Positions 1 through 35,815 of a stretch of DNA of 35,815 nt are shown one piece after another. The stretch is from Chloroflexota bacterium. Its GTDB lineage: Bacteria > Chloroflexota > Dehalococcoidia > DSTF01 > RBG-16-68-14. The DNA is taken from positions 1 to 35,815 of the forward strand of contig JADFKB010000016.1 of the NCBI GenBank assembly GCA_022565155.1, read 5' to 3'. The stretch's first letter is position 1. Each line of letters begins with the position of its first letter. The translations under genes were made by a program, and so were the position numbers. A model generated the notes under the pieces. It was given only the letters and a program-made list of their open reading frames with translations, searched no databases and had not been told where the DNA came from.

Positions 1-2
1 AG

Positions 3-203
3 GAGACATTAAAGGGTGAGACTGTTTGGGAGGGCCTTGTGCAGGTCTTTAACCTCATCGATCATCCAAAGGCCACTGTCTGCTATGCTTGGTCTCACGC
101 CGTCGACGACAGCACGAAGCGACGCTTTGTGGCTGTGCTGCACCAAGAGCCAGTTACATCACCAGGGGCGGCTGTACGAGCGGATATCATCCAGCAAGCT
201 TGA
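3..203 (+). CDS. C-terminal end of an unrecognised protein (cut by window edge)
   Basis: An open frame enters from the left edge and ends at TGA 201-203, giving 66 residues that begin LKGETVWEGLVQVF and end ADIIQQA. The amino-acid mix (TVCYAWSHAVDDSTKRRFVAVLHQ) looks like genuine folded protein. The competing frame starting at GTG 16 reads as low-complexity Arg/Ser sequence and is rejected. There is no start codon upstream in this frame inside the window, so the gene begins outside. I do not recognise the family with certainty. It lies inside the stretch that I interpret as an integrated island ending at the tRNA-Leu fragment at 2074-2133, so it may be island cargo. Confidence 0.55.
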   Translation, partial: ETLKGETVWEGLVQVFNLIDHPKATVCYAWSHAVDDSTKRRFVAVLHQEPVTSPGAAVRADIIQQA

Positions 204-302
204 CTGGGCCACTTATGGTTAGCTTCTCACTCGTGAAGCACAGCGCTTAGCGCGAGAAACCTGGGTCACACCAGCCGCAACTCAACCGGCCGCCGGCGCC
301 TC

Positions 303-311
303 TGCTATACT
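303..311 (+). promoter_or_regulatory. Extended -10 promoter for the 34-residue ORF
   Basis: TGC-TATACT, an extended -10 (TGn plus a near-consensus hexamer at 306-311). It ends 8 nt before the ATG at 320, so the transcript would be leaderless or almost so. No convincing -35. Confidence 0.5.
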
Positions 312-319
312 GCGCCGCG

Positions 320-424
320 ATGTTCTACCGCACGCCGGTCCAGTGGACCGCGATCTTCGTCTTGGCGGCCGCATCGCTGGCGTTCTGGGCGCGCTTTGCG
401 CTAGGGCATTTCGGAGTCGTCTAG
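320..424 (+). CDS. Small single-span membrane protein, 34 residues
   Basis: ATG 320 to TAG 422-424. The product has a short polar N-terminus (MFYRTPVQW), then a hydrophobic stretch of about 18 residues (TAIFVLAAASLAFWARFA), then a short tail. This is a plausible single membrane helix. The support for a real gene is the extended -10 box TGCTATACT placed 8 nt upstream, the same arrangement seen before gatB and yvcK. There is no Shine-Dalgarno, as expected for a leaderless message. It ends 30 nt before the stop of the convergent SIR2-like gene. Function unknown. A chance ORF downstream of a real promoter cannot be excluded. Confidence 0.4.
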   Translation: MFYRTPVQWTAIFVLAAASLAFWARFALGHFGVV

Positions 425-454
425 GAAGCCACGGTGGTCACCCGACGCGATCCT

Positions 455-1918
455 TCAGTCAGGCACGATCCAGTCCGGCGGAACCGTTAACTCATCGTTG
501 CCGCCCATACTGATTGCTCCCCGGACCTGGTAAGAGCCGTCAGGATTCCTGCTAGCTATGGTGACCCCCCTGAATACCGAGCCAGTTAGAGTCAGCCCGC
601 CAACTTCGAGGTGGCCGATCTTGAGGGTGACGCGGTCTCCTGGCGAATAGGTCGACGTGGGTGGATGTGCTTTGGTCGCCGGCTCCGGCATAGAGCGGAT
701 GTAGTCCTCAACCTTATCGTGGACTGTAGGCGCCTGCTGGAAGTGGGTGAGTTCTAGGACTTTGGTGACCACATCTTCGCTCGGATTGACGACGACGAGC
801 TCGTCCGGCGGCCCCTCTTGAAATGCGCGGCGCAGGAGGTCCTTGGAGTGAAAGTCGGTTGGTGCGAAGGAGTAGCCGATCACGACGAGCCGCCGGCACT
901 TCGACAACGTTAGCTCTGCTCGGGTCCATAACATATCAAACAGCGGTTCCGCGAGGCTACGTTCCTTGTTTAGGACCGGTGTTACCAACACCGGGTCGAT
1001 GAGCCAGCCGTCAAAGTCTGGGGGTTGCGCCAGCCACCAGTGACCACGGATCAGGATGACAGCGTCGCGTCTAGAGTCGGGGAGATCAGGTGGCGTGTCG
1101 CCGAAGAGGTCAGGTTGGCGCTTGGCGAGGTCGCGCAACTCGGGCGGAGCAGGACCCATCCAGAAGCGTCGAATCGGCAGGAACCTGAACCAGTTGAGCG
1201 ACCCGTGTAACTTGAGAAATGGCGTCTCATACAGAGCGTTCGACGGATGCGCGTAGAACCGAGCGCCATCAACGTATCGTGCGACGCCAGCCTGTTGCAG
1301 TTGGAGTTCTGAGAACTTAAACCCGTAAGCAAGGGGCCGGTTCCAGTTGAAGTGGCTGTATGCTAGCTCCTCTTCTGTTACCTGCAGGCTGGTCGGGTCG
1401 CTACCCAAGGTGGACGGAATGCTCCCTCTTACGCCCGATGCGAGCTCTAGAACCGACTCGATAATGCAGTCGTAGTTGAAGCTGAGGACAGTTGCTTCCT
1501 CGGTGTGGATGACACGGCCGAGCTCGCGCATCGTGTGGTCAGAAAACGCATGACTTTCGAATTGGCTGAGATACTCGGCAAGGAACGACTTGAGCAAGAA
1601 TTCGATCTGCGCCAATTGCACTGAGCGCTCCTGCTTGCCGGCGCGATAGGCTACTGCCGGCTGGAGTTGGAGCGTTGTGAAGAGCTCTTCGAGGTCAAAG
1701 GGCTCCCTCTGAAGGCGATCCCGGTCTCTCTTGAAATGCGTTGCAACGAAGTCGTACAGGGGCTGGAGCCGCTCAGTGTACTGACGACCGGAGAACTGTT
1801 TCGCCTGGAGGGCGACCCGGAAGAAGTTAGTCGCGAGCGGCGGGCGCAGTCCATCCCATGCTTCAAGCGACTGGTTCGCTCCCGCACCGAGTATGTATAC
1901 TGTTTCGTCGATGCTCAT
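455..1918 (-). CDS. SIR2-like (NAD-binding Rossmann) protein, possible phage-defence NADase
   Basis: 487 residues from ATG 1918. An upstream in-frame start at 1972 would add 18 residues, but 1918 places MSIDETVYILGAGANQ at the N-terminus, right at the nucleotide-binding loop, and lies 11 nt after a TATCAT box. SIR2-family landmarks appear in order: GAGAN loop (11-15), SFNYD (146-150, the TTNYD-like motif), LHGS with the candidate catalytic His near 238, and VIGYSFAPTD (346-355). After the Rossmann part there is a C-terminal beta-rich segment of roughly 70 residues. Proteins of this class act as NAD-degrading effectors in several antiviral systems, but I see no partner gene (no TIR, Argonaute, HerA or DSR2-type extension), so defence is inference. 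The DNA looks less GC-rich than the rest of the window, consistent with transfer. Confidence 0.8.
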   Translation of the reverse strand: MSIDETVYILGAGANQSLEAWDGLRPPLATNFFRVALQAKQFSGRQYTERLQPLYDFVATHFKRDRDRLQREPFDLEELFTTLQLQPAVAYRAGKQERSVQLAQIEFLLKSFLAEYLSQFESHAFSDHTMRELGRVIHTEEATVLSFNYDCIIESVLELASGVRGSIPSTLGSDPTSLQVTEEELAYSHFNWNRPLAYGFKFSELQLQQAGVARYVDGARFYAHPSNALYETPFLKLHGSLNWFRFLPIRRFWMGPAPPELRDLAKRQPDLFGDTPPDLPDSRRDAVILIRGHWWLAQPPDFDGWLIDPVLVTPVLNKERSLAEPLFDMLWTRAELTLSKCRRLVVIGYSFAPTDFHSKDLLRRAFQEGPPDELVVVNPSEDVVTKVLELTHFQQAPTVHDKVEDYIRSMPEPATKAHPPTSTYSPGDRVTLKIGHLEVGGLTLTGSVFRGVTIASRNPDGSYQVRGAISMGGNDELTVPPDWIVPD

Positions 1919-1929
1919 AGCCTGCCGCG

Positions 1930-1935
1930 ATGATA
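1930..1935 (-). promoter_or_regulatory. -10 box of the SIR2-like gene
   Basis: On the minus strand TGT-TATCAT, an extended -10, lies 11 nt before ATG 1918. The predicted leader is only a few nt. No good -35 is seen. Confidence 0.4.
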
Positions 1936-2073
1936 ACAGATGGGCCAGTTTGACAGCCACGCTGACAGCCACACCGACGAACGGCGGCGAACTGTGGCGA
2001 ACGAAACGGGTCGGAAATCAGCGACCTGAATAAGAAACGGAACGCTATCGGACAGCGGCGTACATAGTGGGCA

Positions 2074-2133
2074 GAACTTAAAATCCGCCGTCCCGAAAGG
2101 GATTTGTGGGTTCGATCCCCACCCCCGGCACCA
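2074..2133 (+). other. tRNA-Leu(UAA) 3' half: candidate attachment-site scar
   Basis: The sequence follows a tRNA-Leu from anticodon loop to 3' end. It has CTTAAAA (anticodon UAA), an extra arm CCC-GAAA-GGG, a T arm GTGGG-TTCGATC-CCCAC, the acceptor 3' strand CCCCGGC, discriminator A and encoded CCA (2131-2133). The 5' side does not pair with it: the bases before the anticodon loop do not form the stem, and no GCCGGGG 5' acceptor strand occurs upstream. Homology therefore starts at the anticodon loop, which is what tyrosine-recombinase integration into a tRNA gene leaves at the distal end of an element. The intact tRNA-Leu would lie left of the window. Confidence 0.75.
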
Positions 2134-2238
2134 ACGCTAAACAGGCCGGCGCCCTCATGAGACCCCGCTCAGCAAATGATAGACCGGGCGTTGGCAGCGT
2201 GGCTAAGCCGACCAGATCGCTAGCGAAACGGGTGATCC

Positions 2239-3075
2239 ATGATCAGAGCCTCGTTGAGGCGCATCCCGTGGGCGCGCACGGCGTACGCGCACGCGCTCTC
2301 GACGCTCGAACGGATCGTGCCGCTTCCAGCGCCTCGATACATTCAGGGAACACCGGCCATAGACGATGGCGGGCATGGTGCGTTTTACCGACTCACTGCC
2401 GAGACACTAGGCAGCGCTGCCGTGTCGCCCGAGACCAAGGACTTCGTCATCGGCGTACTCAGTCGATTGACACCGATTGAGGAGTTGGAGCTGCAGCAAT
2501 TGAAGATGCGTGCAGGGCTGGAGAAGTTTGGCGCTCACTGGCGCCACGCGAGCCTGCTTACGCTACTCAGCGCCGCCTCGTACTTCATTCAACCCGACAA
2601 CTATCTGGAGATCGGCGTGCGGCGTGGCTACAGCGCCGCGGTTGTTGCAGCGATGTGTCCATCATCCAATATCTATGGCTTCGATCTTTGGGTGGAGGAC
2701 TACGTCGATGTCCCCAATCCCGGCCCAGACTTCGTGCGCGGGGAGCTAGTCAGAGCTGGCCATCAGGGCACAGCAACGCTCGTATCCGGCGATAGTCGTT
2801 CGACCGTTCCGAAGTTCCTCGCCGGGCACCCGGACCTGTTCTTCGACATGATCACCATCGATGGGGTGAAGAGTATCCGTGGCGCGGCGTTCGATTTCGC
2901 GCACGCGTTGCCCCGGCTCAAGGTCGGCGGCGTGGTGGCTTACGATGACCTGCCGGTCAAACCACTGTTGCGGCGGGTCTGGAATCGCCTGGTCTGCGAT
3001 GATGACCGGTTCGTGAGTTGGGAATTCCTAGACGGGAATATGGGCGTGGCGGGAGCGATCCGTGTGAAAGAATAG
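2239..3075 (+). CDS. Class I SAM-dependent methyltransferase (Methyltransf_24 / CmcI-like)
   Basis: 278 residues from ATG 2239. The N-terminal third is helical and unassigned. From about residue 117 there is a class I methyltransferase fold: YLEIGVRRGYSA is the glycine-rich SAM loop, IYGFDLW supplies the acidic residue after strand 2, TLVSGDS is motif II-like, and FFDMITIDGVKS resembles the DLIFIDGDHS motif of the Methyltransf_24 group. GGVVAYDDL follows. Members methylate small molecules or sugars; the substrate here is unknown. The gene stands alone between two tRNA-Leu 3' fragments, 105 nt after the first and about 85 nt before the second, suggesting it came with an integration event. No strong Shine-Dalgarno is seen. 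Confidence 0.8.
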   Translation: MIRASLRRIPWARTAYAHALSTLERIVPLPAPRYIQGTPAIDDGGHGAFYRLTAETLGSAAVSPETKDFVIGVLSRLTPIEELELQQLKMRAGLEKFGAHWRHASLLTLLSAASYFIQPDNYLEIGVRRGYSAAVVAAMCPSSNIYGFDLWVEDYVDVPNPGPDFVRGELVRAGHQGTATLVSGDSRSTVPKFLAGHPDLFFDMITIDGVKSIRGAAFDFAHALPRLKVGGVVAYDDLPVKPLLRRVWNRLVCDDDRFVSWEFLDGNMGVAGAIRVKE

Positions 3076-3160
3076 TCAATCGCCGGCACCCGCGACAACA
3101 GCGGCGTCACAGTGTGCACAGCATCCCTCATGCACTGGACAACTTGCGGTAGCATGCCTG

Positions 3161-3235
3161 ACCTAGAATCCGCCGTCGCGAAAGGGATTTGTGGGCCTGG
3201 CCGCTGGAGGCGGCTTCCAGCCTCGCCCCGGCACT
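3161..3235 (+). other. Degraded tRNA-Leu 3' fragment interrupted by a small hairpin
   Basis: Bases 3167-3195 match 2082-2110 of the first tRNA-Leu fragment at 28 of 29 positions. The anticodon-loop region reads CCTAGAA (UAG-like). After the first T-stem strand GTGGG the T loop is replaced by about 29 nt containing a CTGGA...TCCAG hairpin, then GCCCCGGCA resumes like an acceptor 3' strand without CCA. No 5' half is present upstream. It cannot be a working tRNA and is best read as an older attachment scar. Confidence 0.65.
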
Positions 3236-3251
3236 GAGGGTTAGCGCGGCG

Positions 3252-3260
3252 TGGTAGTCT
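3252..3260 (+). promoter_or_regulatory. Putative extended -10 for the serine hydrolase
   Basis: TGG-TAGTCT with the hexamer at 3255-3260, about 32 nt upstream of ATG 3293, giving a predicted leader of roughly 25 nt. Confidence 0.3.
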
Positions 3261-3292
3261 AGCTGCGTGTCCTGCTGCTGTCATTTGCCGCC

Positions 3293-4336
3293 ATGCCCGC
3301 CCTAACGCCCCTCCCGCCGCAGCCCGCGGACGTGCCCTGGCCGACGGACGAATGGCCGGAGGGAGACCCGCCGCCTGGTGTCGACGGCGAGGCGCTGCAG
3401 AAGCTGCTCGACGCCACGTTCGCGGAGCCGCAGCCGCCGACGACGGTGCAGACCAACGACCTGCTGATCGTGCATCGAGGCCGCATCGTCGCCGAACGCT
3501 ACGCGCAGGGCATCGGCCCGGACGATCCGCAGCCGTCATGGTCGATGGCGAAGAGCATCCTGCACGCGGCCGTCGGCGTGCTGGTGCGCGACGGCAAGCT
3601 GGAGATCGCCGCGCCGGCGGCCGTGCCGGAGTGGCAGGAGCCCGGCGACGCGCGGGCGCAGATCACGCTCGATTCGCTGCTGCACATGACGTCCGGCCTG
3701 CGCTTCGCCGAGGACTACGTCGACGCCGGCGTCTCGGACGTGATCGAGATGCTGTTCCAGCCCGGCGCCGACGACACGGCCGCCTTCGCCGCAGCGTTCC
3801 CGCAGGACCACCCGCCGGACAGCGTGTTCAACTACTCCAGCGGCACCAGCAACATCATCTCCGGCATCGTCAAGCGCATCGTCGGCGCGGGCGACGAGTA
3901 CGTCGCGTTTCTCCGGCGCGAACTGTTCGACCGCATCGGCATGACGACGGCGATGCCGAAGTGCGACAACTCCGGTACCTGGATCGGCTCCTCGTACTGC
4001 GATGCTACGCCCCGCGACTTCGCGCGCTTCGGGCTGCTCTACATGCGCGACGGCGTCTGGGACGGCCAGCGCCTCCTGCCTGAGGGCTGGGTAGACTACG
4101 CCCGCACGCCGGCGCCCCGGCAGCCGATCGAGGGCGAACGTGGCTACGGGGCGCACTGGTGGCTCTGGGAAGACGGGCTGGGGACGTTCCTGGCCGGAGG
4201 TTACGTCGGGCAGATGATCTACGTCGTGCCCGCGCTTGACCTGATCCTCGTGCGCAACGGCGACACGCCGGTCGAACGCCGCTTGCACATGGTGCGGCTG
4301 CACCGCCAGATCATCGACCTGTTTCGCAGCGCCTAG
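3293..4336 (+). CDS. Serine hydrolase of the beta-lactamase / penicillin-binding family (class C-like)
   Basis: 347 residues. The active-site SxxK is S84-M-A-K87 in SWSMAKSIL. The second motif is Y181-S-S in FNYSSGTSN, where class C enzymes have YxN. The third element is probably in the region YGAHWWLW to FLAGGYVGQMIYV. There is no signal peptide and no hydrophobic N-terminus: the protein starts with a proline-rich stretch, so it is probably cytoplasmic. Families with this architecture include esterases, D-amino-acid peptidases and genuine beta-lactamases; sequence alone does not choose among them, and beta-lactam resistance should not be assumed. It stands alone after the second tRNA-Leu scar. 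Confidence 0.85.
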   Translation: MPALTPLPPQPADVPWPTDEWPEGDPPPGVDGEALQKLLDATFAEPQPPTTVQTNDLLIVHRGRIVAERYAQGIGPDDPQPSWSMAKSILHAAVGVLVRDGKLEIAAPAAVPEWQEPGDARAQITLDSLLHMTSGLRFAEDYVDAGVSDVIEMLFQPGADDTAAFAAAFPQDHPPDSVFNYSSGTSNIISGIVKRIVGAGDEYVAFLRRELFDRIGMTTAMPKCDNSGTWIGSSYCDATPRDFARFGLLYMRDGVWDGQRLLPEGWVDYARTPAPRQPIEGERGYGAHWWLWEDGLGTFLAGGYVGQMIYVVPALDLILVRNGDTPVERRLHMVRLHRQIIDLFRSA

Positions 4337-4436
4337 CGGCGCCCTGGACGCCGCGTCTAATCCTGGCCCGGCGCTGCCGCCCGCCCGTACCTGCTACCAT
4401 GTCGCTTGTCACGTAACCGCGTGTGAGGAGGGGAAG

Positions 4437-4649
4437 ATGGACGCAGCGGAGACGCTCGCAGGGCTGTTCGCAGGCAAGACCGTCGAGGAGCAGAAGGAGT
4501 TGCTTGCGCAGCTCGAGCGCGCCGGCGCAGCCATGTACCGCTCGTTCGCCGAGATCGAGACAGATCCCGCGAAGAAAGAAGCGCTGCTCGCCGCCGCCGC
4601 GCGCGAGGAAGAGAACGCGGACGTGCTGGACGGCCAGGCCGGCGGCTGA
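4437..4649 (+). CDS. Small helical protein, 70 residues, possibly a ferritin-like half-domain
   Basis: ATG 4437 is preceded by a strong Shine-Dalgarno (GAGGAGGGG) and, about 37 nt upstream, an extended -10 TGC-TACCAT (4392-4400). The protein is acidic and almost entirely helical. The segment AGAAMYRSFAEIETDPAKKEALLAAAAREEENADVL resembles one helical pair of rubrerythrin/ferritin-like proteins (spaced Glu residues, ...EEEN), but it is far too short for a full four-helix domain and would have to dimerise. That link is inference. It ends 11 nt before the next methyltransferase and is probably co-transcribed with it. Confidence 0.65.
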   Translation: MDAAETLAGLFAGKTVEEQKELLAQLERAGAAMYRSFAEIETDPAKKEALLAAAAREEENADVLDGQAGG

Positions 4650-4660
4650 GGCAACGAAGC

Positions 4661-5485
4661 ATGGACGAGTACTCCGAAGCGAACCGACGCCACTGGGATG
4701 AGGTCGTGCCGATTCATGTCTCCTCGGAGATGTACGACGTGGCAGGCTTCAAGGCGGGCGAGTCGAGGTTGAAGGCAGTCGAACTGGAGGAGTTGGGCGA
4801 CGTGCGCGGCAAGTCGCTGCTGCACCTACAGTGTCAGTTCGGGCTGGATACGCTCTCCTGGGCGCGGGAGGGCGCGGTCGTCACCGGCGTCGACTTCTCC
4901 GCCCCGGCGATCAAAGCCGCCCGCGCGCTCGCCGGCGAGACCGGCATCGACGCGCGCTTCGTCGTCTCGGACGTCTTCGCGTTGCCGAAGAACCTGGACG
5001 GCACGTTCGATATCGTCTTCACATCCTACGGCGCGCTCAACTGGCTGCGGGACATGGACGCCTGGGCGCGGGTGGCCGCCCACTTCGTCCGGCCGGCCGG
5101 CACGCTCTACCTCGCCGAGTTCCACCCGTTCGCTTCGGTCTTCGACGACGCGCCGGACGTGACGGAGCTGCGCGTCCACTACCCGTACTTCGCCAGCGGC
5201 GAGCCGGTGCGGAGCGAAGACGATGGCACCTATACCAACCGAGAGGCATCGGTCGAGAACAAGCTCACGTACGACTGGCCGCATCCGATCAGCGAGGTGC
5301 TGACCGCCCTCATCGACGCCGGCCTGCGCATTGAGTTCCTGCACGAGTTTCCCTTCAGCATGTACCAGTTCCTGCCGTTCACAGAGGTCGTCGCGGACAA
5401 GAAGGTTCGCCTAACGAAGCACGATGGCTGCGTGCCGCTGCTGTACTCGATTAAGGCAACGAAGCCGGAGGTGTCAGGATCGTAG
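4661..5485 (+). CDS. Class I SAM-dependent methyltransferase
   Basis: 274 residues. The N-terminus MDEYSEANRRHWDEVVPIH is typical of a family of free-standing bacterial methyltransferases. The SAM-binding core runs from about residue 46: LLHLQCQFGLDTLSWAREGAVVTGVDFSAPAI (glycine loop plus acidic D after strand 2), then FVVSDVFALP and FDIVFTSYGALNWL. In this family the glycine loop often reads LxLQCxxGxD, as here. Substrate unknown. It follows the 70-residue protein by 11 nt and is followed 1 nt later by the receiver-like protein, suggesting a three-gene operon. Confidence 0.8.
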   Translation: MDEYSEANRRHWDEVVPIHVSSEMYDVAGFKAGESRLKAVELEELGDVRGKSLLHLQCQFGLDTLSWAREGAVVTGVDFSAPAIKAARALAGETGIDARFVVSDVFALPKNLDGTFDIVFTSYGALNWLRDMDAWARVAAHFVRPAGTLYLAEFHPFASVFDDAPDVTELRVHYPYFASGEPVRSEDDGTYTNREASVENKLTYDWPHPISEVLTALIDAGLRIEFLHEFPFSMYQFLPFTEVVADKKVRLTKHDGCVPLLYSIKATKPEVSGS

Positions 5486-5486
5486 G

Positions 5487-5861
5487 ATGAAGAGCGATCA
5501 GAAGGCAACCAAACGTTGCATTCTTCTCCTGGTACCCGATCTGCTGTTCCAGTCGCGGCTGCGGGAGCAGGCGAGCGCGCTCGGCTACGATACGGCGCTG
5601 GCCGATACGCCAAGCAGCGTCGAGACGGCATTGGAAGCTAACCCCAACCTCGTCGTCATCGACCTGCATGCCGATGGCATCGATTGGCGGAGCGCAGTGG
5701 CGTCAGCGAATGAGAGCGGTGCGCCGGTGCTGGCGTTCGGGCGGCACACCGAGCCGCAGCTTCTTCGCTCGGCGCGCGAGGCTGGCTGCAAGAAAGTTGT
5801 GCCGCGCTCGCAGCTCGTCGAAGAGCTACCGCAGCTCATCACCGAGTGCGCGCGAGCGTAA
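5487..5861 (+). CDS. Stand-alone receiver-like (REC-fold) protein, degenerate
   Basis: 124 residues from ATG 5487, one nt after the methyltransferase stop; an in-frame start further upstream lies inside that gene and is rejected. The pattern is REC-like: strand 1 CILLLVPDLLF, then NLVVIDLHADGIDW (the Asp of VVIDL aligns with the phospho-acceptor), then APVLAFGRHTEPQLLRSAREAGCKKVVPRSQL. The acidic pair after strand 1 that binds Mg2+ is reduced to a single D in VPD, and the conserved Lys region reads VVPRSQ. Phosphorylation is therefore doubtful. No output domain is attached and no histidine kinase is nearby. Confidence 0.65.
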   Translation: MKSDQKATKRCILLLVPDLLFQSRLREQASALGYDTALADTPSSVETALEANPNLVVIDLHADGIDWRSAVASANESGAPVLAFGRHTEPQLLRSAREAGCKKVVPRSQLVEELPQLITECARA

Positions 5862-5897
5862 TGTGAAACCGTAATCTGAGGCAATGTAAGGCAAGGT

Positions 5898-5932
5898 GAA
5901 GCCGAGCCGGATTGCTACCCCGGCGCGGCTTC
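5898..5932 (+). terminator. Terminator-like hairpin
   Basis: GAAGCCGaGCCGG, a 9-nt loop, then CCGGCgCGGCTTC: a 13-bp stem with one mismatch. No U tract follows. It lies 37 nt after the receiver-like gene. The rest of 5862-6102 holds nothing else I can identify except the gatB promoter. Confidence 0.5.
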
Positions 5933-6086
5933 CGCGGTTAGCAGTGGAAGGCGAACCTTCCCGGTCAGCTGGTGGAGCTGTATGAGAGTAGTCGCAGCTT
6001 AGACGGAGCTGGCGGGTGATGTCGGGCGTGGCGCCGACAGGCGTCTGAATCTACTACGTAGTCGGGGCATACCTGACATTGGCTGC

Positions 6087-6095
6087 TGCTATACT
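6087..6095 (+). promoter_or_regulatory. Extended -10 promoter of gatB (leaderless)
   Basis: TGC-TATACT, hexamer 6090-6095, ends 7 nt before ATG 6103, so transcription should start at or next to the start codon. No Shine-Dalgarno is present. Confidence 0.6.
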
Positions 6096-6102
6096 TTGAG
6101 CG

Positions 6103-7596
6103 ATGGCCGCAATCGCCACTACGTACGAAGTTGTCATCGGCATCGAGGTGCACGCCCAACTGCTGACGAAGAGCAAGATGTTCTGCTCTTGCAGCAAGGA
6201 CTACTTCGGTTCGCCTGCCAACAGCCACGTTTGTCCCGTCTGCCTCGCGCTGCCCGGCGTGCTGCCGGTGATCAACCGGCAGGCGGTTGAGTACACGATC
6301 ATGACCGGTCTGGCGTTGCACTGCACGATTCCAGAGCAGGCCAAGTTCGACCGTAAGAACTACCATTACCCGGACTTGATGAAGGGCTACCAGATCTCCC
6401 AGTACGATCTGCCGCTCTGCCTGGACGGCTGGCTCGAGGTCGATCTCGACGGCGAGACGAAGCGGATCGGCGTCACGCGCGTCCATCTGGAGGAGGACAC
6501 GGCGCGCAGCATGCACCGCTCTAACGCTGCAGGGGAAAAGTACAGCCTGATCGATGTCAACCGTTCCGGTGTGCCGCTGATGGAGATCGTATCGGAGCCG
6601 GACGTGCGCTCGGCGAAAGAGGCGCGGCTCTACGTGATGAAGATACAGCAGATTCTGCGGTATTTAGGTGTCAGCCAGGCGAATCTAGAGGAAGGCAACA
6701 TGCGCTGCGAGCCGAACGTCAGCCTGCGCCCGCTAGGCCAGGAGGAGTTCGGCTCGAAAGTTGAGTTGAAGAATCTGGGCAGCTTCCGCGCCGTCGAACG
6801 CGCGGTGCAATTCGAGATCGAACGGCAGAGCAAGCTCCTCGATAACGGTGAGCCGGTCGAGCAGGAGACGCGCGGCTGGCGCGACGACAGAGGCGTCACG
6901 GTCAGCCAGCGCGGTAAGGAGCTGGCGGAGGATTATCGCTACTTCCCGGAGCCGGATTTGCCGCTGCTGGCGATCAAGCCGGCCTATGTAGAGGAGTTGC
7001 GCGCGCGGCTGCCGGAGCTGCCGGACGCCAAGCGGGTGCGTATCGCCAAGCAGTACGGACTCAGCCCCTACAATGCGAACCTGCTTACGGAGACGGGCGA
7101 GTGGGCGGACTACTACGAGCGGGCAGTGGCCGTCGATCCAGGTGAGGGAGACGTTACAGCTCGCAGAGCCAAGACGATCGCGAACTGGATGCTGCAGGAC
7201 TTCGCCCACATCGTCAATTCTCAAGAGGCCACCTTCGCCGGCCTCACGGAGAAGGTACCTGCCCAGCAGTTGAACCAGCTCGTTCAACTGATCGAGGCAG
7301 ACACGATCTCGACATCGGGAGCGAAGAGCGTCTTTGCAGAGATGGTCAGCTCCGGCAAGCCGCCGCAGCAGATCGTCGAGGAGCAGGGGCTGACCCAGAT
7401 TAGCGCGTCGGACGAGATCGCGAGCATGGTCGATCAGGTGATCGAAGCGAATCCGGACCCTGTCGCCGACTACCGCGGCGGCAAGGAGGCCGCGATCGAG
7501 TTCCTCGTCGGCCAGGTGATGCGCGAGACTCGCGGCCGGGCGAAGCCGGAGCTTGTGCAGAAGCTGCTACAAGAGCGGCTCAGCAGCGGCGAATGA
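6103..7596 (+). CDS. gatB: Aspartyl/glutamyl-tRNA amidotransferase subunit B
   Basis: 497 residues, a normal GatB length. The N-terminus [13 protein letters not shown] is the family signature. CSC...CPVC (about residues 27-48) supplies the zinc-binding cysteines, and [14 protein letters not shown] and RVHLEEDTA belong to the kinase-like cradle domain that phosphorylates the misacylated tRNA. The C-terminal third ([17 protein letters not shown] onward) is the YqeY-like tRNA-binding domain. With GatA and GatC it converts Glu-tRNA(Gln) and/or Asp-tRNA(Asn) to the amide; gatA and gatC are not in this window. The message appears leaderless, and yvcK follows after 48 nt with its own promoter. Confidence 0.97.
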
Positions 7597-7629
7597 TCTG
7601 TATAGTCTTCTTCTCCAGTACCGTAGCTG

Positions 7630-7638
7630 TGGTATAAT
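7630..7638 (+). promoter_or_regulatory. Extended -10 promoter of yvcK (leaderless)
   Basis: TGG-TATAAT, consensus hexamer 7633-7638, ends 6 nt before ATG 7645. Start of transcription should fall on the start codon. -35 not evident. Confidence 0.65.
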
Positions 7639-7644
7639 CCGGAC

Positions 7645-8982
7645 ATGCGATTCCTCAAGGTCGATCCCAGCTTCGTCAAATGGCTCTACTATGGGATGCA
7701 CATCAAGCGGTGGCTGCTTCTGCTGCTGGTTGGAGTCGCCATCATGGGCCTCGGATTCGGCTACTTCCTGCGCGAGGTCTACTTCTCTTACACCTTCCCA
7801 TCCTGGGTCTACTACGGCACGCTGCAGTTTCTGCCCAGATACATTCGCGGCGTCCTCTTCGTCGGCTTTAGCGGCGGCCTGATCCTCTTCGCGGTCTGGC
7901 AGTTGAATCGATCGCTGCTCTCGGCCTTCATACGGCCGGGCAATGAGGAGAGCCTGGTTAACATCATCTACAACCACCGCTACCTGCGTCGCGGCCCGAA
8001 GATCGTCGCCATCGGCGGCGGCACGGGGCTATCGACGCTATTACGCGGCCTTAAGGAGCACACCGGCAACCTCTCGGCCATCGTCACTGTCGCCGACGAC
8101 GGTGGCAGCTCCGGCCGATTGCGCCGCGATATGGGCCTGCCGCCTCCGGGCGACCTGCGCAACTGCATCGCCGCGCTGGCCGACGCGGAACCGCTGATGA
8201 CCAAGCTCTTCCAGTATCGATTCGACGAAGGGACCGGCTTGGAGGGCCATAGCTTCGGCAACCTCTTCATCGCCGCGATGACCGAGGTCACCGGCAACTT
8301 CGAAGAGGCCATCCGCGAAACCAGCCGCGTCCTGGCCGTCCGCGGCCAGATTCTGCCCTCCACGCTCACCAACGTCACGCTCTCCGCCGTCACGGATGAC
8401 GATGAGGCGATTCACGGCGAGTCCCAGATCACGGAGCGGGGCGGCAAGATCAAGAAAGTCTTCATCAACCCGGAGAATGCCCAGGCCAATCCGGAAGCGA
8501 TCCGCGAGATCCTCAACGCGGACATGGTGATCGTTGGGCCGGGGAGCCTCTTCACCAGCGTCCTGCCCAACCTCCTCGTCGACGGCATCGGCCGCGCGAT
8601 CGAGATGTCGAAAGCGCTGAAAGTCTACATCTGCAACGTCGCTACCGAGCGCGGTGAGACCGATACGTTCTCCGTCAGCGACCACTACGAGGTGCTGAAC
8701 CGGCACGTGAGCGAACAGCTCTTCAACTACGTCGTAGCCAACAGCAACATCGACCATGCTAGCTTGCCGGAGGCGTGGCATTCCGAGCCCGTGCGCATCG
8801 ATCACGTCGGAATGAATGGGGCAGTGATCGTTGCCGCGGATGTCGTCAGCGAGGAGAACCGCTACCATCACGATACGAAGAAGCTGGCATCGGTTCTGAT
8901 CGGCCTCTTCTACCAGCGCCGCGAAATAGACCAAAAGCCGCCTGAGGCGCAGCGCGCGCGCGAAAAGGCTGCGGTATCATAG
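7645..8982 (+). CDS. yvcK: YvcK/CofD-like protein with two N-terminal membrane helices
   Basis: 445 residues. Two hydrophobic helices (about 23-45 and 70-92) precede the soluble YvcK domain, which starts near residue 115: KIVAIGGGTGLSTLLRGLKEHTGNLSAIVTVADDGGSSGRLRRD is the family hallmark, followed by PPPGDLRNCIAALAD and GHSFGNLFIAAM. YvcK proteins bind UDP-GlcNAc and affect cell-wall precursor flow and growth on gluconeogenic carbon in Bacillus. The membrane-anchored form, in place of the soluble form, suggests tethering at the site of envelope synthesis (inference). secG lies 33 nt downstream. Confidence 0.93.
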   Translation: MRFLKVDPSFVKWLYYGMHIKRWLLLLLVGVAIMGLGFGYFLREVYFSYTFPSWVYYGTLQFLPRYIRGVLFVGFSGGLILFAVWQLNRSLLSAFIRPGNEESLVNIIYNHRYLRRGPKIVAIGGGTGLSTLLRGLKEHTGNLSAIVTVADDGGSSGRLRRDMGLPPPGDLRNCIAALADAEPLMTKLFQYRFDEGTGLEGHSFGNLFIAAMTEVTGNFEEAIRETSRVLAVRGQILPSTLTNVTLSAVTDDDEAIHGESQITERGGKIKKVFINPENAQANPEAIREILNADMVIVGPGSLFTSVLPNLLVDGIGRAIEMSKALKVYICNVATERGETDTFSVSDHYEVLNRHVSEQLFNYVVANSNIDHASLPEAWHSEPVRIDHVGMNGAVIVAADVVSEENRYHHDTKKLASVLIGLFYQRREIDQKPPEAQRAREKAAVS

Positions 8983-9015
8983 AGCGACGGAACGGGGAGA
9001 GACGGAACGGGTGTA

Positions 9016-9249
9016 ATGCCGTTTGAAAACTATTTGAACCTGGCCCAGCTGGTCATCTCGATCGTGCTTATCGTCGTCGTCCTGCTGCAGACGCGCGGCG
9101 GCGATATCGGCGCGGCGTTCGGCGCCGGCGGTGGTGGCGGCTCTTCGTTTCGCACGCGGCGCGGCTTGGAGAAGACGCTTTTTCAACTGACGATTATTCT
9201 CGCCTTCGTCTTCGTCGCCATGTCCGCGGTGAGCGTCCGATACTCGTAG
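9016..9249 (+). CDS. secG: Preprotein translocase subunit SecG
   Basis: 77 residues with two membrane helices (about 9-25 and 54-73). The intervening glycine-rich loop GGDIGAAFGAGGGGGSSFRTRRGLEK is characteristic of SecG, as is ISIVLIVVVLLQ before it. SecG stimulates SecYEG-mediated protein export. It follows yvcK by 33 nt; the gap holds two near-copies of a GACGGAACGGG word that include a purine-rich ribosome-binding region. The solute-binding protein gene starts 24 nt later, so yvcK-secG-SBP probably share a message. Confidence 0.93.
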   Translation: MPFENYLNLAQLVISIVLIVVVLLQTRGGDIGAAFGAGGGGGSSFRTRRGLEKTLFQLTIILAFVFVAMSAVSVRYS

Positions 9250-9273
9250 CCTCTCGCGCCGGGTGAGCAGGCG

Positions 9274-10926
9274 ATGAGCAGCGCCTTTCGCCCCCGCTGG
9301 CCTCTCATGCTGATGCTGATCGCCGGCGTCGGCATCGTCATCGGCCTCACGTACCTTCCCTCCGAACCATCCGGCAAGGCGCTGCCCGCGCAGGGCGGCA
9401 GCTACGTGGAAGGAGTGGCCGGCGAGCCGTCTCTGATCAACCCGCTCTTTGCCGCCTTCAACGACGCCGACCGCGACCTCGCCTCGCTCGTCTTCTCGGG
9501 ACTGGTGCGTCTGGGGCCGAAAGGCGATGTCCAGCCGGATATTGCTGATACCCCGAACGTGACGCCGGACGGCCTCAACTACATCTTCGAGCTGCGCCCG
9601 GACGTCTTTTGGCACGACGGCGAGCGGCTGGACGCCGATGATGTGCTCTTCACCGTCCGCACGATCCAAGACCCGGACTTCGCCGGCGACCCGGTGCTGG
9701 CAGACCTCTTCCGCGGCGTAGAGCTGGAAGCGCGCGACGGCCTGACCGTGATCATGACGCTGCCGGCACCGTTCGCGCCGTTTCTGGCGCGCGGCGCGAC
9801 GGTCGGCATCCTGCCGGAGCACCTGCTAGACGGAGTGAGTGCCGCCGCCTTGCGCGACGCGCCGTTCAACCGGCGGCCGATCGGCAGCGGGCCGTTCACC
9901 CTCGTCGATCTGACATCGAGCGGAGCAGTGTTGGAGCCGTTCGATTCCTACCACCTGGGCCGCCCTTTCCTGGAACGGTTGGAGCTGCGCTTCTATCCCG
10001 ACGACGGCGCGCTGCTGAACGCGCTGGTGAACGACGTGGTGGACGGCGCGCTGTTTCGGCCCGGCATCGGTAGCGATGAGATCGCGCTGATCGAGGGCGA
10101 TGAACGCTGGGTGCGCCGAGTGCTGCACACCACAACGTATAGCCTGGTCTACCTAAACGCGCTCTCTGCTCCTTTTGATGACCAGTTCGTCCGCACCGCC
10201 CTGCAGCGCGGCCTGGATACGGCAACGCTCATTGAGAGCGTGCTGGACGGCCAGGCTGTACAGCTCGACAGCCCGATCGTTCCCGATTTGTGGGCTCACG
10301 TTGGCTCGCCGGAGGAGTATGGCTACGATCCGGTATTCGCCGGGACACTGCTGGATACGGCTGGCTGGATGCTGGAGGACGGTGTGCGGATGAAGGAGGG
10401 TGAACCCCTTCGGATTATCCTTGCCGCCAGCGATGACACGGTGCAGGTGGAAGTAGCGGAGGAGCTGGCGCGGCAGTGGCGCGAACTCGGCATCGAGGTA
10501 GAGCTGCAAGTGCGCGGCGCCAGCCAATTCGTGGAGGGCGTCCTTCTGCCCAGAGCGTTCCACGCGGCGCTGGTTACCGTCGATCCCGGCCCGGATCCAG
10601 ACCCGTATCCGCTCTGGCACAGCTCGCAGGTGTTTGGAGACGGGCGCAACCTGGCTAGCTTCTCTGACCCCGACGTCGATAGGCTGCTCGAGAACGGCCG
10701 CCAGGCGTCCTCGGCCGCCGATCGGGCGGAGGCCTATCGGCTGTTTCAGGAGATCTTCGCCCGAGAGCAGCCGGCGGTGTTGCTGCACACGCTCACTTAC
10801 CAGTATGTTGTGCGGGCAGATCTACAGGGCGTCAGTCCCGGCCTGCTGCTCAGCCTTAGCTCTCGCTTTGATGACGCCTATCGCTGGTTCATCGAGACGG
10901 GGACGCAGGCGGATGAACCAGAGTAA
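9274..10926 (+). CDS. Family 5 (oligopeptide/nickel type) ABC-transporter solute-binding protein
   Basis: 550 residues, usual for family 5. A single hydrophobic helix (about 11-28) at the N-terminus has no lipobox cysteine, so the protein is either anchored by this helix or cleaved by signal peptidase I. Family features: GEPSLINPLFAAFNDADRDLASLVFSGL near the mature N-terminus, LRPDVFWHDGERLDADDVLFTV (typical of SBP_bac_5), PIGSGPF, and a C-terminal lobe ending with PAVLLHTLTYQYVV. No permease or ATPase genes are adjacent, so either the cognate transporter is elsewhere or the protein serves another role. Ligand unknown. Confidence 0.9.
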   Translation: MSSAFRPRWPLMLMLIAGVGIVIGLTYLPSEPSGKALPAQGGSYVEGVAGEPSLINPLFAAFNDADRDLASLVFSGLVRLGPKGDVQPDIADTPNVTPDGLNYIFELRPDVFWHDGERLDADDVLFTVRTIQDPDFAGDPVLADLFRGVELEARDGLTVIMTLPAPFAPFLARGATVGILPEHLLDGVSAAALRDAPFNRRPIGSGPFTLVDLTSSGAVLEPFDSYHLGRPFLERLELRFYPDDGALLNALVNDVVDGALFRPGIGSDEIALIEGDERWVRRVLHTTTYSLVYLNALSAPFDDQFVRTALQRGLDTATLIESVLDGQAVQLDSPIVPDLWAHVGSPEEYGYDPVFAGTLLDTAGWMLEDGVRMKEGEPLRIILAASDDTVQVEVAEELARQWRELGIEVELQVRGASQFVEGVLLPRAFHAALVTVDPGPDPDPYPLWHSSQVFGDGRNLASFSDPDVDRLLENGRQASSAADRAEAYRLFQEIFAREQPAVLLHTLTYQYVVRADLQGVSPGLLLSLSSRFDDAYRWFIETGTQADEPE

Positions 10927-11026
10927 CGCCGTTACGAGCGCGATCATCTTGCAGCCGAATGGCTGACACCCATACGATTGGGAGGCGGCGCGCTGGCGCG
11001 TCCGTGCCCGGACGTAAGGAGGATAC

Positions 11027-11578
11027 ATGACAACCGATCAACAGATACCGTCGAGGGCCGAGCTGTTGGACGCGCTGCGCTCAGGTGAGCAAGAGGCGCT
11101 CGCCGAGTTGGGTGCGCTCTCGGAGGCGGCGTTCGAGATCGGCCGCTATGAGAGCGGTTGGAATGGCCGCCAGATTCTGGCCCACTTCGCATCGATCGAA
11201 TGGACGTACGCGCGCCTGCTCGACATGGCGAAGCAAGCGGCATCGAACAGTGAGCCGCCGTCTGCCAGCGACACGTCTTCAGACGTTACGGCGTCGCAGC
11301 CCGAGGCCGAGCGGTCCGCAGGCCGGATGCAAGGCGGCGTCGACGGCTACAACCAGCGCCAGGTCGATAAGCGGGCGCTGGTTGTAGCCGAGCTGCTGGA
11401 GGAGTTTCAGCGCAACCGCGCCGCGACGATCGCCGCCGTCGAATCGGCGGATGAATCGCTGCTGCTGACACCGATCACGTCGGCGGGCGGGATCTCCGGC
11501 GCGCTCAGCCAGGTGATCTACGCTGTCGCCGTGCTGCACGTGCGCGGCCACGTCAACGATATCGTCGGTTCGTCCTAA
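11027..11578 (+). CDS. DinB-fold metal-binding protein
   Basis: 183 residues; ATG 11027 has a very strong Shine-Dalgarno (AAGGAGGAT). The three metal-ligand histidines of the DinB / maleylpyruvate-isomerase fold are visible: H53 in RQILAHFASIEW, and H171 and H175 in VLHVRGHVND. DinB proteins are four-helix bundles, often thiol-dependent transferases; the substrate is not predictable. A glycine-free, Ser/Thr/Ala-rich linker at about 77-97 interrupts the bundle. A perfect 17-bp inverted repeat lies inside the gene (11344-11390). fmt starts 11 nt downstream. Confidence 0.8.
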   Translation: MTTDQQIPSRAELLDALRSGEQEALAELGALSEAAFEIGRYESGWNGRQILAHFASIEWTYARLLDMAKQAASNSEPPSASDTSSDVTASQPEAERSAGRMQGGVDGYNQRQVDKRALVVAELLEEFQRNRAATIAAVESADESLLLTPITSAGGISGALSQVIYAVAVLHVRGHVNDIVGSS

Positions 11579-11589
11579 GGCGTTAGAGC

Positions 11590-12543
11590 ATGCGCATCGT
11601 CTTCATGGGCTCGCCGCAGTTCGCTCTGCCGGCCATAGAGTGGCTGATCGGTAGCGGGCACGAACTGCTTGCCGTCGTCACGCAGCCGGATCAACCGGCC
11701 GGGCGGGGGCGCTCGCTGCGGCCGCCGCCGGTGAGCGAGCTGGCGCGCGCCCACGGCTTGCCCGTTCTCCAACCGCCCCGCGTCAACGCGCCGGAATCGC
11801 TCGACGCGCTGCGGGCGCTGAAGCCGGAGGCGATCGTGATCGTCGCTTACGGCCAGATCCTGAAGCAGCCGCTGCTGGACATCCCCAGCCGCGGCCTGCT
11901 CAACGTCCACGCATCCCTCTTGCCCCGCCACCGCGGCGCCGCTCCGGCGACGGCGGCGCTGCTGGCCGGCGATGCGGAGACCGGCGTCACGATCTTGGAG
12001 GTGGTGCTGGCGCTAGACGCCGGACCGATGTTGGCTCGGCGGTCGTTGGCCATTTCGGATGACGCTACGACCGGCAGTCTGAACGAGAAGCTGGCGCCGC
12101 TCGGCGCCGAGCTGCTGATCGAGACGCTGCCGGCCTGGGAACGCGGCGAGCTGACGCCGCAGCCCCAGGACGAAGCGCTGGCGACCTATGCGCCAATGGT
12201 GCGGCGCGAAGATGCGATCATCGATTGGTCGCTGCCCGCAGCTGATGTCTGGCGGCGCGTGCGGGCTTATTCGCCGTGGCCGGTCGCAACGACCAGCCTC
12301 GATGGCCAGGCGCTGCGCGTTCTAGAGGCGTGGCCGCTGGATGTGAGCGTCGATGTGGGTCCTGGTGTTGTCCTGCCGTTGCCGGATGGAGCTGGCGTGC
12401 CTGAAGGCGCGGGTTTCGCGGTGCGCTGCGGTGAGGGCGCGCTCGCCGTTATCCGGGCGCAGCGGGCAGGTAGACGCGCACTGTCTGGCGAGGAGCTGTT
12501 GCGCGGCGTACGCGGATTGTTGGGGAAGCAGCTGGGAGGGTAG
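11590..12543 (+). CDS. fmt: Methionyl-tRNA formyltransferase
   Basis: 317 residues, standard length. RIVFMGSPQFALPAIEWL at the N-terminus and the 10-formyl-THF binding/catalytic segment VNVHASLLPRHRGAAPATAALLAGDAETGVTIL (Asn, His, and the SLLPxxRGAAP signature) are unambiguous. The C-terminal OB-like domain starts around residue 205 (IIDWSLPAADVWRRVRAYSPWP). It formylates the initiator Met-tRNA. def, often its neighbour, is not here. A 12-bp hairpin 4 nt after the stop separates it from convergent rplY. Confidence 0.97.
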   Translation: MRIVFMGSPQFALPAIEWLIGSGHELLAVVTQPDQPAGRGRSLRPPPVSELARAHGLPVLQPPRVNAPESLDALRALKPEAIVIVAYGQILKQPLLDIPSRGLLNVHASLLPRHRGAAPATAALLAGDAETGVTILEVVLALDAGPMLARRSLAISDDATTGSLNEKLAPLGAELLIETLPAWERGELTPQPQDEALATYAPMVRREDAIIDWSLPAADVWRRVRAYSPWPVATTSLDGQALRVLEAWPLDVSVDVGPGVVLPLPDGAGVPEGAGFAVRCGEGALAVIRAQRAGRRALSGEELLRGVRGLLGKQLGG

Positions 12544-12546
12544 CAG

Positions 12547-12574
12547 AACGCTCTCGCCAAGCGGCGAGAGCGTT
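12547..12574. terminator. Bidirectional terminator hairpin between fmt and rplY
   Basis: AACGCTCTCGCC, loop AAGC, GGCGAGAGCGTT: a perfect 12-bp stem with a 4-nt loop between convergent genes. No long U run on either side. Confidence 0.75.
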
Positions 12575-12600
12575 CGCAGTTCCAGCGTTCGGTTACGGCG

Positions 12601-13284
12601 CTATTCGGGCTGCTTCTCCTCTTCGCCCTCTTCGCCTTCTTCGCCCTCTTCGCCTTCTTCGCCCTCTACAGCTTCTTCGCCTTCCTCGGCCGCAAGCGCC
12701 TCTTCCGCCTCAATCTCAGCGGCCAGCTTCGGCGGCGATACCTTGACAACGACCTGGTCCGGGTCCGCCAGCACTTCGACCCCGGCCGGTACCGTCAGGT
12801 CGCGGACGAAGCGCGCGTCCTCAAGCTCTTCGAGCGTAGAGATGTCCACCTCGATCTGTTGCGGGATCTCGGCTGGCAGCGCCTCGATCGCTAAGCTGTC
12901 CAGGCTCTGGAGCAGCACACCGCCATGGATGTTGACGGCGGGCGCCTCGCCGGTGAGGACGATGGCGACATTGGCGGTAAGCTTCTCCGTCAGCGAGATC
13001 TGGAAGAAATCGATGTGCAACAACTGGTCGGTGATCGCGTCGCGCTGGACGCCGCGCATGACGACGGCGCGGGGTTCGCCTTCGCCGCTGATCTGCAGAT
13101 CGATGATCGCGTTGCGGCTGGCGGTGCGCAGCAGGTTCGTCAGATCGGCGGTCTGCGCCTGCAGCGCCAGCGATTCGGTGTCGCGGCCGTACAGGTGGGC
13201 GGGAACGATTCCCTGCCGCCGTAGTGCCTTTACCTTCTTGCCTGTGACCACGCGCGGGTCGACTTGGAGTTGCACATCACCCAT
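12601..13284 (-). CDS. rplY: 50S ribosomal protein L25, CTC (general stress protein) type
   Basis: 227 residues from ATG 13284, chosen because GAGGAGGAAG precedes it; an upstream in-frame start at 13386 would lie in the leader. The N-terminal L25 domain (VDPRVVTGKKVKALRRQGIVPAHLYGRD) binds 5S rRNA. The TL5/CTC beta domain follows (LLHIDFFQISLTEKLTANVAIVLTGEAPAV ... IEVDISTLEELEDARFVRDLTVP). The last roughly 40 residues are an almost uninterrupted Glu/Gly acidic tail built from repeated GEE units (EGEEGEEGEE), probably disordered and prone to slippage at the DNA level. A promoter and a structured leader lie upstream. Confidence 0.95.
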   Translation of the reverse strand: MGDVQLQVDPRVVTGKKVKALRRQGIVPAHLYGRDTESLALQAQTADLTNLLRTASRNAIIDLQISGEGEPRAVVMRGVQRDAITDQLLHIDFFQISLTEKLTANVAIVLTGEAPAVNIHGGVLLQSLDSLAIEALPAEIPQQIEVDISTLEELEDARFVRDLTVPAGVEVLADPDQVVVKVSPPKLAAEIEAEEALAAEEGEEAVEGEEGEEGEEGEEGEEEKQPE

Positions 13285-13442
13285 GGTGTCTCGTTCTTCC
13301 TCCTCAGTAAGTCCAATGCGCCCCAGCGGGCGGTGGGCCGAAACCTCGTCGCAGGGAAGGCCTTCCCTGCGGGCGTTTCGCTCCATGCTCGGGTATCGTT
13401 TGCTGTAAGAAACAGACTAGCAGAGGGAGAAAATCAGGTCAA
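13285..13442 (-). promoter_or_regulatory. rplY promoter and structured leader
   Basis: Minus-strand -35 TTGACC (13437-13442), 17-nt spacer, -10 TAGTCT (13414-13419) with an upstream TGC. The predicted leader of about 120 nt contains a perfect 22-nt palindrome at 13350-13371 (CGCAGGGAA-GGCC-TTCCCTGCG), able to form a 9-bp RNA stem with a GGCC loop. The Shine-Dalgarno sits just before ATG 13284. Confidence 0.7.
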
Positions 13443-13449
13443 GGCGACG

Positions 13450-14226
13450 CTAGCGGCCGCCGGGAATCACGCGCAGCCTCCGGCGCCGACGGCTGCGCAG
13501 AGCGAAGAGCTGCACCAGCAGCAAACCGGCCACGAAACCGCCGATGTGGGCGAACCAGGCGGTGCCGCCGGCGACATCCGTCGATGTGATGGACGCGACG
13601 CCGCTGAAGATCTGGAGGAGGAACCACAAGCCTATCAGGAAAACGGCGGGCACGTGGAACGGTATCCAGAAGAGGATGAAGATCGGCAGAATGGCTGTGA
13701 CGGTTGCGCGCGGGTAGAGCACCAGGTAGGCGCCGAGCACGCCGGCGATCGCCCCGCTCGCGCCGATCACCGGCGTCAGGTCGCTCTGGTTCAGCGCGAC
13801 GTGCGCCGCCGTCGCCAACAGGCCGGTGACCAGGTAGAACACCGCGTAGCGCGCATGGCCCATGGCGTCCTCCACGTTGTCGCCGAATACCCAGAGGAAG
13901 ATCATGTTGCCGCCCAGGTGCAGCCAGCCACCGTGCAGAAACATAGCGGTGAACGGCGTCATCGCTAGACGGGCGCCGTCAGGGCAGAGGGCGTCGATCA
14001 GCCGTGGAGAGGTGTTGGGCGAGAGTCCGGCGCCGTCCGTGAGGCAGGCCGGTACGGCGCCCCAGTCGCGGAAGAAGAGATCGAGCTCGGAGAGGAAGCC
14101 GAACTGCGCGTTGCCCAGGGTGCTAAGGGTAAGCTGGTACAGGAACACGAAGATGCTGGTCGCGATGATCGTAACGTTGACGTACGGGGTCGATCGCGAC
14201 TTAACGCTGTCGCCGATCGGGATCAT
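13450..14226 (-). CDS. Rhomboid family intramembrane serine protease
   Basis: 258 residues, multi-spanning. Catalytic elements: HGGWLHLGGNM (98-108) in helix 2, G155-A-S157-G with the nucleophile Ser157 in VIGASGAIAGVLGAY, and H227 in AHIGGFVAG. The extended loop at about 35-85 between helices 1 and 2 matches the cytoplasmic/periplasmic cap seen in this subfamily. Rhomboids cleave membrane-protein helices; the substrate is unknown. It starts 12 nt after the adenosyltransferase stop, so the two are probably co-transcribed. Its stop lies just 8 nt upstream of the rplY -35 box. Confidence 0.93.
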   Translation of the reverse strand: MIPIGDSVKSRSTPYVNVTIIATSIFVFLYQLTLSTLGNAQFGFLSELDLFFRDWGAVPACLTDGAGLSPNTSPRLIDALCPDGARLAMTPFTAMFLHGGWLHLGGNMIFLWVFGDNVEDAMGHARYAVFYLVTGLLATAAHVALNQSDLTPVIGASGAIAGVLGAYLVLYPRATVTAILPIFILFWIPFHVPAVFLIGLWFLLQIFSGVASITSTDVAGGTAWFAHIGGFVAGLLLVQLFALRSRRRRRLRVIPGGR

Positions 14227-14238
14227 GACTGAGGCCGC

Positions 14239-14826
14239 CTAGACGTCCTTGCTCCAGAGCAGCTCGCGCCGCCGCGCCGCCTTGTTCAGGTAGCGCGCCA
14301 GGACGAAGAGGAGGTCGCAGAGGCGGTTCAGATAGGCGAGGATCGCGGGATTCACCGACTCTCTTTGAGCCAGCGTCACGACCTCACGCTCCGCCCGCCG
14401 GCAGACGGTGCGCGCCAGGTGGAGCGCCGACGCCGCGCTCGTCCCGGATGGCAGTACGAACGTCCGTAGCGGCGGCACGCGCGCGTCGTAGTCGTCGATC
14501 AGCTCCTCTAGCCACGCCGTCTTCGACGCCTCTAGTTGGATCATGGTGCTCTGCTTCTTGCCTCGCCGCACCGGCTGGTCACTGGCCAGCTCCGCACCGA
14601 TATTGAAGAGTTCGTTCTGAATCGTGTGGAGCCTGGCGATGACAGTGCGTTGCCGGATGAAGGAGATCGCGAGCCCGAGCGCGGCGTTCAGCTCGTCGAT
14701 TGTGCCGTAAGCCATTACGCGCAGGTCGTCTTTCTGTACGCGCCGTCCGCCGAAGAGGCCCGTCTCGCCGCCATCGCCGGTGCGGGTGTAGAGCTTGGAC
14801 TTGGAGCGCCTTTTCGGCACGGGCAT
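14239..14826 (-). CDS. PduO-type ATP:cob(I)alamin adenosyltransferase
   Basis: 195 residues. KLYTRTGDGGETGLFGGRRVQKDDLRVMAYGTIDELNAALG is the ATP-binding N-terminus of the PduO/MMAB family. FVLPSGTSAASALHLARTVCRRAEREV and LAYLNRLCDLLFVLARYLN form the C-terminal signature (R..E, NRLSDLLF). It transfers the 5'-deoxyadenosyl group to cob(I)alamin to form coenzyme B12. The trimeric five-helix-bundle length is normal. A TATACT box lies about 50 nt upstream. No cobalamin riboswitch or other B12 gene is seen nearby. Confidence 0.95.
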   Translation of the reverse strand: MPVPKRRSKSKLYTRTGDGGETGLFGGRRVQKDDLRVMAYGTIDELNAALGLAISFIRQRTVIARLHTIQNELFNIGAELASDQPVRRGKKQSTMIQLEASKTAWLEELIDDYDARVPPLRTFVLPSGTSAASALHLARTVCRRAEREVVTLAQRESVNPAILAYLNRLCDLLFVLARYLNKAARRRELLWSKDV

Positions 14827-14875
14827 TCCGGCTCAGGCGAGGGTAGGCGTTGTTGAGGGCATCATTGTCGCGTCC

Positions 14876-14881
14876 AGTATA
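14876..14881 (-). promoter_or_regulatory. -10 box of the adenosyltransferase-rhomboid operon
   Basis: Minus-strand TATACT ending 49 nt before ATG 14826. No good -35. It is divergent from the TTGACA/TACTCT promoter at 14937-14966. Confidence 0.4.
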
Positions 14882-14996
14882 CACCGCCCGCCCGCGTTGC
14901 GAGCCAGTGGCGATCGCCCCAACACTGTTAACGCGCTTGACATGCTGGGAGCGCTCGTGCTACTCTCCGGCATCACGTAACGAGGAGCAGATTATC

Positions 14997-15119
14997 GTGA
15001 TCGAACGGCGCATTCACGGAGTTACGAATCGACAGAACGCGGGCCTGCCGCGTGTCTGTGTCGTTCGTCGCGTCGATGCGCCGGTAGCAGACGGGTTCTG
15101 GAGTTCCGAAAGACAGTAA
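14997..15119 (+). CDS. Possible leader peptide, 40 residues
   Basis: GTG 14997 follows GAGGAG with suitable spacing and the frame ends at TAA 15117-15119. The product is Arg/Val-rich (IERRIHGVTNRQ ... VCVVRRVDAP ... GFWSSERQ) and resembles nothing I know. It lies entirely in the leader of the GNAT operon, between promoter and terminator hairpin, the position of regulatory upstream ORFs. Alternatively it is a chance ORF in a structured RNA. No stall motif can be named with confidence. Confidence 0.3.
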   Translation: MIERRIHGVTNRQNAGLPRVCVVRRVDAPVADGFWSSERQ

Positions 15120-15142
15120 GCAGTCAGAGCAGTAGCCAGAAG

Positions 15143-15183
15143 GAACACAGGCCCGTCGCAGAAGCGGCGGGCTGTTTGTGTTC
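15143..15183 (+). terminator. Terminator-like hairpin in the GNAT operon leader
   Basis: GAACACA + GCCCGtCGC, loop AGAA, GCGgCGGGC + TGTGTTC: a two-part stem with a U-rich 3' arm (TGTTTGTGTTCT). The Shine-Dalgarno AAGGAGG begins directly after it, so the hairpin could act on termination, on translation, or on both. Confidence 0.6.
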
Positions 15184-15198
15184 TAAGGAGGTGCAGGA

Positions 15199-15765
15199 AT
15201 GCTGGAAGGTAAGCTAGTCACGCTGCGGTCGTTGGAGCAGACCGATCTAGATCGTTCGTTTACCTGGGCGAACGACGCCGAAGTGACGCACTTCTTGACG
15301 TCGCTGCGTTACCCGTTATCGCGCGCCGACGAGGAGCGTTGGCTGGACGACGCGCCGAGAAACGGCCTCGCCGGCGGCGTGAGATTGGCGATCGACACGA
15401 AGAGCGGCGAGCATATCGGCAACATCAACCTGCACCGCGCCCACCCGGAGGACAGCAAGGCCGGCCTGGGCATCATGATCGGCGATACGTCCTACTGGTC
15501 GAAGGGCTACGGCACGGACGCGATCATCACGCTGCTGCGATTCGCGTTCCACGAGATGAACCTGCACCGCGTCTGGCTGCAGGTGCTGGAGGACAACGAG
15601 CGCGCCATCGCCTGCTATCGCCAGTGCGGGTTCCAGGAGGAGACGCGGCTGCGTCAAGAGGTGTTCCGTACGGGCCGCTACTGGGACGTGTTCACGATGG
15701 GCATATTGCGAAGTGAGTTCGAGGCGCTGCACGGCGCGCCGGCTACAGCAGGAGCAGAGGTGTGA
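15199..15765 (+). CDS. GNAT acetyltransferase, RimJ/RimL type (copy 1)
   Basis: 188 residues with a strong AAGGAGG. The RimL-like pattern is clear: MLEGKLVTLRSLEQTDLDRSFTWANDAEVT at the N-terminus, HIGNINLHRAHPEDSKAGLGIMIGDTSYWSKGYGTDAIITLLRFAF carrying the acetyl-CoA pyrophosphate loop (around SKGYGT), then NLHRVWLQVLEDNERAIACYRQCGFQEE, the C-terminal GNAT hallmark. Such enzymes acetylate ribosomal protein N-termini, amino acids, polyamines or antibiotics; the substrate is unknown. The next gene is a paralog in tandem whose ATG overlaps this TGA by one nt. Confidence 0.88.
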   Translation: MLEGKLVTLRSLEQTDLDRSFTWANDAEVTHFLTSLRYPLSRADEERWLDDAPRNGLAGGVRLAIDTKSGEHIGNINLHRAHPEDSKAGLGIMIGDTSYWSKGYGTDAIITLLRFAFHEMNLHRVWLQVLEDNERAIACYRQCGFQEETRLRQEVFRTGRYWDVFTMGILRSEFEALHGAPATAGAEV

Positions 15766-16367
15766 TGTTAGAGGGCAACCTAGTCAGGCTACGAGCGTTG
15801 GAGCCTTCCGATCTAGAGCGAGTCTACAGTTGGATCAACGATCGCGAGGTGACGCGCTACATCGCCGCGCGCTACCCGATGTCGCGGGCGGACGAAGAGC
15901 GCTGGCTGCGGGGCAGCTCGCCGAACAGCTTCGGCGGCGGTGTCCAGCTGGCTATCGAAGTAAAGAACGGCGAAGTGCAGAACGGCGGAACGAACGAAGT
16001 GGCCCACATCGGCAACATCGACCTCGTCGAAGTGCGGCCGGAGGACCGCAAGGCCGGGCTGGGCGTCATGATCGGCGATAAAGACTACTGGAGCAACGGC
16101 TACGGCACCGACGCCGTCGTCACGATACTCCGCTTCGCGTTCCACGAGATGAACCTGAATCGCGTTTGGCTCCATGCCTTTGACTTCAACGAGCGCGCCC
16201 AGGCCTGCTATCGAAAGTGCGGCTTTCAGGAGGAGGGCCGGCTGCGGGAGCACTATTACACGGAAGGCCGCTATTGTGATAGCGTTGTCATGGCGGTGCT
16301 CAGGCACGAGTTCGAAGCGCTGTACGGCGTGGGTGAAACGGCGGTCGCGGTGGCTGCGAACGTCTGA
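15765..16367 (+). CDS. GNAT acetyltransferase, RimJ/RimL type (copy 2)
   Basis: 200 residues from ATG 15765, which shares its A with the upstream TGA (TGATG), so translation is probably coupled. It closely parallels copy 1 throughout (MLEGNLVRLRALEPSDLER; YPMSRADEERWL; GLGVMIGDKDYWSNGYGTDAVVTILRFAFHEMNLNRVW; NERAQACYRKCGFQEE). It differs by an insertion of about 10 residues, NGEVQNGGTNEVAH, before HIGNIDL. This marks a tandem duplication followed by divergence, perhaps to a second substrate. The third gene starts by the same 1-nt overlap. Confidence 0.88.
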   Translation: MLEGNLVRLRALEPSDLERVYSWINDREVTRYIAARYPMSRADEERWLRGSSPNSFGGGVQLAIEVKNGEVQNGGTNEVAHIGNIDLVEVRPEDRKAGLGVMIGDKDYWSNGYGTDAVVTILRFAFHEMNLNRVWLHAFDFNERAQACYRKCGFQEEGRLREHYYTEGRYCDSVVMAVLRHEFEALYGVGETAVAVAANV

Positions 16368-17146
16368 TGAACGGCTTCTATGATCCACTGGTCTACGATG
16401 CCAGGGCGCAGGGCGTGCCGGGCGACGTGGAGTTCTTCCTCGGCCTGGCGCACGAGGCGCATGCGGCCGGGCATCCCGTGTTAGAGCTAGCCAGCGGCAC
16501 CGGCCGCGTCGCCATCCCGATCGCCCAGGCCGGGATTCGCGTTGTCGGCCTCGATCTCCACGCGGAGATGCTCGCCCGCGCGGCGGAGAAGAGCGTCGGG
16601 CTGGAGACGGTTCGTTGGGTGGAGGGCGATATGCAGGACTTCGAGCTGCCGGAGCGCTTCGGCCTGGCGTTTATCGCGTTCCGATCATTCCAACATATGT
16701 TGACAGTCGAAGACCAGCTATCGTGCCTGCGCTGTATTCGCGGCCACCTCGTCCCGGCTGGCCGGCTGGCGATCGATATCTTTAACCCGGACATCGTCGT
16801 CATGGGCCAGTGGCTGGGCGCCAAGCGTGGCGGCATCGAGCGGCGGCGTGACGACTACACCGATCCGCGGTCGGGCCGCACCGTGAAGGCCTGGGAGACG
16901 CGGACGTACCACCCTGGGACACAAGAGGTAGCGAGCGATTTTATTGATGAGCGCCTGGATGAAGAAGGCGTCGTCGTCTCGAAGGTCTATCGGGGTTTGA
17001 AGCTGCGCTACACATTTCGGTACGAGATGGAGCATCTGCTCGTCCGTACGGGCTTCGAGGTCGAAGCGCTCTACGGCGACTGCTTCGGCGGGGAGTTCGA
17101 GGATACCAGCCCGGAGATGGTCTGGGTGGCGCGATTATTGTCGTAG
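16367..17146 (+). CDS. Class I SAM-dependent methyltransferase
   Basis: 259 residues. ATG 16367 overlaps the preceding TGA by one nt. SAM-binding core: VLELASGTGRVAIPIAQAGIRVVGLDLHAEMLARA (glycine loop and acidic D), VEGDMQDFELPERFGLAFIAFRSFQHML (motif II and post-II), and a C-terminal beta region with FRYEMEHLLVRTGFEVEALYGDC, typical of the Methyltransf_25 free-standing family. N-terminal FYDPLVYD also recurs in this group. Translational coupling to two acetyltransferases suggests a small modification or detoxification operon; the substrate is unknown. Confidence 0.85.
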   Translation: MNGFYDPLVYDARAQGVPGDVEFFLGLAHEAHAAGHPVLELASGTGRVAIPIAQAGIRVVGLDLHAEMLARAAEKSVGLETVRWVEGDMQDFELPERFGLAFIAFRSFQHMLTVEDQLSCLRCIRGHLVPAGRLAIDIFNPDIVVMGQWLGAKRGGIERRRDDYTDPRSGRTVKAWETRTYHPGTQEVASDFIDERLDEEGVVVSKVYRGLKLRYTFRYEMEHLLVRTGFEVEALYGDCFGGEFEDTSPEMVWVARLLS

Positions 17147-17182
17147 CCGTACGCCTTCGCCGTCGAGCCCGGCTTCGCTGGT

Positions 17183-17206
17183 CAGGCCACCAGCTTCGCT
17201 GGCCTG
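17183..17206. terminator. Hairpin between convergent genes
   Basis: CCAGC-TTC-GCTGG with flanking CAGG/CCTG, in a 84-nt gap that repeats the word GCTTCGCTGG twice. Probably a shared terminator; no U tract. Confidence 0.4.
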
Positions 17207-17230
17207 CCCGGCGTTGGCGCCGTACGCTTT

Positions 17231-18064
17231 CTAAGGATTCCGCTCGTTGACGATGTTCTCCGCGCGTGGGAGGATCAGGCTCTTCAGTTCGTCCTGAGCG
17301 GGCAAGACATACAGCCGCTGCCCGTGGATCGCGTCCAGCACGGCGCCGGCGACGACGCTGGGTGCGTAGCCGGCCGCGAGCCGATGCCGCATGAACTCCA
17401 TGCGCTCCTTGACAGCAGCAGGCAGCGCTTCGTCGTCGCCGGCCTCAACGTTCGCCGGCTTGTTACGCGTCGAATTGATGATGTTGGTGTTGACGAAGCC
17501 GGGGCAGACGACGGAAACGCGCAGTTTCGTGTTCGCCAGGACGAACTGCTGGTGGAGCGACTCGGAGAGAGCGACGACGCCGTGCTTCGAGACGCCGTAG
17601 ATGCCGGAGCCGCCGAGCAGGCCGGCCATCGACGCCGTGTTCACCACATGGCCTTCCTCGCCAGCGCCGAGCATTCGGGGCACGAAGGCATGGACGCCGT
17701 AGACGACGCCCCAGAGGTTCACTCCCAGCACCCATTGCCAGGTTTCTATAGGCTGTTCCCAGAGCGGCTGGCCGCCCGCGCCGCCGACTCCGGCGTTGTT
17801 GCAGAGCACGTGCACTGCGCCGAACTCGTCGAAGGCGGCGCCGGCTAACGCCTCGACCTCCTCCCACTTGGAGACGTCCGTCTGCACCGGCAGCACCGTC
17901 GCGCCCGCCGCCGCCAGCTTCTCGCTTGCCTCCGTCAGCGCGGGCGCTTCGACGTCGGCCATGACGATGCGCATGCCTTCTTCCGCGAAGCGCTCCGCAA
18001 GCGCGAAGCCGATGCCGCTCGCCGCTCCCGTCACCACCGCGGTCTTGCCTGCCAGCTCTTGCAT
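17231..18064 (-). CDS. Short-chain dehydrogenase/reductase (SDR)
   Basis: 277 residues. TGAASGIG (12-19) is the classical SDR cofactor loop; an acidic residue after strand 2 (VMADVEAP) favours NAD(H). NNAGVG, the serine in VVNTASMAGLLGGSG and the Y-G-V-S-K active-site motif (YxxxK) complete the catalytic set. PGFVNTNI follows as expected. The C-terminus carries roughly 30 extra residues (GQRLYVLPAQDELKSLILPRAENIV) found in a group of uncharacterised SDRs. It starts 24 nt after plsY and probably belongs to the same transcript. Substrate unknown. Confidence 0.9.
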   Translation of the reverse strand: MQELAGKTAVVTGAASGIGFALAERFAEEGMRIVMADVEAPALTEASEKLAAAGATVLPVQTDVSKWEEVEALAGAAFDEFGAVHVLCNNAGVGGAGGQPLWEQPIETWQWVLGVNLWGVVYGVHAFVPRMLGAGEEGHVVNTASMAGLLGGSGIYGVSKHGVVALSESLHQQFVLANTKLRVSVVCPGFVNTNIINSTRNKPANVEAGDDEALPAAVKERMEFMRHRLAAGYAPSVVAGAVLDAIHGQRLYVLPAQDELKSLILPRAENIVNERNP

Positions 18065-18088
18065 CGCTTCGTCTCCTCCGTATCTCTA

Positions 18089-18739
18089 CTAGGCGTCCGG
18101 CTCCTGGCGCACCCAAGTTTCTCGTTCAGCAGTATCACGATCGTACAGTAATCGATTTAACAGCACGCGGTTACGCTCGGGCGGCGCCGGCGGCTCGTTC
18201 GCCAGCAGACGCTTGGCGAAGATGATCGCCGCCATGCCCGCCATACCGCCTGAGATCGAGGCGGGTTGTCCAGCGATCTTGGCCGCGAAGGGCGCGGCGG
18301 CGACACCGAGGCCGACGAACTGCGGAATCGCGCGCAGCCGCACGCCGGCGAGCGAGATGACGATGAACGCCGCCAGCGCCGGACGCGAGACGGCGAGCAT
18401 GAACCCGATGCCGTGGGCGACGCCGCGCCCGCCCGTGAAGCGCAGGAACGGCGACCAGTTGTGGGCGGCGATCGCCGCCAGCCCGGCCAGCGACTGCACG
18501 GCGCGGCCCTGGCCGGACGCGATGGCGAATGAAGGCCCGAGCAGCCCCTGGCCGATCTCCGCCAGGCCGACAGGCACCACGGCGGCCTTCGATACGCTCT
18601 GCCAGATGTTGGACGCGCCGGCGTTGCCGCTGCCGCGCTCGCGAATATCGACGCCGCGCAGCAGCCGGCCGGTCAGGTAGGCGACCGGGATGCCGCCGAT
18701 GACGTAGCTGGCTAGTATCGTGAGGAGCGCGCGGGCCAT
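18089..18739 (-). CDS. plsY: Glycerol-3-phosphate acyltransferase PlsY-like membrane protein
   Basis: 216 residues, multi-spanning. The three PlsY motifs are present: GSGNAGASN near residue 36 (usual GSGNxGATN), HNWSPFLRFTGGRGVAHGIG (usual GHxxPxFLxFKGGKGVAT), and a later GGMAGMAAIIFAKR region. PlsY uses acyl-phosphate to acylate glycerol-3-phosphate, the first step of phospholipid synthesis. Substitutions in the second motif (Arg for Lys, AHGIG for ATxxG) mean that this could be a paralog with altered activity. It lies between the cytidylate-kinase-like gene (36 nt) and the SDR. Confidence 0.88.
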   Translation of the reverse strand: MARALLTILASYVIGGIPVAYLTGRLLRGVDIRERGSGNAGASNIWQSVSKAAVVPVGLAEIGQGLLGPSFAIASGQGRAVQSLAGLAAIAAHNWSPFLRFTGGRGVAHGIGFMLAVSRPALAAFIVISLAGVRLRAIPQFVGLGVAAAPFAAKIAGQPASISGGMAGMAAIIFAKRLLANEPPAPPERNRVLLNRLLYDRDTAERETWVRQEPDA

Positions 18740-18775
18740 CTGGAGGTCAGGCTGCGTTCGTCATGTCGGCTGGCG

Positions 18776-19477
18776 TCATGCCGGCTGGTCTGCGAGCCGC
18801 CGCGCCGCGTCGCCGATCAGGCCCGCAGCTTCTTCGGCGCCCAGCCGCGCGGTGTTGAGCGTCAGGTGGTAGAGCGCGGGGTCGTCCACATCCACTTTGA
18901 AGAACTTGCGGTGGAAGCTTACCCGCCCCTTATCGCCCTCGTGAACGAGCTTCGCCGCCTCTTCCTCTGATACGCTGTTCCGTTCGGCGATCCTCCTGAT
19001 GCGATCTGCCAGCGGCGCGACGAGCAGCGCGTGGATGGTCTGGGGCCGGTCTTGCAGGATCACCTGGCTGCCCCGGCCGATGATCAGCACGTTGTCGTGG
19101 CGGGCGAGGCCGCGTACGACTTGTGTCAGCGTGGAGATGTAGCGTTCGTCGGAGACGTCCTCGTGGCTCTCCGCCGCCGCCTCGCTGTAGGTGCGGCCCA
19201 ACACCACGTCCAGCCCGCTGCTGCCCAGCATCGGGTCCGTGGCGCCGGCCGCAGCGGAACGTTCTAGGAAGTGGCGCAGGGTGTGGGCCAGCCGCTCGCC
19301 GATGCTTGCCGTCCGCTCGTCGTGCGAGACGACGGATTCGACAGGCACGCCTAGCTCGCGGGCGGCCTCGACGAGGATCTCCTGGTCTACGTAGTCGATC
19401 TGGAGTTGCTGCGCGGCGAGGCGGCCGATCTCGAAGGCGCCGGCGCCGACCTGACTCGAGACGGTGAGTACGGCCAT
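18776..19477 (-). CDS. Cytidylate kinase-like family protein
   Basis: 233 residues preceded by GAGAGGAGG. The N-terminus MAVLTVSSQVGAGAFEIGRLAAQQLQIDYVDQEIL resembles the cytidylate-kinase-like family (PF13189), whose P-loop is written SxxGxGGxEIGR rather than GxxGxGKS. DNVLIIGRGSQVIL and VAPLADRIRRIAERNSVSEEEA (an LID-like Arg-rich region) agree. It lacks the classical P-loop lysine, as the family does. Nucleotide substrate unproven. It heads a likely cmk-like/plsY/SDR operon. Confidence 0.8.
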   Translation of the reverse strand: MAVLTVSSQVGAGAFEIGRLAAQQLQIDYVDQEILVEAARELGVPVESVVSHDERTASIGERLAHTLRHFLERSAAAGATDPMLGSSGLDVVLGRTYSEAAAESHEDVSDERYISTLTQVVRGLARHDNVLIIGRGSQVILQDRPQTIHALLVAPLADRIRRIAERNSVSEEEAAKLVHEGDKGRVSFHRKFFKVDVDDPALYHLTLNTARLGAEEAAGLIGDAARRLADQPA

Positions 19478-19562
19478 ATCGGAACCTCCTCTCGCTGCCG
19501 TAGCGCGTGCGGGCGCCCCCTAGTGCACGCTGATCGGCGTGCCTCCGGCAGCTACCGCGCGA

Positions 19563-19850
19563 TTAGCTGCTCAGCCGTTCGATAAACGTCGCAACCGGGA
19601 TCGCGGGCAGGGTCGTGATCTGGACCGTGCCGCGCGCGCCCAGCTCGACGGAGATGCGGGCGACGGTCTCGTTGTCGACCGCATCAACCACCGAGATGAA
19701 GTCGTAGCTGCCGAGGACGGCGTACTGATCGACGACCTTGGCGCCCATCGCCTCGATCTCCTTGTTCACCTCTTGGATGCGCTCTGGCCGGCCCTTGATC
19801 GTCTTGCGGCCTTCGTCTGTAAGCCTGCTGAGAAAGATGTATGTGGCCAT
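19563..19850 (-). CDS. GYD-domain protein
   Basis: 95 residues, the usual size. MATYIFLSRLTDEGRKTIKGRPERIQEVNKEIEAMGAKVVDQYAVLGSYDFISVVDA contains the GYD signature (here GSYDF), and the remainder ISVELGARGTVQITTLPAIP completes the ferredoxin-like alpha/beta fold. The function of GYD proteins is not established. It has a good ribosome-binding site (GAAGGAGA) and an extended -10 (TGC-TACAAT, 19890-19895) about 39 nt upstream. The kinase-like gene follows after 85 nt. Confidence 0.85.
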   Translation of the reverse strand: MATYIFLSRLTDEGRKTIKGRPERIQEVNKEIEAMGAKVVDQYAVLGSYDFISVVDAVDNETVARISVELGARGTVQITTLPAIPVATFIERLSS

Positions 19851-19889
19851 GCTATCTCCTTCGCGATCTGTCTCAATCTCAGATGGCCT

Positions 19890-19895
19890 ATTGTA
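19890..19895 (-). promoter_or_regulatory. -10 box of the GYD gene
   Basis: Minus-strand TGC-TACAAT (hexamer 19890-19895); predicted leader about 32 nt with a Shine-Dalgarno. Confidence 0.5.
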
Positions 19896-19970
19896 GCACT
19901 GATGGCGGCTGGGAGGTCGGCAACATGCGAGTTGCAGTGCGGCTCTTTGTAAATATGAGATAGTGCCCCC

Positions 19971-19998
19971 GCCGGCTTCCGCCCTGGGCGAAGCCGGC
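19971..19998 (-). terminator. Strong hairpin after the two small minus-strand genes
   Basis: GCCGGCTTC c GCC, loop CTG, GGC GAAGCCGGC: 12 paired bases with one bulge, 10 nt beyond the stop at 20009. No U tract. Confidence 0.55.
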
Positions 19999-20008
19999 TA
20001 TCTAGGAG

Positions 20009-20206
20009 CTACTCGTGCTCCCAGGGCTGGCCGTCGTCGTCCAGCACCAGCGGCGCGGGTACCTGCTGTCCGCAGATACAGGGGAATGCGCCAATCTGCA
20101 CCCACATCGGGAAGTTGCCCTCGTAGACGCGGTCACAGGCGGAACACGATGCGCGGAAGAGCTTCACGTGGGGCGGGTTCTGCTTCTTCGGCCGCGATGT
20201 CGTCAC
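20009..20206 (-). CDS. Small zinc-ribbon-like protein, 65 residues
   Basis: Two cysteine pairs are visible: C-S-A-C (about 21-24) and C-I-C (about 43-45), separated by VYEGNFPMWVQIGAFP, with a further basic N-terminus (TTSRPKKQNPPHVKLFR). This is compatible with one zinc ribbon. It begins 2 nt after the stop of the 91-residue protein, so the two are translated from one message. I do not recognise the family. It ends just before a strong hairpin. Confidence 0.65.
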   Translation of the reverse strand: MTTSRPKKQNPPHVKLFRASCSACDRVYEGNFPMWVQIGAFPCICGQQVPAPLVLDDDGQPWEHE

Positions 20207-20208
20207 GA

Positions 20209-20484
20209 TCAGGCGAGATAGATGAAGTAGCGGTCGCTGCGCTCAGCGATCAGTACCTGCCGGCCTTCCGACTGAAACTGCGTGATCGCCTCCGGCAGGA
20301 CGGCCGAGTGGCCTTGCACCGGGATGCTGCTCTCGTACGCGTACTCCGTATCGCCGACGCGGAGGCGGGAGTGGATCAGTGGCTGCTGGTCCAGGTTGAC
20401 GTACGGCGCATCGAGTCCATCCAGATGAAGTGTGCCGATGAGCGACCGTTCGATCTCGAGAGGGGCGGCATTTTCTGTCATCAT
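20209..20484 (-). CDS. Hypothetical protein, 91 residues
   Basis: The sequence MTENAAPLEIERSLIGTLHLDGLDAPYVNLDQQPLIHSRLRVGDTEYAYESSIPVQGH reads as a compact mixed alpha/beta protein; no known motif. Two adjacent ATGs (20484 and 20481) are possible starts. There is no Shine-Dalgarno. A TTGACA (20514-20519) with a 17-nt spacer and a weak -10 TGGAAT (20491-20496) lies immediately upstream, so the message may be leaderless. Paired with the zinc-ribbon-like protein, 2 nt downstream. Confidence 0.6.
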   Translation of the reverse strand: MMTENAAPLEIERSLIGTLHLDGLDAPYVNLDQQPLIHSRLRVGDTEYAYESSIPVQGHSAVLPEAITQFQSEGRQVLIAERSDRYFIYLA

Positions 20485-20490
20485 GCCTGC

Positions 20491-20519
20491 ATTCCAGCGT
20501 AGATGTGGGCTAGTGTCAA
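20491..20519 (-). promoter_or_regulatory. Possible promoter of the two small genes
   Basis: Perfect TTGACA (20514-20519), 17-nt spacer, weak -10 TGGAAT (20491-20496), 6 nt before ATG 20484. Confidence 0.35.
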
Positions 20520-20532
20520 CCGGGGACTGCCG

Positions 20533-20979
20533 TTAGCCGTCTGCCCGCCGACCGTCCAGCGCCCGCAACTTCTCGATGTTGGCCGCCTCGCCGGCGTCTG
20601 GCCCGGCTTCGAACCAGGCGTCGAGGATCTCTTTGGCAACGATGATCGACGTTGCGCGCAGGCTCAGGCAGAGCACGTTTGCATCGTTCCAGCGGCGCGC
20701 GCCGCGGGCCGTCTCGGCGTCGGCGCAGAGGGCGGCGCGGACACCGGCCACCTTGTTCGCCGCCATACTGACGCCGGTGCCCGTCCAGCAGCAGAGCAGC
20801 CCCTGCTCCTGTTCGCCGGAAGCGACGCTAGTAGCGACGCGCTCCGCCACGTCCGTCCACTCAATCGCCTCGCCGGCCGGCGGGCCGACGAGCTCTACGA
20901 CGTGGCCGCGGCGCTCTAGCTCGTCGGCGAGAAAGTCGGTCAAGTGCGTTCGTTCGTCGCTGCCCAGTGCGATCTTCAT
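20533..20979 (-). CDS. RpiB/LacA/LacB-family sugar-phosphate isomerase (variant active site)
   Basis: 148 residues from ATG 20979 (an in-frame start at 21027 lies inside the cysteine synthase gene). MKIALGSDER, GLLCCWTGTGVSMAANKVAGVRAALCADAETARGARRWNDANVLCLSLRATS match the family along its length. The cysteine in the CxTGxG segment (C64), the catalytic base in RpiB, is kept. Two usual histidines are not: the H of GSDHAG is Glu9, and the H of R-x-HNDANV is Trp97. I recall a conserved subfamily with exactly these changes, so this is probably a specialised branch and not decay. Ribose-5-phosphate isomerase activity is doubtful. It starts 10 nt after the cysteine synthase stop. Confidence 0.8.
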   Translation of the reverse strand: MKIALGSDERTHLTDFLADELERRGHVVELVGPPAGEAIEWTDVAERVATSVASGEQEQGLLCCWTGTGVSMAANKVAGVRAALCADAETARGARRWNDANVLCLSLRATSIIVAKEILDAWFEAGPDAGEAANIEKLRALDGRRADG

Positions 20980-20989
20980 CGTGTCTAGT

Positions 20990-21934
20990 TTACCACCAGA
21001 TCGTCTCGTCCATGTCATCCAGCTCATCTTCGCTGGCGTCCGCGGGCGGGGCGGTCCAGAGGTTGGTGCCGAGGTACTTCCAGCCGTTGTCCGCGAAGAG
21101 GAGCACGACGTTGCCCTTGTCTAACCGCGGTGCCAACTTGAGAGCGGCGTGCAGCACGGCGCCCGAAGAGACGCCGCCGAAGACCGCCTCCCGCTTCATC
21201 AGCTCGGCGGCGGCGCGGAAGGCGTGTTGGCTGCGCACCAGTATCTTAGCATCGAGGAGATCGAGGTCGAGGATCGGCGGTACGAAGCCGTCCGTCAGGC
21301 TCTTCAGCCCCTGCACCTGGTTGCCCGGGTGCGGCTCGACGGCGACGATCTTCGTCTTCGGGTTCGCCTCCTTGAGCCGGCGGCCCACACCCGTCACGGT
21401 GCCGCCCGTGCCCAAGCCGGCGACGAAGATGTCGACATCCGGCACGTCCTCCAGAATCTCCGGCCCGGTCGATTCGTAGTGGGCGCGGACGTTGTCCGGG
21501 TTGCAGAACTGGTCGAGGAAGAACCAGCCTTCCCGCTCCGCTGTCGCCCGCGCCACCTCGATCGCACGCCGCACGCCGTCCTCGGCGGGCACCCATTCGA
21601 CGGAAGCGCCATAGACGGCGATTGCGCGCGGGATCTCCGGTAAGACGTTTCGCGGCATGACGACGCGAACGCCGTAGCCCAGCGCGCTGCCGGCCATGGC
21701 GAGCGCGATGCCGGTGTTGCCGGTGGACGCTTCGATCACCGTGCCGCCGGGCTGGAGGCGGCCTTGATCGCGAGCGCTCACCAGCATCTCCCGCACAATG
21801 CGGTCTTTGACGCTGCCGGTCGGGTTCCAGCCCTCCAGCTTCGCGAAGAACCGAACGTCCGGGTTCGGGCTGCAGTTGCGCAGCTCGATCATCGGCGTGT
21901 TGCTGGCGGCGTGCAGGAGGTGGAGGTGGTGCAT
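20990..21934 (-). CDS. Cysteine synthase family PLP enzyme
   Basis: 314 residues. Family motifs: NPTGSVKDR with the PLP-Schiff-base lysine (about residue 43), EASTGNTGIALA (the O-acetylserine/phosphate-binding loop), GLGTGGTVTGVG, and FGGVSSGA near the C-terminus. It belongs to the CysK/CysM group that makes cysteine from O-acetylserine or O-phosphoserine; sulfur-donor specificity cannot be told by eye. The N-terminus MHHLHLLHAASNTPMIEL is histidine-rich but in frame with the usual start. The acidic C-terminus ends in WW. rpiB-like follows in the same operon. Confidence 0.9.
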   Translation of the reverse strand: MHHLHLLHAASNTPMIELRNCSPNPDVRFFAKLEGWNPTGSVKDRIVREMLVSARDQGRLQPGGTVIEASTGNTGIALAMAGSALGYGVRVVMPRNVLPEIPRAIAVYGASVEWVPAEDGVRRAIEVARATAEREGWFFLDQFCNPDNVRAHYESTGPEILEDVPDVDIFVAGLGTGGTVTGVGRRLKEANPKTKIVAVEPHPGNQVQGLKSLTDGFVPPILDLDLLDAKILVRSQHAFRAAAELMKREAVFGGVSSGAVLHAALKLAPRLDKGNVVLLFADNGWKYLGTNLWTAPPADASEDELDDMDETIWW

Positions 21935-22010
21935 GGGCGCCCCAACCTCGAGTCTAACGCGCTGTCAATGCCGGTGCCAGCGCTCCCGCTCGTATAGCGG
22001 TTGCACGTGG

Positions 22011-22907
22011 TCAGACCGCTAGCTGGAGCTGCCCCGCCGCTGGCTTTGGTTCCTGCCGGTCGGGAGTCATCCCCCAGCGTTCGCGCAACTCCTGGACGGT
22101 CTCATGCACCTCTTCGCTGTAACGCTTCGGGGCGTAGGCGCCGCGATACATGCGCTCGTATCGTGGCAGCAGGTGCGGATACGTCTCCCGCAGGAATGGC
22201 ATGAACCACTCTTTCGTGCCCCGCTGCAGGTAGAGCACGTTGTCGCCGACGAAGGAAGCGCCGTAGTCGCGCGCCGCCTTCATCACCGACTCCAGGTTCT
22301 CGCGGTCGTCGGTCAGGCTGGGGATGATCGGCGCCAGCATCACGCCGCAGCGGACGCCGGCTTCCGACAGTTTCGCCATCGCCTCCAGCCGCTGGACGGG
22401 CCGCGCTGTCTCCGGCTCGATGTGCTGCCAGACCTCCTCGCGCAGCGTGGCGATGCTGAAGAGAACCGTGCACTCGGCGACGCCGGAGAGCTCCTGCAGC
22501 AGCGACAAGTCACGGGTCACGTTGGGCGATTTGGTGATGATCGAGCAGGGATTGGCGTGGTCGCGGAACGCCTGCAGGGAGGCGCGGGTGAGGCCGTACT
22601 TCAGCTCTGCCTGCTGGTAGGGGTCGCAGGCCGTGCCGATCGTGACGGATTCTCGCCGCCAGCGCGGCCGGCTCAGCTCGCGGCGGAGCACCGACGCCAG
22701 GTTCGTCTTGACGACGATGCGCTGATCGAAGTCCTTGCCCGTGTTGTAACCCAGAAACTCATGGTTGCCGCGCGCGAAGCAGTAGACGCAGGCGTGCTGG
22801 CAGCCTCGATAGGGGTTCAAGCTCCAGCGCATGGAGGGCATGGACGGTACGCGCACCCGGTTCAGCGCGCTCTTGCACTCGATCTCTTCGAACGTTACCT
22901 GGGGCAT
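22011..22907 (-). CDS. Rv2578c-family radical SAM protein (spore-photoproduct-lyase-like)
   Basis: 298 residues with a GGAGG ribosome-binding site. The radical SAM cluster cysteines are C36, C40 and C43 in GCQHACVYCFAR, the CxxxCxxC spacing. The preceding SLNPYRGC and following NHEFLGYNTGKDFDQRIVVKTN match the Rv2578c/SPL group. TIGTACDPYQQAE and SIITKSPNVTRDL belong to the (beta/alpha) barrel. The SPL family includes the repair enzyme for spore photoproduct; whether this member repairs DNA is unproven. Its promoter contains two LexA-like palindromes, which supports a DNA-damage role. Confidence 0.88.
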   Translation of the reverse strand: MPQVTFEEIECKSALNRVRVPSMPSMRWSLNPYRGCQHACVYCFARGNHEFLGYNTGKDFDQRIVVKTNLASVLRRELSRPRWRRESVTIGTACDPYQQAELKYGLTRASLQAFRDHANPCSIITKSPNVTRDLSLLQELSGVAECTVLFSIATLREEVWQHIEPETARPVQRLEAMAKLSEAGVRCGVMLAPIIPSLTDDRENLESVMKAARDYGASFVGDNVLYLQRGTKEWFMPFLRETYPHLLPRYERMYRGAYAPKRYSEEVHETVQELRERWGMTPDRQEPKPAAGQLQLAV

Positions 22908-22927
22908 GGCTCGCCTCCATCAAAATA

Positions 22928-22976
22928 GAATAGACGTTCTTATCCAGATAGTAATACGAACAAGTGTTCTTGTCAA
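22928..22976 (-). promoter_or_regulatory. SOS-like promoter with two LexA-type palindromes
   Basis: Minus strand: -35 TTGACA (22971-22976), 17-nt spacer, -10 TACTAT (22948-22953). Inside the spacer lies GAACAAGTGTTC (22958-22969, plus-strand orientation), a perfect match to GAAC-N4-GTTC, the Gram-positive-type LexA box. A second copy with one mismatch, GAATAGACGTTC (22928-22939), lies just after the expected transcription start, 30 bp centre to centre. Both positions would block RNA polymerase. Confidence 0.7.
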
Positions 22977-23009
22977 GCCTTCTGCCTGGTTCGCGAGGCA
23001 TCGCGTCAC

Positions 23010-23015
23010 TATAAT
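23010..23015 (+). promoter_or_regulatory. -10 box of the 130-residue gene (leaderless)
   Basis: TATAAT at 23010-23015 ends 7 nt before ATG 23023. Divergent from the radical SAM promoter. Confidence 0.5.
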
Positions 23016-23022
23016 TCGGGTG

Positions 23023-23415
23023 ATGTCAGAACTTTCGGATGACCCGATGGCGCGGAAGCAGCAAGCCGACCTGCTGCTGGAGCGTACAGGGCTGCAGCTC
23101 CGGCAGCTTCTACAGGAGGCGGCCGGCAAGCTCCAGCCGTTTCCGCCTTTTCCCGGCGCCTTCTTCACGAACGCGATCGAGGTGGAAGCGAAGGCCGCCG
23201 AAAGCTCCGGTCGAGGTTGTATCGTTGTCTGCGAGGATGGCGAGCTGTATGAGCTGGAGATGAGCATCGATTTCTCCGACGACGCCGAAGACCCCGTCTC
23301 GGCGCGCGACGAGAAGCTGAAGAAGCTGGACGGCCTCCATCCGCGCGACTACGTGGCGCTCGCCTACGACGCGATCACGCGCATCACCGAGCAGCTGATG
23401 GAACGGAGCGAGTAG
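23023..23415 (+). CDS. Hypothetical protein, 130 residues
   Basis: Start ATG 23023 (MSELSDDPMARKQQ) is chosen because a consensus TATAAT lies 7 nt upstream; longer in-frame extensions would run through the divergent promoter. The protein is soluble and acidic, with an N-terminal helix (ARKQQADLLLERTGLQLRQLLQEA), a central beta portion (GCIVVCEDGELYELEMSIDFSDDAED) and a C-terminal helix (RDYVALAYDAITRITEQLMERSE). I recognise no family. It is divergently transcribed from the SOS-like gene, and the two start codons are about 115 nt apart. Confidence 0.7.
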   Translation: MSELSDDPMARKQQADLLLERTGLQLRQLLQEAAGKLQPFPPFPGAFFTNAIEVEAKAAESSGRGCIVVCEDGELYELEMSIDFSDDAEDPVSARDEKLKKLDGLHPRDYVALAYDAITRITEQLMERSE

Positions 23416-23421
23416 CGGCGC

Positions 23422-23835
23422 GTGGCTCTACGGAGGCGGCCGGCGTTCGACTGGCGGCGCTGGCTGCTGGGCGGCCGCAACTCGTGGCGGCGTATCGTCC
23501 TCGCCGGCATCGGCGGCGGTGTTGCGCTGGCGCTCGTCGCGGCGCTCGTGGCCGCGCTGTTCTCTGTGGTTGGCGGTAGCGGCAGCGGATCGCTCGACGA
23601 CGAGGAGCCGACAGCCGCCGCGCCGGTGTTCGTGCCAGCCGATGACGAGCCGATCCCGACGCTCCCGCCTGTCGATGTCGTGGCCTCGCCGACGCCTACG
23701 CCGCCGGCGGAAGCGTCGCCCGAGCCCTCGGCGACTTTCGTTGCGCCCGTGGCCACGCCGACGCTCGCGCCGGAACCGACACCGACGTTGGTGCCGGAGG
23801 AGGTTCTTCCAACGTCTACCGAGGTGGCTGGTTGA
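23422..23835 (+). CDS. Membrane-anchored Pro/Thr-rich protein
   Basis: 137 residues from GTG 23422, 6 nt after the previous stop. A basic N-terminus (RRRPAFDWRRWLLGGRNSWRR) is followed by one hydrophobic helix (about 25-50). The remaining 85 residues are a low-complexity Pro/Thr/Ala/Glu tail (TPTPPAEASPEP, TPTLAPEPTPTLVPEE), which should lie outside the membrane by the positive-inside rule. There is no catalytic motif. A wall-spanning linker is a reasonable guess only. Probably co-transcribed with the 130-residue gene. 23836-23993 after it contains nothing I can name. Confidence 0.6.
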   Translation: MALRRRPAFDWRRWLLGGRNSWRRIVLAGIGGGVALALVAALVAALFSVVGGSGSGSLDDEEPTAAAPVFVPADDEPIPTLPPVDVVASPTPTPPAEASPEPSATFVAPVATPTLAPEPTPTLVPEEVLPTSTEVAG

Positions 23836-23993
23836 CCGCCTGGCCGCTAGCTGCCAGCGCAATCATCCAATTGGCCACAGACTGATACAGATATACGCAG
23901 AGAACGCCTCTGCGTTGGGGACAGATCCTATCTGCGTTCGATCCGTGCGTAGTTGTGGCTACTGACTAGCTCAGTAGTTGAGCGAGAACGTGT

Positions 23994-24473
23994 TTACTCC
24001 AGCACGATCTCGCCGCTTTTGCCGCCGCTCTTGCGCACCAGCCGCACTCCTTCGATGCGGATTCCTCGATCGACGGCCTTGCACATGTCGTAGACCGTCA
24101 GCGCGGCGACGCTGACCGCCGTCATCGCCTCCATCTCCACGCCCGTCTTCCCGGTGCTGCGCACGGTCGCGCTGATTTCGAGGGAGGACGCCGCTTCGTC
24201 GGGCGTGATCTCCACGTCGATGTCGGTGAGGAGCAGCGGGTGGCAGAGCGGTATCAGCTCGTGCGTGCGCTTGGCGGCCATCACGCCGGCCAGGCGGGCC
24301 GTGGCGATAACATCGCCTTTCGGCAGGCCGCCCGACTGCACCAGCGCCAGCGTCTCCGGCTGCATGCGCACGTTGCCACGCGCCACCGCCTCGCGGGCAG
24401 TGTCCGCCTTCGCTGAGACGTCGACCATGCGCGCGCGGCCTGCGTCGTCAATGTGGGAGAGCCGTTCAGTCAT
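23994..24473 (-). CDS. moaC: Cyclic pyranopterin monophosphate synthase MoaC
   Basis: 159 residues from ATG 24473 ([22 protein letters not shown]). A longer frame from 24506 is possible but would include half of a hairpin and non-conserved residues. Signature stretches: [37 protein letters not shown] and [31 protein letters not shown], with the catalytic Lys/Asp region near DMCKAVD. With MoaA it converts GTP to cPMP, the first step in molybdenum cofactor synthesis. It lies directly after moaA on the same strand. Confidence 0.95.
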
Positions 24474-24492
24474 GGCAGGCTGCTGTCCGTAA

Positions 24493-24512
24493 GGGCGATT
24501 CGCCAATCGCCC
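24493..24512 (-). repeat. Short palindrome between moaA and moaC
   Basis: GGGCGATT, loop CGCC, AATCGCCC: a perfect 8-bp stem in the 42-nt gap between moaA stop and moaC start. It could stabilise or separate the two parts of the message. Confidence 0.5.
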
Positions 24513-24515
24513 CGC

Positions 24516-25607
24516 CTACCCGCCGATCTGGGACATGCTGCGGCTGGCGGGCTGGAAGCCGGGGTCGTTGATGTAGTGCTTCATCTCCTTGCGCCAGACC
24601 GCCGAGCGGATCGTGTGTTCTATCTCCTCATCGCTGCTGCCGTCACGGAGCGGGCTGCGCAGGTCGGTCTCCCAACGAGAGAAGAGGCAGGTGCGGAACT
24701 GGCCATCGGCCGTTAGCCGGATCCGGTCGCATGTCTCGCAGAACGGCTCGCTCACCGCGTTGATGAATCCGACCTCGCCTGCGCCGTCCGCGAAGGCGAA
24801 GCGCTGCGCGGTCGCTATGCGGCTGTCGCTAATCGGCACGAGCGGGTACTTGGTTTCTATCAGCGCCCGGATCTCGGCGCCGGTGAGCACGTCCTCACGG
24901 TCCCACTTCCCTTCGGCGTCGAGCGGCATGAACTCGATCCAGCGGACGACGTAGGGCTTGCGCCGCGCGAGTTCCGCGAACGCGAGCACGTCCTCTTCGC
25001 TGAAGTCGCGCATCGCGACAGCGTTCACCTTGATCGGGGCCAAGCTGGGGTACTTCTCGCACTCCTCCAGCCCCGCCAGCACCTCCGGCAGCGCATCGCG
25101 GCGGGTGATGTGGGCGAACTTCTCGCGCACGGGCGTGTCCATACTGACGTTGATCCGCTGCAAGCCCGCCGCGACGAGGTCGCCGCACAACGACTTCAGC
25201 GAGAAGCCGTTGGTGGTGAGGCTGAGGCTCTTGATGCCCTTGATGGGCGCAAGCTTCTCGATCAGCGCAGGCACGTCGCGCCGGACGAGCGGCTCGCCGC
25301 CGGTGAGCCGGACCTCTTCGACGCCGATGTTGACGAAGATCTTGACCAACCGCTCGATCTCCTCGTAGGAGAGCAGCTCTTCGCGCTTCAGCCAGACGAG
25401 CCCTTCCTCCGGCATGCAGTAGTGGCAACGGAAGTTGCAGCGGTCGGTGATGGAGACGCGCAGGTTCTTGATCGCGCGGCCGAAGCTGTCTTGTAGTACG
25501 CCGTCGCTCCAATCGATCGGGGGGTTGGCCACATCGATCTGCGCTGGCCCCTGCGGCGTCAACGGGATCAGCCCGTCGATGCTGATGGCGTCACGGTTGT
25601 CGGTCAC
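24516..25607 (-). CDS. moaA: GTP 3',8-cyclase MoaA
   Basis: 363 residues from GTG 25607, which lies inside the end of rdgB (17-nt overlap) after a GGAGAGATGGAGAA ribosome-binding region. The radical SAM cluster is C57-NFR-C61-HY-C64. The second, C-terminal cluster is FCETCDRIRLTADGQFRTCLF (C-x2-C-x13-C). The protein ends with the functional GG tail (SQIGG). An N-terminal extension of about 37 residues (ISIDGLIPLTPQGPAQIDVANPPIDW) precedes the usual DSFGR start of the family; its role is unknown. Radical SAM cyclisation of GTP for molybdopterin. Confidence 0.96.
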   Translation of the reverse strand: MTDNRDAISIDGLIPLTPQGPAQIDVANPPIDWSDGVLQDSFGRAIKNLRVSITDRCNFRCHYCMPEEGLVWLKREELLSYEEIERLVKIFVNIGVEEVRLTGGEPLVRRDVPALIEKLAPIKGIKSLSLTTNGFSLKSLCGDLVAAGLQRINVSMDTPVREKFAHITRRDALPEVLAGLEECEKYPSLAPIKVNAVAMRDFSEEDVLAFAELARRKPYVVRWIEFMPLDAEGKWDREDVLTGAEIRALIETKYPLVPISDSRIATAQRFAFADGAGEVGFINAVSEPFCETCDRIRLTADGQFRTCLFSRWETDLRSPLRDGSSDEEIEHTIRSAVWRKEMKHYINDPGFQPASRSMSQIGG

Positions 25608-26199
25608 TTCTCCATCTCTCCAGTATGACTCGCGCCTCCCGCGCCGCCGCTCCGCGGTGGCTGACGCGGTGCTTCTCTCCCGCCGGCAGCTCGGCCATCG
25701 TCAGCCCGCGCTCCGGCAGCAGGAAGATCGGGTCGTAGCCAAAGCCGCTCTCTCCGCGTGGCTCTCGAACGATACGGCCTTCGACTGCACCTTCCGCTAG
25801 TTCCACCCGATCTTCTCCGCTGGCTATCGCAATCACGCAGCGGAAGCGCGCTGTTCGCCGCTCATCGGCCACGTCACGAAGCTCTGTCAGCAGCGCTTCG
25901 GCGCGCTCCGCGTCCGTTCGGTCTGCTCCAGCATAACGGGCCGACAATACACCGGGGCGGCCATCCAGGGCGTCCACCTCTAGTCCGGAATCGTCGGCCA
26001 GCGAGGTCAGTCCGCTGGCGCTTGCGTATGCCACTGCCTTTAGTGTTGCATTCTCAGCATAGGTCTGTCCAGTCTCATCGATGGCGATCTTCAGCCCGAT
26101 CTCGGCCGGCGTGACGATCTGCCATCCGCTGCCGTCGAGAAGCTGGCGGTACTCGGCGACCTTACCGGCGTTGTTTGTGGCGAGCAGCAGTTGAGGCAT
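25591..26199 (-). CDS. rdgB: XTP/dITP diphosphatase (Ham1/RdgB)
   Basis: 202 residues. LLLATNNAGKVAEY (substrate loop), TYAENATLKAVAYA, SLADDSGLEVDAL (Mg2+ ligands), GFGYDPIFLLPERG and SHRGAAAREA are all in place. It removes non-canonical purine nucleotides (dITP, XTP). It is the first gene of the rdgB-moaA-moaC group, downstream of ileS and its palindromic repeat. Ribosome-binding site GGAGAAG is somewhat far (about 14 nt) from ATG 26199. Confidence 0.95.
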   Translation of the reverse strand: MPQLLLATNNAGKVAEYRQLLDGSGWQIVTPAEIGLKIAIDETGQTYAENATLKAVAYASASGLTSLADDSGLEVDALDGRPGVLSARYAGADRTDAERAEALLTELRDVADERRTARFRCVIAIASGEDRVELAEGAVEGRIVREPRGESGFGYDPIFLLPERGLTMAELPAGEKHRVSHRGAAAREARVILERWRSDRQP

Positions 26200-26266
26200 G
26201 ACGAGAATGTACTTCTCCTACGTCCTGATGTTGTGAAGGTGACCTTCTATCGAGGCTACTGTTTCT

Positions 26267-26330
26267 GCACGCCCAGCACCACGTCATGGCCGTCCACGCT
26301 CTGTTCCTCGCTATGCGCGTCTGCCGGTGG
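26267..26330 (-). repeat. Duplicate of the ileS 3' end (downstream copy)
   Basis: Matches 26418-26481, which encodes the C-terminus of IleRS, at 63 of 64 positions (mismatch at 26286). Read on the minus strand it encodes the same tail (DAHSEEQSVDGHDVVLGV), then QKQ and a TAG at 26257-26259. It lies on the far side of a palindromic element from ileS. Confidence 0.9.
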
Positions 26331-26341
26331 GGCGCCTTCGG

Positions 26342-26405
26342 GCCCTCACCCCGACCTGTCGGTCACCCCTCTCCCGCCCGCGGGAGAGGGGACTGGGGTG
26401 AGGGC
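26342..26405. repeat. Palindromic intergenic repeat (REP/MITE-like)
   Basis: Outer arms GCCCTCACCCC (26342-26352) and GGGGTGAGGGC (26395-26405); inner arms CCCCTCTCCCG and CGGGAGAGGGG around a short loop. This CCCTCACCCC/CCTCTCCC style palindrome is a well-known dispersed bacterial repeat. It lies immediately after the ileS stop and is flanked by 64-bp direct repeats. Confidence 0.85.
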
Positions 26406-26406
26406 G

Positions 26407-29400
26407 TTATGTTTTCCGCACGCCCAGCACCACGTCGTGGCCGTCCACGCTCTGTTCCTCGCTATGCGCGTCTGCCGGTGGCTGTGAATCCTTCAGCGCC
26501 GTCGAGAGCGTCTCGTTCTGCACGTATCCGCCGTGCATAGCCAGCACCCGGCGAATATCGTCGTCGCCCTGCCAGTAGGTGGTGATGCGGTCGGATATCT
26601 CGAAGCCGGCCTCGCGGCGCATGTTCTGGATCCGATGCACCAGCTCGCGTGCCAGCCCTTCGTCGAGTAGCTCTGGCGGAATATCGGTGTCGACAACGAC
26701 CACGTAACCGCCCTCCTGCGCCGACGCTATGCCCTCCTGCTCCACCGTCGAGATCAGCACCTCGTCCGGCGATAGCTCGAAGCCGGCGACGGCGATGCTC
26801 TCGCCGTTGGCGACTGCCGCCGCGACCGCGGCAGGCTCTAGCTCCGCCAGCGCCTTCCTGATCTCGCCGAGGTCGCCGCCGTATTTCGGCCCTAGCACCG
26901 GCAGGTTGGGCTTGATCTTGTACTGGAGAAAATCCGACTCGTCGCTGGCCAGCTCGACGCGTTTGACGTTCAGTTCGGCTTTGAACTGTTCGATGAGCCA
27001 ATCGGCCGTCATCGCTTCTTGTAGGTCTTTCGGTACCACGACCGTAGCCGCTGGCAGCGGTTGGCGTACCTTGATGCCGGCCTTGCTGCGAGCGGAGAGA
27101 CCAAGCGACGTAATCTGCATCAGCATTCCCATCTGAGCGTTCAGCGCTTCGTCCACCAGCGCCGCGTCTGACTCTGGCCAGTCGCAGAGGTGGACGGAGG
27201 CGGGCGCCTCGTCGCCTGTGGTGAGCGAGGCCGAACCATCCTGGGAGCGCACCAGGTTCTGGTAGAGCTCCTCCGCGACGAATGGCGTGAACGGCGCCAT
27301 CAGCTTCGCTAGCGTGACCAGGCAGTGGTGCAGCGTCGTGTAAGCCGAGCGCTTGTCAGCATCGTCCTCCGACTTCCAGAACCGGCGGCGGCTGCGGCGC
27401 ACGTACCAGTTGGAGAGCAGCTCGACGAACGACTCGATGCGCCGCGCCGGCGTCATCGTCTCGTAGCGATCGAGTCCTGCCGTCACGTCCGCGATCAGTT
27501 GGTGCAGCTCCGAAAGCAGCCAGCGGTCGAGCTCGCTCTTGACTTCGGACGCTTTGTCCTCGACCGCGGTGGAGGGTGGCGCGGCCTCCGGCTGCCAGCC
27601 ATCGATGTTGGCGTAGGTGACGAAGAAGGCGTAGCTGTTCCAAAGCGTGAGGATCAGGCTGCGGCGCACGTCGTCGCCTGCCGCCCAGCCGAAGTTGACG
27701 TTCGTCGCAGGGTTGTGGCGCAGGAAGAGCCAGCGCATCGGGTCGACGCCCATGCGGTCGGCGGCGTCATCGAACCAGATAGCGGTGCCTCTGCTCTTGT
27801 GCATCTCTTCGCCACGCTCATCGCGCACCAGCCCGTGGCCGAGCACGGCGCGATAGGGCTCCCGCTGCTCCAGCACCGCGCTCATCGCCAGCATGGCGTA
27901 GAACCAGTTGCGGAACTGGCCTGGGAAGCTCTCCGTGATGAAGTCAGCCGGAAACCACTCGTCCCAATACGAGCGGTCGCTGTCGTAGCGGAGCGTCGAG
28001 TAGGGGACGATGCCGGCGTCCAGCCACGGGTTGCCGACATCGGTGATGCGCGAGATCGCCTCGCCGCACTCCGAACAGCGAACCTTTACCGCATCCACCC
28101 AGGGCCGGTGCGGCGAGTGGCCGTCGAAGGCGTCCCAGCCCTCGACCGCCTTCTCGCGCAGCTCGTCGCGGCTACCGATCACCTCGACGTGGCCGCAAGA
28201 GCAGGGGTAGATCGGCAGCGCCAGGCCGTAGTAGCGCTTCTTGGAGATCATCCAGTCGCCCATGTTACGCAGCCAGTCCAGCTCTCGCGCCAGGCCGAAC
28301 TCCGGGATCCAGGTGATCTTGCGCGTCGCGTCCACCATGTGCTCGCGCAGCCTCTTGCCCGATTCATCTTCGCCGTCCATGTTGATGAACCACTCGTCGA
28401 CGACGCGGAAGACCAGCTCGCTATCGCAGCGCCAGCAGATCGGGTAGCGGTGCTGGTAATCCTGCAGGCGATAGAGCAGCCCTTGTTCTTTGAGCGACTC
28501 GAAGATCGGCTCCGCCACGGCTCCGGCGAAGCTGCCGCTGAGGAAGCCGAAGCCGTCTTCGTAGTTGCCGAACTGGTCGATCGGCAGGACGACGGGCAGG
28601 TTGTACTGCTTGCTGAGCGCGAAGTCCTCCTGCCCGCAGCCCGGCGCTATGTGGACGATGCCGGTGCCCTCGTCCTCGCTCACCTCGTCCCACTCGATCA
28701 CGCGGTGGACGATGCCCTCCTGCGCCGGCAGCTCATCGAACGGCCCGCGGTACGTCAGGCCGGCGAGCTCTCGGCCGGGCAGCTCTCCCTCGACCGTGTA
28801 GTCGCCCTGTAGGACGCTCGCGCTGCCGTCCGGCGGGTTTAGCAGCGCCTTCGAGAGGTAGAGAATCTCGTCATCTTGCCGTACGCGAGCATAGGTGAGC
28901 TCCGGGTGGACTGCGGCGGCGACGTTCGCCGCCAGCGTCCACGGCGTTGTCGTCCAGACGAGCAGCGACTCTCCCGGCCGTTCGATCAGCGGCAGCTTTA
29001 CGTAGACGCTGCGGTGCGTCACCTCTCGATAGCCCTCCGTTACGATCTCCATGTTGGATAGCCCGGTAGCGCAGCGCGGGCACCAGGGCATGCAGTCGTT
29101 GCCCTTGTAGAGCCAGCCCTTCTCGTGGCAGGTCTTGAGGAAGTGCCAGATGGCGTAGTTGTTCTCGTCGGAGTTGGTGAAGTAGGAGTTGTCCCAGTCC
29201 ATCCACTGGCCGAGGCGGATCGACTGCTCCGTGATCTGCGCGGCGAAACGCTGCACGCGCGCCTTGCACTTCTCGACGAAGCGGTCGACGCCGTACTTCT
29301 CGATATCGAGCTTGGAGGTGAAGCCCAGTTCGCGCTCCACCTCCACCTCGATCCAGAGCCCCTGGCAGTCGAAGCCGTTTTGGTAGCGCTGCCGGTAGCC

Positions 29401-29628
29401 CTGCATCGTGCGGAAGCGCTGGAAGGCGTCCTTGTAGGCGCGGCCCCAGGCGTGGTGGACGGCCATCGCGTTGTTGGCCGTAATCGGCCCGTCGATGAAC
29501 GACCAGCGCTTCTCAGACTGCTCGTTCCGCTGGAGGTACTGCTCGACGATGCCCTGGTCCTGCCACCAGCGCATGCGGTCGCGCTCCAGCGCGGGGAAAT
29601 CCGGCTTGGGGTCGACGGGATCGAACAC
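26407..29628 (-). CDS. ileS: Isoleucyl-tRNA synthetase (long, 1073 residues)
   Basis: GTG 29628 is chosen: AAGGAG lies 6 nt upstream and MFDPVDPKPDFPALERDRMRWWQ is the usual IleRS N-terminus; a TTG at 29649 is in frame but overlaps the terminator U tract. The HIGH-equivalent is HHAW (about 58-61, in NNAMAVHHAWGRAYKD) and the KMSKS-equivalent reads EMHKSRG. The editing domain is in the middle (LLVWTTTPWTLAANVAAAVHP), zinc cysteines appear (YPCSCG, VRCSECG), and the anticodon-binding and long C-terminal region follow (type 2 length). A T-box leader controls it. The last 21 codons are duplicated downstream of a palindromic repeat. Confidence 0.95.
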   Translation of the reverse strand: MFDPVDPKPDFPALERDRMRWWQDQGIVEQYLQRNEQSEKRWSFIDGPITANNAMAVHHAWGRAYKDAFQRFRTMQGYRQRYQNGFDCQGLWIEVEVERELGFTSKLDIEKYGVDRFVEKCKARVQRFAAQITEQSIRLGQWMDWDNSYFTNSDENNYAIWHFLKTCHEKGWLYKGNDCMPWCPRCATGLSNMEIVTEGYREVTHRSVYVKLPLIERPGESLLVWTTTPWTLAANVAAAVHPELTYARVRQDDEILYLSKALLNPPDGSASVLQGDYTVEGELPGRELAGLTYRGPFDELPAQEGIVHRVIEWDEVSEDEGTGIVHIAPGCGQEDFALSKQYNLPVVLPIDQFGNYEDGFGFLSGSFAGAVAEPIFESLKEQGLLYRLQDYQHRYPICWRCDSELVFRVVDEWFINMDGEDESGKRLREHMVDATRKITWIPEFGLARELDWLRNMGDWMISKKRYYGLALPIYPCSCGHVEVIGSRDELREKAVEGWDAFDGHSPHRPWVDAVKVRCSECGEAISRITDVGNPWLDAGIVPYSTLRYDSDRSYWDEWFPADFITESFPGQFRNWFYAMLAMSAVLEQREPYRAVLGHGLVRDERGEEMHKSRGTAIWFDDAADRMGVDPMRWLFLRHNPATNVNFGWAAGDDVRRSLILTLWNSYAFFVTYANIDGWQPEAAPPSTAVEDKASEVKSELDRWLLSELHQLIADVTAGLDRYETMTPARRIESFVELLSNWYVRRSRRRFWKSEDDADKRSAYTTLHHCLVTLAKLMAPFTPFVAEELYQNLVRSQDGSASLTTGDEAPASVHLCDWPESDAALVDEALNAQMGMLMQITSLGLSARSKAGIKVRQPLPAATVVVPKDLQEAMTADWLIEQFKAELNVKRVELASDESDFLQYKIKPNLPVLGPKYGGDLGEIRKALAELEPAAVAAAVANGESIAVAGFELSPDEVLISTVEQEGIASAQEGGYVVVVDTDIPPELLDEGLARELVHRIQNMRREAGFEISDRITTYWQGDDDIRRVLAMHGGYVQNETLSTALKDSQPPADAHSEEQSVDGHDVVLGVRKT
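26418..26481 (-). repeat. Direct repeat inside the ileS 3' end (upstream copy)
   Basis: 64-bp partner of 26267-26330. It encodes the IleRS C-terminal tail before the RKT-stop end. Confidence 0.9.
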
Positions 29629-29644
29629 GTACAACTCCTTCTCC

Positions 29645-29920
29645 AACAAAACAGCCCGTCCCTCATACTAGGGACGAGCTGGAAGGCCCGCGGTACCACC
29701 CTGGTTGCCCCCGCAAGAGGCGGGGACCGCTCTGTGCCGCGCTTTCGCGCGGCCGCCCGGCATAACGGTGGGCGTCCGGCCGAGCCTACTGGTCCATCCG
29801 CGGAAGGACGTTCGGTCGGCGGCTCAGGAGTGATCTTCCGCCGGGGAGTCCGCGCCCGCTCTCACCATGTTCGGGCTCGCTGATCGGACTCGTATGGAGC
29901 CGGCGTACTCGTCTCCGTCA
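29645..29920 (-). promoter_or_regulatory. T-box leader of ileS (isoleucine-tRNA sensing)
   Basis: Minus strand, in order. Stem I base GGAG (29913-29916) pairs with CTCC (29827-29830). AGTA follows the 5' strand, and GAAG-ATC-A sits just before CTCC, so the specifier is ATC (29832-29834), an Ile codon followed by the usual purine. The T-box AGGGTGGTACCGCGG is complete (complement at 29688-29702). The terminator arms AGCtCGTCCCT / AGGGACGgGCT (29653-29680) precede a U-rich GTTTTGTT. Uncharged tRNA-Ile binding should stabilise the antiterminator and allow ileS transcription. This fills the gene-free stretch 29650-29930. Confidence 0.92.
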
Positions 29921-29933
29921 CAGCCTGTATTCG

Positions 29934-29963
29934 ATTCTAGGAGCGTTAAGCGAGGCGTGTCAA
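29934..29963 (-). promoter_or_regulatory. ileS promoter
   Basis: Minus-strand TTGACA (29958-29963), 18-nt spacer, TAGAAT (29934-29939), placing the start a few nt before T-box stem I. Confidence 0.8.
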
Positions 29964-29976
29964 GGAAGGAGGGCTG

Positions 29977-30006
29977 TTGCCGGTCGCAGAGAGCCGCTGG
30001 TATACT
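29977..30006 (+). promoter_or_regulatory. tRNA promoter
   Basis: TTGCCG (29977-29982), 18-nt spacer, TATACT (30001-30006) with TGG before it; 23 nt upstream of the tRNA. Confidence 0.7.
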
Positions 30007-30029
30007 TTCGCTAGACCCGAGCCTGCGGT

Positions 30030-30104
30030 GGCAGCGTAGCTCAGGGGCAGAGCAGTCGGCTCATAATCGACGGGTCGGAGGTTCGAATCCTCCCGCTGCT
30101 ACCA
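30030..30104 (+). tRNA. tRNA with CAU anticodon (elongator Met, or lysidine-type Ile2)
   Basis: Full cloverleaf: acceptor GGCAGCG pairs with CGCTGCT (first pair G-U), D arm GCTC...GAGC, anticodon stem GTCGG/TCGAC with loop CTCATAA, T arm GGAGG-TTCGAAT-CCTCC, discriminator A and encoded CCA. A C1-A72 mismatch, the initiator hallmark, is absent, so it is not fMet. Met versus Ile2 needs comparison with the genome's other CAU tRNAs. Its 3' 31 nt are repeated intact 543 bp downstream. Confidence 0.92.
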
Positions 30105-30180
30105 ACTTCGCGTTTGAACTCTGTTGGCGGGCCGGCTAGCTTTCGCGTATTCGCGACGCACTCGTAACTGAGCCGTAACC
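30074..30180 (+). repeat. 107-bp direct repeat, left copy (tRNA 3' end plus flank)
   Basis: Starts at the G before the T stem of the CAU tRNA and extends 76 nt past the CCA. Compared with 30617-30723, without gaps, the first 32 nt are identical and the following 75 nt differ at 13 positions. Confidence 0.9.
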
Positions 30181-30194
30181 AGCCAGGGCAATCG

Positions 30195-30500
30195 TTAGGC
30201 GGAGAAGTCTCGTTCGACCTTTCCGTTGAACCAGTCAGGATCAGCAACCAGGTGAGAGCGTAGCTCCTGATACCAGGCTCCTTGCTCTGGGGTGCTAGAG
30301 TTCGCATCGTAGTTTTCCTTGGTGTCGAACATGACGCCCGCCATCAGCTCATCTGGGTCGTCAAGGTTGGACGTGATGACCGAGCGGACGTAGCCTGTTG
30401 CCGTTGAGCTGCGCTCAGTCTGCCACTTGTCGAAGAGAGCAAGTACAGCCTCGCGCTCTCCTGGCTTTGCCTTTATGCGGAAGTGTGTTACGTGAGCCAT
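30195..30500 (-). CDS. Small antibiotic-biosynthesis-monooxygenase-fold (ABM) protein
   Basis: 101 residues from ATG 30500, preceded by GATGGAGGGA; an in-frame start at 30566 adds a non-conserved segment. MAHVTHFRIKAKPGEREAVLALFDKWQ and SNLDDPDELMAGVMFDTKENYDANSSTPEQGAWYQELRSHLVADPDWF follow the ABM/dimeric alpha-beta barrel pattern (strand, helix, then F.xxE.Y.A). These dimers include cofactor-free quinol monooxygenases and haem degraders; no specific function can be given. It is the only gene between the two copies of the tRNA 3' end. Confidence 0.8.
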   Translation of the reverse strand: MAHVTHFRIKAKPGEREAVLALFDKWQTERSSTATGYVRSVITSNLDDPDELMAGVMFDTKENYDANSSTPEQGAWYQELRSHLVADPDWFNGKVERDFSA

Positions 30501-30616
30501 CGTGGTTCCCTCCATCGGTTCGATTCGCTTGCCGTTCAGATCTGTGGATAATGCAGCGTGTTTCATTCCGCAGTTGTTGTCAAGTGCGAACGGCTAGGTG
30601 ACTCCTGTCTCAATCA

Positions 30617-30723
30617 GTCGGAGGTTCGAATCCTCCCGCTGCTACCAAATCTGCATTGGAACTCAGCTGGCGGGCCGGCCAGCTTTCATGTATTCGCAAC
30701 GCGCTCGTAACTGAGGCGTAACC
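30617..30723 (+). repeat. 107-bp direct repeat, right copy (tRNA 3' fragment plus flank)
   Basis: Carries the T arm, acceptor 3' strand and CCA of the CAU tRNA with no upstream tRNA body; bases before 30617 do not resemble the anticodon arm. Together with 30074-30180 it encloses the ABM gene. The rest of 30501-30780 shows nothing else. Confidence 0.9.
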
Positions 30724-30780
30724 TGGACTGGCTACGCTAGTCGAAGAAGATAGTACTTATCGTGCGTGGGAGGGAATGGA

Positions 30781-31464
30781 TTGGCAGAAGGGGCAGTGGA
30801 ATTCTTCGGAGCGATCGCTGAGCGCTACGATTCCCTTGCGCAGCGGGGCATGCCGCGTTACGGCGAGATGCTCGGCGCACTCGTCGACGTTACGCCAGAC
30901 CGAGCCGCAGTCGTGCTAGAGCTGGGGTGCGGGACAGGCGCTCTCACCGTACGGCTATCGGCGCGCTATCCTGGCGCGAAGCTTCTAGCCGTAGACGGCG
31001 CGCGGGAGATGGTCGCGCTTGCACAGAAGCGCCTGCGACAAGCCACTATCCGGCGGACCACCGACGTGAGCTTCGAAGTACGGAGGTTCGAGGAGTTCGA
31101 GCTGCGGCCCCAGACGTACGATCTCATCGCTTCCAACATGAGCCTGCACCACATTGAGGACAAGGCGCCGTTCTACGCTCGGCTTCACACGGCGCTGAAG
31201 CCGGGCGGCCTGTTTGCGTTCGGCGATGAGTTGACGGCAGCGCTGCCTCACGTCGAGGAGGTCCACTGGAACGGCTGGCTAGAGTTTGCGCGCCAGCCAG
31301 ACCACCTGACGGAACGCGAGATTTCCGAAATCATCAGCCATGTCGAAGAGGAACACTACGAAACGCTGCCGGATCAGCTTACGTTGCTGAAGTCGGTCGG
31401 CTTTGTCGGCATCGATTGTACCTGGCGTTATCTGAACTACGCTGTCTTTGTAGCGTCGGCGTAA
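30781..31464 (+). CDS. Class I SAM-dependent methyltransferase
   Basis: 227 residues from TTG 30781, chosen because GGAGGG lies 6 nt upstream; a GTG at 30766 would put that site inside the gene. FFGAIAERYDSLAQRGMPRYGEM is a typical N-terminus. The SAM core is VLELGCGTGALTVRLSARYPGAKLLAVDGAREMVALA, followed by EVRRFEEFELRPQTYDLIASNMSLHHIEDKAPF and LKPGGLFAFGDE. Methyltransf_11/25 type; substrate unknown. It starts 57 nt after the right tRNA repeat. Confidence 0.82.
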   Translation: MAEGAVEFFGAIAERYDSLAQRGMPRYGEMLGALVDVTPDRAAVVLELGCGTGALTVRLSARYPGAKLLAVDGAREMVALAQKRLRQATIRRTTDVSFEVRRFEEFELRPQTYDLIASNMSLHHIEDKAPFYARLHTALKPGGLFAFGDELTAALPHVEEVHWNGWLEFARQPDHLTEREISEIISHVEEEHYETLPDQLTLLKSVGFVGIDCTWRYLNYAVFVASA

Positions 31465-31474
31465 TCGCGTCCGT

Positions 31475-31503
31475 TTGCGGCGATCCGTATAGTTTCGTAT
31501 ACT
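31475..31503 (+). promoter_or_regulatory. Promoter upstream of the zinc-ribbon gene
   Basis: TTGCGG (31475-31480), 17-nt spacer, TATACT (31498-31503). Transcription would begin about 70 nt before TTG 31582, upstream of a terminator-like hairpin. Confidence 0.6.
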
Positions 31504-31527
31504 TAGTGTAGACCCGGTCGAACCGAA

Positions 31528-31557
31528 AAACGGCCTATAGTGAGGGCCGTTTCTTGT
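31528..31557 (+). terminator. Terminator-like hairpin in the zinc-ribbon gene leader
   Basis: AAACGGCC, 9-nt loop, GGCCGTTT then CTTGTT: an 8-bp stem with A/U-rich flanks. It can end the upstream methyltransferase message, or attenuate the message from the TATACT promoter that lies just before it. Confidence 0.65.
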
Positions 31558-31581
31558 TACCCGGGGAGAAAGGACACACCA

Positions 31582-32352
31582 TTGAGCTTCGTCGATAAGC
31601 AACTGACCTGTCGCGACTGTAGTAACGCCTTCCTGTTCACCGGCGGCGAGCAGGAGTTCTACGCCAGCAAGGGACTCCAGAACGAGCCTGTGCGCTGCCC
31701 CCCCTGCCGCTCTGCTCGCAAGTCGAGCCGGCTGACCGAGCCGGAGGATGGCTACGTGAAGTACGGCGTCTTCGCCAGCTTCGGCGGGCGCACGCCGCGA
31801 CAGATGCACCCGGCCACGTGCGCCGACTGCGGCATAATGACCGAGGTCCCGTTCCAGCCGCGCGGCGATAGGCCGGTCTACTGCAGCGCCTGCTACAGCA
31901 AGATCAAGGGCGCGGCAGAGGCCGAGGCGGAAGCCGCCGAAAAGACAGCGATAGGGGCGAAGGCAGGCGATTCATCGTCGGCTGAACCAGAACCTGCCGC
32001 ATCTGACGTGTCCGAGGAGGACGCTACCGAAATGGCGGAGATAAAGGCGAAGTTAACAGAAATATCCGCGTCCGATTCCGACGCGCCCGATGCGGACCCG
32101 GATAAACAGGAAGCGGACGAACCGGAGCCGGCCGAGGCGGGCGCCACCGAAGCTGCGGTAGTAGAGGCGAAGGCAGACGATTCGGACGCGGCTGAATCCG
32201 AAGCGGACGAACCGGAGACGGCCGAGGTGGACGCCACCGAAGCTGCGGTAGTAGAGGCGAAGGCAGACGATTCATCATCGGCTGAATCCGAAGCGGCCGA
32301 GGCGGAGACGGCCGAGGAGAAAGTCGCCGAAGCCGCACCTACGGAATCCTAA
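31582..32352 (+). CDS. Zinc-ribbon protein with repetitive acidic tail
   Basis: 256 residues from TTG 31582 (LSFVDKQLTCRDCSNAFLFTGGEQEFYASKGL; ribosome-binding GAAAGGA upstream). An upstream ATG at 31540 is in frame but lies in the hairpin. First zinc ribbon (zf-trcl-like): CRDC...RCPPCRSARK. Second: CADCGIMTEVPFQPRGDRPVYCSACY, a CxxC-CxxC module common in this family. From about residue 112 the protein is a disordered Glu/Asp/Ala tail with two 30-residue tandem repeats (EADEPEPAEAGATEAAVVEA...). Probably binds nucleic acid or protein through the ribbons; function not established. Confidence 0.8.
   Translation: MSFVDKQLTCRDCSNAFLFTGGEQEFYASKGLQNEPVRCPPCRSARKSSRLTEPEDGYVKYGVFASFGGRTPRQMHPATCADCGIMTEVPFQPRGDRPVYCSACYSKIKGAAEAEAEAAEKTAIGAKAGDSSSAEPEPAASDVSEEDATEMAEIKAKLTEISASDSDAPDADPDKQEADEPEPAEAGATEAAVVEAKADDSDAAESEADEPETAEVDATEAAVVEAKADDSSSAESEAAEAETAEEKVAEAAPTES
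32110..32289 (+). repeat. Two tandem 90-bp repeats in the acidic tail
   Basis: Units 32110-32199 and 32200-32289, nearly identical, keep the reading frame (30 codons). A partial third unit begins at 32290. Confidence 0.85.
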
Positions 32353-32376
32353 GCTACTCGAAGCGAATTAGCATGA

Positions 32377-32406
32377 GAGGCCGTCCTTTCTACGAGGGGC
32401 GGCCTC
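32377..32406 (+). terminator. Hairpin after the zinc-ribbon gene
   Basis: GAGGCCG ... CGGCCTC, 7-bp stem with a 16-nt loop, 24 nt after the stop. Confidence 0.45.
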
Positions 32407-32430
32407 GTCGCGTCTCTACGCCGGCTCGTG

Positions 32431-32436
32431 TATCAT
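32431..32436 (+). promoter_or_regulatory. -10 box of the 102-residue gene (leaderless)
   Basis: TATCAT ending 6 nt before ATG 32443. No ribosome-binding site; no clear -35. Confidence 0.45.
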
Positions 32437-32442
32437 CGGCGT

Positions 32443-32751
32443 ATGATCCCGACTCAGGAGCGGCTCGTCCAGCTCGCCCGACTGGCCGGCCTCGATCTGT
32501 TCAGCGAGCGCTTCGGCTCGCCTCAGACCGCGGCGCCCGACGCGGCAGCGCTGGCGTCGCTTGTCGGCGAACGGCTCGATCAGATCGCACAGGGCCTGAT
32601 CGAAGAGGCGACGGCGAGCGACGATGTCATCGACGCCGCCAGCGCTCAGGCCTACCTGGACGACCGCCTGCGCATACTGGGCGACCTCTTCACCGCAGAG
32701 CAGTCAGCAGCGATCCGCGCGGAGTTCCAGACGGCGACGGAGGGCTGGTAA
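32443..32751 (+). CDS. Hypothetical helical protein, 102 residues
   Basis: ATG 32443 is chosen for its TATCAT box 6 nt upstream. MIPTQERLVQLARLAGLDLFSERFGSPQTAAPDAAALASLVGERLDQIAQGLIEEATASDDVIDAASAQAYLDDRLRILGDLFTAEQSAAIRAEFQTATEGW is almost wholly helical and acidic, without cysteines or membrane segments. I know of no family. It lies 49 nt before larA, which has its own promoter. Confidence 0.6.
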   Translation: MIPTQERLVQLARLAGLDLFSERFGSPQTAAPDAAALASLVGERLDQIAQGLIEEATASDDVIDAASAQAYLDDRLRILGDLFTAEQSAAIRAEFQTATEGW

Positions 32752-32761
32752 TCTGGATCAG

Positions 32762-32791
32762 TTGACACCCTCACGCTGCACCTCGTAGCAT
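32762..32791 (+). promoter_or_regulatory. larA promoter (near-leaderless)
   Basis: TTGACA (32762-32767), 18-nt spacer, TAGCAT (32786-32791), 9 nt before ATG 32801. Confidence 0.65.
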
Positions 32792-32800
32792 CGAGGCGTC

Positions 32801-34075
32801 ATGCAGGTGCATCTCGCCTACGGAGAGCAGGGGCTCGATGTCGAGCTGCCGGACGATGCGGTCGTACTCCAGCCGCAGGCCGTGGCCGGCATCGCGGAGC
32901 CGGAGCGCGCGGTAGCCGAGGCGATCGCGCAGCCGCTCGGCTCGCCGCCGCTGGCTGAGATCGTCCGGCGGGGGAATACCGTCGCCATCGTTGTAAGTGA
33001 CATAACGAGGCCGGTGCCGAATTGCGTCATTCTGCCCCCAATCCTCGCTGTCCTGCACGATGCGGGGGTGCCCAGTGACGACGTCGTCGTCATCGTCGGC
33101 ACCGGCCTGCACCGCGCCAGCAGGCCTGAGGAGTTGGAACGGGTGCTGGGCGGCGAGATCGCTGGCTCCTACGAGGTTGTCAACCACGACGCGCGCGACG
33201 CCCGCACGCTGTCGCTAGTGACGACAACGGCGCGGGGCGTGCCGGTTTGGATGAACCGCCGGTATCTGGAGGCGGACGTCCGTATCGTCACCGGCTTCGT
33301 GGAGCCGCACATTTTCGCCGGCTACTCGGGCGGCGGCAAAGGGGTGCTGCCGGGCGTCGCCGGCGCGGAGGCGATCATGCGCAACCACGCCGCCGATATG
33401 CTGAGCCACCCGAAATCGACCTGGTGCGTCACGGACGGAAATCCCATCTTCGAGGAGATGCGCGACATCGCGCTGCTGACCAAGCCCTCGTTTTCTGTCA
33501 ACGTCACGCTGAATGCGGAACGCGAGATCACCAGCGTCTTCGCCGGCGAACTCGTCGCCTCGCACGAGGCTGGTATCGCCCAGGCCGAGCGACAGTACGT
33601 GCGCCAGATCGACCAGCCATTCGACATCGTCGTCAGCACGAACATGGGTTACCCCGCCGATCTCAACCTCTACCAGTCGGTGAAGGGGATGTCGGTCGGA
33701 GCGCAGGCGGTGCGAGACGGCGGCAGCGTGCTCCTCGCCGCTGAGTGCCGCGACGGTCTCGGTCTCGGCGAGTACACGGAGCTGCTCACCAGCGAACAGT
33801 CACCCGCCGCGCTGCTGGAGCGCATCCACGCGCCCGGCTTCGCCCGATACGACCAGTGGGGTGTCCAGCTCCAGGCGATGGTGCAGGCGCGTGCGGACGT
33901 CTGGCTGCACTCCAGCATGTCGCGGGAGACGACGGAAGCGGCGCACCTGAACTACTGTCCGGAAGTCTCAGCGACAGTGGAAGAGCTGCGCCGCCGCCAC
34001 CGCGCCGAGCACGGCAGGGAAGCGGCGATCGCAGTTCTGCCGCATGGCCACCTGACCGTGCCGCGCCTATCCTAA
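32801..34075 (+). CDS. larA: LarA-family nickel-pincer-dependent lactate racemase homolog
   Basis: 424 residues. The lactate racemase residues are conserved at the expected spacing: H104 (GTGLHR), H170 and K180 (EPHIFAGYSGGGKG, Lys carries the nickel-pincer nucleotide) and H196 (MRNHAADM). SDITRPVP (66-73) is the family signature. LarA homologs racemise or epimerise various 2-hydroxy acids, so lactate is only one possibility. larB, larC and larE, which build the cofactor, are not in the window. Its stop overlaps by 4 nt the stop of the convergent beta-propeller gene. Confidence 0.9.
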   Translation: MQVHLAYGEQGLDVELPDDAVVLQPQAVAGIAEPERAVAEAIAQPLGSPPLAEIVRRGNTVAIVVSDITRPVPNCVILPPILAVLHDAGVPSDDVVVIVGTGLHRASRPEELERVLGGEIAGSYEVVNHDARDARTLSLVTTTARGVPVWMNRRYLEADVRIVTGFVEPHIFAGYSGGGKGVLPGVAGAEAIMRNHAADMLSHPKSTWCVTDGNPIFEEMRDIALLTKPSFSVNVTLNAEREITSVFAGELVASHEAGIAQAERQYVRQIDQPFDIVVSTNMGYPADLNLYQSVKGMSVGAQAVRDGGSVLLAAECRDGLGLGEYTELLTSEQSPAALLERIHAPGFARYDQWGVQLQAMVQARADVWLHSSMSRETTEAAHLNYCPEVSATVEELRRRHRAEHGREAAIAVLPHGHLTVPRLS

Positions 34076-35229
34076 GCGCCGGTGTAGACGATTCGATATA
34101 GCCTGCCCGTGCCGAAGTCGAGGACGAGCAGCGTACCGTCGCGGTCTGTGACCACGTCGATTGGCCGGGCGAATCCGAGGCCGAACTCCTCGATCTCGAC
34201 GCCGAGCGCTCCACCGCTATCGCCGACGTGTGCGCGATAGAGCCCCTGCGGCGTGACCGACTCGAACTGAAACGTGCCCCAGAGCGTGAGGAAGAGATCG
34301 CCTCGGTATTCGGCAGGGAAGTGACCCGCGTCGTACGCGTCGATGCCGGTCGAGCCGGTGTGCAGCCCCAGGCTGGCCACCGGCGGCGTGCCCGACGTCA
34401 GCGGGTCGCAGGCGGTGCCGTAGGGCCAGCCGTAGTCGTTGCCGTCCTCGATCAGGTTCAGCTCATCGATGCTGGCGCAGAACGGAAACTCGCCGCCGTC
34501 AGACCCGTTGTCCGACGCCCAGAGCCTGCCCTGGGCGTCGAAGACGAGGTCATACGGGTTGCGGAGGCCGCTGGCAAAGACGCGCAGCTCGCTGCCGTCG
34601 GGATTGGCCTGCAGGATCGTCGCGGATCGTTCGTCGCCCTCGATGCACTCGTCACAAGTCGAGCCGTTCGTGATGTAGAGCTTGCCGTCCGGCCCGAACG
34701 CCATGCCGTTCGCCTGGTGTTGGCCGTTCGGCAGGCCGGCCACGACCCCCGACGTAACGTCGGCCACGCCATCGCCGTCGGTGTCCGCCGCCGTCGTCAC
34801 CTGGCCGCGGCTGGCGATGTAGAGCGTGCCGTCCGGCGAGAAGGCGATGCCGTTCGTCTCCTCGAAGCCGGGCGTGAATAGGACCAGATTCTCGAAAACG
34901 CCGTCGCCGTTGCTGTCGTCCAGCCGGAGCACGCCGTCGTTGAGCTGCGAGACGTAGATCGCGCCGTCGGGGCTGAGAGCGACCGAGGTGGGCGCGCTCA
35001 GATCGCTGGCGATGACGTAGGCCGTGAACCCTGGTGGCAGCGAGATGCCGCTCGCCGGCTCCGTGTTCGGAACCGCCACGGTGGGCGTGGGCGTCGGCGC
35101 CGGCGCAGACGTCGGAACCGGCGTGGGCATGTCAGCAGCCGTGGCGGTGGGTTCCGCCGCAGGCTCGCCGCCGCCGCAGGCGACGAGGAGTAGGGCGAGA
35201 GCGGCGACAATGAGAGGGAGGCGGTTCAC
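34072..35229 (-). CDS. Lipoprotein PQQ-dependent sugar-dehydrogenase-like beta-propeller
   Basis: 385 residues from GTG 35229, which overlaps the gcvPB stop (GTGA); another GTG at 35247 is in frame. MNRLPLIVAALALLLVAC ends in a lipobox with C18, so the protein is probably a surface or periplasmic-side lipoprotein. A Pro/Thr linker (about 19-58) follows. The GSDH-type six-blade propeller then begins: GFTAYVIASDLSAPTSVALSPDGAIYVSQ, NGIAFSPDGTLYIASRG, HQANGMAFGPDGKLYITNGS, GLRNPYDLVFDAQGRLWASDNGSDG, GWPYGTACDP. DTDGDGVAD and DSNGDGVFE are Ca-binding-like. Sugar oxidation is a family guess. Confidence 0.85.
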   Translation of the reverse strand: MNRLPLIVAALALLLVACGGGEPAAEPTATAADMPTPVPTSAPAPTPTPTVAVPNTEPASGISLPPGFTAYVIASDLSAPTSVALSPDGAIYVSQLNDGVLRLDDSNGDGVFENLVLFTPGFEETNGIAFSPDGTLYIASRGQVTTAADTDGDGVADVTSGVVAGLPNGQHQANGMAFGPDGKLYITNGSTCDECIEGDERSATILQANPDGSELRVFASGLRNPYDLVFDAQGRLWASDNGSDGGEFPFCASIDELNLIEDGNDYGWPYGTACDPLTSGTPPVASLGLHTGSTGIDAYDAGHFPAEYRGDLFLTLWGTFQFESVTPQGLYRAHVGDSGGALGVEIEEFGLGFARPIDVVTDRDGTLLVLDFGTGRLYRIVYTGA

Positions 35230-35815
35230 GCGCCGTCTCGCTTCCACCGCAGCACCGGCTTGCGGGCGGCGGTCGCCTCGTCCAGGCGGCGCAGCGGAGC
35301 GTGGTGCGGCGCGGCGCGGACGAGTTCGGGCGACTGCTCCACCTCCTGAGCAATCTTTAGCATGGCGTCGCAGAAGGCGTCGACGGCCTCCTTGCTCTCC
35401 GACTCCGTCGGCTCGATCATCATCGCCTCGTCGACGATCAGCGGGAAGTAGATCGTCGGCGGGTGGAAGCCGTAGTCGATCAGCCGCTTGGCGATGTCGA
35501 GCGTCTTCACGCCCTTCGCCTTCTGCCGCGAGCCGGAGAAGACGACCTCGTGCATGCAGCGCCTGTCGTAGGGGAGGCGGTAGGCGTCTCGCAGCCGGGC
35601 GAGCACGTAGTTGGCGTTGATCACCGCCGCTTCGCTGATCGAGCGCAGGCCGTCCGCGCCCAGGCTGAGGATGTAGGCGTAAGCGCGCACCAGCACGCCG
35701 AAGTTGCCGTGGAACAGCCCCAGCCTGCCGATGCTCCGCTCCGGCGCGGCGAGGACGAAGTCACCGTTGCCTGCGTTCCGGCGCACGTGCGGCGTTGGCA
35801 GGAACGGCGCCAAAT
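35226..35815 (-). CDS. gcvPB: Glycine dehydrogenase (decarboxylating) subunit 2, C-terminal part
   Basis: The frame continues past the right edge, leaving about 196 C-terminal residues: LPTPHVRR, FHGNFGVLVRAYAYILSLGADGLRSISEAAVINANYVLARL, CMHEVVFSGSRQKAKGVKTLDIAKRLIDYGFHPPTIYFPLIVDEAMMIEPTESESKEAVDAFCDAM. This matches the P2 subunit of the split P protein of the glycine cleavage system. The PLP lysine lies in the missing N-terminal portion. The lipoprotein gene starts 4 nt inside its end, so translation may be coupled. Confidence 0.93.
   Translation of the reverse strand, partial: LAPFLPTPHVRRNAGNGDFVLAAPERSIGRLGLFHGNFGVLVRAYAYILSLGADGLRSISEAAVINANYVLARLRDAYRLPYDRRCMHEVVFSGSRQKAKGVKTLDIAKRLIDYGFHPPTIYFPLIVDEAMMIEPTESESKEAVDAFCDAMLKIAQEVEQSPELVRAAPHHAPLRRLDEATAARKPVLRWKRDGA

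Follow-up and report, generated by a model that had tools for sequence, protein, structure and literature searches.

A radical SAM gene and its promoter

A radical SAM gene in a genome of the phylum Chloroflexota raises the question of whether LexA controls its expression and what its product does after DNA damage. We analysed the gene within a stretch of 35,815 nucleotides (hereafter referred to as the window). The gene (22011–22907, minus strand, with its ATG at 22907) encodes a 298-aa protein that, by NCBIfam and Pfam profiles, resembles the Rv2578c and PA0069 proteins and carries a CX3CX2C cluster motif (CQHACVYC). Its promoter, on the same strand, comprises the −35 hexamer TTGACA (22971–22976) and the −10 hexamer TACTAT (22948–22953), separated by 17 bp.

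The spacer between the hexamers holds a LexA-type palindrome, GAACAAGTGTTC (box 1, 22958–22969), which reads GAACACTTGTTC on the minus strand and matches GAAC-N4-GTTC exactly. A further LexA-type palindrome, GAATAGACGTTC (box 2, 22928–22939; GAACGTCTATTC on the minus strand), has one mismatch to this pattern and lies just past the expected transcription start (~22941), at about +2 and 30 bp from box 1, centre to centre. With one box between the hexamers and the other past the expected start, the boxes are placed where a bound repressor would block RNA polymerase. The original prediction, made from the letters of the window, had described both boxes and their repressor-type placement, and the positions in the sequence bear this out. 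Its other statements on the sequence hold as well; of the two hexamers, only the −35 is a perfect consensus, and TACTAT is two bases off TATAAT.

To score these sites, we used a 14-bp weight matrix derived solely from 20 lexA promoters of this genome and its relatives. Three sites in the window reach at least 10 bits, with boxes 1 and 2 ranking first and second (18.1 and 13.5 bits, respectively), and box 1 is the only perfect GAACN4GTTC in these 36 kb. Dinucleotide shuffling of the promoter never reached the observed score (0 of 300 shuffles). In the 2.8-Mb draft genome, the bare 12-mer GAACN4GTTC occurs at 40 sites, most of them within long open reading frames (ORFs), versus 29 for the reversed control, and we discarded this count as uninformative on its own. 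A composite pattern of TTGAC, 1–10 bases and GAACN4GTTC has three matches in the genome versus none in the reversed control, and 16 versus 3 over six genomes of the family. The three matches in the genome precede the radical SAM gene, an ImuB-like polymerase gene and an HD-domain gene. The weight of the evidence lies in promoter placement and conservation, not in the bare motif count.

The lexA promoter carries the same box

The genome encodes one strong LexA, with LexA_DNA_bind and Peptidase_S24 domains; a second LexA_DNA_bind match falls below the cut-off and is HrcA-like by translation. The lexA promoter is arranged as TTGACA-17-TATGTT, and the stretch after its −10 hexamer reads AGAACACTCGTTCC, placing the box GAACACTCGTTC just past the −10. 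At 11 of 12 bases, this box agrees with the minus-strand reading of box 1, so the radical SAM box matches the organism's own lexA box. All 20 lexA promoters from which the matrix was built carry GAAC-N4-GTTY just past the −10. In family f4, one half-site is GTTT in both the lexA and the radical SAM boxes, indicating that the two change together. The radical SAM gene and lexA lie ~4–5 kb apart in three genomes of this family (G011, G013 and G014; L015, L016 and L021 with L084, L089 and L082).

At recA, we found no strong box in this genome; the site read by eye, CGAACGTTTATGC, is weaker and degenerate. The recA boxes of the genome and its same-family relatives are degenerate, of the form GAAC-N4-ATGC, and strong recA boxes occur in two relatives from the class (G039 and G041). 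The original prediction had singled out lexA and recA for comparison, as the genes at which a different motif would tell against it. It survives this comparison at lexA, which carries the same box, while recA offers only the weaker, degenerate boxes.

Conservation of the box

We compared 24 radical SAM loci, from this genome and 23 relatives. The count for the class covers the 21 loci with at least 41% identity, the window's own included, and uses the lexA-only matrix at a threshold of 10 bits or more. At this threshold, 19 of the 21 promoters contain a box, nearly all never matched by shuffles, so the upstream regions of homologues, to which the original prediction had looked for confirmation, do keep the site. 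The box at this threshold is absent from the class orthologues in G049 and G021, and the three most distant loci (33–35% identity) have no box. TTGAC(A) stands beside the box in most relatives, and the box comes straight after TTGACA in nearly all members of families f1 and f4. Six relatives with TTGACA promoters in these two families (L011, L012, L015, L017, L019 and L021) carry a second box 34–41 bp further downstream, an arrangement similar to the pair in the window. As for the other side of the gene, we weighed an operon with the cysM-like gene located downstream and rejected it: over the short stretches of neighbouring loci compared, this arrangement is kept only in G003.

For a wider sample, 80 named loci were gathered with a profile of the radical SAM protein, with phyla taken from the record titles and tallied by hand. 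An upstream box of at least 10 bits is present at 14 of 17 loci in Chloroflexota, 9 of 9 in Actinomycetota and 3 of 4 in Bacillota (26 of 30 combined) versus 2 of 50 in other phyla; the three named Chloroflexota loci that lack a strong upstream box are L101–L103. At a threshold of 13 bits or more, there are 28 sites in the 19,395 upstream bases of the 80 loci versus 13 in the 483,852 other bases. The nearest named relative of the protein is encoded by a Dehalococcoidia metagenome-assembled genome (60% identity), so the window probably belongs to this class of Chloroflexota. On a quick tree of 104 proteins the box state needs nine changes. The box tracks the phyla with a GAAC-type LexA. This serves as a natural control, indicating that the gene alone does not bring the box.

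Other genes with LexA-type boxes

Elsewhere in the genome, boxes are found in the promoters of the IMS-domain ImuB-like polymerase gene (L039/L197), the HD-domain gene (L071/L207) and rmuC (L074). In the HD-domain gene (HD_assoc_2; L071 2081–3897; G000:C176, about 5028), the LexA-type box lies between TTGACA and TATAAT. The gene is followed by an ORF of 174 aa that matches no Pfam family, and the two possibly form an SOS-controlled pair. The rmuC gene (L074 112, G000:C39) has the box GAACATACGTTC ~40 bp ahead of its start and may be SOS-controlled as well. In a same-family genome, a box precedes a gene that, judged by its translation, encodes a DnaE-type polymerase (L204).

An ORF for a 31-aa Cys-rich, zinc-ribbon-like peptide, MKRHRCPDCGGPLVYGEGCSCCPICGFTACG or a close variant, one with a longer tail, is present in each of the other five family genomes (L196, L198, L199, L200 and L211 in G003, G001, G004, G005 and G002, respectively); none was seen among the loci examined in the window's own genome. 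In the promoter of this ORF, TTGACA is followed by a LexA-type box, and another box-like site lies ahead of the start codon. At L215 (G004:C11, about 56890–56945), a promoter-like stretch with three consecutive GAAC/GTTC-type sites lies before an ORF of ~32 aa. These searches provide a first list of putative SOS genes for the window's Chloroflexota lineage.

Family and fold of the enzyme

The radical SAM protein matches NF038135 (rSAM_Rv2578c) over nearly its full length with 326.8 bits, followed by NF033668 (rSAM_PA0069) with 236 bits; PF04055 also matches. Because 326.8 bits is under the NF038135 equivalog cut-off of 430, the profile scores identify the protein as a relative of this family, not as a certified member. 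The designation Rv2578c-type in the original prediction is accurate as the nearest named family, but not as membership. PA0069 belongs to the LexA regulon of Pseudomonas aeruginosa.

In the structure model (mean pLDDT of 75.6, with the cluster loop poorly modelled), the top six fold matches in the PDB are all spore photoproduct lyase (E values of 1.6e-7 to 9.5e-7, TM of about 0.6, 16–18% identity). Pyruvate formate-lyase activase and lipoyl synthase are among the further matches. Profile searches of PDB sequences again rank spore photoproduct lyase first. Against TIGR04070, the spore photoproduct lyase model, the protein scores 28.1 bits versus a cut-off of 400. The relation to spore photoproduct lyase in the original prediction is therefore upheld at the level of fold, whereas the similarity in sequence is weak. 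Among 251 Chloroflexota genomes, none yielded a true spore photoproduct lyase, so the substrate of the radical SAM enzyme cannot be assumed.

Two cysteines stand out in the alignment. C11, in a CK(S/T) motif, does not vary among the nine relatives aligned. C94, in an ACDPYQ motif, is conserved in the nearer relatives, and three others have Thr there. Each of the two is a possible catalytic residue. The hydrogen-donor cysteine of spore photoproduct lyase is C140/C141, and for such a donor C94 is a candidate position only. A DNA lesion is a plausible substrate.

Proposed control of the radical SAM gene

Judged by sequence, placement and conservation, the two palindromes are almost certainly LexA binding sites over the promoter, and SOS control of the gene is very likely. 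We infer the following course of repression and induction. In undamaged cells, LexA dimers would occupy box 1, within the RNA polymerase footprint from −35 to −10, and box 2, where the transcript begins, and prevent initiation. Upon damage, RecA filaments would form and LexA would cleave itself, thereby derepressing the radical SAM gene along with lexA, the gene for the ImuB-like translesion polymerase and further genes. The enzyme, with its spore-photoproduct-lyase-like fold, would then probably repair or process a damaged nucleic-acid product. We hold with high confidence that the gene belongs to the LexA (SOS) regulon and that its product probably handles damaged nucleic acid.

Three alternatives dispute the identity or the target of the boxes. 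Chance palindromes over an ordinary promoter have next to no probability: although the genome holds about 30–40 copies of the bare motif, mostly expected by chance, this explanation is refuted by the conservation of the box in 19 of the 21 class promoters, with the shuffle controls and the composite count of 3 versus 0 pointing the same way. We also consider it highly improbable that the boxes serve the divergent gene (23023–23415, plus strand), which encodes 130 aa without a family match and starts about 55–60 bp from box 1. Box 1 lies within the spacer of the radical SAM promoter, not of the divergent one, and the divergent gene adjoins the radical SAM gene only in four same-family loci, whereas the box persists with the radical SAM gene in other families. 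A TATAAT at 23010–23015 precedes this gene; since the TATAAT is only a few bases ahead of the GTG/ATG start, its transcript is probably leaderless, and it is not clearly part of the SOS unit. A different repressor that recognizes GAAC-N4-GTTC, for example, a prophage-type S24 repressor, might control the promoter instead of LexA, given that GAAC-type palindromes are not exclusive to LexA and that some relatives (G014 and G021) have a second LexA-like gene. This is very improbable in a genome whose single strong LexA_DNA_bind match is LexA itself, where the same box lies at lexA, and in view of the joint change of the lexA and radical SAM motifs in family f4.

A further alternative accepts the LexA sites as genuine and disputes only the substrate, with the enzyme acting on RNA, protein or a small molecule instead of DNA. 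Radical SAM folds are common to many chemistries, as the matches to pyruvate formate-lyase activase and lipoyl synthase illustrate, and both the weak sequence similarity to spore photoproduct lyase and the absence of a true one from the 251 genomes are in its favour. By contrast, the six best fold matches, the control that the gene has in common with lexA and the ImuB-like polymerase gene, and SOS control across several phyla all suit DNA repair. We regard a non-DNA substrate as a serious but somewhat doubtful possibility, and favour SOS control of an enzyme that handles damaged nucleic acid.

SOS control of radical SAM genes in other phyla

Related genes have been placed under SOS control before. 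In 2012, splB was predicted to be SOS-controlled in Alpha- and Betaproteobacteria (PMC3323433); SplB (COG1533) is among the SOS genes of Bacteroidetes, stated as shown in several species (PMC8565304); and a radical SAM protein belongs to the core Gram-positive and Balneolaeota SOS regulons (PMC7739468). The Streptomyces venezuelae radical SAM gene vnz_31145 is up about 20-fold in mitomycin and has a LexA ChIP peak (PMC9380542). A 'DNA repair photolyase' of Mycobacterium tuberculosis, which we infer to be Rv2578c, is induced by mitomycin, and its induction depends on RecA (PMC8151990). The original prediction had offered SOS control as a new link for this enzyme family, but it is already published for other phyla. 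Our literature searches returned no paper that contains LexA together with Rv2578c or PA0069, nor did they yield one on LexA in Dehalococcoidia with a bearing on control of the radical SAM gene.

The persistence of SOS control across phyla and through changes of the LexA motif suggests that these enzymes are important once DNA is damaged. It marks out the family as a promising place to look for an uncharacterised DNA repair activity and allows a simple functional test in any culturable actinobacterium or bacillus. What the enzyme repairs is the question of real interest. It is quite possible, although we stop short of calling it probable, that phyla with a GAAC-type LexA, among them the largely uncultured Dehalococcoidia-type Chloroflexota, have long had at the core of their SOS response an SOS-induced, light-independent radical SAM enzyme that processes DNA lesions and differs from spore photoproduct lyase.

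Comparison with known systems

Among characterized enzymes, spore photoproduct lyase (PF20903, TIGR04070; PDB 4FHC) is the best structural match, with the radical SAM fold in common; unlike it, the protein studied here is far under the TIGR04070 cut-off and has no visible link to sporulation. With the Rv2578c family (NF038135), it shares the cluster motif and a match over nearly the full length, but scores under the equivalog cut-off. The S. venezuelae gene vnz_31145 is also a radical SAM gene, and its product has been likened to enzymes that repair UV thymine cross-links (PMC9380542); its box, TCGACCGTTCGCTC, is weaker than the boxes in the window, and the likeness is at the level of a radical SAM gene. 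The SOS-controlled splB/COG1533 genes (PMC3323433, PMC8565304 and PMC7739468) likewise encode radical SAM relatives of spore photoproduct lyase and are governed by LexA. However, the LexA sites of Alpha- and Betaproteobacteria, Bacteroidetes and Balneolaeota are other motifs, whereas the motif in Chloroflexota here is GAAC-N4-GTTC. What is new is that conserved DNA sites very probably extend the SOS control of SplB-type radical SAM genes to Dehalococcoidia-type Chloroflexota.
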